Shown: one piece after another, positions 1-49,101 of the stretch
Layout: each line of letters begins with the position of its first letter
Position numbering within the stretch: the stretch's first letter is position 1
Assembly: GCA_013140715.1 (NCBI GenBank)
Contig: JABFSG010000079.1
Coordinates: 1-49,101, forward strand
Direction: 5' to 3'
DNA: 49,101 bases
From: Nitrospiraceae bacterium
Lineage (GTDB): Bacteria > Nitrospirota > Nitrospiria > Nitrospirales > Nitrospiraceae
Program-made: the position numbers and the translations under genes
The notes under the pieces: model-generated
Told to the model about the DNA's origin: nothing
The model's input: only the letters and a program-made list of their open reading frames with translations
Database searches by the model: none

Positions 1-425
1 AGCACGCCGGCCATGGCCCAGACACTCAATTGAAATGGCCTGGCGAGCTTCCCCATCTCGCTCATGTCGGACGGATTGCCGGACAGAACACGGCCCATCG
101 TCGGCAACCGCAACCTGAAAGAATCGTTCGCCTGCACGAATTCAAAAATTTCGCTGCCGACTGCGGTAAATCCTCTCAGACGCATAGAGTTCGGACGACG
201 ATAGTACAAGACCCCCTCCACCCTCGACGCGATAGGAATGATCCCTCCTCGCACCTTTGCGCTGAAGAGGCCCTTCATCGTCTGAATCGCAGCCTCCCGT
301 TGGCTCAGTAACGCCGTCAACTCCTTCGCCGTCGCCTGCTTGAGCTGCCCCTCCTCGCGCGGAGTCACGATACCGCAGTTGGACAGCAGTGGGACGAAGA
401 CGCAACACACTAACAAGATGCTCAA
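1..425 (-). CDS. Outer-membrane-type lipoprotein, LolA/DUF4292-like, 3' part outside window
   Basis: The minus strand carries an open frame running off the window edge, so only the N-terminal part is visible. It has a hydrophobic leader ending in a lipobox (LLSNC), so the mature protein should be lipidated on Cys. After that comes a helix (QLKQATAKELTALLSQREAA) and a stretch with 'MKGLFSAKVRGG', 'VEGVLYYRRPNSMRLRGF' and 'FEFVQANDSFRLRLP'. This resembles the beta-sheet of LolA/LolB-like or DUF4292 lipoproteins that handle lipids or lipoproteins. The start is uncertain. TTG at 425 gives a short leader. An in-frame ATG at 533 would start inside a dispersed palindromic repeat and encode an unusual N-terminus. 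No clear Shine-Dalgarno sequence precedes either. It lies downstream of radA on the same strand. Family assignment is by pattern only. Confidence 0.6.
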   Translation of the reverse strand, partial: MSILLVCCVFVPLLSNCGIVTPREEGQLKQATAKELTALLSQREAAIQTMKGLFSAKVRGGIIPIASRVEGVLYYRRPNSMRLRGFTAVGSEIFEFVQANDSFRLRLPTMGRVLSGNPSDMSEMGKLARPFQLSVWAMAGV

Positions 426-540
426 AAAGTTCGTCCGGCAAGGCCGCAGTGAGTGAAGGCCCTCAGCGTACCCTCTGCGGTACGCTGAGGGCCTGAACGA
501 TGCGAGAACGCAGCCGGCGGACTTTTCCAGCATCTTGCTA
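413..540. repeat. Dispersed palindromic repeat, family 1, copy a
   Basis: The element is bounded by inverted ends: CAAGATGCTCAAAAAGT on the left, ACTTTTCCAGCATCTTG on the right. Its centre is a perfect 15-bp hairpin (458-472 with 479-493, six-base loop). A close relative lies at 6475-6600, and end fragments recur near 4572-4806, 42333 and 48967. It directly abuts the radA stop codon and overlaps the possible 5' end of the lipoprotein gene. Confidence 0.75.
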
Positions 541-1899
541 AGCCAGTACCACATCCAACGCCTCCCCCACCTCTCGAATCCCGATCAATTCAATCCCATC
601 GATCGGCTCCAGCTTGGCCAAATTCCGTTCCGGCAATAGACAGCGTTTGAATCCCATCTTTGCCGCTTCGCGAATTCGCATCTCGGCCTGACTGATCGCG
701 CGCACTTCACCGCCGAGCCCCACCTCGCCCAACACCAGCAGTCCCGGCTCAATCGGCACTTCCCGCAGACTTGAAGTGACCGCTGCAACAATACCCAAAT
801 CGATGGCCGGCTCATCGATATGCATCCCTCCCACCACATTCACGTAGACATCTTGTCCGGACAGATGCATGCCCAGTCGCTTCTCCATGACCGCGAGCAA
901 TAGCGAGACCCGGTTCTGCTCCACGCCGTTCGCCATTCGTTTCGGCATTGCATAGCTCGTGGAAGACACCAACGCTTGTAGTTCGACTAGAATCGGCCGC
1001 GATCCTTCGAGACTGGATACCACCACCGATCCCGTCGTGCGCTGGGACCGTTCTGCCAAAAATAGCTCTGAGGGGTTGCTGACCTCCTCTAACCCGGAAT
1101 CTTTCATTTCAAACACGCCGATCTCGTTGGTCGAACCAAAGCGATTCTTTACCGCGCGAAGAATACGAAAACTATGGCCCTTGTCTCCCTCGAAATAGAG
1201 CACCGTATCGACGATATGTTCCAACAGACGCGGTCCGGCAATTGCGCCTTCTTTCGTGACATGCCCAATAATGAAGACCGGCACGCTGCTGCGCTTCGCG
1301 TACCACATCAATTGGCCCGCCACTTCCTGCACCTGGCTGATGCTCCCGGGCGCGGACGTGATCTGTTCCGTATAGACGGTTTGAATCGAGTCGACAACCA
1401 CAGCGGCCGGCTGAATTTCCTGCACCGCTTTGAGAATTTGTTCGAGAGAAGTTTCGGCCAGAATTAAGAGGTTCGGATGCTCGATGCCGAGCCGCTGCCC
1501 CCGCATCTTGATCTGCCTCGGGGATTCCTCACCGGAGACATACAACACCGGCTCTTCTTTGGAAGATAAACGCGGGAGCGCCTGGAGCAACAGGGTTGTC
1601 TTGCCAATGCCGGGATCGCCGCCAATTAGAATAACCGAGCCGGGAATGACTCCACCCCCAAGCACCCGATCGAATTCACTGATCCGTGTCAGTCGCCGAT
1701 CTTCACCGACCACCTCGATCTCGGCAATCGGCGTGGCCTTTGCCGCCCCCATCTTCATTGCAGCAGGCCGTCCCTTACCGGTCGGCGCCTGCCGTTCCTC
1801 TTTCATCGTGTTCCAGCCGCTGCAATCCGGACAGCGGCCAAGCCACCGTGGCGACTCGTGCCCACAAGCCTGGCAGGAAAAACTCGTTTTGGCTTTCAA
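538..1899 (-). CDS. radA: DNA repair protein RadA
   Basis: RadA is a RecA-like ATPase that promotes branch migration of recombination intermediates. The 453-residue product has all family parts. The N-terminal zinc finger has Cys9, Cys12, Cys23 and Cys26. Walker A GGDPGIGKT is at 93-101 and the RadA-specific KNRFG motif at 250-254. A C-terminal Lon-protease-like domain contains the GGMHIDEPA and LVLGEVGLGGEVR stretches. The start is TTG at 1899, with a GAGG about 8 bases upstream. The first ATG lies beyond the zinc finger, so TTG must be right. The stop codon abuts a palindromic repeat. Confidence 0.96.
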   Translation of the reverse strand: MKAKTSFSCQACGHESPRWLGRCPDCSGWNTMKEERQAPTGKGRPAAMKMGAAKATPIAEIEVVGEDRRLTRISEFDRVLGGGVIPGSVILIGGDPGIGKTTLLLQALPRLSSKEEPVLYVSGEESPRQIKMRGQRLGIEHPNLLILAETSLEQILKAVQEIQPAAVVVDSIQTVYTEQITSAPGSISQVQEVAGQLMWYAKRSSVPVFIIGHVTKEGAIAGPRLLEHIVDTVLYFEGDKGHSFRILRAVKNRFGSTNEIGVFEMKDSGLEEVSNPSELFLAERSQRTTGSVVVSSLEGSRPILVELQALVSSTSYAMPKRMANGVEQNRVSLLLAVMEKRLGMHLSGQDVYVNVVGGMHIDEPAIDLGIVAAVTSSLREVPIEPGLLVLGEVGLGGEVRAISQAEMRIREAAKMGFKRCLLPERNLAKLEPIDGIELIGIREVGEALDVVLA

Positions 1900-2321
1900 C
1901 GGAGGAGCCTCACAGGGAAGAACGCTGAGAGGCCTATCTTAATGGATGCACGGAGGGAATGAAAGGAGCGACCGATGCACAAAGCCTAGGGACTGACACC
2001 CTTCCCCCATCCGCATGGACAAGACTTCAATCCTCGCCTGCCCTTTCAAGCAGGCGCTACGACCGCCCTTGTCTCTAGTCTTGTCACAATTCAGGAATCG
2101 CGCGGCGGCCAGGTTGCTGCTTCACTGTGCGTGTCGAACGAGGCCCTTTTAAGGGCGCGCGTTTCGAGAGCACAGAAGATCATCAGGCTCCATCCCCTCC
2201 CTTTCATCGTGCGCGTTCCATGAGCAAGAGGAGCTATCCGGTTGCCCTCTATATCTTTCCGCGCACGTCCTTCCACTCCTTCGGTCTGCGCAGCCTCTCG
2301 CCCGTGGCTCGCCCCCTACAA
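1900..2321. other. Intergenic region with a palindromic repeat and a gene-tail-like remnant
   Basis: No convincing gene. It holds a family-2 palindrome (about 2120-2178; CTTCACTGTGC pairs with GCACAGAAG). At about 2240-2300 on the minus strand there is a stretch that would read ...PKEWKDVRGKI-stop. This closely resembles the end of the secreted protein gene at 3615 (REWKEVRKKM-stop), also next to a family-2 repeat. Confidence 0.5.
2120..2178. repeat. Dispersed palindromic repeat, family 2, copy a
   Basis: The core carries TGTGCGTGTCGAACGAG followed by TTTCGAGAGCAC, and short outer arms pair (CTTC.CTGTGC with GCACAGAAG). The same core recurs at several other intergenic sites in the window. 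Confidence 0.6.
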
Positions 2322-2876
2322 TTACTCAGTTCGATCTAAGTTCAGGAGATCGGTCCATTCAGCCAGCAGCCCCACAGCCTCCGCCATTTCGGCAATCCCC
2401 TTGAGATCATCGCGACGTGTGTGTCTGACCTTCAGTATCTGTCGAGCATCGAGCCTATCCTGAGGACCCCCAGCATATAGTTTCAACAAAATCAGAACCT
2501 GCCACGACACAACCGGAACGATTCGCCCAAAAACCGACAACGGCTCCACATGTCCAAAAACAAGTTCCGTGAAGACGGTGGGAAAGACTACCAATTGGAG
2601 CGGAATCGACTGACCTTCGGCTTCGATCGCCCCATGCACCACACCTTCTAATGGATCCTCAGATCCACCGACGTCATACTGTGCACCCAAAAACGTGGTG
2701 AGCCCCTGTGCACTGCCCCGATTGATCGCAATAGCAAAATCGAAATCTTGCGTCGCTCGTGGCACTCCCCACGCTGAGACGGCAAATCCACCGATGAGCG
2801 CATAACTTGTGAGAAGCCCCCGACGCTGGGCCGTTTCAAGACGTGAGAGGATTTCGATTAAGGCTTCTTGAAACAC
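2322..2876 (-). CDS. Nucleotidyltransferase-like protein, AbiEii/MNT type
   Basis: The 184-residue protein has the nucleotidyltransferase signature: GG at 29-30, then GVPRATQDFDFAI with Asp44 and Asp46 as likely metal ligands. A later LLKLYAGGPQDRLDARQIL segment is typical of the AbiEii-toxin-like or DUF6036 nucleotidyltransferase families. Such proteins often modify tRNA or proteins in toxin-antitoxin or abortive-infection pairs. The start overlaps the preceding small gene by 19 bases, so the two are probably translated together. The substrate cannot be told from sequence. A stand-alone housekeeping role is also possible. Confidence 0.75.
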   Translation of the reverse strand: MFQEALIEILSRLETAQRRGLLTSYALIGGFAVSAWGVPRATQDFDFAIAINRGSAQGLTTFLGAQYDVGGSEDPLEGVVHGAIEAEGQSIPLQLVVFPTVFTELVFGHVEPLSVFGRIVPVVSWQVLILLKLYAGGPQDRLDARQILKVRHTRRDDLKGIAEMAEAVGLLAEWTDLLNLDRTE

Positions 2877-3049
2877 GCGCGTTGGAGAGCGACAACGGCA
2901 TCGGACAGTTCAAGCGCAACCATCAGCCGCTGTTCTGGGGTAAGTCGACGGGCTTCATCGATCTTGCTCTGCGCCAGCATGTCGCCAAGCTTACTGGGAC
3001 GTCGCGAAACATTCATACCGGAAAGCGAGGATGTGGACTTCGATTTCAT
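2858..3049 (-). CDS. Small partner protein of the nucleotidyltransferase
   Basis: This 63-residue protein is basic at the N-terminus and has a helix reading LTPEQRLMVALELSDAVVALQ. Short proteins of this kind are often encoded just upstream of AbiEii/MNT-like nucleotidyltransferases, where they may act as antitoxin or stabilising partner. It overlaps the downstream gene by 19 bases in another frame, which supports co-translation. The antitoxin role is inferred from position; no DNA-binding fold is obvious. Confidence 0.65.
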   Translation of the reverse strand: MKSKSTSSLSGMNVSRRPSKLGDMLAQSKIDEARRLTPEQRLMVALELSDAVVALQRACFKKP

Positions 3050-3281
3050 CGCGCTATCTTACCTGAAAATCTCATGCCCGTCACCACTCAGGCATCCTTC
3101 TTGTTACTTTCTAGATTCACGTTCTTCCCAACCAGGGAGTGCCTAGTGCGCAAATTATTCAGAAATAAGCGAGCGACTGGGTCATCCCTCACTATACGCA
3201 TCGAACGGCCACAGCTTTTTCTGTCTTCTACTTTTCCCCTTGACTCAGAGTGGAAAATATTCCCGCAAGAAGGCAGCCAGG

Positions 3282-3355
3282 TAGCTCCTCCACTGCACGT
3301 GTCGAACGAGCACCGTTTCATCGTGCGGGTTCCATGAGCAAGGGGAGGTCAGCTA
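3282..3355. repeat. Dispersed palindromic repeat, family 2, copy b
   Basis: The conserved core is GCACGTGTCGAACGAGCACC followed by TTTCATCGTGCGGG. It is enclosed by arms TAGCTCCTCC and GGGGAGGTCAGCTA, which pair imperfectly. Confidence 0.65.
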
Positions 3356-3460
3356 TTCTTCATCTTCTATCCTCCTTCCTATTCCTCTAGTGGAAGGAGG
3401 TGGATGGCTGTGGTGGTCCTGACCGCGCGCGTCGGAAAAGATCTTGAACTGTCACTCTTC

Positions 3461-3559
3461 AAGGGGAGCAGCCGGGCTATTCTTCACTGCGCGCATTGAG
3501 GACCACCGTTTCATCGTGGGGCCTCAACGAGCAAGAAGAATGGTCCGACTGCTCCCCTT
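3461..3559. repeat. Dispersed palindromic repeat, family 2, copy c
   Basis: The outer arms AAGGGGAGCAG and CTGCTCCCCTT are perfectly complementary, and pairing continues inward through ATTCTTC/GAAGAAT. The core CTGCGCGCATTGAGGACCAC and TTTCATCGTGGGGCC matches the other copies. Confidence 0.75.
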
Positions 3560-3614
3560 CATATTTTCCCGGGGCCGAACGTTCTGCGAGCAAGAAGGAT
3601 GGTCCAGTCACCCA

Positions 3615-4478
3615 CTACATTTTTTTGCGCACCTCTTTCCACTCCCTTGCCACCTTCGCTTTCCGCGGCGCATCGCCCTTTGCCGGCTCCGGCACCATCA
3701 CGGCTTCGAGGCGCCGCTGAAGAAACGTTTCGGCAAACGCTTTCGTACGCCCTACCCCTATTTTGAGCTGCTTCCACCCGGAGGCATGGAGTTCATCGAG
3801 CCTTCTCCCCAACGCCTCTGGATCGGACGGCAACACCAGGATATGCCCGACCGGAAACTTCCGATCTTTGAGCCATCGTCTCGTTTGCCCATTCGCCTGG
3901 TCTCTGTCGTCGACTCCCTTCTCCAGGACTACCACATAAAGCAGGTTGTAATAGAACTGCGTGAGCTTGCCTAGTTCCTCTGCAGCATCAGGCATCGGGT
4001 GCCTCCCCTCTGCCTCATTTCCTGGTACCGTCACGGTCGGTCCTGCTCCGACGGCATCTTGCATAAGCGCCGCCATTTCAATTGCCATGATCGGACTGCG
4101 GCGCTCCCACACAGCTAGGTTTGCACCGACTTCAGCCGAGTCAAATTTCGAAACGGCTCCCACTCGCACGGTAAAAGGAACCACCCCTCTGGCCTTTGGA
4201 GTATACGACAAGACAGCCCTCCCATCGGCGCCTGTCATCGCTGTCGCGACGACGTTACCGGCAATGAGCAGTTCCATCGATTCGCCTCCCAGCCCAGCCT
4301 CCGTTGGAAGACCGGCCCTTGTAAGCGTCGCTTCAATGGCAACAGACTGGTTGGGGGCAGTGAGGCTGTCGTGAACCGTCAAGGTTGCGGGAACTTTTTC
4401 CGCCGCAGAAAGGACTGTCGTCGCAGTCCAGAAGAAGAGGATCGTGAAGAAGAAGGCTTTGCGGAAGGACACCGTCAT
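3615..4478 (-). CDS. Secreted protein with Ig-like domain and HAD-like C-terminal region
   Basis: The likely start is ATG at 4478, giving a signal peptide (MTVSFRKAFFF...TTVLSAAE); an upstream extension to 4538 is possible but unlikely. Residues about 30-110 look like a bacterial Ig or carboxypeptidase-regulatory beta-sandwich (SLTAPNQSVAIEATLTRAG, LSYTPKARGVVPFTVRVG). The C-terminal half has VVVLEKGVDDRDQ, RKFPVGHILVLP and WKQLKIGVGRTKAFAETFL. These recall the late part of HAD-type LNS2/APP1-like phosphatases, but no DxDx(T/V) nucleophile motif is visible. It is probably exported. The tail REWKEVRKKM is echoed in the spacer near 2270. Enzymatic activity is doubtful. Confidence 0.65.
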   Translation of the reverse strand: MTVSFRKAFFFTILFFWTATTVLSAAEKVPATLTVHDSLTAPNQSVAIEATLTRAGLPTEAGLGGESMELLIAGNVVATAMTGADGRAVLSYTPKARGVVPFTVRVGAVSKFDSAEVGANLAVWERRSPIMAIEMAALMQDAVGAGPTVTVPGNEAEGRHPMPDAAEELGKLTQFYYNLLYVVVLEKGVDDRDQANGQTRRWLKDRKFPVGHILVLPSDPEALGRRLDELHASGWKQLKIGVGRTKAFAETFLQRRLEAVMVPEPAKGDAPRKAKVAREWKEVRKKM

Positions 4479-4807
4479 AAGGCCGCATCGCCACATTAAG
4501 AGTCTCGGGAACGTTATTATGGCACAACGGAAATTCAATCGTCCGCAGGTCTATAACAAGAAAAGCCCACCTTGCAGGATGCTCAAAAAATCCAGCTTTC
4601 TCACCCGCCCAACCCTGGCGCGCCGAGACGCGCCTTGTCCCGATCAAAGCCGCAGCAGGAGGCCGTCCGATTCCATGTACCGCTTTTAAGGGAAGTGGCC
4701 TAGGCTGCCCTTTACTGCGTGCATCGAGCGACTACAGTTTCGTCGGGGGGCTCTGCGAGCAAGAAGGGCACCTGGGCCATTCCTCGCCGCTTTTTCAGCA
4801 TCCTGCG
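4479..4807. other. Intergenic region with nested repeats
   Basis: No gene. Family-1 ends are at about 4572-4596 and 4788-4806, with a family-2 palindrome at 4697-4778 between them. Confidence 0.55.
4572..4806. repeat. Family-1 repeat ends flanking a family-2 palindrome
   Basis: The left end GCAGGATGCTCAAAAAATCC and the right end CTTTTTCAGCATCCTGC are inverted copies of each other and match the family-1 element ends. The interior differs from family 1 and contains the palindrome at 4697-4778 (GGCCTAGGCTGCCC paired with GGGCACCTGGGCC), so this looks like one repeat inserted in another. Confidence 0.55.
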
Positions 4808-5275
4808 TTATGCCTTCAATGCCGTCAACACTTCATCCACGTGGCTGCCGACCTTGACCTTGCGAAAGATCGCCTTCAACTTACCGGCCTGATCGATGAC
4901 AAAGGTGCTGCGTTCGATACCCCAATACTTTCTGCCGTACATGCTTTTCTCTTTGTAGACTCCGTAGGCCTTCGCAGCAACCTTCTTTTCATCGCTCAGC
5001 AACGTAAAGGGCAAGGTGAATTTCTCGATGAATTTCTGGTGGGATTCCTGGCCATCGAAGCTGACACCAAGAATCACCGCTCCGGCTTTCCTAACAGCGG
5101 CTTCGGCATCGCGGAAATCGCACGATTCCTTAGTACAGCCTGGGGTATCGTCTTTCGGGTAAAAATACAGAACCACCTGCTTGCCCTTAAAATCTTTTAA
5201 GCTGACGGGCTCACCCGATTGATCGGGAAGCGACAGACTGGGAGCCTTGTCGCCAACTTCCAGTTCCTTTGCCAT
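4808..5275 (-). CDS. bcp: Thioredoxin-dependent peroxiredoxin, Bcp/PrxQ type
   Basis: Bcp reduces hydrogen peroxide and organic peroxides using thioredoxin-supplied electrons. The 155-residue protein is full length, with the PrxQ motif FYPKDDTPGCTKESCDF. Peroxidatic Cys47 and resolving Cys52 are spaced as in atypical two-Cys enzymes. The conserved Arg lies in WGIERSTFVID. No signal peptide is present, so it is cytosolic. AAGGGA precedes the ATG. It may be co-transcribed with the TPR lipoprotein and DUF507 genes upstream on the same strand, and the trxA product (21.1 kb) is a likely electron donor. Confidence 0.95.
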   Translation of the reverse strand: MAKELEVGDKAPSLSLPDQSGEPVSLKDFKGKQVVLYFYPKDDTPGCTKESCDFRDAEAAVRKAGAVILGVSFDGQESHQKFIEKFTLPFTLLSDEKKVAAKAYGVYKEKSMYGRKYWGIERSTFVIDQAGKLKAIFRKVKVGSHVDEVLTALKA

Positions 5276-5306
5276 TTCAGTTCATCCCTTTCTAGACTCG
5301 CTATGA

Positions 5307-5744
5307 CTATCGCTGCATGCCGCCGACGCTTGAGGGACGTGTGCCAGGAAGTGGGGTGAACGCCTTTTTGGGAGCCTCGACGTTACCGTATGGACTAAGC
5401 GCCGGCGAATCCCAAATCACCTTGTCGCCGGGAGCCAGATTGGCCGCTTCCATAAACTGTTGACGCGCTTGCGTCGTATCGCCCAGAGCATTCAGTGCCA
5501 AGGCATAGTTATAGTGCGCCGGCCCCGATTGAGGAGCCTCGGCGATCGCTCGAAAAAAATAATTCTTCGCATCGTCGAACCGCATTCCTTGATAAGCCTG
5601 GGTTCCCTGTTCGGTCAAGACCACAGCCTGTGGCTTGACTCCCGACTCGAGCACCAGCGGAACCAAGGGCTTCGCCTTGCTCTTGGTACAGGCAGCGAAT
5701 CCAACGAGCAACAGAATCACACCAAGTATCGAAAGATATTTCAT
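5307..5744 (-). CDS. TPR-repeat lipoprotein
   Basis: Starting at ATG 5744, which has AGGGG just upstream, the protein begins MKYLSILGVILLLVGFAACTK: a lipoprotein signal with lipobox GFAAC. An ATG at 5762 would place charged residues ahead of it and is less likely. Two tetratricopeptide repeats follow (LTEQGTQAYQGMRFDDAKNYF and AHYNYALALNALGDTTQARQQF), which usually mediate protein-protein contacts. The C-terminus is Pro-rich. It is probably anchored in a membrane facing the periplasm. Function unknown. Confidence 0.8.
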   Translation of the reverse strand: MKYLSILGVILLLVGFAACTKSKAKPLVPLVLESGVKPQAVVLTEQGTQAYQGMRFDDAKNYFFRAIAEAPQSGPAHYNYALALNALGDTTQARQQFMEAANLAPGDKVIWDSPALSPYGNVEAPKKAFTPLPGTRPSSVGGMQR

Positions 5745-5769
5745 CGTCCCCTCATGCGCCATTGGTCCC

Positions 5770-6045
5770 TCATGCCTTCATATGTTTTCGCATCTCTTCC
5801 TCGAACGTTTTGCGGTAGAGCACGTCCCACTCCGCGCTGCCTTCGACGAGCCCGCGCGAATAGGAGGCCAGCTTTGCCTTCACCTTCCGGTCGATATCTT
5901 CTTCTTGCGCCAATTCGGATGCGAGCACCCGCTTGATCTCTTTCAGAACCCGCCCCTCGTCGGCCTGCATAGTCGCCAGAGCGCTCTTCTTCACCACTTG
6001 GAGAATAATATGGGAGAGATGGCTGACTTTATCTTCGCTCAACAT
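5770..6045 (-). CDS. DUF507 family protein, first copy
   Basis: This 91-residue, mostly helical protein carries the DUF507 pattern: an N-terminal MLSEDKVSHLSHIIL helix, a middle EIKRVLASELAQEEDIDRKVKAKL, and an end of the EWDVLYRKTFEEEMRK type. DUF507 proteins are found in deep-branching phyla such as Aquificota and Nitrospirota and have no established function. It lies 90 bases from a second DUF507 gene on the same strand and 25 bases from the TPR lipoprotein start. Confidence 0.8.
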   Translation of the reverse strand: MLSEDKVSHLSHIILQVVKKSALATMQADEGRVLKEIKRVLASELAQEEDIDRKVKAKLASYSRGLVEGSAEWDVLYRKTFEEEMRKHMKA

Positions 6046-6060
6046 ACGACACTCGTTAGG

Positions 6061-6132
6061 GGTGAGGGGTTAGGCGTAAGGGGTAAAACTAGCCCTTTTT
6101 TTCACCTCATCCTTTACCCCTCACTCCTCACC
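6061..6132. repeat. Inverted low-complexity repeat between the DUF507 genes
   Basis: A G-rich arm (GGTGAGGGGTTAGGCGTAAG...GGTAAA, 6061-6087) faces the complementary TTTACCCCTCACTCCTCACC (6113-6132), with a T-rich loop. A related CCTTACCCCTAACCC stretch lies at 28219-28247. It could form a hairpin between the two genes. Confidence 0.5.
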
Positions 6133-6135
6133 GCA

Positions 6136-6417
6136 TTATAAGATGATGCCGCGCTCCTTCGCGAGCTTACTCTTCACCATCGTGAACATCCGTTGAAAAT
6201 CCACCTGCCCCCGCTCAATGTCTCGCTCATAGGCTTTTAGCAATTGCCGCACTTCTGCATTCAGGCGGTCTTCAACCGACAGCTCCTCAAGAATGGCATG
6301 ATCGATCTGCTCAATGAATGCCTTACGATCTCCGACGATCGCTACCTGCCCCTCCTCCTGGAATCTGGCAACGAGCGACTCCGAGATGTGGCGAACTCGT
6401 TCTTTGGACAGTCTCAT
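6136..6417 (-). CDS. DUF507 family protein, second copy
   Basis: The likely start is ATG at 6417 (MRLSKERVRHISESL); an in-frame TTG lies three codons upstream. The pattern matches the neighbouring DUF507 gene: an N-terminal helix, then AILEELSVEDRLNAEVRQLLKAYERDIERG and a C-terminal helix. The two proteins are paralogues encoded in tandem and may form a complex. Function unknown. Confidence 0.8.
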   Translation of the reverse strand: MRLSKERVRHISESLVARFQEEGQVAIVGDRKAFIEQIDHAILEELSVEDRLNAEVRQLLKAYERDIERGQVDFQRMFTMVKSKLAKERGIIL

Positions 6418-6474
6418 AACTAGCAATAATCCATGAAAAACTACGTCGGTACGTAGCGGGTAAATATTCTCGCA

Positions 6475-6600
6475 GCATAATCAAAAAGTCGTCCAGCAAG
6501 GCCGCAGCGAGTGAAGGCCCGAGGCGTACCCTCTGGGTACGTTGAGGGTCTGAACGATGCGAGAATGAAGCTGGGGAACTTTTTCACCATGCTGTTAGAT
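6475..6600. repeat. Dispersed palindromic repeat, family 1, copy b
   Basis: This is nearly the same as the element at 413-540: AAAAAGTCGTCCAGCAAGG on the left, a central GTACCCTCTGGGTAC hairpin, GAACGATGCGAGAA, and ACTTTTTCACCATGCTG on the right. It ends at the stop of the cyclophilin-like gene, as copy a ends at the radA stop. Confidence 0.75.
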
Positions 6601-6978
6601 CCGTTCGATGCGAATGGTCGATACATCCATCACACGGCGCAGCACAGAGGCATCCCCGAGAATGCGGCCAATCACATTCACGCGGTCGGCCGGAACCGGA
6701 TCCTGTCCCATACTCATCGGCGTACGTCCAAAGAAAATGGCCAGGACTTGTCCCGCCCCCCAGAAAGCCACATCGCCGACCTTGACGTGATTTGTCGCCG
6801 TTTCTCGATGGTCCTTCACCCCGGCTAATTTACAATAGAACTCTTCGCCCCATGTATTGACCTGACTTTCAACCGGTAATGCGGCATAGACCTCTTGGGC
6901 CGTTCTTGTCGACTTGAGTTCCGCCTCGAGTTGCACTGATCCGACCGTGATGCGAATTTTGTTGGGGAGATCAGCCAT
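6595..6978 (-). CDS. Cyclophilin-like fold protein, TM1367 type
   Basis: The 127-residue protein has the pattern of the TM1367/DUF3830-like cyclophilin-fold family. It opens with IRITVGSVQLEAELKSTRTAQEVYAALP, continues with WGEEFYCKL, and has the conserved VKVGDVAFWGAGQVLAIFFGRTPMS segment. These proteins share the peptidyl-prolyl isomerase barrel but lack its catalytic residues, and their function is unknown. It is a single gene on the minus strand, divergent from the exonuclease gene at 7084. Confidence 0.75.
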   Translation of the reverse strand: MADLPNKIRITVGSVQLEAELKSTRTAQEVYAALPVESQVNTWGEEFYCKLAGVKDHRETATNHVKVGDVAFWGAGQVLAIFFGRTPMSMGQDPVPADRVNVIGRILGDASVLRRVMDVSTIRIERI

Positions 6979-7042
6979 TCATTCCCATCGGCGCCTCCGG
7001 GAGGCCATAAGAAGAAAACCCGCTCAGGCCGCGGACTTTAGC

Positions 7043-7072
7043 TTGTTTATTGGATGAAATCAAGGCTACAAT
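7043..7072 (+). promoter_or_regulatory. Candidate sigma-70-type promoter for the exonuclease-PP2C pair
   Basis: TTGTTT (7043-7048) and TACAAT (7067-7072) are 18 bases apart. Transcription would start about 7079, only a few bases before the ATG at 7084, suggesting a leaderless or near-leaderless message. Confidence 0.4.
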
Positions 7073-7083
7073 CCGGCAGCCAC

Positions 7084-7890
7084 ATGCTCACGTCATCCTT
7101 CGTGCTTCTCAACGGCATAGGCCAAAGTTCCGAACGCCGTCTCTGGCAGGAATGCATTCTGGATTGGGCCTCATTCCTCCGATCTCCGACTCTGCCCGGC
7201 ATTTCTTCCGCGAGAAAAGAAGGGTACGACCGTGAACTCGCCATCGCCCAATCGCGCCTGGAGGAAGGCGATGCGAAGTTCTTCGGCGACTGCCTGAAAA
7301 GCCGGGAACACTGGCGCCTCTTCGAAACGTTTCGCCATCGTGCCCTCTATCTGGACATTGAGACGACAGGGATGTCGGCACGCGAAGGGCATGTCACGGT
7401 GGTCGGGCTCTATCGTAACGGACAGATGACAAGCCTCGTCCGAGGGGAAACGTTGACGGAAGACCGATTGCATGAGGAACTGGAGCAGACAGACCTCTTT
7501 ATTACATTTTTCGGCAGCGGGTTCGACATCCCCTACTTACAAGCGAAGTTTCCCCGGCTAAATTTCAAAAAACCTCACTTCGATCTCTGTTTCGCCGCGC
7601 GCAGACTTGGAATGCAGGGCGGGCTCAAACGCATTGAACAAGAAGTCCAAATTGTGAGGGAGACCGATGTGATGGGACTAGACGGATGGGAAGCTGTCCG
7701 CCTCTGGCACCAGTGGTGTGCCGGAGACGAAGCTGCGCGCGACCTGTTGCTGCGATACAACGAAGCCGACACCCAAAATCTTGAACCTCTCGCCATAATG
7801 CTTTACGACCAGATGGTCGCACGATTCGGCCCCTCTTCTGTCGGATATCCACCAACTCGTTACCAGGCGAGGACCGAGGTCATTCCATGA
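7084..7890 (+). CDS. Ribonuclease H-like 3'-5' exonuclease, YprB type
   Basis: Starting at ATG 7084 the protein opens MLTSSFVLLNGIGQSSERRLW, the usual start of this family; an upstream ATG at 7054 lies within the promoter. The DEDD core is visible: LDIETTG (Asp91, Glu93), FFGSGFDIPYL, FDLCFAARRLG and YNEADTQNL. These acidic residues should bind two metal ions for nucleic acid hydrolysis. The substrate is not known. The stop overlaps the next gene start by four bases (ATGA), so it is translationally coupled to the PP2C phosphatase. That pairing is functionally unexplained. Confidence 0.8.
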   Translation: MLTSSFVLLNGIGQSSERRLWQECILDWASFLRSPTLPGISSARKEGYDRELAIAQSRLEEGDAKFFGDCLKSREHWRLFETFRHRALYLDIETTGMSAREGHVTVVGLYRNGQMTSLVRGETLTEDRLHEELEQTDLFITFFGSGFDIPYLQAKFPRLNFKKPHFDLCFAARRLGMQGGLKRIEQEVQIVRETDVMGLDGWEAVRLWHQWCAGDEAARDLLLRYNEADTQNLEPLAIMLYDQMVARFGPSSVGYPPTRYQARTEVIP

Positions 7891-8651
7891 CACAACCCCT
7901 ATCCTGGGCCGGTATCGGCCGCACCGAAAGGGGCCATGTCCGCTCATCGAACCAGGATGCGATGGCCATCCTGAACGACTGCAGCGTCTGGATCGTGGCC
8001 GATGGCATGGGGGGACATCCGGCAGGCGATGTGGCAGCTCAAACGGCTGTGGCAACAGCCACAGAACGGGCGCGTGAACGAGCGGCCTGGCTCCAGGAAC
8101 ATCCCGGTGCAGTGGATGAATTTGTGGTAGACCTCGTAACCAGCGCCAATCGGCGAATCCATGACCTCATTCTGGCCAAACCCTCTTTGAAAGGGATGGG
8201 TACGACCATCGTCGCTTTGGCACTGACACCGGCATCGATGCCGGTCGCCCATATCGCCCACTTGGGCGATAGCCGCGCCTATCTCTATCGAGCAGGAGAG
8301 CTCATGCAATTGACGCGCGACCATACCCTCGTGCAAAAGTTTGTGCAGCGCGGCCTGATCGATGCCGCCACGGCTCTCGTACATCCCGAGCGTCACATCC
8401 TAACCAAAGGCCTGGGGATGGACGTCGACATGAAACCGGAGCGGACCTCAACTCTGGTTACGCCGAGCGACCTGATTATGCTCTGTAGCGACGGGCTCAC
8501 AAAAATGCTGGACGATTCAGCCATTGCATCGGTACTCTCCGGCGCACAAGCCGATCCCCAACGAGCCTGCCATGAACTGGTCGAACAGGCCCTGACCAGA
8601 GGAGGAGAGGATAATGTGACGGTGATTGTCGTGGCCTCTCAGCATGACTAG
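7887..8651 (+). CDS. PP2C-family Ser/Thr protein phosphatase
   Basis: This 254-residue, metal-dependent phosphatase has all the acidic motifs: RSSNQDA near the N-terminus, VADGMGGHPAGDVA, MGTTIVAL, HLGDSRAYLYR, LTRDHTLVQ, CSDGLTKML and GGEDNVTVIVV. It is cytosolic (no signal or membrane segment), like Stp1/PrpC that reverse Ser/Thr kinase phosphorylation. It overlaps the exonuclease gene by four bases. A second PP2C gene lies next to a kinase at 40.7 kb. The target of this one is not apparent; the kinase is not adjacent. Confidence 0.92.
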   Translation: MTQPLSWAGIGRTERGHVRSSNQDAMAILNDCSVWIVADGMGGHPAGDVAAQTAVATATERARERAAWLQEHPGAVDEFVVDLVTSANRRIHDLILAKPSLKGMGTTIVALALTPASMPVAHIAHLGDSRAYLYRAGELMQLTRDHTLVQKFVQRGLIDAATALVHPERHILTKGLGMDVDMKPERTSTLVTPSDLIMLCSDGLTKMLDDSAIASVLSGAQADPQRACHELVEQALTRGGEDNVTVIVVASQHD

Positions 8652-8758
8652 CGAAGCCATCATACTTCTCCGTTGACAAGAACGATCGGCCCATGTAGGT
8701 TGCAACTGAGTCGCCCCAGAGCTAGTTATTCCGCTCGCGAATCACACAGAGTCTGTCC

Positions 8759-9640
8759 ATGATCGGAATTATAAAAATCGTTTTAACGGGCGCCTTCATC
8801 CTGGCTCTCAGCCTGACACAGGCGATTGAGAGCCGCGCGCTTGATTCGAGCGGCCCAGAAGCAACGATCCGTACGCTCGTTCGCGCCAATGCTGAAAAAG
8901 ATCTCTCCACTCTTTCCCGCCTGATGGCCCATGACTCAGACATTGTCAGCTACACGATCGCGGGACGCAAATACGTCGGATGGCCGGAATTTGAGCGTGA
9001 AATGCGGGAGGAGTTCGACTCGGTCCAGAAACTTGAGATCCCGATCCACGAGCTCAGGGTTTGGAGCAAAGGCGATCTTGCTTGGTTTACGATGGAACTG
9101 GATTACATCCGTTTTGTCGGAGAATCGACCAATCCGAAGCGAACCGTCCTTCCGCTCAGAGAGACCGGAGTACTCGAACGCCGTCAGGGAGAATGGATGC
9201 TCCTTTCCTGGCACGAGTCGTTCCGGACGATCCAGCTTGGGGGTCCACTGGCTCAGCAACCGACGCAAGCGGCTTCTCAACATTTGGTCAGCAATGCGGC
9301 AAGTTCTATCCCAGACCTCAGCGGGGAGTGGGACATTCTTGAAGTGGAAGACGACAAACGCTACAAGGCCACTCTCGATAAGGCCGGTAACGGTCCCTAT
9401 ACCCAGCATGGCGGACGGTTTATCACGACAAAGTTTGCAGACCGTCTCTGGCAAGGTACCTGGCAGCAACCAGGGAACGATCGAGAAGGGGGCTTTGAGG
9501 TCCTACTCTCAGAAGACGGCACTCAAGCCAAAGGGGTCTGGTGGTATTCGCGGGTCGGCACTCAAAAGAATATTCCCCCGCGCGAACATGGTGGAACCTA
9601 TACATGGAAACGGTTGACGCAGCCACCGGCTCCACAGTGA
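8759..9640 (+). CDS. Exported protein with SnoaL/NTF2-like domain
   Basis: A signal peptide (MIGIIKIVLTGAFILALSLTQA, cleavage near IESRA) is followed by an NTF2/SnoaL-like alpha+beta domain at about residues 38-165. That domain opens with EATIRTLVRANAEKDLSTLSRLM, continues through the YVGWPEFEREM motif and closes with VLERRQGEWMLLSWHESF. The family includes DUF4440-like proteins and ketosteroid-isomerase relatives. The second half (about 190-290: LSGEWDILEVEDDKRYKATL, VWWYSRVGTQ) is beta-rich and not recognised. It probably acts in the periplasm. No catalytic residues can be assigned. Confidence 0.65.
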   Translation: MIGIIKIVLTGAFILALSLTQAIESRALDSSGPEATIRTLVRANAEKDLSTLSRLMAHDSDIVSYTIAGRKYVGWPEFEREMREEFDSVQKLEIPIHELRVWSKGDLAWFTMELDYIRFVGESTNPKRTVLPLRETGVLERRQGEWMLLSWHESFRTIQLGGPLAQQPTQAASQHLVSNAASSIPDLSGEWDILEVEDDKRYKATLDKAGNGPYTQHGGRFITTKFADRLWQGTWQQPGNDREGGFEVLLSEDGTQAKGVWWYSRVGTQKNIPPREHGGTYTWKRLTQPPAPQ

Positions 9641-9715
9641 TATCTGCTCCTCACAAGCCTACACCAACATCAAACCCGATAATCGTGTGATTACTTTTTC
9701 TTCTTAGGAGGTTGT

Positions 9716-10720
9716 ATGCGTTCTGCCATTTGCACTCTGCTCATGAGCCTCTGTCTGGCAGCGCCGGCCCTGGCCGACGGCGGACACGATCACCATGCCG
9801 TGCCCACCCTGATGAATCAAACGACCACCACCGTCACGATGAAGGACAATACCGTGACCCTCACGTTCGGGCCGATCGACCTGCCGGCCGGTCACGACGG
9901 CGATCTCGCCGCGTCCATGCCCAAACATGCCTTTCAGCTCCCCAAGGATATGTATATGGTGGGGTACAAAACCGCCGTCTTCACCAAAGAGGGGACGCCG
10001 CTCCCCAAGAACTATCTCCACCACATCCTGATGCTGAATAACAGCAAGCCGAGCGTCTCCTGCGCCGGCGAACCCCTGTTCTTTGCCGGAGCCGGACTTG
10101 AGATGACCGAGACACGGTTTCCGGCCGGCTATGGCGTGAAGCTCGCCAAAGAGGATCACCTCATGTCGATTGTCGCCTTTTATCACGGGGCGCCAGTCAC
10201 CAAAGACGTCATGGCCACCTTCACCATGTATATGGCGCCCGAAGGGACGCCGGTCAAGGAAATGGATGTCTATCAGGTGGGGGTCAATATCGTCTGCTTC
10301 AGCAAGTTCGCCCAGCGCGGCCCCGACCAGACGGATGAAGGGATCGAGATCAATACCGGCGTCCAGGTCCACAAGGCCCCGCTTAAGTTCTCGATGGATG
10401 GCTGTGTGAAGTTTGCCTATCCCCATGGGCATGACGAACTCCTCATGGTCGGGCTGGACAACCTCACCACAAAACAGACCCTACTGCGGACCGTGCCGGA
10501 TGTCGCCCTGGATGGCACCTTCCTCGAATTTCAACCCCATCAAGTCTACAAAGATAGTCAGGGATTTCCCGTGACGAAAGCGGATGACTACGAGATGGTG
10601 ATGGTGCATCACCATCCCCTACAAAAACAGGAGGCCCAACATGGGATGGGCAATTACTTGCTCTACATGACTCCGGGCGCCTGTCCGACGAAAGCCGCTG
10701 CACCAATCGCTAAATATTAA
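9716..10720 (+). CDS. Secreted His-rich protein, Nod19/PHM-like fold candidate
   Basis: A perfect AGGAGG sits 5 bases before the ATG, so expression may be high. The signal peptide is MRSAICTLLMSLCLAAPALA, and the mature N-terminus begins DGGHDHHAVP. The segment FTKEGTPLPKNYLHHILMLNN resembles the HH motif of SURNod19 and copper type II monooxygenase-like domains. More His pairs occur (AFYHGA, PHGHDE, MVHHHP). Several Cys may form disulfides. These suggest a periplasmic metal, perhaps copper, binding protein; this is inference. A strong palindrome follows the gene. Confidence 0.6.
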   Translation: MRSAICTLLMSLCLAAPALADGGHDHHAVPTLMNQTTTTVTMKDNTVTLTFGPIDLPAGHDGDLAASMPKHAFQLPKDMYMVGYKTAVFTKEGTPLPKNYLHHILMLNNSKPSVSCAGEPLFFAGAGLEMTETRFPAGYGVKLAKEDHLMSIVAFYHGAPVTKDVMATFTMYMAPEGTPVKEMDVYQVGVNIVCFSKFAQRGPDQTDEGIEINTGVQVHKAPLKFSMDGCVKFAYPHGHDELLMVGLDNLTTKQTLLRTVPDVALDGTFLEFQPHQVYKDSQGFPVTKADDYEMVMVHHHPLQKQEAQHGMGNYLLYMTPGACPTKAAAPIAKY

Positions 10721-10738
10721 CGCTAGCCCATTCCAACT

Positions 10739-10777
10739 GTTCGATACCCGTCGCACAATCTGCGACGGGTATCGAAC
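10739..10777. terminator. Perfect 17-bp inverted repeat after the His-rich protein gene
   Basis: Arms 10739-10755 and 10761-10777 are perfectly complementary around a 5-base loop (CAATC). There is no T-run after it, so it may be a non-canonical terminator, an mRNA-stabilising hairpin or a protein site. Confidence 0.5.
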
Positions 10778-11051
10778 AATTCATGTCGCAGCCTCCCCAC
10801 GCTCTCTTCATTTCCGTTCAATTTTGTTCGGTACCCGACATCCCCTACCAAAGTAGGGCCCGACTCACCGCCTGTAGACTGGGTTTATCACCTCAGCCTA
10901 TGTTATTCACATCCTTACCCTTAGAAGTGTTACAGACTCGTGGCCCAGAAATCTGTGGGTTCGAATGTCTCAGACCGCCGGAGGGCAAACCTTGTGAGGT
11001 CGCTCTGGAAATGGGTTTGCTCTGAATCCCCAGAAGTGCAGGGATATCTCG
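10778..11051 (+). other. Leader region of the multidomain signalling gene
   Basis: Nothing certain is seen. An 80-codon open frame (10783-11025) has no family resemblance and is probably spurious. The region likely holds the promoter for the gene at 11052, with AGGG about 8 bases before its ATG. Confidence 0.35.
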
Positions 11052-14000
11052 ATGCCGCAGAGTGAGCCGATTGCCATCCTGATTATCAGCGATCACGCTG
11101 AATCCATTAAACTCGTCACCATCAGTCTTCGAGGATTCTTTCCTGGCTGCCTCGTGGACGTCGCCTATTCCTCAGAGGAAGCCCGCACATGGTCGCCGAG
11201 GCGCGAATGGACCATCATCCTCCTCGATGAACAGTGCCTCGGGGAGGGCCACAGTTCTCTCCACGGTGAGATCAAGAGTCATGCGCCCTACGCGTCAAGC
11301 ATCCTGCTCAGCGACCGTACCGAGTCAGCCTCGGCCCTTCAGGCGCTTCAAGCCGATGTCGACTATTTTCTCTCGAAGAAATCTCCGGCTTTTCTCACCG
11401 AACTCCTGTTCTGTGCAAGGGAAGCCATCGAGAAGCATCATCTGAGAGTGACCCTAGACTACGCGCAGGAGCGCCATCGTCGGCTCATCGAATCGCTCAG
11501 CGACACCGCGTACGAGCTGGACGCAAAGGGCTGCTTTATAATGGTTGGCCCTGGCATCGTCGCACTCTTGGGTTACTCGCCGGACGAACTCATCGGATTG
11601 CCCTATAGCACTCTCGTACCTCCCGGCCAGGAGTTGTCGGCTCGATATCGCCTCAATGAACGCCGCTCCGGCGCGCGGGGTACCAGCCTTGTCGAATTGA
11701 TCCTTCAGGGAAAATCGATGAAACACAACAGACCTCACACCATTACGGCAGAGGTCACAGCCAGAGGACTCTACGACCCCCTGCGTCGATTTGTCGGTAC
11801 GGTGGGACTGATCCGAGACCTCGCTCAATCAAAACAGCAAGCGATCACGATTCAGGATCTTCGTCAGCAGCTCCAACATGCAGATGGACTGCTTGCCCAG
11901 GCCCAGAGGGTTACCCTCTTATCTCAGCAGCTACACGATCCACTCACCTCGCTACTGGCACAGTCGCAACATCTCCTCTCCACCATCCGCGATGCGCGCC
12001 TGGAAAACCACGTCGAAGCTCTCGCCGGACAGGCCGCAGAAGCGGCAACACTCGGAGCCGCGTTGGCACAGGCTCTTCAGGAGAGAGCTAATCCATCGGG
12101 AAGTACGATCGACGATGTTTTTGATGAGATTGTCAGCTCTACCACTCAAACAGCCGTCGATAGCGCAGGCATCATCAAGCAATTCAGCGCTCAACTCCCT
12201 TCTTTTGCCGGCGACCGCGAACAGGTCAGGACGCTTGTGCAGCATTTACTGAGTTATGCTCAGACCTACTTGCGAACAATCGGCCGCGAGCATCAACTCA
12301 TCGTGAGCGCAGGCACAGCTGGCCCCTCCTCTATTTCAACAGACACGCCGACACTCTTTCCCCTCAGCCCGCCTACCAAGATCGAAATTGAATTGCTCGA
12401 ATCTGACAGAGTGTGGCTGGCCGCATCACCGGCCACGGCACCCTCCCCCACCGATCTCCTCGACTCGTACCAGCTGGTTCGCCAACTCGACGGCACATTG
12501 GATGTGTCGGCGCCGATGCAGGGGCCGCTTCGTATGACCCTCCGTCTACCGGCCGCTACCCGCCTTCCCCTCGAAAACCCTCAACAACCGATTGCCCTGG
12601 CGACCGCCTCGCCGACAGTCCCTCACGAAGCCACAACCGCCGCAGCGACATCCGTTCCGGCCGCCGATTCAGGCAGGCCGCAACAAGAACGTCGCCATAC
12701 ACCTCGAATTCCGACCACCTTGCCTGCCACGATCACCCTCGCAGCGACAACATGGAAGGGTACCATTTCTAACATCAGCCTCGGCGGCACCAGCATTATC
12801 CTTCCCAGCAATTTTCCCACTACTCCACCGCAAGATGCCTATGTCGTGCTTAAAACCGCTGTGGGCATACTCGAACTCCACGGTCAGACACAGGAACGGG
12901 CTGTCTGGCCCCCTTCCGGAACACCGGCCTCCCATCTCGTCGTCATATTTGATTCGCCTCGGCAAGAAGAAGCTGCCGTTCTGACCTCGTTGATCCAAGC
13001 TGCTAAAGAAGGGACTTTGCCCTTCTCACTTGAGGTGCTGCTTTCGACAGCGCCGCAACTGGAATTACCGAGTGACACTCGCTCCATGCAGGGCGAACGA
13101 GAACATTTTGATCAGCGCGAATCGGTTCGCATCGTGCTGACGACCCCGGTCAGACTGGAAGTGATCGATCTTACCGGTCACTTGCATCGCCTGGCAGCGT
13201 TGACCGTGAACTTCAGCAGGGACGGCGCCTGCCTGCATCTCAACACTCGACCTGAATTTATGAACGGTCTTGCCACGATTCACTTCACCGCCGCACAGTC
13301 CCAAAGCCACCCCGGAACCCATGAACCAGGCACGCCGGACTCCCCACTCTCTGCACGGATCATCTGGACGATTCCGGACCCGACAGCCGTCAATCAATTT
13401 CGTCACCAAGGCTCCGACCCTGCCATGCTGGTCGGCATCCGTTTTCATGGCCTTAGCCCGTATGCCGAACGAGAAGTGAGCCGTGTGATCCGACAACATC
13501 TGATGTTCCCAAGCAAATCGGAAGCCTCTTCGCAACAAGGATCGGTCATCAGTATTCTACGAGAATGTCGAAACCCACGTGGCCAAGCGATTATGATCAC
13601 CGACGACCACCTTCAGCAATCTCTCTCAGAGAACACCCCGGTCGTGATCATCGCTCCGGGCTATGGCCAGACCGCGCTGGATACCGTAGCCTTGTCCTAC
13701 TACTTGGCGTACCACCGGCTCCGCATTTTGCGATACGACCACACCAACCACATGGGACTGAGCGACGGTGAGCTTCAACAGACAACGTTGCGAAGCATGC
13801 AAGCCGATCTTCTTAAGGTTGTCGAGTTTGTGCAACATACATGGCCGACCGCCCCTTTGATCGTCATGGCAAGCGACATGACCGCACGTGTCGCGATCAA
13901 AATGGCGGTGCAATCACGGCCTCTCGACTTGCTCTTGCTGATCAATCCGGTCATCGACATACAGGCCATGCTCATGACGGTCCATGGCCATGACCTTGTG

Positions 14001-15236
14001 GCCGACCACCGTTATGGACTCCGACGCGGCATCACCAATCTGCTCGGGCTCAACATCGATGTCGATCGCTTTGTGAGCGACATCGTGACGGGCCACTTCA
14101 CAGATCTGGCTTCTACGATCGGGGATCTGCGCCTCCTCCGATCTCCCGCAGCCATTTTGACGATTCCCAGCAGCCCCCTCGGGCAATTGCCTCCCGCTGA
14201 TCTCCCGCAGGATTTTCTCACCGCCCTGGGAACCCATACCAGGCTGGCCACAATCCCAGCGTTACTGATGAGTCAGGCTCTCCCGCTCAATGAACCGCAC
14301 CCCGTAGCCTTTCGGCAAATTCTAGAACAGGTAGCCGCAACCGTCCCGCTACCGCCCGTTTCGACCGAATATCGCGCACGGACCCATCACATGCTGGCCT
14401 ATCAACAGCGCATTGAACTGGAACGGACCCGTCTGCGTCACAATCTCTCGCAGATCACCCGTCAAACTCTGCGGATCGCGCATATACAACAGAGTTCTCA
14501 GCTCGGCAATCTCCATGAGCACTGGAAACTGTTGGACGATCTCTATCGACTGCTCAGCCCGATCGAGCCTGGTTCCATGCTCCTGGACGTGGGAGTCGGC
14601 TACGGCGACTTAGTCCGAGCGACGATGGTCAATCAGACCTACCGATCGCGGCAACGTGGATGGAACCAGGAGCAGCCTGCTCACGTGATCGGACTGGAAT
14701 ATGCTCAAGACTCGCTGATGCAGGCTCGAGCAAATCTCCGCGCCTTACACCAGGAACTCGACAGCGACTTTGCGGGAACCCTCACCATTGCCCCACCCTT
14801 TACGACAGACTGGATCCACACCGATTGGACCGAATGCCTCCCCTTCAAGGACCGCTCTATCCATCGCATCGTCTGCAATCTGGCGATCCCATTCGTCGCC
14901 TCACCTCTGGCCACGATTCGCGAGCTGTATCGTGTGCTCCGCCCACAAGGGCGCTTAGTGTTCACGGTTTTCCACACCGATAGCGACTTGTCAGTGCTCT
15001 ATCGCCGGCATCTACACAGAGGAAACCAAGATGAATTCGGCCCACAAGCCCAGATCCTTCTGCAATATCTGGGACGCCTCCGAGAAGCCATTCGCCATGG
15101 GTTGCTTCATACCTTTGACCGCTCCTCATTGACCTCATTTCTACAGAAAGCCGGCATCCAGAAACCCCGCATCCTGCCTGTGCTCGATGGTCACGCCCTA
15201 CTCGCTATTATTGAAAAAGATAAATCCGCTGGCTGA
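11052..15236 (+). CDS. Multidomain REC-PAS-kinase-like-PilZ-PilZ-LuxD-like-methyltransferase protein
   Basis: This 1394-residue protein joins at least seven regions. Residues 8-125 are a receiver-like domain (Asp59 in ILLDEQ). Residues 140-262 are a PAS domain (GIVALLGYSPDELIG). Residues 285-500 look like a histidine kinase core, with His295 in QQLHDPLTS. The N-box Asn is replaced (HLLSYA) and no DxGxG is seen, so it is probably inactive. Two PilZ domains follow, with complete c-di-GMP motifs: R548-x3-R552 with N574-x-S576-x2-G579, and R689-x3-R693 with N720-x-S722-x2-G725. Residues about 850-1100 are an alpha/beta hydrolase closely like LuxD acyl-transferase (RYDHTNHMGLSDGE, ASDMTARVA). Residues 1120-1394 are a SAM methyltransferase (LLDVGVGYGD, 1177-1186; LYRVLRPQGRLVFTVF). 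No membrane segment. It heads a run of three regulators on the same strand. Confidence 0.85.
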   Translation: MPQSEPIAILIISDHAESIKLVTISLRGFFPGCLVDVAYSSEEARTWSPRREWTIILLDEQCLGEGHSSLHGEIKSHAPYASSILLSDRTESASALQALQADVDYFLSKKSPAFLTELLFCAREAIEKHHLRVTLDYAQERHRRLIESLSDTAYELDAKGCFIMVGPGIVALLGYSPDELIGLPYSTLVPPGQELSARYRLNERRSGARGTSLVELILQGKSMKHNRPHTITAEVTARGLYDPLRRFVGTVGLIRDLAQSKQQAITIQDLRQQLQHADGLLAQAQRVTLLSQQLHDPLTSLLAQSQHLLSTIRDARLENHVEALAGQAAEAATLGAALAQALQERANPSGSTIDDVFDEIVSSTTQTAVDSAGIIKQFSAQLPSFAGDREQVRTLVQHLLSYAQTYLRTIGREHQLIVSAGTAGPSSISTDTPTLFPLSPPTKIEIELLESDRVWLAASPATAPSPTDLLDSYQLVRQLDGTLDVSAPMQGPLRMTLRLPAATRLPLENPQQPIALATASPTVPHEATTAAATSVPAADSGRPQQERRHTPRIPTTLPATITLAATTWKGTISNISLGGTSIILPSNFPTTPPQDAYVVLKTAVGILELHGQTQERAVWPPSGTPASHLVVIFDSPRQEEAAVLTSLIQAAKEGTLPFSLEVLLSTAPQLELPSDTRSMQGEREHFDQRESVRIVLTTPVRLEVIDLTGHLHRLAALTVNFSRDGACLHLNTRPEFMNGLATIHFTAAQSQSHPGTHEPGTPDSPLSARIIWTIPDPTAVNQFRHQGSDPAMLVGIRFHGLSPYAEREVSRVIRQHLMFPSKSEASSQQGSVISILRECRNPRGQAIMITDDHLQQSLSENTPVVIIAPGYGQTALDTVALSYYLAYHRLRILRYDHTNHMGLSDGELQQTTLRSMQADLLKVVEFVQHTWPTAPLIVMASDMTARVAIKMAVQSRPLDLLLLINPVIDIQAMLMTVHGHDLVADHRYGLRRGITNLLGLNIDVDRFVSDIVTGHFTDLASTIGDLRLLRSPAAILTIPSSPLGQLPPADLPQDFLTALGTHTRLATIPALLMSQALPLNEPHPVAFRQILEQVAATVPLPPVSTEYRARTHHMLAYQQRIELERTRLRHNLSQITRQTLRIAHIQQSSQLGNLHEHWKLLDDLYRLLSPIEPGSMLLDVGVGYGDLVRATMVNQTYRSRQRGWNQEQPAHVIGLEYAQDSLMQARANLRALHQELDSDFAGTLTIAPPFTTDWIHTDWTECLPFKDRSIHRIVCNLAIPFVASPLATIRELYRVLRPQGRLVFTVFHTDSDLSVLYRRHLHRGNQDEFGPQAQILLQYLGRLREAIRHGLLHTFDRSSLTSFLQKAGIQKPRILPVLDGHALLAIIEKDKSAG

Positions 15237-15350
15237 ACATATACTGGCCATGTATACTCTCCCCTGTACATCTTTGAACATATAACCATTGCATGCCCAA
15301 TCTGCATTTCCGCAGGCTGGCCGGATGGTATCCTACGCTCCAAGTTCGTT

Positions 15351-16628
15351 ATGAACTTACGCCTGCAGAATATCGATATGACGGCACCCTCTTCCAGCGA
15401 ACGTTTGAACATGGTCGCGCGATTTTCGGCAGATCTGGGTTCGATGACCGATCTGACGACAATGGCGAATCGCATTATCCAAGAACTCTGTCGTGCAGGC
15501 GCCACGACCCATGGAGCGCTGTTCCTGCTGGATCACGAACAGACCTGCTATCGTCGCGCTAGCATGGTCGGCTCGATCGCTCCCGGAGTGACTCCATCGA
15601 CGCTGGCCGCAAGCCATCCGCTGCCTCGCCATCTCCTTGCAACCAATCAGATTATGACGCAAGGCGCCTCAGTTGTAGACCTTCAGGCTCATCACCTAGC
15701 AGCAGGTGCACGCGGATTCATGGAGGCCCTGCAGGCTGCACGCATTCTGCCGCATCTCAATAAAGACCGGCTCATTGCCTTCTCGATCCTCGGTGCGGCG
15801 CAACCTCTGGCTGAAGAAAGTGCGCTGGCAGAATCCCTGCTGGCCGCCCTGACACAAACCGCCACGAATGCGTTAGATACCATGATGCTATACGAGGATC
15901 TCCATCGCTCCCACACACTCATCAAACGCACGGATCGGCTCAAATCTCTTGAAACCATCGCCGGTGGCTTCGCCCATGAAATCAGAAACCCCCTCACATC
16001 GATAAAAACATTTATCCAATTGGCCCCTGAACGAAAAGACGACCCTCAATTTATTCAAGAGTTCAGCAAAGTGGTGCTCGACGATGTGTATCGTATCGAA
16101 CGGCTGATCCAAGAAATCCTCGACTATGCCCGATACATGGAACCTCAACTCACAGACGAGGACTTTAACGACATCGTCGCTTCCTGTTTATATTTCATCG
16201 ATGTCAAAGCAGACAGCCAGGGGATCAAGATTGAAAAAGAGTTGGCACCGGACCTGCCCCGTGTCATGCTGGACCGACAGCAAATCAAGCAGGTTCTGCT
16301 CAATCTTTTCCTCAATGCCATGGCTGCGATGTCAAAATCCGGCGGAAAGCTCCGCGTGCAAACGCGCAAGTTGATGAAGCCGGAAGGGAAAGTGTGGGCC
16401 CACATCGAAATCGAGGATACCGGTGAAGGAATTCAAGATGCGAATCTCGATCATATCTTCGACCCATTTTTTACGACGAAACATAAGAGCGGAGAAAACG
16501 AAGGGACGGGACTGGGCTTGACCATCGTTCATCAAATAATTCAAGAACATCACGGCGAAATTCTGGTGAAGAGCTCCGTCGGTGTCGGCACCACGTTTTT
16601 CGTGAGCCTACCCGCGTTACCCGCATAG
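15351..16628 (+). CDS. GAF-domain sensor histidine kinase
   Basis: The 425-residue kinase has an N-terminal GAF-like sensor (about 20-180) with no membrane segment, so it senses a cytosolic cue. The HisKA H-box is FAHEIRNPLTSIKTF with phospho-acceptor His209. An intact HATPase follows: N-box LLNLFLNAMAAM, G1 EDTGEGI, F-box DPFFTTKH and G2 EGTGLGL. The start is not certain: ATG 15351 has no clear ribosome binding site, and in-frame ATGs follow at 15378 and 15411. The sigma-54 response regulator gene begins 13 bases after its stop, so the two should form a cognate pair. Confidence 0.9.
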   Translation: MNLRLQNIDMTAPSSSERLNMVARFSADLGSMTDLTTMANRIIQELCRAGATTHGALFLLDHEQTCYRRASMVGSIAPGVTPSTLAASHPLPRHLLATNQIMTQGASVVDLQAHHLAAGARGFMEALQAARILPHLNKDRLIAFSILGAAQPLAEESALAESLLAALTQTATNALDTMMLYEDLHRSHTLIKRTDRLKSLETIAGGFAHEIRNPLTSIKTFIQLAPERKDDPQFIQEFSKVVLDDVYRIERLIQEILDYARYMEPQLTDEDFNDIVASCLYFIDVKADSQGIKIEKELAPDLPRVMLDRQQIKQVLLNLFLNAMAAMSKSGGKLRVQTRKLMKPEGKVWAHIEIEDTGEGIQDANLDHIFDPFFTTKHKSGENEGTGLGLTIVHQIIQEHHGEILVKSSVGVGTTFFVSLPALPA

Positions 16629-16641
16629 CAACCAACATTCT

Positions 16642-18069
16642 ATGGATACGACTATAAAAAAGCGCGTGCTGCTGATCGATGATGAGGCCCGTGTCAGGGC
16701 CTCATTGAAAGCGGTGCTGGAGCCGGCTTACGAAACCATCCAAGCCGCCGATGCCCAGGAGGGCCTTGAGCTCTTTCACAAAGAAGCGCCGCACTTGGTT
16801 CTTTTGGACGTCATTCTGCCCGGCACCGACGGACTATCGATTCTTCAAACCATCCGTGCCGAAAGCCGTACAGCACCAGTCATCATGCTGACGGGAACGA
16901 AATCGGTCAAAACAGCTGTCGATGCGATGAAGTTCGGCGCAGTGGACTACCTGTCGAAGCCCTTCGATGTGGAAGAACTCCGCCTGGTTGTCGAACGTGC
17001 GCTCAACGACCAGGAACTCCAACAGGAGGTCAAACAACTCCGGGCACATGTCGTTCGGCGCTACGCCTTTCACAATCTCATCGGCAAGAGTCCTGCCATG
17101 CAGGATATTTACACTAAGATCGAACAAGTCGCCGATAGCCGCACGACCGTCCTGATTGCCGGCGAGAGCGGCACGGGAAAGGAACTCGTTGCCAAGGCAC
17201 TCCACTTTAATAGCGGTAGGCGTGAACGACCCTTCATTGCGCTGAACTGTGCCGCCATTCCTGAAACGCTCATCGAGAGTGAACTATTTGGCCATGAGAA
17301 GGGCTCCTTTACGGATGCCACGGCCCGCCGGGTCGGGCAATTCGAGCTCGCCAATACCGGCACACTCTTCCTGGACGAGATCGGCGACCTCAGCGCCATG
17401 ACACAGGCCAAGCTGTTGCGCATCTTACAAGAACGAGAGTTCACCAGAGTCGGTGGAGTACAATCCATCAAGGTGGACGTGCGCATCGTAGCGGCGACGA
17501 ACAAAAACCTGGAAGATCTCGTTCGTAAAGGACAGTTCCGCGAAGATCTCTACTACCGCATCAACGTCATTGCACTGTACTTACCTCCGCTCCGGGAACG
17601 CGGCGAAGACGTGGCCCTCCTCGCTAAACATTTTCTGGCCAAGCGGATCGAAGAAGAGAATCGGACGCCGCAGGAGTTTGCCAAAGATGCCGTTGACCTT
17701 CTGTCACGCTATCCCTGGCCAGGCAATGTGCGAGAGATGGAGAACATCATTGAACAGGCATTTATTTGGTCCAAGGGATCGGATACCATTACGACCGAAC
17801 ATCTCCCAACCATTCTCAAAAATGACTCTCGATCCTCCTCACTCCGAGACGACACTCTGGCAGGTCGACTCTCCCTCGAAAAAGCTGTCATGGAATTCGA
17901 GCGTGAAATTATCTTAGATGCGCTCAAACGAACGGACTATGTCCAAACCCGTGCCGCCAACCTTTTGGGGATAAGCCGCCGCATGCTCAAGTACCGTATG
18001 GACACATTGGGGATAGGCCGACCAGAGCAGGAAGTGAGCACGGAACCTCAGGCCGTCGTGCACGAATAG
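16642..18069 (+). CDS. NtrC-family sigma-54 response regulator
   Basis: The domain order is receiver (Asp56 in LLDVILPG), linker, AAA+ ATPase and Fis-type helix-turn-helix. Walker A GESGTGKE starts at residue 174, Walker B is LFLDEIGDL, and the arginine-finger region is intact. The sigma-54-contacting loop reads GSFTDA (221-226) instead of GAFTGA, a tolerated variant in many NtrC relatives. The C-terminal helix-turn-helix is AANLLGISRRMLKYRMDTLGI. It should be phosphorylated by the upstream kinase and activate sigma-54 promoters. A good candidate target is the promoter at 18212, directly downstream. Confidence 0.93.
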   Translation: MDTTIKKRVLLIDDEARVRASLKAVLEPAYETIQAADAQEGLELFHKEAPHLVLLDVILPGTDGLSILQTIRAESRTAPVIMLTGTKSVKTAVDAMKFGAVDYLSKPFDVEELRLVVERALNDQELQQEVKQLRAHVVRRYAFHNLIGKSPAMQDIYTKIEQVADSRTTVLIAGESGTGKELVAKALHFNSGRRERPFIALNCAAIPETLIESELFGHEKGSFTDATARRVGQFELANTGTLFLDEIGDLSAMTQAKLLRILQEREFTRVGGVQSIKVDVRIVAATNKNLEDLVRKGQFREDLYYRINVIALYLPPLRERGEDVALLAKHFLAKRIEEENRTPQEFAKDAVDLLSRYPWPGNVREMENIIEQAFIWSKGSDTITTEHLPTILKNDSRSSSLRDDTLAGRLSLEKAVMEFEREIILDALKRTDYVQTRAANLLGISRRMLKYRMDTLGIGRPEQEVSTEPQAVVHE

Positions 18070-18105
18070 CCCCATTCCCTCAACCGCATCTTCATTCCCA
18101 TCGAT

Positions 18106-18140
18106 AGAGCATTGCTGATGACGCGACAGAGCATTTGCTC
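18106..18140 (+). promoter_or_regulatory. Candidate enhancer (UAS) repeats for an NtrC-type activator
   Basis: AGAGCATTGCT (18106-18116) and AGAGCATTTGCTC (18128-18140) are two copies of one motif, the second a perfect palindrome GAGCA-TT-TGCTC. They lie 73-108 bases upstream of the -24 element of the sigma-54 promoter, the normal enhancer distance. Confidence 0.5.
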
Positions 18141-18211
18141 AGAGATCTACATATGGGCGCCCAGCAGACGTCACCACACTATATTGAAACAGGAATAGTA
18201 ACTCGCTGAAG

Positions 18212-18227
18212 TGGAACAAGAAATGCT
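18212..18227 (+). promoter_or_regulatory. Candidate sigma-54 (-24/-12) promoter
   Basis: TGGAACAAGAAATGCT has the invariant GG and GC separated by exactly 10 bases and matches most of the TGGCACR-N4-TTGCW consensus. It lies 36 bases upstream of the HD-GYP gene. Confidence 0.6.
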
Positions 18228-18262
18228 TTACAACGTAAGTAGTTAGTGGTAGAAAAATTTAC

Positions 18263-19402
18263 ATGAGCACAACACTGCCCCAAGAATTACCCAAGAAAAA
18301 ACCGACCCTGCTGGTCATCGACGATGAAGCAGGTCCTCGTGACGCGCTACGAGTGATCCTCCGTCCATTTTTCAATGTCGAGACTGCGGAGTCGGCCAGC
18401 GCCGCAATCGACGTCCTGAAATCTCACCCGATCGACATCATTACACTCGATCAGAAGCTTCCTGATCGCCAGGGCATAGAACTCCTTCAGGACATCAAGC
18501 AGCTCCACGCCGGCATCGAGATCATTATCATCACTGGGTACGGAAGCTTAAAGTCCGCCATGGAAGGGATACGTCATGGCGCAGCCGGCTACCTGCTCAA
18601 ACCTTTTAACGTCACCGAATTGCTCTCCCTGGTCAACCAGACACTCGAAAAGAAACAGCGGCTCGACTTTCTCAGAAATTTCATCGGGACATCGACCAGC
18701 CTCTGGGGATCGGAGACAGAATGCGCGCAGGCCTGGAAGGAATTATGTGCCGGATACCAGGCAATCGGAAAACTGACATCGGATCATGCATCCCAGGCTG
18801 AAGACATGCCCGATCTTCTCCCTCTGCTCTCCGATTTGCTCGAAGCAAAGGATCGCCAGCTGCTCAACCACTGTAGCCGAGTCAGTTTCTACGCTACCCT
18901 TTTGGCCAATCGCATGAATCTGACCGTCGCTGAGCAGAAATCGTTGGCCCTGGGGGCCTTCCTCCACGACATCGGCAAGATCGGATCCGCCCCCTATCAA
19001 TTTGCCGGCGATGAAATCACAATGACTGGAACATCCGGCGACAATCCTCGCCACCCGGAGCAGGGTGCGAAACTCGTATTGCCGCTAGGACTACCTGCCG
19101 AGGTGGGACAGATTATCGCCTATCATCATGAACGGTGGGATGGCTCTGGCTATCCATTCGGACTTCAGAAAGAAGGAATTCCTCAATTAGCCCGTATTGT
19201 ATGCCTTGCCAAAACTTTCGATCATCTGACCGCGGAACTTCCTGGCCGGACACCGCTTTCGATCGATAAGGCCTGCCAACGGATGCTTTCATACGCCGGC
19301 ACTCACTTCGAACCGAAGTTAACCGAGCTCTTTGCCCAGGTCGTTCAGGAATGCAAGGCATCCCTTCCTGCCATGGCCATGGCGACCACCCCTGCAGAGT
19401 GA
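18263..19402 (+). CDS. Response regulator with HD-GYP c-di-GMP phosphodiesterase domain
   Basis: The receiver domain (about 12-130) has phospho-acceptor Asp63 in ITLDQKLPD. The HD-GYP domain (about 175-370) is complete: HDIGKIG with His235-Asp236 and HHERWDGSGYP with His288-His289 and GYP at 296-298. HD-GYP proteins hydrolyse cyclic di-GMP to pGpG/GMP. Output is probably controlled by phosphorylation. It sits in a block with a PilZ-containing protein that should bind cyclic di-GMP, so the locus can both sense and remove this messenger. Transcription likely depends on the sigma-54 promoter just upstream. Confidence 0.93.
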   Translation: MSTTLPQELPKKKPTLLVIDDEAGPRDALRVILRPFFNVETAESASAAIDVLKSHPIDIITLDQKLPDRQGIELLQDIKQLHAGIEIIIITGYGSLKSAMEGIRHGAAGYLLKPFNVTELLSLVNQTLEKKQRLDFLRNFIGTSTSLWGSETECAQAWKELCAGYQAIGKLTSDHASQAEDMPDLLPLLSDLLEAKDRQLLNHCSRVSFYATLLANRMNLTVAEQKSLALGAFLHDIGKIGSAPYQFAGDEITMTGTSGDNPRHPEQGAKLVLPLGLPAEVGQIIAYHHERWDGSGYPFGLQKEGIPQLARIVCLAKTFDHLTAELPGRTPLSIDKACQRMLSYAGTHFEPKLTELFAQVVQECKASLPAMAMATTPAE

Positions 19403-19429
19403 CCAGACTCTTTCCGGCTGCCCGCTTTT

Positions 19430-21124
19430 TTAATCAGACCGCCGCCCTTTTGTCTCAGCGATAAGCTCTGCCGCCGTTTCCCGCACTTTTTTCGTCACGA
19501 CCAAACCGCCTAACATCCGGGCAATTTCCTCTTCTCGCCCCATCCCCTTGAGAGCCCTGACCGAGGTGGATGTCCGTTGCCCTCCCAGCTCCTTCTCCAC
19601 CAGCAGATGATGTTCTGCCTGAGATGCGACCTGAGGAAGATGGGTGATGCAAAACACTTGATGGAACGATCCGAGCTTGCGCAGTCTTGTTCCCATCGCT
19701 GCAGCAACCGCCCCGCCCACTCCCGTATCGATCTCGTCAAACACCAGAACAGGAACTTGGTCCATCTCGGCCAACACAGTCTTGAGTGCCAGCATGATAC
19801 GCGAAAGTTCCCCGCCGGACGCCACCCGACCCAAGGGTCTCGGTGGTTCACCAGTGTTACTGGAGAGTAGAAACTCCACTCGATCGTGCCCAGCCGGTCC
19901 AAGCCCATCCGCTGATTCATCACTGGCGATCGAAACCTGGAAAATTGCCTGACCCATTTTCAATGCAGCCAGCTCAGCTTCCATAAGCGTCGTCATTCGC
20001 TTGGCTGCGTCAATTCGCTTCTTGGACAGTTGCTGTGCCAACGCGCCCAGGCAGAGAGCCTCTTCACCGTGCCGGGCGATCAACTCGGCGATTTTGGCTT
20101 CACGATTGTCCAATAACTGAAGCTCTCCCTGAGCCTCTCTACCAGCCGCAAGTATCGCCTCAACCGACCCTCCATACTTTTTCTTTAACCGTTGAATCAG
20201 ATCGAGCCGGTCTTCTGCCGTAGCCTGTCGGTCAGGGTCTGCCTCCAACTGTTGGGCATAATCGCGCAACCGTCCGGCCAATTCTTTCAGTTGTATCGCC
20301 GCCTCCGTGGCAGACCGTTCACAATCGCTCATGGCCTGGTCGGTCTGGGCCAACTCCGCAAGGGCTCGCCCAACCCGCCCTAACCTGGTCAGGACAGCCT
20401 GTTGCTCATCCGCTTGCAGCTCGATATAAGCCTGGTCGGCTAATTCCCTGAGCCGATAGACATGCGCCAACCGTTGCCGCTCCTGCCGAAGCTTCGCTTC
20501 TTCATCGGGAAACAGACCTGCCTGTTCAATCTCACGGGCCTGGAACCGTAAAATCTCCTCACGCCTTGTACGATCCGCAAGGTCACGCTGCAAGGCATCC
20601 AGCTGCGTGCGAAGTTCCTTCCATGCTCGATAGGCCTGTTCATATCTCCCTCGTAACTCAAGGAGACGTCCGAACGCATCGAGTGCATCCAACTGTTCGA
20701 CTGTAGCCAGCAACGATTGCTGCTCATGCTGACCGTGGATATCGACGAGGGTCCCGCCAAGATCTTCAAGGACACGCAGGGGACACAGGCTGCCATTGAC
20801 ATACACACGGTGGCGACCAGATCGAGATAGTACGCGCCGAAGAATCAGCTCAGATTCATTCTGGCCGATAATGTCCTGTAGCCGGAGTCGCTGAATGAGT
20901 GGGTGGGTATCTGGAAGGTGAAAAGCTGCTTCGATTTGGGCCTCATCTTCTCCAGAACGTATCTGGTCTGTCGAGGCCCGTCCGCCGACCAGCAGAGCAA
21001 TGGCATCGATGAGGAGAGATTTACCGGCCCCGGTCTCCCCAGTGAGGACCGTAAAGCCAGACTGGAATTGAAGGCTAAGCTGCTCAATGAGCGCGAAGTT
21101 GACAATGCGCAACTCGGTGAGCAT
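19430..21124 (-). CDS. recN: DNA repair protein RecN
   Basis: RecN is an SMC-like ATPase acting at DNA double-strand breaks. The 564-residue protein is the usual length. The N-terminal ATPase half has Walker A GETGAGKS in MLTELRIVNFALIEQL..., followed by a long coiled-coil middle. The C-terminal half has the ABC signature RVASGGELSRIMLAL, Walker B VLVFDEIDTGVGG and the switch His in ITHLPQVA. It starts 21 bases after trxA on the same strand and ends the accD-folC-lptD-trxA-recN run. Its stop faces the HD-GYP gene tail to tail. Confidence 0.96.
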   Translation of the reverse strand: MLTELRIVNFALIEQLSLQFQSGFTVLTGETGAGKSLLIDAIALLVGGRASTDQIRSGEDEAQIEAAFHLPDTHPLIQRLRLQDIIGQNESELILRRVLSRSGRHRVYVNGSLCPLRVLEDLGGTLVDIHGQHEQQSLLATVEQLDALDAFGRLLELRGRYEQAYRAWKELRTQLDALQRDLADRTRREEILRFQAREIEQAGLFPDEEAKLRQERQRLAHVYRLRELADQAYIELQADEQQAVLTRLGRVGRALAELAQTDQAMSDCERSATEAAIQLKELAGRLRDYAQQLEADPDRQATAEDRLDLIQRLKKKYGGSVEAILAAGREAQGELQLLDNREAKIAELIARHGEEALCLGALAQQLSKKRIDAAKRMTTLMEAELAALKMGQAIFQVSIASDESADGLGPAGHDRVEFLLSSNTGEPPRPLGRVASGGELSRIMLALKTVLAEMDQVPVLVFDEIDTGVGGAVAAAMGTRLRKLGSFHQVFCITHLPQVASQAEHHLLVEKELGGQRTSTSVRALKGMGREEEIARMLGGLVVTKKVRETAAELIAETKGRRSD

Positions 21125-21145
21125 TGCGGCGGGTGGCTACAATCC

Positions 21146-21493
21146 TTAGGCTGAACCGGCTGGTTGTGCCAGCAGTGAATCGATCATCTCTTTGAACTGT
21201 CGTTTCGGTCGTGCCCCGATGAGTTTTTCCACGACTTGGCCGTTTTTAAAAAAAAGAATTGTCGGGATACTCATGACCTGATAGCGGCCTGCAACTTCTG
21301 GATTTTCATCGGTATTGAGTTTGCGTACCTTCATTTTTCCCGCATACTCTTTGCCTAACTCTTCAATGATCGGAGCAACCATCTGGCAAGGGCCACACCA
21401 CACAGCCCAGAAATCCACCATCACGAGCTCAGAAGCCTTCATAACCTCTATATCCCACGTCGCATCTTCAACTTTCAGCGCATCAGCTGCCAC
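21146..21493 (-). CDS. trxA: Thioredoxin
   Basis: The 115-residue thioredoxin has the active site WCGPC (Cys33, Cys36), the cis-proline region [10 protein letters not shown] and the conserved [11 protein letters not shown] strand. It donates electrons to reductases and peroxiredoxins, a plausible partner being Bcp at 4.8 kb. The start is GTG at 21493, with AAGGAGG 8 bases upstream. A nearby ATG is in another frame. No signal peptide, so cytosolic. Confidence 0.95.
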
Positions 21494-21584
21494 GTCTCAT
21501 TCCTCCTTCGCTGAGTACATAATAAAATCCGTTCCGGACGACATCGTATACCAGCCTTCTTCGAGGAGTCAAATCCCTAACAAT

Positions 21585-24047
21585 CTATCGACCGCTCCCA
21601 TCCATACCAGGTACGGGCATGGCAGATTGAGGATTTCCATAAGGTCCTCCTGGCGACGCCCAGGGTAGCCCCTTCTCCCCGATCAGCAACGGGCTGAGGA
21701 TATTTCGAACCATCGCCGTACCGAAGTTTTCCGTCCAGCCGATTCCAGTCAGACTCAACATGAAATTGTACTGAGCCCGATCGGGAAACTGCAGATAGTA
21801 CAGTCCCAGAGACCAACACTTGCATGGATTCTGGTAAAGTCCGACGACGTCGTATTCCGGGCTCCTGCCGTTCTTCACATCGTAGTAGGCCTTCGCGCCG
21901 ACCGTCCAACCCCACGGAGTACGGAATGCTCCTCCGGCTGTGACAAATTGAACCTCCGCTGTCGGGGCATAGACTTCATTGAACGAAATCGGATTCCACA
22001 GGTCTCCGCGGCGCACACGATTACCATCGTGCGTAAAACGGTGCCCCACTTGGAGATACCAATAGTTAGACTGTTGGACCCGAAGATCGGTATTGAATTG
22101 ACTCAGCGAGGATCTGTAGGGGTCGAAAAATGCGTCGACCGTCAGATATTGATTGATCGTAGACGACTGAACGGAAACAGCGCCAGGACCCTGGCCAAGC
22201 GAGGCTTCAGATAACTGCGCCGCAGTATATTGAGGAGCCGTATTACCGATGACGACCCGCATCCAGAGATCTGAAAATTTCTTCCCCTCTATCGCCACAG
22301 TCGCCGGCTGTAACGGTTGCGTAATCGACCCAAGCAATGGAGAAACGCCCGGCGTGAAATCCCGAGCTCTCGTTTGCACAGCACCAATATGAAAACTCTG
22401 GGCCATCGTGAAGTCCAGCCAATTGAAACTGCTGCCGCCTGCTTGCTCTAAAAGCCGGCTACGAAGCGCATAGGTCAGCAAATTTTTCTTGGGCAAATCG
22501 TCCACCTGATCGATCAGAGTCAATTTGGACTGATCGGTCGGAGGGACATATTCATACATCACGCTGGGCTCGATGGTATGCAGCAACGTATTCCCCTCGC
22601 TCGTTCCAAAGCGGCGACTCAGCTTCGACCTCGCCTCAAGCCCTAACCAAAAGGTCTCACGATGTTGACTTTCGGTACTCTGCGCCCCTCGTGTGTAATA
22701 GACCTCTCGCACCTTCACTTGAGGTGTCAGGCCTACGATGTGGCCGAAATCCAGAACGTCGGTCGACAGTCCAGGCACGACATCGATCCGATTCTGAGAG
22801 AATCCCTGTTCGCGATAGAAATTTACAAAACTCGTATCCGCGCCCAGCAAGATCGGTGAAGTGAACAAGGAGACATTTGGGAGGCTGTAGCCAATCTCCG
22901 GCAGGCGCTGAAATGTATCTCCTCCTCCCGATTGCAAGGGCTGCAAGTATTGGCCAAGCACATAGGTCTGTCCATAGGCCAGACGTTGGGATGCCAAGAG
23001 ACTCGACTCGCTACTGGGAAGCGCCCGTTGGACTCCGGAGTTACTCAACTGTTGCAGATAGTTCGGATCGGTCACCAAGTTGGCTCGCGCACGAAGCAGT
23101 AAGTCGGGCGTAAATTGCTGGGTATGGGTCCCCCTGATCAGAACCCGAGTCTGCTCTGCATCTTGTCCTGTCTGGCTTACACCGGACACATTCGGCAATT
23201 CTGTCTGACGCAAGGCGCTGACGAGCCACTGCCCCTTCGACATTCGGTCCAACACATAGCGATATTGCAGATCGCTCCCATAGCCGAGACTGCTGTAATA
23301 ATTGGGAGAGACGGTCAGGTCCTGGCTGGGATTGATGGCCCAAAAAAAACTTTCTTTGAGATGCATGCCGAATCGATTATCGTAGCTGATAAGGGGAATG
23401 AGGAACCCGCTACGCCGCTTCGAAAGTGGATAGGTCAAGGTGGGAACAGGAATCACCGGAACATCGTTCACACAGAGCCATGCGCCGGTGAACCCCACGT
23501 TATCGCCGGCATTGAGATCGAGGTCCTTGAATGTAAACCGCCAGGCCGGGGTCTCACCTTTCTGCGCATCGCAATTCGTAAAACGCCCCTCTTTCACCCG
23601 ATAATGCTCCTCTGAAAACCGCTGCAACAGACGCCCCTCCACCGAGGTATTCGTAGACTTGAGATAGACCCGTCCATGAGTGATCACCCCAGCCTCGGTA
23701 TTCACGTTGAGTTCCAACCGATCGGTTTCGAGATCGGCTTTAGGATCGGTGAGACGTACGTGGCCCGTGGCAAGCAAAATACCGGGCAAGGCCTGAATCG
23801 TCATATGATCCGCCGCCAAATGTACGGCGCCCTGGTTCACCACCACAGAGCCGTCAGCTTCGTAGATTTCCTGATCTTGGAGATAATCGATACGATCAGC
23901 AGTGATATCGAGCGGAAGCGCACCGGAAGAGGTGGTCGTCGCTACGGAGCCGCTTCTCTGTTCTACCGCACCCCCTGCAATTGGAAGGAGCATTGCCAGT
24001 AACAGCCAGCCGACCAGGCACATCCACAGCCGTGCGATGCCTGCCAT
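21585..24047 (-). CDS. lptD: LPS-assembly outer-membrane protein LptD
   Basis: LptD is the outer-membrane barrel that, with LptE, inserts lipopolysaccharide in the outer leaflet. The start is placed at ATG 24047, where a signal peptide begins (MAGIARLWMCLVGWLLLAML). The open frame continues upstream to 24254 but only overlaps folC. The OstA-like beta-jellyroll domain is at about 40-180 (LDITADRIDYLQDQEIYEADGSV, AVHLAADHMTIQA). A long barrel domain follows, with aromatic strands such as YWYLQVGHRFTHDG and a Cys pair near CKCWSLGLYYLQF. The start is one base after the folC stop, so translation is coupled. It shows a diderm cell envelope. Confidence 0.92.
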   Translation of the reverse strand: MAGIARLWMCLVGWLLLAMLLPIAGGAVEQRSGSVATTTSSGALPLDITADRIDYLQDQEIYEADGSVVVNQGAVHLAADHMTIQALPGILLATGHVRLTDPKADLETDRLELNVNTEAGVITHGRVYLKSTNTSVEGRLLQRFSEEHYRVKEGRFTNCDAQKGETPAWRFTFKDLDLNAGDNVGFTGAWLCVNDVPVIPVPTLTYPLSKRRSGFLIPLISYDNRFGMHLKESFFWAINPSQDLTVSPNYYSSLGYGSDLQYRYVLDRMSKGQWLVSALRQTELPNVSGVSQTGQDAEQTRVLIRGTHTQQFTPDLLLRARANLVTDPNYLQQLSNSGVQRALPSSESSLLASQRLAYGQTYVLGQYLQPLQSGGGDTFQRLPEIGYSLPNVSLFTSPILLGADTSFVNFYREQGFSQNRIDVVPGLSTDVLDFGHIVGLTPQVKVREVYYTRGAQSTESQHRETFWLGLEARSKLSRRFGTSEGNTLLHTIEPSVMYEYVPPTDQSKLTLIDQVDDLPKKNLLTYALRSRLLEQAGGSSFNWLDFTMAQSFHIGAVQTRARDFTPGVSPLLGSITQPLQPATVAIEGKKFSDLWMRVVIGNTAPQYTAAQLSEASLGQGPGAVSVQSSTINQYLTVDAFFDPYRSSLSQFNTDLRVQQSNYWYLQVGHRFTHDGNRVRRGDLWNPISFNEVYAPTAEVQFVTAGGAFRTPWGWTVGAKAYYDVKNGRSPEYDVVGLYQNPCKCWSLGLYYLQFPDRAQYNFMLSLTGIGWTENFGTAMVRNILSPLLIGEKGLPWASPGGPYGNPQSAMPVPGMDGSGR

Positions 24048-24048
24048 G

Positions 24049-25344
24049 TCAGCCCCTAAGCGGCGAAAACCCACAGCCACGGAACCATGCCATGCATTCT
24101 CCCACGAGCATGAGCGACCCGGAGACGCAAACCAGACCCTGCGGCGTGGCCAACTGTCCGGCCAATGCCATTGCATCGTTGAGTGACGGCACGATATGCG
24201 GCAGAGGCAACAGACCATCAAGCGATGCTCGAAGTTCCTGGGGGCTTGCAGCACGCGAGAGATCCGCCTGCGTCAATACCACTTCATCCACAAGACCCGT
24301 GAGCGGCTCGACAAAGCCTCGATGGTTCTTGTCGCGCATCATGCCTAGGACCAACACGATCGGGCGATGCTGACGGAACCGGTCAGAATACCTGAGGTAG
24401 TCGGCCAGAACTGTTCCGGCAGCAGGATTATGCGCGCCGTCCAGTAGAATCGTCGGACGGCGATCGAGCACTTGCAGCCGTCCAGCCCAATTGACCGCAC
24501 CCAAACCCATTCGGACTGCCTCGCGCGTGACAGTAATTCCTTGAGGGGCTGCCGCCTCTAACAACGCCAACGAGCAGGCGACATTATCAAGTTGATGGCG
24601 GCCTTCCAGAACGCACATCAGTCCATCATGGCTCATACCCAGGCCACGATAAGAAAACTCCCGAACAGTCTCTCCCTCTGTGGAGAAATTTCGATTCAGG
24701 GAAAACACTGGGGCCTGTCTTTCCCTGGCCACCTGTTCGATCGTCCGCCAGGCCTCATCTTCGAGCCGCCCCACCACCAGCGGCACCCCTGGCTTGATAA
24801 TGCCTGCCTTTTCGAATGCGATCGATGAGAGGCTGTTTCCCAAATATTCCTGGTGATCGAGAGAAATCGTCGTCACCGCACAGGCCATCGGCGTAACCAC
24901 GTTGGTCGCGTCAAACCTCCCGCCCAATCCGACCTCCAACACCGCCACATCGATCCCCGAATCGGCAAAGTGCTGAAATGCTATCGCCGTCGTATATTCG
25001 AAGAAGGTCGGCGAGAGATCCGACCGGCAGAGGGTTTGGAGCTGTTCTGTCAGTTCTGCCACCTGAAACTCGGCGATCATTTCACCGTTTACGCGAATCC
25101 GTTCCCGGAATTCCACCAGATGGGGCGAGGTATAGAGCCCCACTCGATAGCCTGCCGCCTGTAATATTGCGGCCGTCATGGCTGCAGTGGATCCCTTCCC
25201 GTTCGTACCGGCAATGTGTAATGTACGGTACCGGTTCTGCGGCATTCCGAGTCGAGCGAGCAGTTCTGCCATCGTCGACAGACCCAGTTTGATGCCGTGC
25301 TTTTGCAGGCTATATAAGTAGGTCACGGCAGAGGAATAGGTCAT
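24049..25344 (-). CDS. folC: Folylpolyglutamate / dihydrofolate synthase FolC
   Basis: FolC adds glutamate to folates and may also make dihydrofolate from dihydropteroate. The 431-residue product has the P-loop GTNGKGSTAAM, the omega-loop region (TSPHLVEFRERIRVNG), EVGLGGRFDATNVV and a C-terminal LDGAHNPAA domain as in Mur ligases. It lies 51 bases after accD and one base before lptD. The accD-folC order is common in bacteria. Another folate gene (a folB fusion) lies at 37.3 kb. Confidence 0.95.
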   Translation of the reverse strand: MTYSSAVTYLYSLQKHGIKLGLSTMAELLARLGMPQNRYRTLHIAGTNGKGSTAAMTAAILQAAGYRVGLYTSPHLVEFRERIRVNGEMIAEFQVAELTEQLQTLCRSDLSPTFFEYTTAIAFQHFADSGIDVAVLEVGLGGRFDATNVVTPMACAVTTISLDHQEYLGNSLSSIAFEKAGIIKPGVPLVVGRLEDEAWRTIEQVARERQAPVFSLNRNFSTEGETVREFSYRGLGMSHDGLMCVLEGRHQLDNVACSLALLEAAAPQGITVTREAVRMGLGAVNWAGRLQVLDRRPTILLDGAHNPAAGTVLADYLRYSDRFRQHRPIVLVLGMMRDKNHRGFVEPLTGLVDEVVLTQADLSRAASPQELRASLDGLLPLPHIVPSLNDAMALAGQLATPQGLVCVSGSLMLVGECMAWFRGCGFSPLRG

Positions 25345-25395
25345 GGTATACCGGGCAGGATGGAAGCTAACCGGAATTCCTTATGGAGGCCCATG

Positions 25396-26232
25396 CTAAA
25401 AATGGGCAACGAGGGTGCTCAGGGTTTCTTTCAGCTGTCTGCGCTCTACAATCATGTCGATCATGCCGTGCTCCAAAAGAAACTCCGCTCGCTGAAACTG
25501 ATCAGGCAATTGCTGCTTAATAGTCTGCTCGATCACGCGAGGGCCGGCAAAGCCAATCAGCGCTTTTGGTTCTGCCAGAATCACATCGCCCAACATGGCG
25601 ACACTGGCGGTAACGCCCCCGAAGGTCGGATCGGCTAATAGACAAATAAACGGAAGCTTGGCTTCGCCCAGTTTGGCAACAGCGGCAGAAGTCTTTGCCA
25701 TCTGCATGAGAGAGAGAATCCCCTCTTGCATCCTGGCTCCTCCGGACGTCGTAACCAAAATGACCGGTAAGCGGGTCTCCAGTGCGCGATCGATCGCCCT
25801 GCAGATTTTCTCCCCGACAACCGACCCCATGCTGCCGCCCATAAAACTGAAGTCGAACACACACAGCACCGCACGCCGGCCGTTCATCATACCCTCGCCG
25901 ATCACCATGGCATCTTTGCGACCGGTCTTTTCCTGATGGGTCTTCACACGATCCTTGTACGATTTCGTGTCTTGAAAATTCAGGGGGTCCTGGGGACTGA
26001 GCTCGACATCCCACTCTTTGAACGTCCCTAGGTCGACCAGAAGCGCAATGCGTTCCAGGACGGAAATGGGAAAATGGTAGTCGCACTTGGGACAGACCTT
26101 ATTATTACGCTCAACTTCTTTACGATAGACGATCTCGCGGCAGTGATTACACTTCAGCCACATCCCTTCTGAAATCTTGGATCGCTTGGGCGGTTCAGGC
26201 TCGGTCGTTTTCTGTTTTTTAAACCAGGCCAT
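25396..26232 (-). CDS. accD: Acetyl-CoA carboxylase carboxyltransferase subunit beta
   Basis: AccD pairs with AccA to transfer carboxyl from biotin-BCCP to acetyl-CoA, making malonyl-CoA for fatty acid synthesis. The 278-residue protein has the N-terminal four-Cys zinc ribbon (CNHC...CPKC) and the crotonase-like core ([62 protein letters not shown]). AAGGAG precedes the ATG. It is the first gene of the accD-folC-lptD-trxA-recN run. Confidence 0.96.
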
Positions 26233-26270
26233 GGTGCACTCCTTCTATTTGCGCAGGCTCGCGAGACCAG

Positions 26271-26315
26271 GCTTGTTTATCTGGTTTGTTTGGTTCATTT
26301 GGTTTGTTCTGTTTT
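26271..26315. repeat. T/G-rich low-complexity repeat upstream of accD
   Basis: Degenerate tandem TTTGG/TTTG units (GGTTTGTTTGGTTCATTTGG) cover about 45 bases just upstream of accD. Similar short-unit arrays occur elsewhere in intergenic DNA here. Confidence 0.55.
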
Positions 26316-26383
26316 ACGGCAGACTACCATAGCCGCTTGAATGACGCACGTAGATTTCCTATCGAGGAAAGGGCCTGTGGACA

Positions 26384-27091
26384 TCAGAACTGCTGGCTGC
26401 TGAACGCAATATGAAACATCATCAAGAGTCCGACGGCAACGCTCCCGAGACTCGCCAACCCCTGGACCGCCAGAAAGACAGGACGTCCGAGGCTCAGCGA
26501 CCATAATACCGGGAGGCTCATAAGAACCCCAACCAGCATCATCCCCACAATTGAGCCAAGCCCGAACACTGCGATATATACCAGCCCCTCCGATACAGAT
26601 CTTGCCGACGACAACACGATCAATAGCAACGCCGCCGACCCGGCCAACCCGTGGGCCATGCCGATGCAGAAGGGCCGAACGGATTCACGCCACCAATGTC
26701 TATGCCCATGATCCTCAGCCAGCGCATGACTATGCAAATGCAGGTGCTCTTCGCCATCATGGTCGTGCTTATGCACATGCCAACGTTCCCGGACCAATCG
26801 TACGCCGAGTATCCCGCCCAGCAGCACGAGCATGGCGCCGACAGCGAATTCCGCCGCCACTGCGAAGGGTTCAGGAATCTGCACACGGAGCACCAGGACT
26901 ACCGCCCCGACCAGGAGCAACACCACCGTATGCCCGAGGCCCCAGCTGAATCCGATCATGCTGGAGGCACGGAGCGAGGGCCGTTGCGCGAGCACCGTGG
27001 AGACGGCAGCCAGATGGTCCGTATCCAACGCGTGCCGGAGCCCCAGGACCAACCCAAGTCCTAACACTGTGAGAAATTCAGTATCCTGCAT
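26384..27091 (-). CDS. Nickel/cobalt transporter-like membrane protein (NiCoT/RcnA/HupE group)
   Basis: The 235-residue membrane protein has about six helices. The first carries the signature LGLRHALDTDHLAAV, with the H-x4-DH motif (His20, Asp25, His26) that binds Ni(II)/Co(II) in NiCoT permeases. A cytosolic loop is very His-rich (HVHKHDHDGEEHLHLHSH, then HGHRHWW), which is typical of RcnA-like exporters and some importers, so direction is not decidable. A second GMAHGLAGSAAL motif is conserved too. It is 54 bases downstream of moaA on the same strand, so may be co-transcribed with the cofactor genes. Confidence 0.82.
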   Translation of the reverse strand: MQDTEFLTVLGLGLVLGLRHALDTDHLAAVSTVLAQRPSLRASSMIGFSWGLGHTVVLLLVGAVVLVLRVQIPEPFAVAAEFAVGAMLVLLGGILGVRLVRERWHVHKHDHDGEEHLHLHSHALAEDHGHRHWWRESVRPFCIGMAHGLAGSAALLLIVLSSARSVSEGLVYIAVFGLGSIVGMMLVGVLMSLPVLWSLSLGRPVFLAVQGLASLGSVAVGLLMMFHIAFSSQQF

Positions 27092-27145
27092 GTGGCATCA
27101 AGGGGAATGGGCCAAGGGAAACAGATGTCGCGTCAAACTGGAATG

Positions 27146-28198
27146 TCAGCCGCCTCGCGCATGCATTTCAAGATGTGGATTTTCACGGAGTTTCTCGATA
27201 CCAATGAGCCTTCCGACACGCAAACCCTCCCGTTCAAGCTCCTTGCGCTCTTCCGCACCTCGATCGCGGCGACCTTCCCAGCCGGCACGAAGCAACGCCC
27301 GCATCTCGTCTGCCGATGTGCCGGCACGAAGAGCCTTCCGCAGGTCCGTCCCAGCCGTCGCGTAGAGACAGCGGTACCACATACCGTCGGCGGTTACCCG
27401 GCTACGGTCGCAGGTGGCACAGAACGGCGTGGTCGTGGAAGGAATAATCCCGAAGGTTGTCCCATCCGACAACAGATAGCGCTGAGCCGGTGCAGCGCCC
27501 CGCTCAGGCATCGGCTCGATCACTCCATAGTATTTGTTCAGCACGGTGAGCATCTCGACTCGCGAAAATACCTGTTCCTGAGACCAGTCGTTCGCACCGC
27601 CGACGTCCATATACTCAATAAACCGAACTTCTGCCTGTATCTGCTTGCCGAACTCGATCAGCGACACCAATTCATCGTCGTTGAAGCCACGAATCGCCAC
27701 CGTATCGAGTTTTAAGCCGGTGAACCCGGCCCGAGCCACCGACTCAATCCCTTCCAAGACGCGTTCATACTCATCACGACGGGTCAGTTGGCGAAATCGC
27801 TCCGGTCTCAGCGTATCGAGGCTGACCGTAATACGGTCAAGCCCTGCTTCATACAGAGCTTCAGCCTGGTCCGCCAGAAGAATGCCGTTTGTTGTGAGCG
27901 CGATATCCGTCACCCGCCGGTTTTGGAGCAATAGCCGAATCAACCGAGGCAAATTTCTCCGAAGCAACGGCTCTCCACCAGTCAGTCTCACGCGATCGAC
28001 ACCGAGATCGGTAAAATAGCCGGTCAAGCCTGCCATTTCTTCATGGGTCAGCACATCTTCACGCGGCAACCAGACATAGTCCTGCTCCGGCATACAATAC
28101 TTGCAACGGAGATTACATCGATCAGTCACGGACAATCGTAGGCTGCGAAGCGGCCGTCCGAAAACATCGGCCACGTTATTATTTGATAATTCGCTCAT
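27146..28198 (-). CDS. moaA: GTP 3',8-cyclase MoaA
   Basis: MoaA is a radical-SAM enzyme that starts molybdenum cofactor synthesis from GTP, with MoaC. Cys28, Cys32 and Cys35 form the SAM cluster motif (CNLRCKYC). The C-terminal cluster lies in PFCATCDRSRVTADGMWYRC. GGEPLLRRN and the SAM-binding LTTNG are present, and the protein ends in Gly-Gly, which MoaA needs. Length 350 residues is normal. It lies 53 bases downstream of the moaD-moaE fusion and, with moaC, forms an operon. Confidence 0.95.
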   Translation of the reverse strand: MSELSNNNVADVFGRPLRSLRLSVTDRCNLRCKYCMPEQDYVWLPREDVLTHEEMAGLTGYFTDLGVDRVRLTGGEPLLRRNLPRLIRLLLQNRRVTDIALTTNGILLADQAEALYEAGLDRITVSLDTLRPERFRQLTRRDEYERVLEGIESVARAGFTGLKLDTVAIRGFNDDELVSLIEFGKQIQAEVRFIEYMDVGGANDWSQEQVFSRVEMLTVLNKYYGVIEPMPERGAAPAQRYLLSDGTTFGIIPSTTTPFCATCDRSRVTADGMWYRCLYATAGTDLRKALRAGTSADEMRALLRAGWEGRRDRGAEERKELEREGLRVGRLIGIEKLRENPHLEMHARGG

Positions 28199-28218
28199 AA
28201 TCAGTAGTTTGCCTTTTA

Positions 28219-28247
28219 CACCTTACCCCTAACCCTTTACCCCTCAC
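28219..28247. repeat. Low-complexity CCTTACCCCTAACCC repeat
   Basis: Degenerate C/T/A-rich units (CCTTACCCCTAACCCTTTAC) lie between moaA and moaDE, related to the inverted repeat at 6061-6132. Confidence 0.45.
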
Positions 28248-28251
28248 GTCC

Positions 28252-28950
28252 TTAAGGATGTTCCTCTACCCAAACTTCGCCTCCCGGCGTGTATTCGAGT
28301 TTCCATATTGGCGTAATGCGTTTCAATTCATCGATCGCCCACTGACAAGCACGGAAGGCTTCTGCCCGGTGCTCAGCCCCCACGACAATCAACACAATAT
28401 TTTCTCCGATGGCAATTGGGCCATGCCGGTGAAGGATCGCGACTTCGATGATATCGAAATCCTTTAACGCACGCTCGCGGATCTCCCGGAGTTTCTTCTG
28501 CGCCATCCCTTCATAATGTTCGAAGGTGATGCCTGTAACATCGCGCCCTTTAGAACGATCTCGCGCCGTCCCAAGAAATATCGAAATGCCGCCGATCCGC
28601 TTCGACTTGCCTTGTACTCGATCGATCTCCGCATCGACGGAGAAATCTTCCCGTTGCACACGGACAAACTGGGCATCGTCACTCGCCTGTTCTATGGGGC
28701 TACCACCGGCAAACGGCGGTAACAACGCAATTTCATCGCCCACTCGAACTTCCATATCTCCGTGGGCAATCTCCTGATTGACCGACACCAGGACTTTCTT
28801 CTTATAGATCAACTCTCCAATCATCGGATATTCTGAATTTAAAAGCTCAACTAAGTCTTTCACTTGTCGCCCATTAGGCAATGCCAGAGAGAGGGAATCT
28901 TGATTCCCTGCTAAGGACTTCGTCATGCCAAATAGTCTGATAGTAACCAT
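28252..28950 (-). CDS. MoaD-MoaE fusion, molybdopterin synthase
   Basis: The 232-residue protein fuses both subunits of molybdopterin synthase, which inserts two sulfurs into cyclic pyranopterin monophosphate. Residues 1-83 are a MoaD ubiquitin-like fold ending in LLPPFAGG (Gly82-Gly83), the sulfur-carrying tail. A short linker leads to MoaE (about 95-232) with GGISIFLGTARDRSKG, FEHYEGMAQKKL, HRHGPIAIGE and YTPGGEVWVEEHP. In separate proteins the GG carboxylate must be free to form a thiocarboxylate, so this fusion probably needs cleavage after GG, as reported for mycobacterial MoaX. It lies between moaC and moaA on the same strand. Confidence 0.93.
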   Translation of the reverse strand: MVTIRLFGMTKSLAGNQDSLSLALPNGRQVKDLVELLNSEYPMIGELIYKKKVLVSVNQEIAHGDMEVRVGDEIALLPPFAGGSPIEQASDDAQFVRVQREDFSVDAEIDRVQGKSKRIGGISIFLGTARDRSKGRDVTGITFEHYEGMAQKKLREIRERALKDFDIIEVAILHRHGPIAIGENIVLIVVGAEHRAEAFRACQWAIDELKRITPIWKLEYTPGGEVWVEEHP

Positions 28951-28954
28951 TTCC

Positions 28955-28985
28955 CCTCAACCTTAACCTCAGCCTCAACCTTCTC
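28955..28985. repeat. Hexamer-like tandem repeat CCTCAA/CCTTAA
   Basis: Four to five degenerate 6-base units (CCTCAACCTTAACCTCAGCC...) lie at the moaC-moaDE junction. A near copy lies at 42434-42464. Confidence 0.5.
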
Positions 28986-29469
28986 TCGTATAGGTCCCCG
29001 ATTTACCGCCTGACTTTGAGAGTAAACAGACATCGCTGAAACTCATTCCACGATCGACTGCTTTACACATATCATAGATCGTAAGCGCCGCCACCGAGGC
29101 CGCAGTCATCGCTTCCATCTCCACCCCGGTCGGCCCGGTCGTCTTGGCCGTAGCCAGAATGGTGATCGAGCAGCGGCCTTCGCGATCGGGTTGAGGCTCT
29201 TCTTTAAAGGAGATATCGATGCTGGTAAGGAGAATCGGATGGCACATGGGGATGAGGTCCGGGGTCTTCTTGGCTCCCATCACACCGGCAACCTGCGCGA
29301 CGGACAAGACATCCCCCTTGGCGATCTTGCCCCGCTGAATCTTTTCAAGAGTTTCCGGCTGGAGAAAGACTATCGCTTGAGCGGTCGCGGCCCGTTCGGT
29401 CATGCCCTTAGCGCTGACATCGACCATTCGAGCTCGTCCCGACTCATTGAAGTGTGTAAATTCTGCCAT
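28975..29469 (-). CDS. moaC: Cyclic pyranopterin monophosphate synthase MoaC
   Basis: MoaC converts the MoaA product to cyclic pyranopterin monophosphate. The 164-residue protein has the expected segments FTHFNESGRARMVDVSAKG, DLIPMCHPILLTSIDI with the catalytic-site His, TGVEMEAMTAASVAALTIYDMCKAVD and the C-terminal LLSKSGGKSG. It is first in the moaC-moaDE-moaA run. The repeat-rich region to its 5' side probably carries the promoter. Confidence 0.95.
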   Translation of the reverse strand: MAEFTHFNESGRARMVDVSAKGMTERAATAQAIVFLQPETLEKIQRGKIAKGDVLSVAQVAGVMGAKKTPDLIPMCHPILLTSIDISFKEEPQPDREGRCSITILATAKTTGPTGVEMEAMTAASVAALTIYDMCKAVDRGMSFSDVCLLSKSGGKSGTYTREG

Positions 29470-29875
29470 TTTATGAGCTGAATCAGCCGGTTGCAGGGGA
29501 AAGTTGGATGATTATAGGAGCCGGGGGAAAGGGCAGTCAAGGGAGGGAAGTGAGCGGCCAGGTGCCATTCTTACTCGCAGAACGCGCACGATCAGAATGT
29601 GCTCGTTCGATGCGCGCATTAAAGGGCAACCTGCCCCTCCCTTTAGAGAGACAAAAAACGGTCCTCATTGGACGCCCACAATTGGAGCCCACATTCTTGA
29701 TTCGAGCTTTATCTAATGGGGGGGGGCCTTTGAGGTATGAACCCTCTCCAATTAAGATACCGCTTCTGAAGGATATCTATTAATTCACCGTGCCTGCACC
29801 ATAGGCCCTGGAGTCATTGTTAGAAAGAGCCTTCCAAACGAAGCCCGCCTCAAATGAGCAATAGGAGATTCAAGC
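29470..29875. other. Intergenic region between moaC and the surface protein gene
   Basis: These are divergent genes. It contains one family-2 palindrome (29539-29644) and, before the plus-strand gene, AGGAG at the expected distance from ATG 29876. No other gene is seen. Confidence 0.45.
29539..29644. repeat. Dispersed palindromic repeat, family 2, inverted copy
   Basis: The core is in the opposite orientation to the other copies (CGCAGAACGCGCACGATCAG, GTGCTCGTTCGATGCGCGCA). Outer arms AAGGGAGG/CCTCCCTTT and CCAGGTGCC/GGGCAACCTG pair. Confidence 0.65.
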
Positions 29876-32860
29876 ATGAAATTCACAAAGCTGTTGAATT
29901 TCACGATACGTCACCATCGGGAGTCGCGCCCCAATGCCTTTGTGTTGGAATCGCTGGAACCCCGCGTGCTGTTGTCGGCCACACCCATGATTGCTGCGGT
30001 GGTAACCACCGACCATCTGGACTATGCGCCGGGCGAAACGGCGGTGATTACCACAGCGAACCAGACCGGCGAAGGCCCGCAATTCGCCGCCGGTGAAATG
30101 GTGCGCTTTCAAGTAGCCCGCACCGACGACATGGCTGATAGCTCCAGTACGACGGCAAATGTCGGGCCGGCCGGCAACGGCGCCTGGTATGTCATCGACG
30201 GCATCGGCGGGTTTACTACTCATCAACAATTCGATGCGATGGGTCAGGCCATCGACCGGGACGGGAACGGCATAGCCGACTGGATCGCGCCGGACAACGA
30301 CAATACTGTTAATGGCAGCATCAGCACCACCTGGTTCGTGGAGGAGCAGTACCGGAACTCGTCCCTGATAGTGACGGCCGCCGACCAAAAGTCGGGAGCC
30401 ATAGCCAACCAAGCGTTCACAGATGCCGCGATCAACACGACCACCACAGTTACCTCCAGCTCCGCCACGTCCACGTATGGAAATGGTGTGACTTTCACCG
30501 CCACCGTCACCGCCGCGATTGGGACCACCGCGCCAACCGGCATGGTGGAATTCTTTGACGGAGAGACATCACTTGGTCCCGTCAGTATCCCCGCCAACAC
30601 AGGAACCGGAATATCAACCTGGACCATTGCCACCGCGAGTCTCACGGGTGGCACGCATCTGATCCACGCCATCTTCACCGGCAACGTCCTTGGTGGCAAC
30701 AGCTACAATAACAGCACCTCCTTAAACATCACACAGACGGTGAACAAGGCGACGGTGACGATCACGGGGGCCGGGCTGAACGGGACCGGCTTCTTCGTGA
30801 CCTATGACGGCGCGGCCCATGTAGCCACAGGCACGGTGAAGGGGATTGGCGGGGTGGTGATTGGGCAAGCCACCAGCAGCACGCCCCATACGAACGCGAC
30901 CCCTGGTCTCTACGGCGATACGCTGACATACGCCGGCGATGCGAACTACAAAGCGGCGAGCAAGGTCGTGCAGAGCTATATCTTGAAAGCGACGCCCACG
31001 ATCATCGGGAACGGGTTGAACGGGAGTGGCTACTTCGGGACCTATGATGGCACGGCGCATGTGGCGACGGGCACGGTGAGGGGTGTGGGCGGGGTGGTGG
31101 TCGGGCAGGCCACGAGTAGTACGCCCCACACGAACGCCGGTCTCTACAGCGATACGCTGATATTCGTTGATAGAACGGGGAACTACAATGATGCCAGCAA
31201 GGTCGTGAAGAGCTATATCCTGAAGGCGACGCCAACGATTACCGGGGACGGACCGAATGGGAGCGGCTACTTCGGGATCTATGCGGGAGCGGCGCAGGTA
31301 GCCATGGGCACGGCGAGGGGTGTGGGCGAGGTGTTCCTCGGGCATGTCATCAGCACTACGCCCCGCACAAATGCCGGGGTATACAACGATACGCTGACGT
31401 ACGTTGATGGAACGGGGAACTACAACAGTGCCAGCAAGGTCGTGAAGAGCTATATCCTGAAGGCGACGGTCACGATTACTGGGGATGGGCTGAATGGGAC
31501 CGGCTACTTCGGCACCTACGACGGGCAGGCGCATGCGGCCACGGCCACGGTGAGGAGTCTGGGCGGGGTGGTGGTCGGGCAGGTCACGAGCAGTACGCCC
31601 CACACGAACACCGGTCTCTACAGCGATACGCTGACATACGCCGGCGATGCGAACTACAAGGCGGCGAGCAAGGTCGTGCAGAGCTATATCTTGAAAGCGA
31701 CGCCCACGATCATCGGGAACGGGCTGAACGGGAGCGGCTACTATGCGCCCTACGATGGGCAGGCCTATGCAGCCATGGCCACGGTCTGGGGTGCGGCTGG
31801 TGAGAGCCTCGGACAATTTGTGAGTAGTACGACCTATACGAATGCCGGGGTATACAGCGACACGGTAACGTACGTTGATGGAACGGGGAATTATTTGAAC
31901 GCCAGCAAGGTGGTGAAGAGCTACATTCTGAAGGCGACGCCGACGATCACCGGGAACGGATTGAACGGGAGCGGCTACTTCGGGACCTACGACGGATGGT
32001 ACCATGCGGCAACGGCTACAGTGACGGGCGTGGATGGTGAGAACCTTGGGACGGTCACCAGCGCCACGACACATTTCAAGGCGGGCACATACAACGATAC
32101 TGTAACGTTCCTCGGCAACGCCAATTACAAGGAAACTAACACACTGATGAAGAGCTACATCCTGCAGGCGACGGCCATGATCACAGTAAGTACCTACAAT
32201 GTAGTCTTCGATGGACGAAACCATGTGGCGACGGGCACGGCGATTGGTGTGAACGGCGAGGATTTGTCGTGGCACTTGAACTTGGATGCCACGGCACATG
32301 GCACTGCCGGCTCGTATACCGATACATATACGTTCGCCGGTGACCCCAACTACAAGGAAGTGCGCAACAAGCTAGTGACGAACACCATCCTGAAGGCGAC
32401 GGTAACGATTATGGGGGACGGGCTGAACGGGGCCGGCTACTATGGGATCTATGACGGACGGTCTCATCAGGCGATGGCCACGGTTTGGGGTACAGCTGGC
32501 GAGAGCCTCGGGCACGTTGAGAGCACCACGACACATACCAATGCCGGCGAGTATATTGATACATTTTCGTTCTCCGGTGACGCCAACTATAAGGAAGCGA
32601 GCCAGGTGGTGAACAGCTACATCCTGAAGGCGACGGCCGTGATCACAGTGACTGGGTACATCGTGCTCTATGATGGGAAGGCGCACACAGCGACAGGCAC
32701 GGCGATTGGTGTGAACGGCGAGGACGTGAGTGGCCGCTTGAACTTCGATGCCACGACGCATATTAACGTCGGGAATTACCTGAACGATCCCGTGACATTC
32801 ATGGATGATAACTACGAAACCGCCATCAAGTTCGTCAGCAGCGTAATCATTCCCTTCTAG
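29876..32860 (+). CDS. LEPR-XLL surface protein with Ig-like and nine MBG-like repeats
   Basis: The 994-residue protein starts with a basic segment and the LEPR-x-LL signature (LESLEPRVLLSA, about 24-35), found at the N-terminus of many large, probably surface, proteins. Residues about 40-190 are beta-rich (LDYAPGETAVITTANQTGEG). Residues about 190-290 are a bacterial Ig-like domain (TGMVEFFDGETSLGPV). From about 292 there are nine tandem units of 60-80 residues. Most open with KATPTIxGxGLNGSGYF, continue with YDGxAHxATGTV and DTLTY, and end KSYILKAT, like MBG-type domains. No C-terminal anchor, sorting signal or barrel is seen. An adhesive or matrix role is likely but inferred. A strong AGGAG precedes the ATG. 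Confidence 0.85.
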   Translation: MKFTKLLNFTIRHHRESRPNAFVLESLEPRVLLSATPMIAAVVTTDHLDYAPGETAVITTANQTGEGPQFAAGEMVRFQVARTDDMADSSSTTANVGPAGNGAWYVIDGIGGFTTHQQFDAMGQAIDRDGNGIADWIAPDNDNTVNGSISTTWFVEEQYRNSSLIVTAADQKSGAIANQAFTDAAINTTTTVTSSSATSTYGNGVTFTATVTAAIGTTAPTGMVEFFDGETSLGPVSIPANTGTGISTWTIATASLTGGTHLIHAIFTGNVLGGNSYNNSTSLNITQTVNKATVTITGAGLNGTGFFVTYDGAAHVATGTVKGIGGVVIGQATSSTPHTNATPGLYGDTLTYAGDANYKAASKVVQSYILKATPTIIGNGLNGSGYFGTYDGTAHVATGTVRGVGGVVVGQATSSTPHTNAGLYSDTLIFVDRTGNYNDASKVVKSYILKATPTITGDGPNGSGYFGIYAGAAQVAMGTARGVGEVFLGHVISTTPRTNAGVYNDTLTYVDGTGNYNSASKVVKSYILKATVTITGDGLNGTGYFGTYDGQAHAATATVRSLGGVVVGQVTSSTPHTNTGLYSDTLTYAGDANYKAASKVVQSYILKATPTIIGNGLNGSGYYAPYDGQAYAAMATVWGAAGESLGQFVSSTTYTNAGVYSDTVTYVDGTGNYLNASKVVKSYILKATPTITGNGLNGSGYFGTYDGWYHAATATVTGVDGENLGTVTSATTHFKAGTYNDTVTFLGNANYKETNTLMKSYILQATAMITVSTYNVVFDGRNHVATGTAIGVNGEDLSWHLNLDATAHGTAGSYTDTYTFAGDPNYKEVRNKLVTNTILKATVTIMGDGLNGAGYYGIYDGRSHQAMATVWGTAGESLGHVESTTTHTNAGEYIDTFSFSGDANYKEASQVVNSYILKATAVITVTGYIVLYDGKAHTATGTAIGVNGEDVSGRLNFDATTHINVGNYLNDPVTFMDDNYETAIKFVSSVIIPF

Positions 32861-33020
32861 GGGACAAGAAAAAGAGGGGGTCGTTGCTTGACCTTGTACT
32901 GGCCAACTCTGTAGCATCCTGAGCGAGCACGGTCTGTTCAGGCAACCAACCGATCCTTCCCTACCCTAAGCCCTCTACATTGAACAATCCCAGTGTCTGT
33001 ATTGTAAGCAGTTCCTTTCC

Positions 33021-33221
33021 GGCGCGAGGAGGGAGCGGGTCAGCACCCGTTGTCGGAGGGGCGGGGATCCACCGAGGCGTGACCGAAGTGGAAAGCCTGA
33101 ACTGACCAAGGCACCGAGATCACTTGATCGCGGCTGCGGGAATTCCGGAAGGATTCCACGAGGTCACGCCCGGAAGGGTCGCCCCGGGAGACACGAGGGC
33201 TACCCGCTCCCCCCTCGCGCC
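33021..33221. repeat. 201-bp element with 20-bp terminal inverted repeats
   Basis: GGCGCGAGGAGGGAGCGGGT (33021-33040) pairs with ACCCGCTCCCCCCTCGCGCC (33202-33221) with one mismatch. Pairing continues inward, including GGCGTGACC (33076-33084) with GGTCACGCC (33162-33170), so almost the whole element can fold as one long hairpin with a loop near 33085-33161. No transposase is present. It could be a MITE-like element or a structured RNA. Confidence 0.65.
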
Positions 33222-33447
33222 CTCTACCACATAGAAACGCCAAAAGTTGGGGTTGGGGTTGCAATCCAACACTTCTTGGCGCGGGGTAAAGCTTGCTTGC
33301 CGGTTCGCCATTCGGCTCTCTACTACGGGGCTAGGCAAACACTCTCCCCCCTTACTTTTATGGGGTGCTCAGATGGTTTTTCACCGCGCACGTCAAGCGA
33401 CCAGCATCCATCTAATTGATCCTTCCAAGCTCGCTCGTTATTCTTAG

Positions 33448-33543
33448 GGAGGGGGGCTGATTGATCTTCTACTGCGCGCGTCCAACGAGGGGAATCCGCG
33501 ACCGCGCGTTGCGCGAGCACAGGAGATCAATAGACCACCCTCC
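33448..33543. repeat. Dispersed palindromic repeat, family 2, copy e
   Basis: Arms GGAGGGGGGCTGATTGATCT (33448-33467) and AGATCAATAGACCACCCTCC (33524-33543) pair over 17 of 20 positions around the core CTACTGCGCGCGTCCAACGA and GCGCGAGCACAG. Confidence 0.7.
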
Positions 33544-33581
33544 TTTTCCCCTGCAAGCTCGCTCGTTTCTCTTTGGTGAGG

Positions 33582-33668
33582 AGTAGCCCAACTGCCCTTC
33601 ATTGCGCGCGTCGAGGGAGCACATTCTGATCGTGCGGCCTCCGCGAGCACAAAGGGCTGTGGGCTACT
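33582..33668. repeat. Dispersed palindromic repeat, family 2, copy f
   Basis: Arms AGTAGCCC...CCCTT and AAGGG...GGGCTACT pair around the core TTGCGCGCGTCGAGGGAGCA, CTGATCGTGCGGCCTCCGCG and AGCACA. Confidence 0.7.
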
Positions 33669-33738
33669 CCCCACCCCTTCCCTCTTCCCCCCATACGTAG
33701 GATTGCGGTTCTTAGTAGATGCCCGTAGTCTGCGCAGT

Positions 33739-34191
33739 ATGATGGAAAGGAAACAACCCCTTCAGTGGCGAGCGATCATGCAGGGAGTAGCGATCGTATA
33801 TGGCGTCACCTTTGTCTCTGGACTGCTGTTGGCCTTCAGCGGGATTACCCCGCAGACCAATCATGTCGCCTATCCAATCCTCGCATTGGTCACTGGCGGG
33901 GTGGGAGTGGCGATCGCACTTCGAGTGGCTGAAACGACAAGGCTCTCGTATCTTGCAGCACTTGGCTTAGGGGTCTGGCTCCTCAGCTCGACCAGCGTGT
34001 TGCTTGGAGCGCAGACGGTGACTGCCTGGTTAGATAGTAGTCTATTCATCGTAACCACGGTCATTCTTGGGCGGCTTCTGTTGGGAAAAGACCTCGAGTC
34101 ATTGCCTACATCCGACCTCTCTCATTCACGAACGATCTCCAAGGACAACTCACATCTACCGGCGCATCAGAACATGAGATCGACTCTCTAG
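33739..34191 (+). CDS. Small integral membrane protein, unknown function
   Basis: The start is taken at ATG 33739 (MMERKQPLQWRAIMQG), with TTG 33703 an alternative. Four hydrophobic helices can be seen (GVAIVYGVTFVSGLLLAF, VAYPILALVTGGVGVAIAL, LSYLAALGLGVWLLSSTSVL, WLDSSLFIVTTVILGRLLL), followed by a polar Ser/His-rich C-terminus. No family is recognised. It stands alone on the plus strand, with a repeat-rich region upstream. Confidence 0.6.
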   Translation: MMERKQPLQWRAIMQGVAIVYGVTFVSGLLLAFSGITPQTNHVAYPILALVTGGVGVAIALRVAETTRLSYLAALGLGVWLLSSTSVLLGAQTVTAWLDSSLFIVTTVILGRLLLGKDLESLPTSDLSHSRTISKDNSHLPAHQNMRSTL

Positions 34192-34358
34192 CCAAACAAC
34201 GCCTGATCCCCCGTTCGAAACTGTCTCAGTTCATGTCTCAATTCTAGGGTCTGCGCCGTGACATACCACGGGCCGACGGCTGGATAGACTGCAGATCGGG
34301 TCATTCGGATAGGTCAGAAAATGCGAGGAATCGATCAGGCCTGGACTGAGACAAAATG

Positions 34359-34408
34359 AGGTGGGGCCAGACACAACTTGACTAACAAGACTGTGCCTGG
34401 CCCCACCT
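34359..34408 (-). terminator. Candidate Rho-independent terminator of the small peptide gene
   Basis: Arms AGGTGGGGCCAGACACA (34359-34375) and TGTGCCTGGCCCCACCT (34392-34408) pair over 16 of 17 positions. Read on the minus strand it is followed by CATTTTGTC. It lies 24 bases after the small gene's stop. Confidence 0.55.
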
Positions 34409-34432
34409 GGTAAAACCCACTTCGATCAGGGA

Positions 34433-34537
34433 TTATTTCCCTGCAACCATGCCCATGCCCATCGCCAAGACTCCGACCAACATGGCGATCGAGACTCCCG
34501 CGTATAACATGCCGTTGATCAATGTCATCGTTGTCAT
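34433..34537 (-). CDS. 34-residue hydrophobic membrane peptide under a sigma-54 promoter
   Basis: This short open frame encodes MTTMTLINGMLYAGVSIAML followed by VGVLAMGMGMVAGK. It is one membrane helix rich in Met and Gly with a charged last residue. The GGGAGGAG ribosome binding site lies 6 bases before the ATG, among the strongest in the window. A -24/-12 promoter lies about 83 bases upstream, a large inverted repeat lies upstream of that, and a terminator-like hairpin follows. The gene is directly downstream of a sigma-54 activator gene on the same strand. This complete set of signals makes it a likely real gene. Function unknown; small membrane proteins often modulate a larger membrane complex. 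Confidence 0.65.
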   Translation of the reverse strand: MTTMTLINGMLYAGVSIAMLVGVLAMGMGMVAGK

Positions 34538-34619
34538 CTGTTTCTCCTCCCTGAGGACCTATTCATCCAAACTCACCAGAAAGATGAGTTGAAGCGTCCT
34601 TGCTGTCATGCCTCACTAA

Positions 34620-34635
34620 GGCACAAGCCATGCCA
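34620..34635 (-). promoter_or_regulatory. Candidate sigma-54 (-24/-12) promoter for the membrane peptide
   Basis: On the minus strand TGGCATGGCTTGTGCC has GG and GC exactly 10 bases apart and matches TGGCA and TGC of the consensus. Transcription would begin near 34609. Confidence 0.55.
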
Positions 34636-34728
34636 TTCAATGTTTCTTCAAATATAATTTGCAACATATTGAAATACAAAGACAATAATTTAATACTTTA
34701 ACAATTCATCACGGATGTCTAAGTTATT

Positions 34729-34776
34729 CCACGATAGTTCGTGGGTGTTCGTGGGCGCACCCACGAACTATCGTGG
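34729..34776. promoter_or_regulatory. 19-bp perfect inverted repeat, candidate enhancer site
   Basis: CCACGATAGTTCGTGGGTG (34729-34747) and CACCCACGAACTATCGTGG (34758-34776) are perfectly complementary, and the loop holds another TTCGTGGG. It lies about 95-140 bases upstream of the sigma-54 promoter, between it and the activator gene. A terminator for the activator gene is an alternative, but no T-run follows. Confidence 0.55.
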
Positions 34777-34842
34777 GTAGCCTATTCTGGCTGAGAGGAT
34801 ATTGGAAAAAGTATTAGATGGTACGGAAGGAGGTTCTATTTT

Positions 34843-36369
34843 TCAGTCGATAGCCGGTCGCTTCATTCCAAACTGCTTCATTCGGCTGCGCAAAGTGCTA
34901 GGAGGAATTCCCAAGCGAGCAGCTGCTCCATCGACACCTTCGATATGCCAATCGGTAAGCGTGAGGGTCTGCAGAATATGCCTCCGTTCAAGTTCTTTAA
35001 GGTCTGCCGGCAGCGAGGCGCCGTTGGAGGAGGAGGCCTGCGAGCCTAAAATCTGCTCATCGACCCGCAATAGAGATCCACGAGAAAGAATGAGCGCCCG
35101 CTCGATTACATTTTCCAGCTCACGGACATTGCCGGGCCAAGTATAACGCATCAACCTCTCCAGGGACTCCTGTTCGATATCCTTACAAGAACGGTTGAAC
35201 TTCACACAGTATTGTCTGATGAAGTGTCGGGCCAATTCTGGGATATCCTCAGGACGATCCCTGAGAGGAGGCAGGACAAGGGGAAACACGTTCAGACGAT
35301 AAAAGAGATCGGCACGAAAGGTTCCTTCTTTCACAGCAACAGGTAAATCGCTATTGGTCGCGGCAATCACACGCACATCGACACGAATGGGCTGTTTTCC
35401 ACCGAGACGATCTACCATGCCGTCTTGTAAGACGCGAAGCAACTTGGCCTGTGTCTCCAACGGCATCTCTCCGATTTCATCCAAAAAGAGGCTGCCTCCG
35501 TGGGCCAATTCAAACCGGCCTTCGCGGGTACGGTCGGCTCCGGTGAATGCGCCCCGTTCATGCCCGAACAATTCGCTTTCGACCAATCCTGCCGGAAAAG
35601 CGGCACAGTTGACCCTCACCAGGGGCTTCCGATGCCGCGGGCTCCAATCATGGATCGCTTGCGCAATCAGTTCCTTGCCGGTGCCAGTCTCACCCAGTAT
35701 CAGCACGGTTGTAGGAGTCGGCGCCGCCTCCCGGGCAAGGGCTATCACATTCTGAAAGGCCGGGCTTTTGCCCACCAAGGAATCGCTGTTCTTCTTGAGT
35801 TTCAGTTCTTCGATCAAATATACGTTTTCTTTGTCCAGTTGGGCGCGCAGCTGATCGATCTGTTCGTAGGCCTGAACATGATCGATCGCATAGGCAATTT
35901 GCATCGCCACTTGCGTCAGAAACTCAAGATCCCCTGGATCGGGCACGCCCGATTCGATACTGCCGATATTGAGTATCCCCAGACACCTGTCACCCACTAG
36001 GAGAGGAAGATTGATGATTCTTCCGAGGCCTTCCCGCACATACATTTTGTCTTCAGGAAAGACTTGCACCCGTTCCAGCTCAGGACGGCAGTGAACTGTT
36101 TTGTGATCGTAGGCCCACCCCATCCCGCTTCCGACGCGTGGGATCACGGCATCGCGTTGGAGTACCACCTGCGTCATTGTCGTGGCAAAAACATAAAACC
36201 TGAACCCATCGACCTCGGGATCGTACAGAGTGACCGTCGCCCTTGCCCAAGGAATCACCTTGGTGATCTCGGCGGTAATCGCTTCCCACAGGCTATGCAT
36301 CACGCGCTGGGAATTGAGCACGACAGCGACAGCCAAGAGGGCCCGATAGTTTACTTCAATCCGGTCCAT
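34843..36369 (-). CDS. Sigma-54-dependent activator with GAF sensor (NorR/FhlA-like)
   Basis: The start is set at ATG 36369, which has AAGGA 6 bases upstream; the frame extends to TTG 36396. Residues about 1-180 form a GAF domain (VLQRDAVIPRVGSGMGWAYD, LPLLVGDRCLGILNIGS). The AAA+ domain follows, with Walker A GETGTGKE, an intact GAFTGA loop and Walker B SLFLDEIGEM. A Fis-type helix-turn-helix ends the protein (LTDWHIEGVDGAAARLGIPPSTLRSRMKQFGM). There is no receiver domain, so it probably responds to a small ligand or gas in the GAF pocket, like NorR or FhlA. Its best visible target is the promoter at 34620. Confidence 0.93.
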   Translation of the reverse strand: MDRIEVNYRALLAVAVVLNSQRVMHSLWEAITAEITKVIPWARATVTLYDPEVDGFRFYVFATTMTQVVLQRDAVIPRVGSGMGWAYDHKTVHCRPELERVQVFPEDKMYVREGLGRIINLPLLVGDRCLGILNIGSIESGVPDPGDLEFLTQVAMQIAYAIDHVQAYEQIDQLRAQLDKENVYLIEELKLKKNSDSLVGKSPAFQNVIALAREAAPTPTTVLILGETGTGKELIAQAIHDWSPRHRKPLVRVNCAAFPAGLVESELFGHERGAFTGADRTREGRFELAHGGSLFLDEIGEMPLETQAKLLRVLQDGMVDRLGGKQPIRVDVRVIAATNSDLPVAVKEGTFRADLFYRLNVFPLVLPPLRDRPEDIPELARHFIRQYCVKFNRSCKDIEQESLERLMRYTWPGNVRELENVIERALILSRGSLLRVDEQILGSQASSSNGASLPADLKELERRHILQTLTLTDWHIEGVDGAAARLGIPPSTLRSRMKQFGMKRPAID

Positions 36370-36396
36370 AGGATTTCCTTGCATTCTCTTACTCAA

Positions 36397-36807
36397 TAAA
36401 TTGAATCACAGCCACCTATTTATGTCTATCACTTCCTGGGAGGAAACTCGATCAGCCAATAGACCATGCGCGAGCGTCCATTCGACTCAGCCCAGAATCA
36501 GCCGAACGGGCTCTTGCCGGGATAGGGCTGAATAGCTCCTAAACCGGGAAGCGGGAGCAACCAATTTTTCCTCTTACTCGTAGAACGCGCAGGGCAGTGA
36601 AAATCAATCGGGCTATTCCCTCCGGGGGCAGAAGCCGACCGGAATAGGCTGCGGATTCACGGACAATTCCAAGAGCTAGAAGAGGACAAAAGATTGAACA
36701 GGCAACGGAGATTCAAGTAGACTGACTTCCCAGTAAATGTTCAGACAACCGTACAGGATTACTCAACGATCCACGGCCAACCGACTACTGGAATCGACGA
36801 GGTGCAG
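36397..36807. other. Intergenic region between divergent genes
   Basis: No gene is seen. A fragment resembling the family-2 core (CTTACTCGTAGAACGCGCAG) lies near 36575. The region should hold the promoters of the activator gene (minus) and the small gene at 36808 (plus). Confidence 0.4.
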
Positions 36808-37164
36808 ATGTCCGGCATGAGTAGTGATGACCAGATTTTGAGAGCCTACGCCGCGATCACCTCGATCCGAGCCAACGTCCCGGAGCGCCACGAAGTGGAA
36901 GAACGGTGGGTCAAGGAGTTCAACGCCGCGATCGAAAAACTTGAGCGGTCGCTGAACATCGATCTGCAGGAATTCAAGGTTCCTCAAGATGCGCTCAAGC
37001 GATTTGTCGCTTCATGTAACAGCCTGACGAATGACGTGACCTACCTCGAAGGTCTATGGTGCGAGAGGGCTATTCTGATGCAGAAACTCGACTCGGTACT
37101 GGTCTACTTCACGGGCTTGCAGGACCGGGAAGAAAATCCGATCGGTTTTCGGCCATTCAAATAG
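36808..37164 (+). CDS. Conserved-looking small helical protein, unknown function
   Basis: About 118 residues, starting at ATG 36808 with GAGG 5 bases upstream; ATG 36817 is possible. It is largely alpha-helical and acidic-to-neutral (ERHEVEERWVKEFNAAIEKLERSL, VPQDALKRFVASCNSLTNDVTYLEG). It has no membrane segment and no recognisable family. Codon use is like its neighbours. It is followed by a promoter-like sequence, so the folB fusion gene may be transcribed separately. Confidence 0.6.
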   Translation: MSGMSSDDQILRAYAAITSIRANVPERHEVEERWVKEFNAAIEKLERSLNIDLQEFKVPQDALKRFVASCNSLTNDVTYLEGLWCERAILMQKLDSVLVYFTGLQDREENPIGFRPFK

Positions 37165-37243
37165 CCTCTATACCCCCAGGCCGCCTATCGCGCTGTTTCG
37201 CCTCGTTCATTTTCTTCTCCTTCCGTACCCCGTGAACTATGAG

Positions 37244-37273
37244 TTGACAGCTTGAAATCCAATCCTTGAGAAT
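37244..37273 (+). promoter_or_regulatory. Candidate promoter of the FolB-methyltransferase gene
   Basis: Consensus TTGACA (37244-37249) is followed after 18 bases by GAGAAT (37268-37273). The ATG at 37280 would be near the transcript 5' end. Confidence 0.35.
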
Positions 37274-37279
37274 GCCCCC

Positions 37280-38236
37280 ATGACAGGGAAGATCATTATC
37301 GAGCGGTTGGAATTTCAGGGAAATTGCGGCGTGAGCTTAGGAGAGCGGCAGAAGCATCAGCCCTTGGCGGTAGACTTGGAGCTGGAGTGCCAAACCGAGC
37401 CTGCGGCAATGTCGGACGATATCCGCCAGGCGGTCGACTATGCCCAAGTAGCGGATCGCGTAATCGAGGTCGGAACAGCGCAGGATTGCGCGCTCCTTGA
37501 AACATTTGCAGAACGACTCCTCACCATGCTGTTTTCAGAGTTTCCCATCGAACGGGCCAAGATCTGGGTGCGTAAACTTACACCTCCACTGAAACATGCC
37601 ACCGGCTCGGTAGGCGTACAACTCGAACGATCACGGTCGTCACACCGGATTAAGGCTGCGGGGCCGGGGCCAACTCCGGCTCGGTTTCTGACTCAGCAAC
37701 TCCACCGCCTACCTAAAGGCAAGGCGCTCGATATCGCAGCCGGATCTGGACGCCATTCGCTCTATCTTGCCTCGCATGGCTATCACGTCGATGCGATTGA
37801 CCGAGATGAACAGGCCATGGTCCAGCTCGCGGTGACAGCCAAGCGGCAAAATTTCCCCAATCTGCATGTCCGGACGATAGACCTCGAGCGCGCGACCGAC
37901 GAACGGCCTGAATTTCCGAAACACGAATACGATGTGATCATCGTATTTTTCTATCTTCACCGTGCACTCTTTCCCTCGCTCATCGAATCCCTGAAGCCCA
38001 ACGGAGTCTTGATCTATGAAACTTTCACTATCGACAACTATCTGCGGCATCACCATCCCCGCCGATGGGAATTTTGCCTGGCGCAGAATGAATTGCTCCG
38101 GCTCACATCGACACTCAACGTATTGTCCTACGACGAAGGCGAACACAATGGCAGTCATGAACCAGGGTCTGCCTATACTGCACAACTCGTTGCCCAACAG
38201 GCGGGCGCCGGCAGCCTCTCGCATGAGTCGACATGA
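37280..38236 (+). CDS. Dihydroneopterin aldolase fused to a SAM methyltransferase
   Basis: Residues 1-118 are a FolB-type dihydroneopterin aldolase/epimerase of folate synthesis. They show GVSLGERQKHQPLAVDLEL with Glu22, AVDYAQVADRV with Tyr54, LETFAERL and IWVRKLTPPLKH. After a short linker, residues about 135-300 are a TehB/UbiG-like SAM methyltransferase: motif I ALDIAAGSGRHSLYLA (149-164), acidic loop DAIDRDEQAM, and YDVIIVFFYLHRALFPSLIESLKPNGVLIYETF. The two activities in one chain are unusual. The methyl acceptor is unknown, and a pterin is only a guess. The stop overlaps the PHP gene by four bases. Confidence 0.88.
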   Translation: MTGKIIIERLEFQGNCGVSLGERQKHQPLAVDLELECQTEPAAMSDDIRQAVDYAQVADRVIEVGTAQDCALLETFAERLLTMLFSEFPIERAKIWVRKLTPPLKHATGSVGVQLERSRSSHRIKAAGPGPTPARFLTQQLHRLPKGKALDIAAGSGRHSLYLASHGYHVDAIDRDEQAMVQLAVTAKRQNFPNLHVRTIDLERATDERPEFPKHEYDVIIVFFYLHRALFPSLIESLKPNGVLIYETFTIDNYLRHHHPRRWEFCLAQNELLRLTSTLNVLSYDEGEHNGSHEPGSAYTAQLVAQQAGAGSLSHEST

Positions 38237-39090
38237 GCCGTCTTGACCTCCATCTTCATACAACCCATTCCGATGGAAGCCTCACGCCGACTGAGGTGCT
38301 CAGACTCGCCCACAAGGCAGGGGTTACAGCCTTGGCCATTACGGACCACGACATTGTGTCCGGTATTCCCGAGGCCTTATCTGCCGGTGCGGAGCTAGGC
38401 ATTGAAATCATTCCCGGCGTGGAAATCAGTTCCCATATCGGCAACAGTGAGCTGCATATCCTCGGCTACTGCATACAGTGGCAAGACCCGGAGCTGAATC
38501 AACGCTTGGCTACCTTGCGCGAGAGCCGGCACAGCCGCAATCCCCAAATCGTCGAACGATTGCGCTCATTGGGGCTGGACGTGACTTACGAAGAAGTGCG
38601 GGCTCTGGCCGGCACGGATTCGGTCGGCCGACCGCATATTGCGCGGCTCTTGATGGACAAAAAGTATGTGACCTCTGCCAAGGATGCCTTTGACCGATAT
38701 CTGGCAGAAGGGCGCCCGGCCTATGTGGCGCGTGAACTGCCTAAGCCGGCGGATGCTATCGCCTGGATCAGAGCCGCAGGCGGAGTCGCTGTGTTGGCCC
38801 ATCCAACTTGGGCCAAGGTATCCGGCGAAGGACTGAACGGCCTCCTGACGACATTGAAAGCCGAAGGCCTTGGCGGCATCGAAGTCCACTACAGTACCCA
38901 TACAAAACGACAGACGACGGAATACCTCGACTTGGCCAAGCGGTTAAGTTTGCTGGTAACCGGGGGCAGCGATTTTCACGGCGTCACCAAGCCGGACATT
39001 GAAGTCGGTAGAGGCCGGGGTGATTTGAAAGTTTCCACAAAACTGCTCGATCCACTCAAGAAGGCAGCCCTCTCCGGCACTCATTCATAG
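38233..39090 (+). CDS. PHP-domain phosphoesterase, YciV/RNase AM-like
   Basis: The 285-residue protein has the PHP metal-binding motifs LDLHLHTTHSDGSLTP (His7, His9), ALAITDHDIVSGIPEAL, GVEISSHIG and GGVAVLAHPTW, and ends with TGGSDFHGVTKP. This arrangement fits the YciV group, described as 3',5'-nucleoside bisphosphate phosphatase and 5'-3' exoribonuclease acting on rRNA ends. It is cytosolic. Its start overlaps the stop of the FolB fusion (ATGA), so translation is coupled. Confidence 0.88.
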   Translation: MSRLDLHLHTTHSDGSLTPTEVLRLAHKAGVTALAITDHDIVSGIPEALSAGAELGIEIIPGVEISSHIGNSELHILGYCIQWQDPELNQRLATLRESRHSRNPQIVERLRSLGLDVTYEEVRALAGTDSVGRPHIARLLMDKKYVTSAKDAFDRYLAEGRPAYVARELPKPADAIAWIRAAGGVAVLAHPTWAKVSGEGLNGLLTTLKAEGLGGIEVHYSTHTKRQTTEYLDLAKRLSLLVTGGSDFHGVTKPDIEVGRGRGDLKVSTKLLDPLKKAALSGTHS

Positions 39091-39288
39091 CTCGTTTCTG
39101 GTTGCGGGTTTCGAATTTCACGTTGCTGAATCGATCTGTAACCTGAAACTAGAAATGCGAAGCTCAAAACTTTCACACGAATACGCTTCACCGCCTTCAA
39201 TCTCTCTGATCATTATCTCCCAATTCGTTGACTCTCCTACCCCATCCGCTACACTTTGAGATATTCGCAAACACCCCTAAAGATCCTT

Positions 39289-40689
39289 ATGCCAAAATCC
39301 TGGTCGTGGGTCGCCCCCTATACCTTTGCCATACTGGCTATGCTTCTAGCCGGTCCCTTGCTGAGCAGCCTGGCATTGGTCCAATCTATCGCGATCCCCT
39401 ATCTCCAGCTCAGCGGGCCTCAGGCCGTCCGATTGAGTACACAGCTGCTCGCCCTGACCATCTTCTGGGTCCTGGCCTTCGCAATCACTCGGTACATCCC
39501 AAATAACAGCCGTGGATCGAGCTTTCTCCGCAACCTCATCCTTCCAATCGCGACTCTCATCGTGGTCCTTTTCGCCAATAAATCGTTCAGGACAGTGGGC
39601 TTGCCATTGATTGAACAGGTCGGTCCTTCTCGATTTACCTTGGGTTATGCGATCTGCCTTCTCGGTTCCGGTCTCTGGCTTACGGCGGCCTGGATTCTTA
39701 ACCGGAGTTCGCTGCGAGAAGCCCTCGCTCCTCCCAGCCAACCACGGAGACAGGGATCCCAAGCTCTCGCTCAGGACAAGGATGGAGAGCAGGGAGAAGA
39801 GGCCACCCTTCCATCTGAGCCAAAGAACCCACAAACTGCCTCGGCAATCATCAGTTACACGCCGAACATGCTCGGACGCTATAGGGTGTTGAAAGAACTC
39901 GGGCGTGGAGCCATGGGGCTTGTCTACTTGGGAAAAGATCCAACGATCCAGCGTTTTGTGGCCATCAAGACCATGCAACTCGACCCCGCCGATCAGGATG
40001 ACAAGTTGCAAGACGTTAAGGCACGGTTTTTCCGCGAGGCGGAATCGACCGGACGTCTCTCCCACCCCAACATCGTGACGATCTACGATGCCGGAGAAGA
40101 AAACGATTTAGGCTACATCGCAATGGAACTGATCGAAGGCACCCCCTTGAAACAGTGGGCCAGGAGGCCCAACTTGCTGCCGGTCAGCGAAGTCCTCCTG
40201 ACTGTGGCGACTGTCGCAGATGCCCTCGACTATGCCCATCAGCAAGGTGTCGTCCATCGGGACATCAAGCCGGCGAACATCATGCTCACGAAAGACCGCC
40301 TCGTGAAAGTCATGGATTTCGGCATTGCGAAGATCGCGTCGAGCAGCAAGACACAAACCAATATCGTGATGGGTACGCCGACATACATGTCACCGGAACA
40401 AATCGCAGGCAAGAAAGTGGACGGACGCTCGGACATTTTTTCGCTCGGCATCGTGCTCTTCGAACTCCTCACAGGACAGTTGCCGTTCACGGCGGACAAC
40501 GTGTCGGCTGTGCTGTTCAGCATCGCCCATCACCCACATCCCCCCATTCAGACCTTGCGCCAGGACCTTCCCCCCATGGTGCAGGAGATCGTCGATCGTG
40601 CGCTACAGAAAGAAGTGCCCCATCGATATCGGCGAGCGGAAGATTTTGCTTCTGAACTCCGTGCTTGTCTGCAAAGCCTCGCGGCCTGA
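39289..40689 (+). CDS. Membrane Ser/Thr protein kinase with N-terminal four-helix region
   Basis: The start is set at ATG 39289 (MPKSWSWVAPYTFA), although the frame is open to 39256. Residues 10-140 contain four membrane helices (such as FAILAMLLAGPLLSSLAL and LILPIATLIVVLFA). A charged linker leads to a complete Hanks-type kinase domain at about 197-460. It has the Gly loop LGRGAMGLVYLG, Lys227 in VAIKTMQL, VHRDIKPANIML, KVMDFGIAKI and TYMSPEQIAG. The activation segment has several Thr/Ser. Unlike most PknB proteins, the membrane part precedes the kinase and no PASTA domain follows. A PP2C phosphatase follows 12 bases later. Confidence 0.93.
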   Translation: MPKSWSWVAPYTFAILAMLLAGPLLSSLALVQSIAIPYLQLSGPQAVRLSTQLLALTIFWVLAFAITRYIPNNSRGSSFLRNLILPIATLIVVLFANKSFRTVGLPLIEQVGPSRFTLGYAICLLGSGLWLTAAWILNRSSLREALAPPSQPRRQGSQALAQDKDGEQGEEATLPSEPKNPQTASAIISYTPNMLGRYRVLKELGRGAMGLVYLGKDPTIQRFVAIKTMQLDPADQDDKLQDVKARFFREAESTGRLSHPNIVTIYDAGEENDLGYIAMELIEGTPLKQWARRPNLLPVSEVLLTVATVADALDYAHQQGVVHRDIKPANIMLTKDRLVKVMDFGIAKIASSSKTQTNIVMGTPTYMSPEQIAGKKVDGRSDIFSLGIVLFELLTGQLPFTADNVSAVLFSIAHHPHPPIQTLRQDLPPMVQEIVDRALQKEVPHRYRRAEDFASELRACLQSLAA

Positions 40690-40701
40690 GGGAGGTGTCG
40701 T

Positions 40702-41517
40702 CTGCCCCTCGAACGATCGCATAGCGCCAAATCCGATACCGGCCTCAAACGACCGCATAATGAGGATCGTTTCGTGGCCGATCCGTCACTCGGACTCTAC
40801 GTCGTCTGCGACGGCATGGGAGGCGGGAACGCCGGAGAAATCGCCAGTACCCTCGCAGTCGAAGCGATACACGCACATCTGGTCGAAGCAGCCCGAGATA
40901 TAGATCTCCCGTTAATCGGCCCCTTCGATCCCAGGGTGTCACCTTCCGCCAATCGTCTCGCCAGTGCGATCCGTGTGGCAAACCACGTCATTTATCGCGA
41001 CTCACGGAGCAGGCCAGACTATGCAGGGATGGGCACGACCGTGGTCGCAGCGCTGCTCAATGAGGAGGCTCTGGCCATCGCTCATGTCGGCGACAGCCGG
41101 CTCTATCTGGTTCGCAATGGAACCATCCAACCCATCACCACAGACCATTCATGGGTCGCCGAACAGATCCTGAAGGGGTTCATGACCGAAGAAGAAGCCG
41201 AGCGCTCCCCCAGCAAACACATCGTAACGAGAGCCCTCGGCGTTGAAAATAGCGTCGAAGTAGAGCTGACGGAGATTCAGATCGCGAACGGAGACCTGCT
41301 GTTACTCTGCTCAGACGGACTCACCAGGATGACCCATACGAACGATATTCTTCATATCCTCCGTGGATCGGAGGACCTCTCCGGTATGTCGGAGCGCCTC
41401 ATCTCCATGGCCAATGAAGCAGGCGGCGACGACAACACGACCGTCATCATCATTGCCCTGCGCGATGAACTCCAAACGGGTCTGTGGGATCGGCTCAAAA
41501 AGCGATTCGCCGCGTAA
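40702..41517 (+). CDS. PP2C-family phosphatase, probable CTG start
   Basis: This partner phosphatase of the adjacent kinase has VVCDGMGGGNAGEIA, YAGMGTTVVAAL, HVGDSRLYLV, LCSDGLTRMT and GGDDNTTVIII. The first possible ATG/GTG (GTG at 40774) would cut off the first conserved acidic motif. The frame upstream encodes DTGLKRPHNEDRFVADP, including the family's NED metal site. The only suitable start there is CTG at 40702, six bases after GGGAGG. The stretch is in frame with the kinase stop codon. A non-ATG start is therefore proposed; a sequencing error is the alternative. Cytosolic. Confidence 0.88.
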   Translation: MPLERSHSAKSDTGLKRPHNEDRFVADPSLGLYVVCDGMGGGNAGEIASTLAVEAIHAHLVEAARDIDLPLIGPFDPRVSPSANRLASAIRVANHVIYRDSRSRPDYAGMGTTVVAALLNEEALAIAHVGDSRLYLVRNGTIQPITTDHSWVAEQILKGFMTEEEAERSPSKHIVTRALGVENSVEVELTEIQIANGDLLLLCSDGLTRMTHTNDILHILRGSEDLSGMSERLISMANEAGGDDNTTVIIIALRDELQTGLWDRLKKRFAA

Positions 41518-41619
41518 TGAGTTAGAGGAGCTCAGGCATCGGAGCCGAATAGGCCAAGATCTTGCGCTGGTCGGATTTTCAACATCCTGCCACAGAGCCC
41601 TGCACCTACGTCCACAGGA

Positions 41620-42252
41620 CTATTTCACGAAGAATGTGCCCTTTGGAAAGGTCTGGTAGCATCTGTCGGAGACTTCCTGCCCATGCGATTGGAGGCATTG
41701 GAGAATCTCTGCGCTTCCAGGTTTTAACGCACTGCAGAACCGCTTGATATCCTCATCGCAGGCTGCGACCATGCGGCTCCGATCTTCCTTCCACTTCACA
41801 AATCGCTCCTGCAACTGGCCTTGACATAGAGGCGGAAGTTGTTTGGCACGCTGCTCCTGACAGCGCCTACGGGCAGAACCGTCCGGAGACTCAGGACATA
41901 ATTGTTCGATCTCCGCTTCACACTTCAACCTGGTAGCCTGTGGTGTGGAAGAACCCAACCCTGTCGCGACCGAAGCCTCAACGCCTGAAGCGCGCGACCG
42001 CTCATCGTTGGGCCTCTGCATGGCTACATCTGACGGTAGCGGAGGAGAGGTGGGAATGGTTAAGTCCAATGTCGGTGGCGAAGACAGGGACACCGCCCGG
42101 CCTGCAGCTTCACGAGCCTGAGCCGGCACCTCGTCAGAGGTTAACTCTTCCTGTGACGGAAAATTGGCGACCACAGTCATCCATACGAGCCCAAGTCCCA
42201 GGATAGTGACTATACTGGAGAAAATCCCGCTTGAGGATTTCTGCTGTGGCAT
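41620..42252 (-). CDS. Membrane-anchored Cys-rich repeat protein
   Basis: A single N-terminal membrane helix (IVTILGLGLVWMTVVANFP) is followed by a low-complexity Ser/Pro stretch and two Cys-rich GLG1-like repeats (CEAEIEQLCPESPDGSARRRCQ; CDEDIKRFCSALKPGSAEILQC). Eight Cys in all suggest disulfide bonding outside the cytoplasm. AAGGAGCGACC precedes the ATG. Function unknown. It lies convergent with the PP2C gene. Confidence 0.75.
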   Translation of the reverse strand: MPQQKSSSGIFSSIVTILGLGLVWMTVVANFPSQEELTSDEVPAQAREAAGRAVSLSSPPTLDLTIPTSPPLPSDVAMQRPNDERSRASGVEASVATGLGSSTPQATRLKCEAEIEQLCPESPDGSARRRCQEQRAKQLPPLCQGQLQERFVKWKEDRSRMVAACDEDIKRFCSALKPGSAEILQCLQSHGQEVSDRCYQTFPKGTFFVK

Positions 42253-42433
42253 GGTCGCTCCTTACCCTGACCAGGCACAGCATAGGATACGCGATCAAAA
42301 AAATCGACGAATTGTCCGATTTCTACCCGCAGGATGCTGAAAAATCCTGCCAGCGTTATCGGGAAGTCGGGCAGCAGAGGAAAGTCAAGCTTGAGCGAAG
42401 AAGACTCAGGGCGGCACGAACTCTTTGTCACGA

Positions 42434-42464
42434 CCTCAACCTGAGCCTTAACCTCAACCTTCTT
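42434..42464. repeat. Hexamer-like tandem repeat CCTCAA/CCTTAA, second site
   Basis: CCTCAACCTGAGCCTTAACC and onward is nearly the same as 28955-28985, again just outside a gene's stop codon. A fragment of a family-1 repeat end (GCAGGATGCTGAAAAATCC) lies nearby, at about 42331. Confidence 0.5.
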
Positions 42465-42468
42465 GTGG

Positions 42469-43482
42469 TTAGTTCTCTGGAGTTTCGACGATATGGTTTT
42501 CAAACCTGGTGCAGCCCTCGGCAAGCAACCGATTGGTGAGCATTTCTCCAGGCCATTCGATGGGTAAATCCGCCGTGAAGATCCACACATCGGGGGAAGT
42601 CCACACAGGGCCGTGGCCTTCAGGCAATTCGGGATCGAACAGATCGGTCCAGACAGGCATGTACACACCGTTCCCACATTGTGTATGGAGATGCACAATC
42701 GTACGGGCACGGACGAGCGGGTCCAGATCGCGCCAGACCGCCGCGGTCTCATCCGCCAGTCGATGGAGACGCACTGCATTTTGCGCATCAAACATGGCAT
42801 AGGCGGCATAGACCGGCGGTTCGATCATATCGGGAGCCAGCGCCAACTCAGGACATTGCCCCACGAGGCCTTCAAGAAGAGCCCGACGATGCCGGTCTTC
42901 CAGCGAATCGGGCAACCCAGAGTCCGGCACACCGATCAATTCAAAAAAAAGAAAGGCGGTGCTCTCGACAGGCGGATACAACCGCGCGGCTATGGAGGTG
43001 GCCCGTTGGGAGTCCGCCACCGTGCTCAAATGATCGTTCAAGCTCTGCAGGCTGAGCGGTTCCAGCGTCGAATCGGTCAAGAGACGCGACTCCACACGCA
43101 CTACGGTCCCGGCGGAAAGCTGGAGATGGCGGTGTAACAGATCGGCTGTCGCAATCGGGTCGATTTTCAACTTAAGTGGATGGGCCAGATTCGCTTGGAG
43201 AGGAAGTTCCAATGCCGCCATGACGGCATAGGACAATTTGTCATCGGCCGGACCATCGATGAGCACGGAGCAGGATGCCTCAGCGAGAAGATCGAAGAGC
43301 CATTCCGCCATATCCTCATCCAACGCTGCCAGCACCGTAAGGAGGTCGTACTCGCGCCCCTGTTCCAAGAAGGCCTGCAGCGTATCGATTGCCGCGTCGG
43401 TATCGCCATGGTCATGGCGCCGGGCATTGATCAAATGAACGAGATCTCTTGTGAGGGGATCAGGGCGAGACCAACTCAACAT
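42469..43482 (-). CDS. Uncharacterised protein, about 337 residues
   Basis: The start is placed at ATG 43482, where AGGAG lies 8 bases upstream; the frame continues to 43533. The protein opens MLSWSRPDPLTRDLVHLINA and has no membrane segment. It looks mixed alpha/beta with several acidic stretches (LAALDEDMAEWLFDLLAEASCSVLIDGPADD, RLADETAAVWRDLDPLVRAR). No family can be named with confidence. It may be cytosolic. It shares strand with YjbQ upstream, 124 bases away, and could share its transcript. Confidence 0.6.
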   Translation of the reverse strand: MLSWSRPDPLTRDLVHLINARRHDHGDTDAAIDTLQAFLEQGREYDLLTVLAALDEDMAEWLFDLLAEASCSVLIDGPADDKLSYAVMAALELPLQANLAHPLKLKIDPIATADLLHRHLQLSAGTVVRVESRLLTDSTLEPLSLQSLNDHLSTVADSQRATSIAARLYPPVESTAFLFFELIGVPDSGLPDSLEDRHRRALLEGLVGQCPELALAPDMIEPPVYAAYAMFDAQNAVRLHRLADETAAVWRDLDPLVRARTIVHLHTQCGNGVYMPVWTDLFDPELPEGHGPVWTSPDVWIFTADLPIEWPGEMLTNRLLAEGCTRFENHIVETPEN

Positions 43483-43606
43483 ACAGAGGACTCCTGGCGC
43501 GTAACCATGAACGACACCTGCCCATGTTGTCAAACTTTCGCGATGGTATCAAGCGCTCGATCATTTTTCCCGCAGGGTCTGCAACCTCGACCGGACGACA
43601 AGATGA

Positions 43607-44020
43607 TCACGATCCAATCACTTTCACTAACACGCGCTTTCGTCTCATCCCGTCGAACTCCCCATAGAAAATTTGCTCCCAGGGACCGAAATCCAACCGG
43701 CCTTCAGTAATCGCAACGACGACTTCTCGCCCCATCAGTTGCCGCTTGATATGGGCGTCGCCGTTATCCTCTCCCGTCTCATTGTGCCGGTATGTCGCAT
43801 CCTGAGGAACGAGCGTCTCCAAAAACCGGTCATAATCTTTAAGCAGGCCCGGCTCGTCGTCATTAATGTAGACACTGGCCGTAATATGCATGGCATTCAC
43901 CAGCACAAGCCCCTCTTGGACGCCGCTCTTCTCGACTACCTCCCCGACCTGTTTCGTGATGTTGAGGTAGGCACGCCGTGTTTTTGTTTCGAACCAGAGT
44001 TCTTCACGATAGGACTTCAT
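43607..44020 (-). CDS. YjbQ-family protein (UPF0047)
   Basis: The start is set at ATG 44020 ([22 protein letters not shown]); the frame runs up to 44197 but those residues do not fit the family. The 137-residue protein has the conserved segments [40 protein letters not shown] and [18 protein letters not shown]. The His/Glu/Asp cluster resembles a metal site. YjbQ can show weak thiamine-phosphate synthase activity in complementation tests, but its physiological role is unclear. Confidence 0.9.
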
Positions 44021-44269
44021 AATTGCCAGCCAGTGGGCGCTCATTTTGCCGAACTGGGCACTCAAGATGCAAGCCGCTCCGGGCTGTCCCATACCATCCA
44101 TCGATTTCGAAACCATGCATGAGCAACCACGCGAGCGAGACTGAAGGGGCGGAGCGCCCTTACTCGCAGCGCAATTCTTCAACAAAATTGACACCACCGG
44201 ATGATGGTGATAAGTATTTTCACAGATTCTTCTAAGTAGGATTCAATCGTCCAGTTAGGGAGGTGCTCG

Positions 44270-45010
44270 ATGGCTGCGCTTGCTGGGAACCTGACATCGG
44301 TCGGGAGTCCATTTAATTGGAATCTCCTCTTCGCCCGCCTGCCAGAACCGGATTTGGAGTTTACCGAAGAGGAGCTCGATCAAACAACCTCCATGCGCTC
44401 AAGCGGCCCACTGAACCCACGCAAACGATCCGGTGGGGGGCGCCCAATTCTCTGGATAATTCTCTTAGCCCTCATCGGAGGCGTAGCCTATGTCTCCACC
44501 ATGGAACCGGAAATGTTGGCTGAATGGCTGGCCCCCTATCTGGGCGAGAGCGCAGCGCCTCCAGTGACCATGAAACCGAAACCCATACCCCCGGCGCCCG
44601 TGGCTCCGCCGGCGTCAGTACCACAAGCTGCCCCAATTCCAAGTAGCGAGGCTTCAGCTCCCATGGCTCCGGCAACTTCTCCCGCTGCTGCCTCAGCCCC
44701 AGTGGATCCAGTCGTCGCTCCACCGCTCCAGACGGCAACAAAACCCGTTACTCCAGGCGTACCTCCCCTCGACCCGATGTTCAGCGAAGGGCAGAAAGTG
44801 ACCGTTACGGCAGACGAAATGGCTCCCGGCGGAACTATTCCGTTGTTTGCAGATTCAGCAAGCAGCAGGCCAGGACCAACCGTGCGTCCCGGAGTCTCGC
44901 TGACAATCGTCGATGGAGACTTACAACCAGGCGGCTGGATGTATTTCGTCCGCACCGAAGACGGTGTTAATGGGTGGGTGACGGAAAAACGTCTTCGCCT
45001 GAAGTTCTGA
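44270..45010 (+). CDS. Single-pass membrane protein with Pro/Ala linker and SH3-like domain
   Basis: GGGAGG lies 7 bases before the ATG. A cytosolic N-terminus of about 60 residues is followed by one membrane helix (ILWIILLALIGGVAYVSTM). A long Pro/Ala/Val-rich linker comes next (PPAPVAPPASVPQAAPIPSS...), long enough to span the periplasm or cell wall. The C-terminal beta domain, about 75 residues, resembles bacterial SH3 (VTADEMAPGGTIPLFADS, RTEDGVNGWVTEKRLRL). Such architecture suits peptidoglycan binding, as inference. No neighbouring gene indicates a partner. Confidence 0.7.
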   Translation: MAALAGNLTSVGSPFNWNLLFARLPEPDLEFTEEELDQTTSMRSSGPLNPRKRSGGGRPILWIILLALIGGVAYVSTMEPEMLAEWLAPYLGESAAPPVTMKPKPIPPAPVAPPASVPQAAPIPSSEASAPMAPATSPAAASAPVDPVVAPPLQTATKPVTPGVPPLDPMFSEGQKVTVTADEMAPGGTIPLFADSASSRPGPTVRPGVSLTIVDGDLQPGGWMYFVRTEDGVNGWVTEKRLRLKF

Positions 45011-45052
45011 CCGTCGCACGTCTTGTCACCGGTAGTCGATCCCAACCATATT

Positions 45053-45070
45053 CTCGCCTGTTCAGGCGAG
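45053..45070. other. 18-bp perfect palindrome
   Basis: CTCGCCTG-TT-CAGGCGAG lies between the SH3-like and HAD genes, about 33 bases upstream of a TATAAT. It could be an operator or a small hairpin. Confidence 0.35.
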
Positions 45071-45102
45071 TCGCTGTGCTATCATCCGCCCGTTTTCTGT
45101 CC

Positions 45103-45108
45103 TATAAT
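45103..45108 (+). promoter_or_regulatory. Candidate -10 element of the HAD-BtuF-hpn run
   Basis: A perfect TATAAT lies 27 bases before the ATG of the HAD gene. No clear -35 is visible at the usual spacing. Confidence 0.3.
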
Positions 45109-45134
45109 CACACTCTCACTCTCGAGACGACTCG

Positions 45135-45830
45135 ATGGCCGCACTGACTGCGATTATTTTCGATTTTGATGGCGTGATCGCGGACACGGAACCGCTCCAT
45201 TTCGCTGGCCTTCGCCAGACGCTGGCTGAAATCGGCATCGACCTGACTGAATCAGACTACTACGCCAACTACTTGGGGTACGACGACCGTGGCTGCTTTA
45301 TCGAAGCGCTCAAGACACACCAACGTCCTACCGACTCTTCCGCCCTTACACAGCTCATGCAACGCAAAGCCCATGCGTATTTGGAGTCGGTGAACAGTCA
45401 TCTGGTCATTTTCCCAGGCGTACGCGAGTTTGTGCGTGAGGCGGCTGCTTCCTACCCCTTGGCCATCGCATCCGGCGCCCTCCGCCATGAAATCGAGATA
45501 ATTCTTGAACAAGTAGGGCTTCGAAAAGAATTTCTTCACATCACCAGCGCCGAAGACGTGACCAGAGGAAAGCCCGATCCGCAACCGTTTCTTCACGCCC
45601 TCGACTCATTGAATCGACAACGGCTGGAGCAGATCATCGTCGCGGAATCATGTCTGGTAATCGAGGACTCACTCCCTGGTATTCGCAGCGCAAGAACCGC
45701 CGGGATGAAAGTCCTCGCTGTGACAAATACTCACACTGCTCAAGATCTTCATGAAGCCCATGCGGTCACCCAAAGTCTGTCACAGATTCGCCTGAACGAA
45801 CTCCGAGAACGATTATGGCCAGGCGATTAA
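45135..45830 (+). CDS. HAD-superfamily hydrolase, beta-phosphoglucomutase/Gph-like
   Basis: The 231-residue protein has the four HAD motifs: IIFDFDGVIADTEPLH (Asp10 nucleophile, Asp12), LAIASGALRHE, a Lys in TRGKPDPQPFLHAL and VIEDSLPGIRSARTAGM. The helical cap between motifs I and II places it in the Gph/beta-phosphoglucomutase subgroup, which hydrolyses small phosphate esters or isomerises sugar phosphates. The substrate is not clear. It is 12 bases from the BtuF-like gene and is probably the first gene of a run reaching hpnE. Confidence 0.9.
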   Translation: MAALTAIIFDFDGVIADTEPLHFAGLRQTLAEIGIDLTESDYYANYLGYDDRGCFIEALKTHQRPTDSSALTQLMQRKAHAYLESVNSHLVIFPGVREFVREAAASYPLAIASGALRHEIEIILEQVGLRKEFLHITSAEDVTRGKPDPQPFLHALDSLNRQRLEQIIVAESCLVIEDSLPGIRSARTAGMKVLAVTNTHTAQDLHEAHAVTQSLSQIRLNELRERLWPGD

Positions 45831-45842
45831 GGATCGAGTAGT

Positions 45843-46769
45843 ATGAGAATCTGCTCACTGCTTCCCAGCGCGACCGAAGTGATCGCCTTGCTAGGCCTGA
45901 GCGAGAGGCTGGTCGGAATCAGTCACGAATGCGACTATCCGCCATCCATCAGGACTGTGCCCATCATGGTCGAACCGATGGTTTCTCCCCATGGACTGGC
46001 CAGCGCCGACATCGACAGCCAAGTAAACCGATTGGTGGCATCAGGACAACGCCTCTATCGGCTGAAAGACCGTCTGTTAGAGCAGGCGCAACCGGATCTG
46101 ATTGTATCCCAAGACCTTTGCCATGTCTGCGCCATTACACCGAGCCAACTGCATGGCGCAATCGGCTCCATGTCTCGACAGCCGACCGTCCTGACGTTGA
46201 ACCCCAGCACCGTCCAGGATATGATCGACGACATCGTTCGAATCGGCGATGCCGCCGATCGGTCGGTGGAGGCGCATCTCCTTGCCAAACGATTGCGCGA
46301 CCGACTCGACGCTCTCCATAGCCGCATCCAAGGCATTATGCATCGCCCCCGCGTGGTCTGTATCGAATGGCTCTCACCATTCTATGTCGCAGGACACTGG
46401 GTTCCAGAAATGGTCCAGCTCGCCGGGGGCCAAGATGTCCTCGCGCAGTCCGGCAGGCCGTCTCGGGTCGTACTGTGGGACGAGGTTCTGGCCGCAGATC
46501 CAGATATTCTCATCATGATGCCCTGCGGTTTTTCCATTGAACGAACGCACACAGAATTGCAGGAGATGATAGGGCAATCGGGCCAGTGGCAGCTATCCGA
46601 CGATCTGGCGCAGCGCACATTTCTGGTGGACGCCTCCTCCTATTTCAGCCGGCCAGGCCCTCGATTGATCGACGGCATCGAGCTCTTGGCAACTATCCTG
46701 CACCCATCGGATCATGATCAGATTGACGAATCCAAGGTCCGCCGCCTTGGACCGATACCGACTCGCTGA
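45843..46769 (+). CDS. BtuF-like cobalamin-binding fold protein without signal peptide
   Basis: The protein is a helical-backbone metal/cobalamin binding-protein fold (BtuF/FepB family): RICSLLPSATEVIALLGLSERLVGISHECDYP opens it, then IVSQDLCHVCAITP, IEWLSPFYVAGHWVPEMVQLAGG and ADPDILIMMPCG. In BtuF these precede an ABC transporter. Here the protein starts directly at the fold with no signal peptide, and no transporter genes lie nearby, so it is probably cytosolic. Such versions are seen in other bacteria, with no established role. It lies five bases before hpnD. Confidence 0.8.
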   Translation: MRICSLLPSATEVIALLGLSERLVGISHECDYPPSIRTVPIMVEPMVSPHGLASADIDSQVNRLVASGQRLYRLKDRLLEQAQPDLIVSQDLCHVCAITPSQLHGAIGSMSRQPTVLTLNPSTVQDMIDDIVRIGDAADRSVEAHLLAKRLRDRLDALHSRIQGIMHRPRVVCIEWLSPFYVAGHWVPEMVQLAGGQDVLAQSGRPSRVVLWDEVLAADPDILIMMPCGFSIERTHTELQEMIGQSGQWQLSDDLAQRTFLVDASSYFSRPGPRLIDGIELLATILHPSDHDQIDESKVRRLGPIPTR

Positions 46770-46774
46770 CATCC

Positions 46775-47644
46775 ATGACGTCACGCTCTATTACTGACGC
46801 ACAAGCATACTGCACAGCCCTTACCAAGAAGAGCGGGAGCAATTTCTATTACTCCTTTCTCTTTCTCCCTAAAAAAAGACGCGCAGCGATGTACACCGTC
46901 TATGCATTTTGTAAAGAAGTCGACAATGCGGTCGATGAACCCCCGGCAGGAAGCAATCCCCATGAAGAACTGCTGCGGTGGCAGAACGAGTTGGACGCTG
47001 CTTACCGTGGCACACCGACATTCCCGGTCACCATCAGTCTGGCGGACCATATAAAGGAACTGTCGATTCCTCGAGCCTATTTCGTCGAGCTGATCAAGGG
47101 AGTGGAAATGGATCTCGTGGCCTCACGGTACCCCTCGTTTCAAGACCTCTCCCTCTACTGCTATCGTGTCGCATCGGTCGTGGGGCTGATTTGCCTCCAT
47201 GTCTTCGGACCGACATCAGCCAGGGCGCAAGACTACGCCGTCAATCTCGGAATGGCATTCCAGCTCACGAATATTCTACGGGACATCGGAACTGACGCAG
47301 CCCAAGGCCGCGTCTATCTGCCGCAAGACGATCTCGAAAAGTTCGGCTGCACCGATCAGGCAATCCTCCAGCGGCAGGAGAGCACGGAACTCCGCAAGCT
47401 TCTCCACTTCGAAACTGCAAGGGCTCATGAGTACTACGCAAAGGCACAAGCGTCGTTCGATGCCCTGCCGGCACAAGACCAGCGGGCGCTGACTGTCGCT
47501 GAAATCATGCGTGCCGTATATTTCCGTATTCTGAAAAAAATCGAAGAGCCGGGACATCGAATATTCGGCCAACGGGCTCGGATTGGAACGATTCGTCGCC
47601 TGGCCGTAGCCCTCGGAGTCTGGCTCCGTTCCCGATCCTCGTGA
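46775..47644 (+). CDS. hpnD: Presqualene diphosphate synthase HpnD-like
   Basis: The 289-residue protein is an all-helical squalene/phytoene synthase relative. It has the Asp-rich motif YAFCKEVDNAVDE and the second motif NILRDIGTDAAQGRVYLPQDDL, plus FYYSFLFLPKKRRAAMYTVYAF at the start. In hopanoid producers HpnC, HpnD and HpnE make squalene from farnesyl diphosphate in three steps; HpnD forms presqualene diphosphate. The HpnC gene is not in this window. The stop overlaps the hpnE start by four bases (GTGA). Confidence 0.88.
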   Translation: MTSRSITDAQAYCTALTKKSGSNFYYSFLFLPKKRRAAMYTVYAFCKEVDNAVDEPPAGSNPHEELLRWQNELDAAYRGTPTFPVTISLADHIKELSIPRAYFVELIKGVEMDLVASRYPSFQDLSLYCYRVASVVGLICLHVFGPTSARAQDYAVNLGMAFQLTNILRDIGTDAAQGRVYLPQDDLEKFGCTDQAILQRQESTELRKLLHFETARAHEYYAKAQASFDALPAQDQRALTVAEIMRAVYFRILKKIEEPGHRIFGQRARIGTIRRLAVALGVWLRSRSS

Positions 47645-48966
47645 CACCTACTGCCGCACAGTCCGTCTTGATTATCGGTGGAGGCCCGTCCGGTCTCACC
47701 ACCGCCTACCGTCTCTCCCGTCTTGGCTATCGAGTGACCATCATCGAAGAGAGCCCCCTGCTTGGAGACAATGTCACCACCGGATACCATAGCCACGCTT
47801 CAAGACCCTTCACCATCTTAGGGTGCCATCGCGCAACGCAGGCGTTACTGCACTCGCTGCATCCCGATACTCGGCAACCGCCATCTAGCGAAATTCCGCT
47901 AGAATTCCATCTCTATGACAACTCCCTCGTTCACTATCCACGCACCAACTTCCCAGCTCCTCTCCATTCATGGGTGAATCTCCTGAAATTTTCTGGCATC
48001 CCCTGGAACGAACGATGGCGACTGGCATCATGGGTGGAGCAGCTATGGGAAGGCGATGCAGCGCTGCCTGCCGACCTGGAACACCGCACCGCCGACGAAT
48101 GGCTTGCATCAATCAGACAAACCCCGCAAACCTGCCGCGTCGTTTGGAATCCTCTCGCCCGATGGTTGACCGGTAATGACCTCTCCACCATGTCAGCCGA
48201 TGCTTTCGTCACATCGGTAAGGCCGTTCTTTCTGAAAACTCCCTCAGACAGCCGTATCTCGGTTGTGCAAGACTCACTCAATGCCTGCTTTGTGCAACCG
48301 ATCACCGACGCTCTGACCCAGGTCGGCACGACCATTTTATTCAATACGGAAGCTGTGCAGCTCCGATATGAGCGAGAACGCATTTCAGGCATTCTTCTGC
48401 GGGATGGCTCTCTGCTGCAAGCCGATTGGTACGTGGCAGCGCTACCCCTCCAACAATTCACACCCTTGTTGCCGGAACGATGGCTGACCCGCTATGCCTA
48501 TTTTCAACAACTCGGGGAATTGCGATCAAGCGACTGCACCATCTTTCACCTCCAGGCTGGGCAACCCTGTGCTACCCCTCGCCTTATCCTCTTGAATGAC
48601 ACAGCATTTCACTCTGTATTCGCCACAGCGACAACACCAGACCGCACACACTTCTCTCTTCTCACGACCGACGATCGATTCTCGCAGGCTCCACCGGACT
48701 CAACCCCCGATATCGCAATCCTTGATCTGCTCAGATCCTTAAGGCTCCTCATGCCTGGAAGCAAGATCCTATCGACCAACCGTCAAACAATTCCCAACTC
48801 CATTCTTTCACTGAAACCTGGAACAAAATTGCATCGGCCCATCCAGCGCAGTCCGATTCACAACTTGTTGTTGGCCGGCAATTGGACCGATACAGGCTGG
48901 CCCCCCAACCTCGAAAGCGCCATTGTCAGTGGCAACCATTGCGCCGATGCCATAGCACTCCGCTAG
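47641..48966 (+). CDS. hpnE: FAD-dependent squalene-forming oxidoreductase HpnE-like
   Basis: The start is GTG at 47641, overlapping hpnD. The 441-residue flavoprotein has an N-terminal dinucleotide-binding motif (VLIIGGGPSGLTTAYRLSRLG) and a C-terminal FAD motif (LLLAGNWTDTGWPPNLESAIVSGNHCADAI) typical of the carotenoid desaturase/amine oxidase family. In bacteria with HpnD, this member reduces or rearranges hydroxysqualene to squalene. With hpnD it indicates hopanoid production. The 3' end is followed by a repeat-end fragment and an 8-base tandem array. Confidence 0.88.
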   Translation: MTPTAAQSVLIIGGGPSGLTTAYRLSRLGYRVTIIEESPLLGDNVTTGYHSHASRPFTILGCHRATQALLHSLHPDTRQPPSSEIPLEFHLYDNSLVHYPRTNFPAPLHSWVNLLKFSGIPWNERWRLASWVEQLWEGDAALPADLEHRTADEWLASIRQTPQTCRVVWNPLARWLTGNDLSTMSADAFVTSVRPFFLKTPSDSRISVVQDSLNACFVQPITDALTQVGTTILFNTEAVQLRYERERISGILLRDGSLLQADWYVAALPLQQFTPLLPERWLTRYAYFQQLGELRSSDCTIFHLQAGQPCATPRLILLNDTAFHSVFATATTPDRTHFSLLTTDDRFSQAPPDSTPDIAILDLLRSLRLLMPGSKILSTNRQTIPNSILSLKPGTKLHRPIQRSPIHNLLLAGNWTDTGWPPNLESAIVSGNHCADAIALR

Positions 48967-48985
48967 CAAGATGCTTAAAATGGCC
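48967..48985. repeat. Fragment of family-1 repeat end
   Basis: CAAGATGCTTAAAATGGCC resembles the CAAGATGCTGGAAAAGTCC end of the element beside radA. Both directly follow a stop codon. Confidence 0.4.
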
Positions 48986-48987
48986 GT

Positions 48988-49101
48988 CCTTCCAACCTTC
49001 CAACCTTCCAACCTTCCAACCTTCCAACCTTCCAACCTTCCAACCTTCCAACCTTCCAACCTTCCAACCTTCCAACCTTCCAACCTTCCAACCTTCCAAC
49101 C
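48988..49101. repeat. Tandem array of the 8-bp unit CCTTCCAA
   Basis: About 14 identical head-to-tail copies of CCTTCCAA run from 48988 to the window end without a mismatch, so the array probably continues beyond. No gene is seen in it. Confidence 0.9.

Follow-up and report, generated by a model that had tools for sequence, protein, structure and literature searches.

A multidomain PilZ protein of Nitrospiraceae: a possible former acyl/methyl signal enzyme turned c-di-GMP-to-kinase relay

Described systems and the present locus

The quorum-sensing operon PhcB-PhcS-PhcR-PhcQ of Ralstonia comprises a methyltransferase gene followed by genes for a sensor histidine kinase and for receiver proteins. 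The description of PhcB gives a methyltransferase and mentions neither a hydrolase nor PilZ (PMC8578825). In Pseudomonas aeruginosa, the separate c-di-GMP-binding adaptor MapZ acts on chemoreceptor methylation (PMC6370697). In the literature consulted, the quorum sensing reported for nitrite oxidisers and relatives is of the LuxI/LuxR type (PMC5767232). In the present study, we analysed a window (the whole stretch of 49,101 nucleotides of Nitrospiraceae DNA) that encodes a 1394-residue protein, here called X, followed by a histidine kinase, an NtrC-type activator and an HD-GYP protein. In the reading that we prefer, to which we assign a probability of about one half, X is a former acyl/methyl signal enzyme that has become a largely non-enzymatic relay from c-di-GMP to the kinase.

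The plan of the Phc operon is common to the operons of shorter relatives of X in the phylum Nitrospirota (see below); the methyltransferases are likened by description, and homology is not implied. However, the locus in the window has neither the residues of an active enzyme nor a membrane sensor, and the output is the LysR-type PhcA in Ralstonia, whereas it is an NtrC-type activator here. MapZ and X both combine c-di-GMP with a methyltransferase, but in X a single chain carries PilZ, the methyltransferase fold and many other domains. LuxD (the Vibrio myristoyl-ACP thioesterase/acyl transferase, 1THT, PF02273) comes closest to the X hydrolase in both fold and sequence among the matches listed, although X lacks its three catalytic residues, is fused to other domains and belongs to no lux operon. 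PrsK-PrsR of the XrtA/PEP-CTERM system (TIGR02916/TIGR02915) likewise pairs a histidine kinase with an NtrC-type activator. The kinases match these profiles at E-values from 1e-10 to 1e-41 and the activator at 2e-132, but membership was rejected, as the scores lie below the NCBIfam equivalog cut-offs (41-143 versus 300 bits, and 442 versus 502.6 bits).

Architecture and family of protein X

The reading frame of X is single and without an internal stop, in keeping with the one 1394-residue chain of the earlier note. Its features are as follows.

11052..15236, + strand: X, 1394 aa; receiver-PAS-kinase remnant-PilZ-PilZ-LuxD-like hydrolase fold-SAM methyltransferase fold
11076..11384, + strand: receiver-like domain, residues 9-111 (Pfam Response_reg 2.8e-5, below cut-off; conservation)
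11475..11819, + strand: PAS domain, residues 142-256 (Pfam 1.4e-6; NCBIfam sensory_box 3.6e-9)
11832..12551, + strand: histidine-kinase remnant, residues 261-500 (alignment; AtoS profile to residue 402)
12687..13001, + strand: PilZ domain 1, residues 546-650 (RRHTPR and NISLGG; Pfam, conservation)
13107..13511, + strand: PilZ domain 2, residues 686-820 (RESVR and NFSRDG; Pfam, conservation)
13542..14354, + strand: LuxD-like alpha/beta-hydrolase fold, residues 831-1101 (Pfam Acyl_transf_2; AlphaFold2 model)
13875..13877, + strand: Asp942, at the position of LuxD Ser114; Asp in 49/49 full-length long forms
14475..15221, + strand: class I SAM methyltransferase fold, residues 1142-1390 (Pfam; structural matches, model residues about 608-856)
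14586..14606, + strand: methyltransferase motif I DVGVGYG, residues 1179-1185, intact in X and drifting elsewhere in the clade

A search of other genomes for the same arrangement found at least 49 full-length copies of about 1400 residues each in Nitrospiraceae, and the family occurs in nitrite-oxidising Nitrospira bacteria. We call these proteins long forms (53, among them the 49 full-length ones) and compare them with 50 short forms. Paper searches gave no description of this architecture, which agrees with the earlier statement that no described protein of this arrangement was known, but X is not a one-off. Plasmids searched for a homologous fusion gave only separate LuxD-like or methyltransferase matches. 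The architecture is kept over about 40-90% identity among orthologs and, judged on this sequence comparison, is far beyond chance. The possibility that X is a decaying pseudogene was ruled out by the full-length conservation and because dN/dS is 0.03-0.19 in the hydrolase and methyltransferase domains, indicating strong purifying selection, versus 0.6-1.0 in the linker.

The PAS domain predicted earlier was recovered by Pfam, and the receiver only in part. The Response_reg score is 24.7 bits against a curated cut-off of 30.2 bits, and the first acidic residue is replaced by Ser13 in X and by N or S in all orthologs; however, D59, S87 and K109 are present, and D59, S/T87 and K109 are kept in the orthologs. 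A kinase core with an altered N-box had also been proposed, and this did not hold. Neither HisKA nor HATPase_c matches in Pfam, the phosphoacceptor histidine position is occupied by Gln (Q292; in almost every ortholog by Q, K, R, E or T), and the alignment shows no recognisable N or G1 box; for these reasons the segment is a kinase remnant.

Both PilZ domains, claimed earlier to have complete RxxxR and NxSxxG motifs, passed the profile and motif checks. PF07238 matches two stretches of X (2.1e-13, 50.9 bits versus a gathering threshold of 22.5), and the c-di-GMP motif residues are R548/R552 with N574, S576 and G579 in the first domain, and R689/R693 with N720, S722 and G725 in the second. They are near-invariant in the 49 full-length orthologs; in the second domain R, R and G are found in 49/49, N or D in 49/49 and S in 48/49. 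Thus c-di-GMP is well supported by motif conservation as an input of X, and the PilZ domains are predicted to bind it. Among the VIA-align matches listed, which the two larger domains fill, the PilZ regions are absent; this is no evidence against PilZ.

Loss of active-site residues in the long forms

The earlier note had recognised a LuxD-type alpha/beta hydrolase. The fold stood: Pfam matches Acyl_transf_2/LuxD at residues 857-1031 (2.6e-13), and 1THT is the closest structure to the AlphaFold2 model among the matches listed (VIA-align Z 23.9, rmsd 3.6, 271 residues aligned). The active site did not, as X has Asp942 in place of LuxD Ser114 and has also lost the counterparts of Asp211 and His241; against the NCBIfam LuxD equivalog X scores 48.6 bits with a cut-off of 420. 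In the short forms, which occur elsewhere in the phylum Nitrospirota and consist of the LuxD-like hydrolase and methyltransferase with PilZ or receiver modules, the match to LuxD covers nearly the whole length (E 3.5e-36) and Ser114, Asp211 and His241 are all matched. The Ser-Asp-His triad is intact in 47 of the 50 short forms and in none of the 53 long forms. As judged from these residues, at least one active site of X is gone.

It had been suggested that X handles an acyl and a methyl group under c-di-GMP control, for example to make a fatty-acid methyl ester signal of the PhcB kind. The LuxD-like fold does adjoin a methyltransferase, and the closest solved structure among the matches listed is a myristoyl-ACP thioesterase; however, all three LuxD residues are gone in every long form, the SAM motifs drift within the clade, and the kinase adjoining X has no membrane sensor. 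We rejected X as an acyl/methyl signal synthase on the triad loss, and the methyl ester reading has hardly any probability left. The invariance of Asp942, in a strongly constrained domain, is more than a purely dead site would require, and could reflect new chemistry on this residue, for example with Asp as the nucleophile, which haloalkane dehalogenases and epoxide hydrolases employ. Known Asp-nucleophile alpha/beta hydrolases require a His base, but the residue at the His position varies among the long forms, which makes this explanation very improbable.

The presence of a SAM methyltransferase domain in X was confirmed. Methyltransf_11 matches residues 1203-1304 (2.1e-9, 38.3 bits versus 21.2), structural matches of this fold to SAM methyltransferases reach Z values of about 20 (VIA-align), and motif I DVGVGYGD, with its GxGxG, and the Glu after beta-2 are kept. 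Together with strong constraint (dN/dS 0.03-0.19, among the lowest of the X domains), this suggests that X may still bind SAM or methylate. One may therefore consider that X is a c-di-GMP-gated methyltransferase which is still active, with the dead hydrolase half holding the substrate or serving as a scaffold. However, GxGxG is kept in only 29/53 long forms, and motif I together with the beta-2 acid in 18/53 (X of the window among them) versus 50/50 short forms; even in the genus of the window, two orthologs (L019 and L022) have motif I degraded to DVEVG/DAEVG. Across the orthologs the SAM motifs fall short of the conservation expected for an active enzyme, and we regard an active methyltransferase as rather unlikely.

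The short forms adjoin a 7TM-GAF histidine kinase, together with NtrC and HD-GYP in part of the lineages. HisKA_7TM was found in 32 of 35 kinases beside triad-bearing forms (one of these cases being an Asn variant) versus none of 50 beside long forms, and thus a cognate membrane sensor of the Phc type is missing from the adjoining kinase in all 50 long-form loci. One genus holds both versions in the same cell, each with its own kinase type. On the tree, however, each of the two traits changes twice (sign test p = 1), and the joint loss of triad and 7TM took place only once or twice, so that the correlation carries no statistical weight of its own. Since the short forms keep both active sites and lie next to a gene for a 7TM histidine kinase, synthesis of an acyl/methyl signal by the short forms is a reasonable hypothesis. 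A PilZ-FabH gene is present where the short-form hydrolase is dead or missing. We tentatively propose, as a possibility somewhat short of an even chance, that the short-form operons of Nitrospirota encode a so far undescribed acyl/methyl signalling system coupled to c-di-GMP, with PilZ-FabH able to stand in for the hydrolase, and that in Nitrospira the synthase became a non-enzymatic c-di-GMP sensor replacing both signal and receptor.

Neighbouring genes and the proposed relay

The features around X are as follows.

10739..10777, no strand: inverted repeat, 17-bp perfect with a 5-nt loop, after the upstream gene (sequence read directly)
15351..16628, + strand: soluble histidine kinase, 425 aa (Pfam HisKA and HATPase_c; no transmembrane helix)
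16642..18069, + strand: NtrC-type response regulator (Pfam receiver, sigma-54 AAA+, Fis HTH; Walker A GESGTGKE)
18263..19402, + strand: receiver and HD-GYP c-di-GMP phosphodiesterase (Pfam; HDIGK and HHERWDGSGYP intact)

The inverted repeat is likely the boundary before the X operon. The catalytic motifs of the kinase, the NtrC-type regulator and the HD-GYP protein are intact, including all catalytic boxes of the kinase, whose related copies have a GAF-like N-terminus. The HD-GYP protein matches the NosR-family c-di-GMP phosphodiesterase profile below cut-off. The gap of 114 nt between X and the kinase leaves co-transcription as a prediction, and would fit the possibility that the kinase, activator and HD-GYP protein are mere neighbours of an X that acts on an unrelated target. 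Many PilZ proteins act in this way, for example on a pilus or polysaccharide machine. However, the gene order X-kinase-NtrC-HD-GYP is nearly always kept in Nitrospiraceae and is also found in several outgroups, the kinase type tracks the X type, and fusions are known: in L162 the hydrolase-methyltransferase is joined to a 7TM kinase in a single reading frame, and in L113 the fusion is to NtrC. An unrelated target is thus improbable.

The genome encodes RpoN. Because no sigma-54 promoter was found in the window at up to 1 mismatch, the targets of the NtrC-type activator cannot be read from the locus. The whole genome has 8 perfect sigma-54 sites versus 3 in the reversed control, with no clear regulon among them, and scans for sigma-70 promoters and for terminators did not rise above chance.

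Under the preferred reading, a former enzyme turned relay, the ancestor of X would have been a fusion of an acyl hydrolase/transferase and a methyltransferase, and its product most likely a lipid-derived signal that the 7TM histidine kinase encoded next to it detected. Fusion of this enzyme to an upstream receiver-PAS protein would have taken place in Nitrospiraceae, with loss of the LuxD triad, relaxation of the SAM site and, in the partner kinase, disappearance of the 7TM sensor. Present-day X may be an intracellular regulator in which the two PilZ domains bind c-di-GMP and the receiver and PAS domains provide additional inputs. A conformational change could pass through the former enzyme domains, now serving binding and contact, to the soluble histidine kinase and from there to the NtrC-type sigma-54 activator; by lowering c-di-GMP, the HD-GYP protein would close a feedback loop. 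From the comparisons above we infer that X binds c-di-GMP and touches the kinase, in which direction control runs, and what the ancestor produced.

If this is correct, a complete signal-making enzyme would have become a second-messenger sensor, and the states before and after this change would both survive in one phylum and, within the same cell, in one genus. The locus would also connect c-di-GMP with a sigma-54 regulon by a concrete genetic link, and point to a signalling system not yet charted in nitrite oxidisers and their relatives.

Domains and distribution of protein X

Protein X is encoded by the following reading frame.

11052-15236, + strand: X, 1394 aa, without internal stop

A Pfam search matched PAS, PilZ (two stretches), Acyl_transf_2 (the LuxD family) and Methyltransf_11. 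When residues 535-1394 were modelled with AlphaFold2 (mean pLDDT 75.7, pTM 0.67, 29 sequences), the hydrolase domain was nearest to the LuxD thioesterase 1THT (Z 23.9, rmsd 3.6, 271 aligned), again the top match with Foldseek, and the C-terminal domain grouped with SAM methyltransferases. The earlier note had placed a PAS, two PilZ, a LuxD-type and a methyltransferase domain in one chain; Pfam supports the PAS and PilZ domains, and Pfam and the model agree on the other two. The kinase core with altered N-box and the receiver-like domain that it also described were recovered only in part: the best kinase-type signal was the AtoS profile at residues 133-402, but neither HisKA nor HATPase_c was matched in X by Pfam and Q292 stands at the phosphoacceptor His position, where nearly all orthologs have Q/K/R/E/T; D59, S/T87 and K109 persist in the receiver, but its Response_reg match is weak, under the Pfam cut-off, and the first acidic residue is missing.

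The same arrangement recurs in other genomes: full-length copies (~40-90% identity) were found across Nitrospiraceae, in most genomes of the window's genus and in other genera. Matches occurred in 69 of 296 genomes of the phylum, and those in a scan of named genomes were all from Nitrospirota, except one record labelled Nitrospinota. Named relatives such as Nitrospira sp. CG24E, N. lenta and N. moscoviensis suggest that the genome of the window is Nitrospira-like. The conserved core of the family is the hydrolase plus methyltransferase; shorter relatives (~550-1280 aa; short forms) have this core but lack all or some of the fused receiver-PAS-kinase part. The unfused state is seen in one genome (G035), where a REC-PAS-PilZ gene lies directly upstream of a PilZ-hydrolase-methyltransferase gene. 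The orthologs of ~1400 aa (long forms) are a single clade (SH-aLRT 97), and one genus (G169, G190, G282 and others) has both versions, each with its own kinase kind. The copy of Nitrospira sp. LS_FP_2_bin.31 (L123:4441-6375) is broken across several frames, either a pseudogene or an assembly error. All domains of X are of known kinds; the arrangement and history appear undescribed, as no description of the architecture was found in the open-access literature searched, where Nitrospira quorum sensing is of the LuxI/LuxR type (PMC5767232).

Residues lost and retained

When short forms were aligned with 1THT, its catalytic Ser114, Asp211 and His241 fell on conserved S, D and H. The triad is present in 47 of 50 short forms vs none of 53 long forms, in which the profile spans only 1THT residues 17-155 and the nucleophile position is always Asp (53/53). 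Methyltransferase motif I remains in 29 of the 53 long forms, and motif I with the beta-2 acid in 18, compared with 50/50 short forms. Thus, LuxD chemistry has very probably been lost in X, and the acyl and methyl output suggested in the earlier note is not borne out. Some SAM binding may persist in the window's copy, whose methyltransferase retains motif I and the Glu that follows beta-2.

The predicted c-di-GMP-binding residues are near-invariant in the 49 full-length long forms, in agreement with the complete PilZ motifs first noticed in X: R548, R552 and G in 49/49, N or D in 45/49 and S in 39/49 for PilZ1; R689, R693, N or D, and G in 49/49 and S in 48/49 for PilZ2. Over seven pairs, dN/dS was 0.06-0.18 for the hydrolase and 0.03-0.19 for the methyltransferase; the kinase remnant had 0.14-0.44 and the linker 0.6-1.0. 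The low hydrolase values despite the lost triad therefore point to strong selection for something besides the ancestral reaction.

Operon partners and possible acyl chemistry

Downstream of X, the window encodes a histidine kinase of 425 aa, then an activator of the NtrC type and a protein with receiver and HD-GYP domains, all with intact catalytic motifs; RpoN is encoded in the window's genome. Nitrospiraceae and several outgroups share this gene order, except at two loci without the kinase gene: L163:9773-13363 (G284), an extremely divergent long form whose kinase gene is lost, and L113:3448-8559 (Nitrospira moscoviensis NSP M-1), where one reading frame joins X to a truncated NtrC lacking the receiver and AAA+ start (match from profile position 31). 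Just upstream of X, at 9716-10720 (+), is a 334-aa secreted-looking protein without Pfam match, ~70-93% identical at nearly every long-form locus. Elsewhere in the window's own genome (L185:1501-1516; C23:8478), a perfect sigma-54 type site precedes a TPR-protein gene by ~130 nt, which makes this gene a possible NtrC target; a homolog (50% over 253 columns) lies near the PilZ-FabH/7TM-kinase locus of G395.

HisKA_7TM was found in 32 of 35 kinases adjoining triad-bearing short forms (a set including one with Asn at the nucleophile) and in 0 of 50 adjoining long forms or the intermediate L046. Triad state and kinase type are concordant in 101 of 102 rows; since the tree has just two changes of each trait, the association represents one or two events, not 101. 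At L162:8383-13308 (G327), a short form and the 7TM kinase make up a single 1641-aa reading frame, PilZ-PilZ-hydrolase-methyltransferase-7TM-GAF-histidine kinase, with NtrC and HD-GYP next in order.

Within the order, a PilZ-FabH (KAS III) gene occurs in only 4 of 197 genomes and always adjoins the 7TM kinase, directly upstream:

L044:7158-8756, PilZ-FabH
L164:7933-9498, PilZ-FabH
L179:8118-9701, PilZ-FabH, Cys, His and Asn motifs readable as intact
L180:7973-9148, PilZ-FabH, copy cut by contig end

In G046, the X nucleophile is Asn and the gene lies between X and the kinase; in G192, which also has the gene, X has no hydrolase domain; the contigs of G395 and G403 do not include X. The gene looks like a substitute for the acyl step of X, which supports, but does not prove, an acyl-derived product of the short forms.

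Possible history of the operon

Residue loss, conservation, operon, selection and the contrast between long and short forms are the observed steps of the history proposed here. In its ancestral form, the operon probably both produced and detected a lipid-derived signal, a product that we infer, on a plan like that of the PhcB-PhcS system, in which a methyltransferase occurs with a sensor kinase and receiver proteins (PMC8578825). In Nitrospiraceae, the chemistry would have been lost from X and the membrane sensor from the kinase, while the residues for putative c-di-GMP binding by X were retained. We give this mechanism a probability of about one half; under it, X would most likely act directly on the kinase, presumably by contact.
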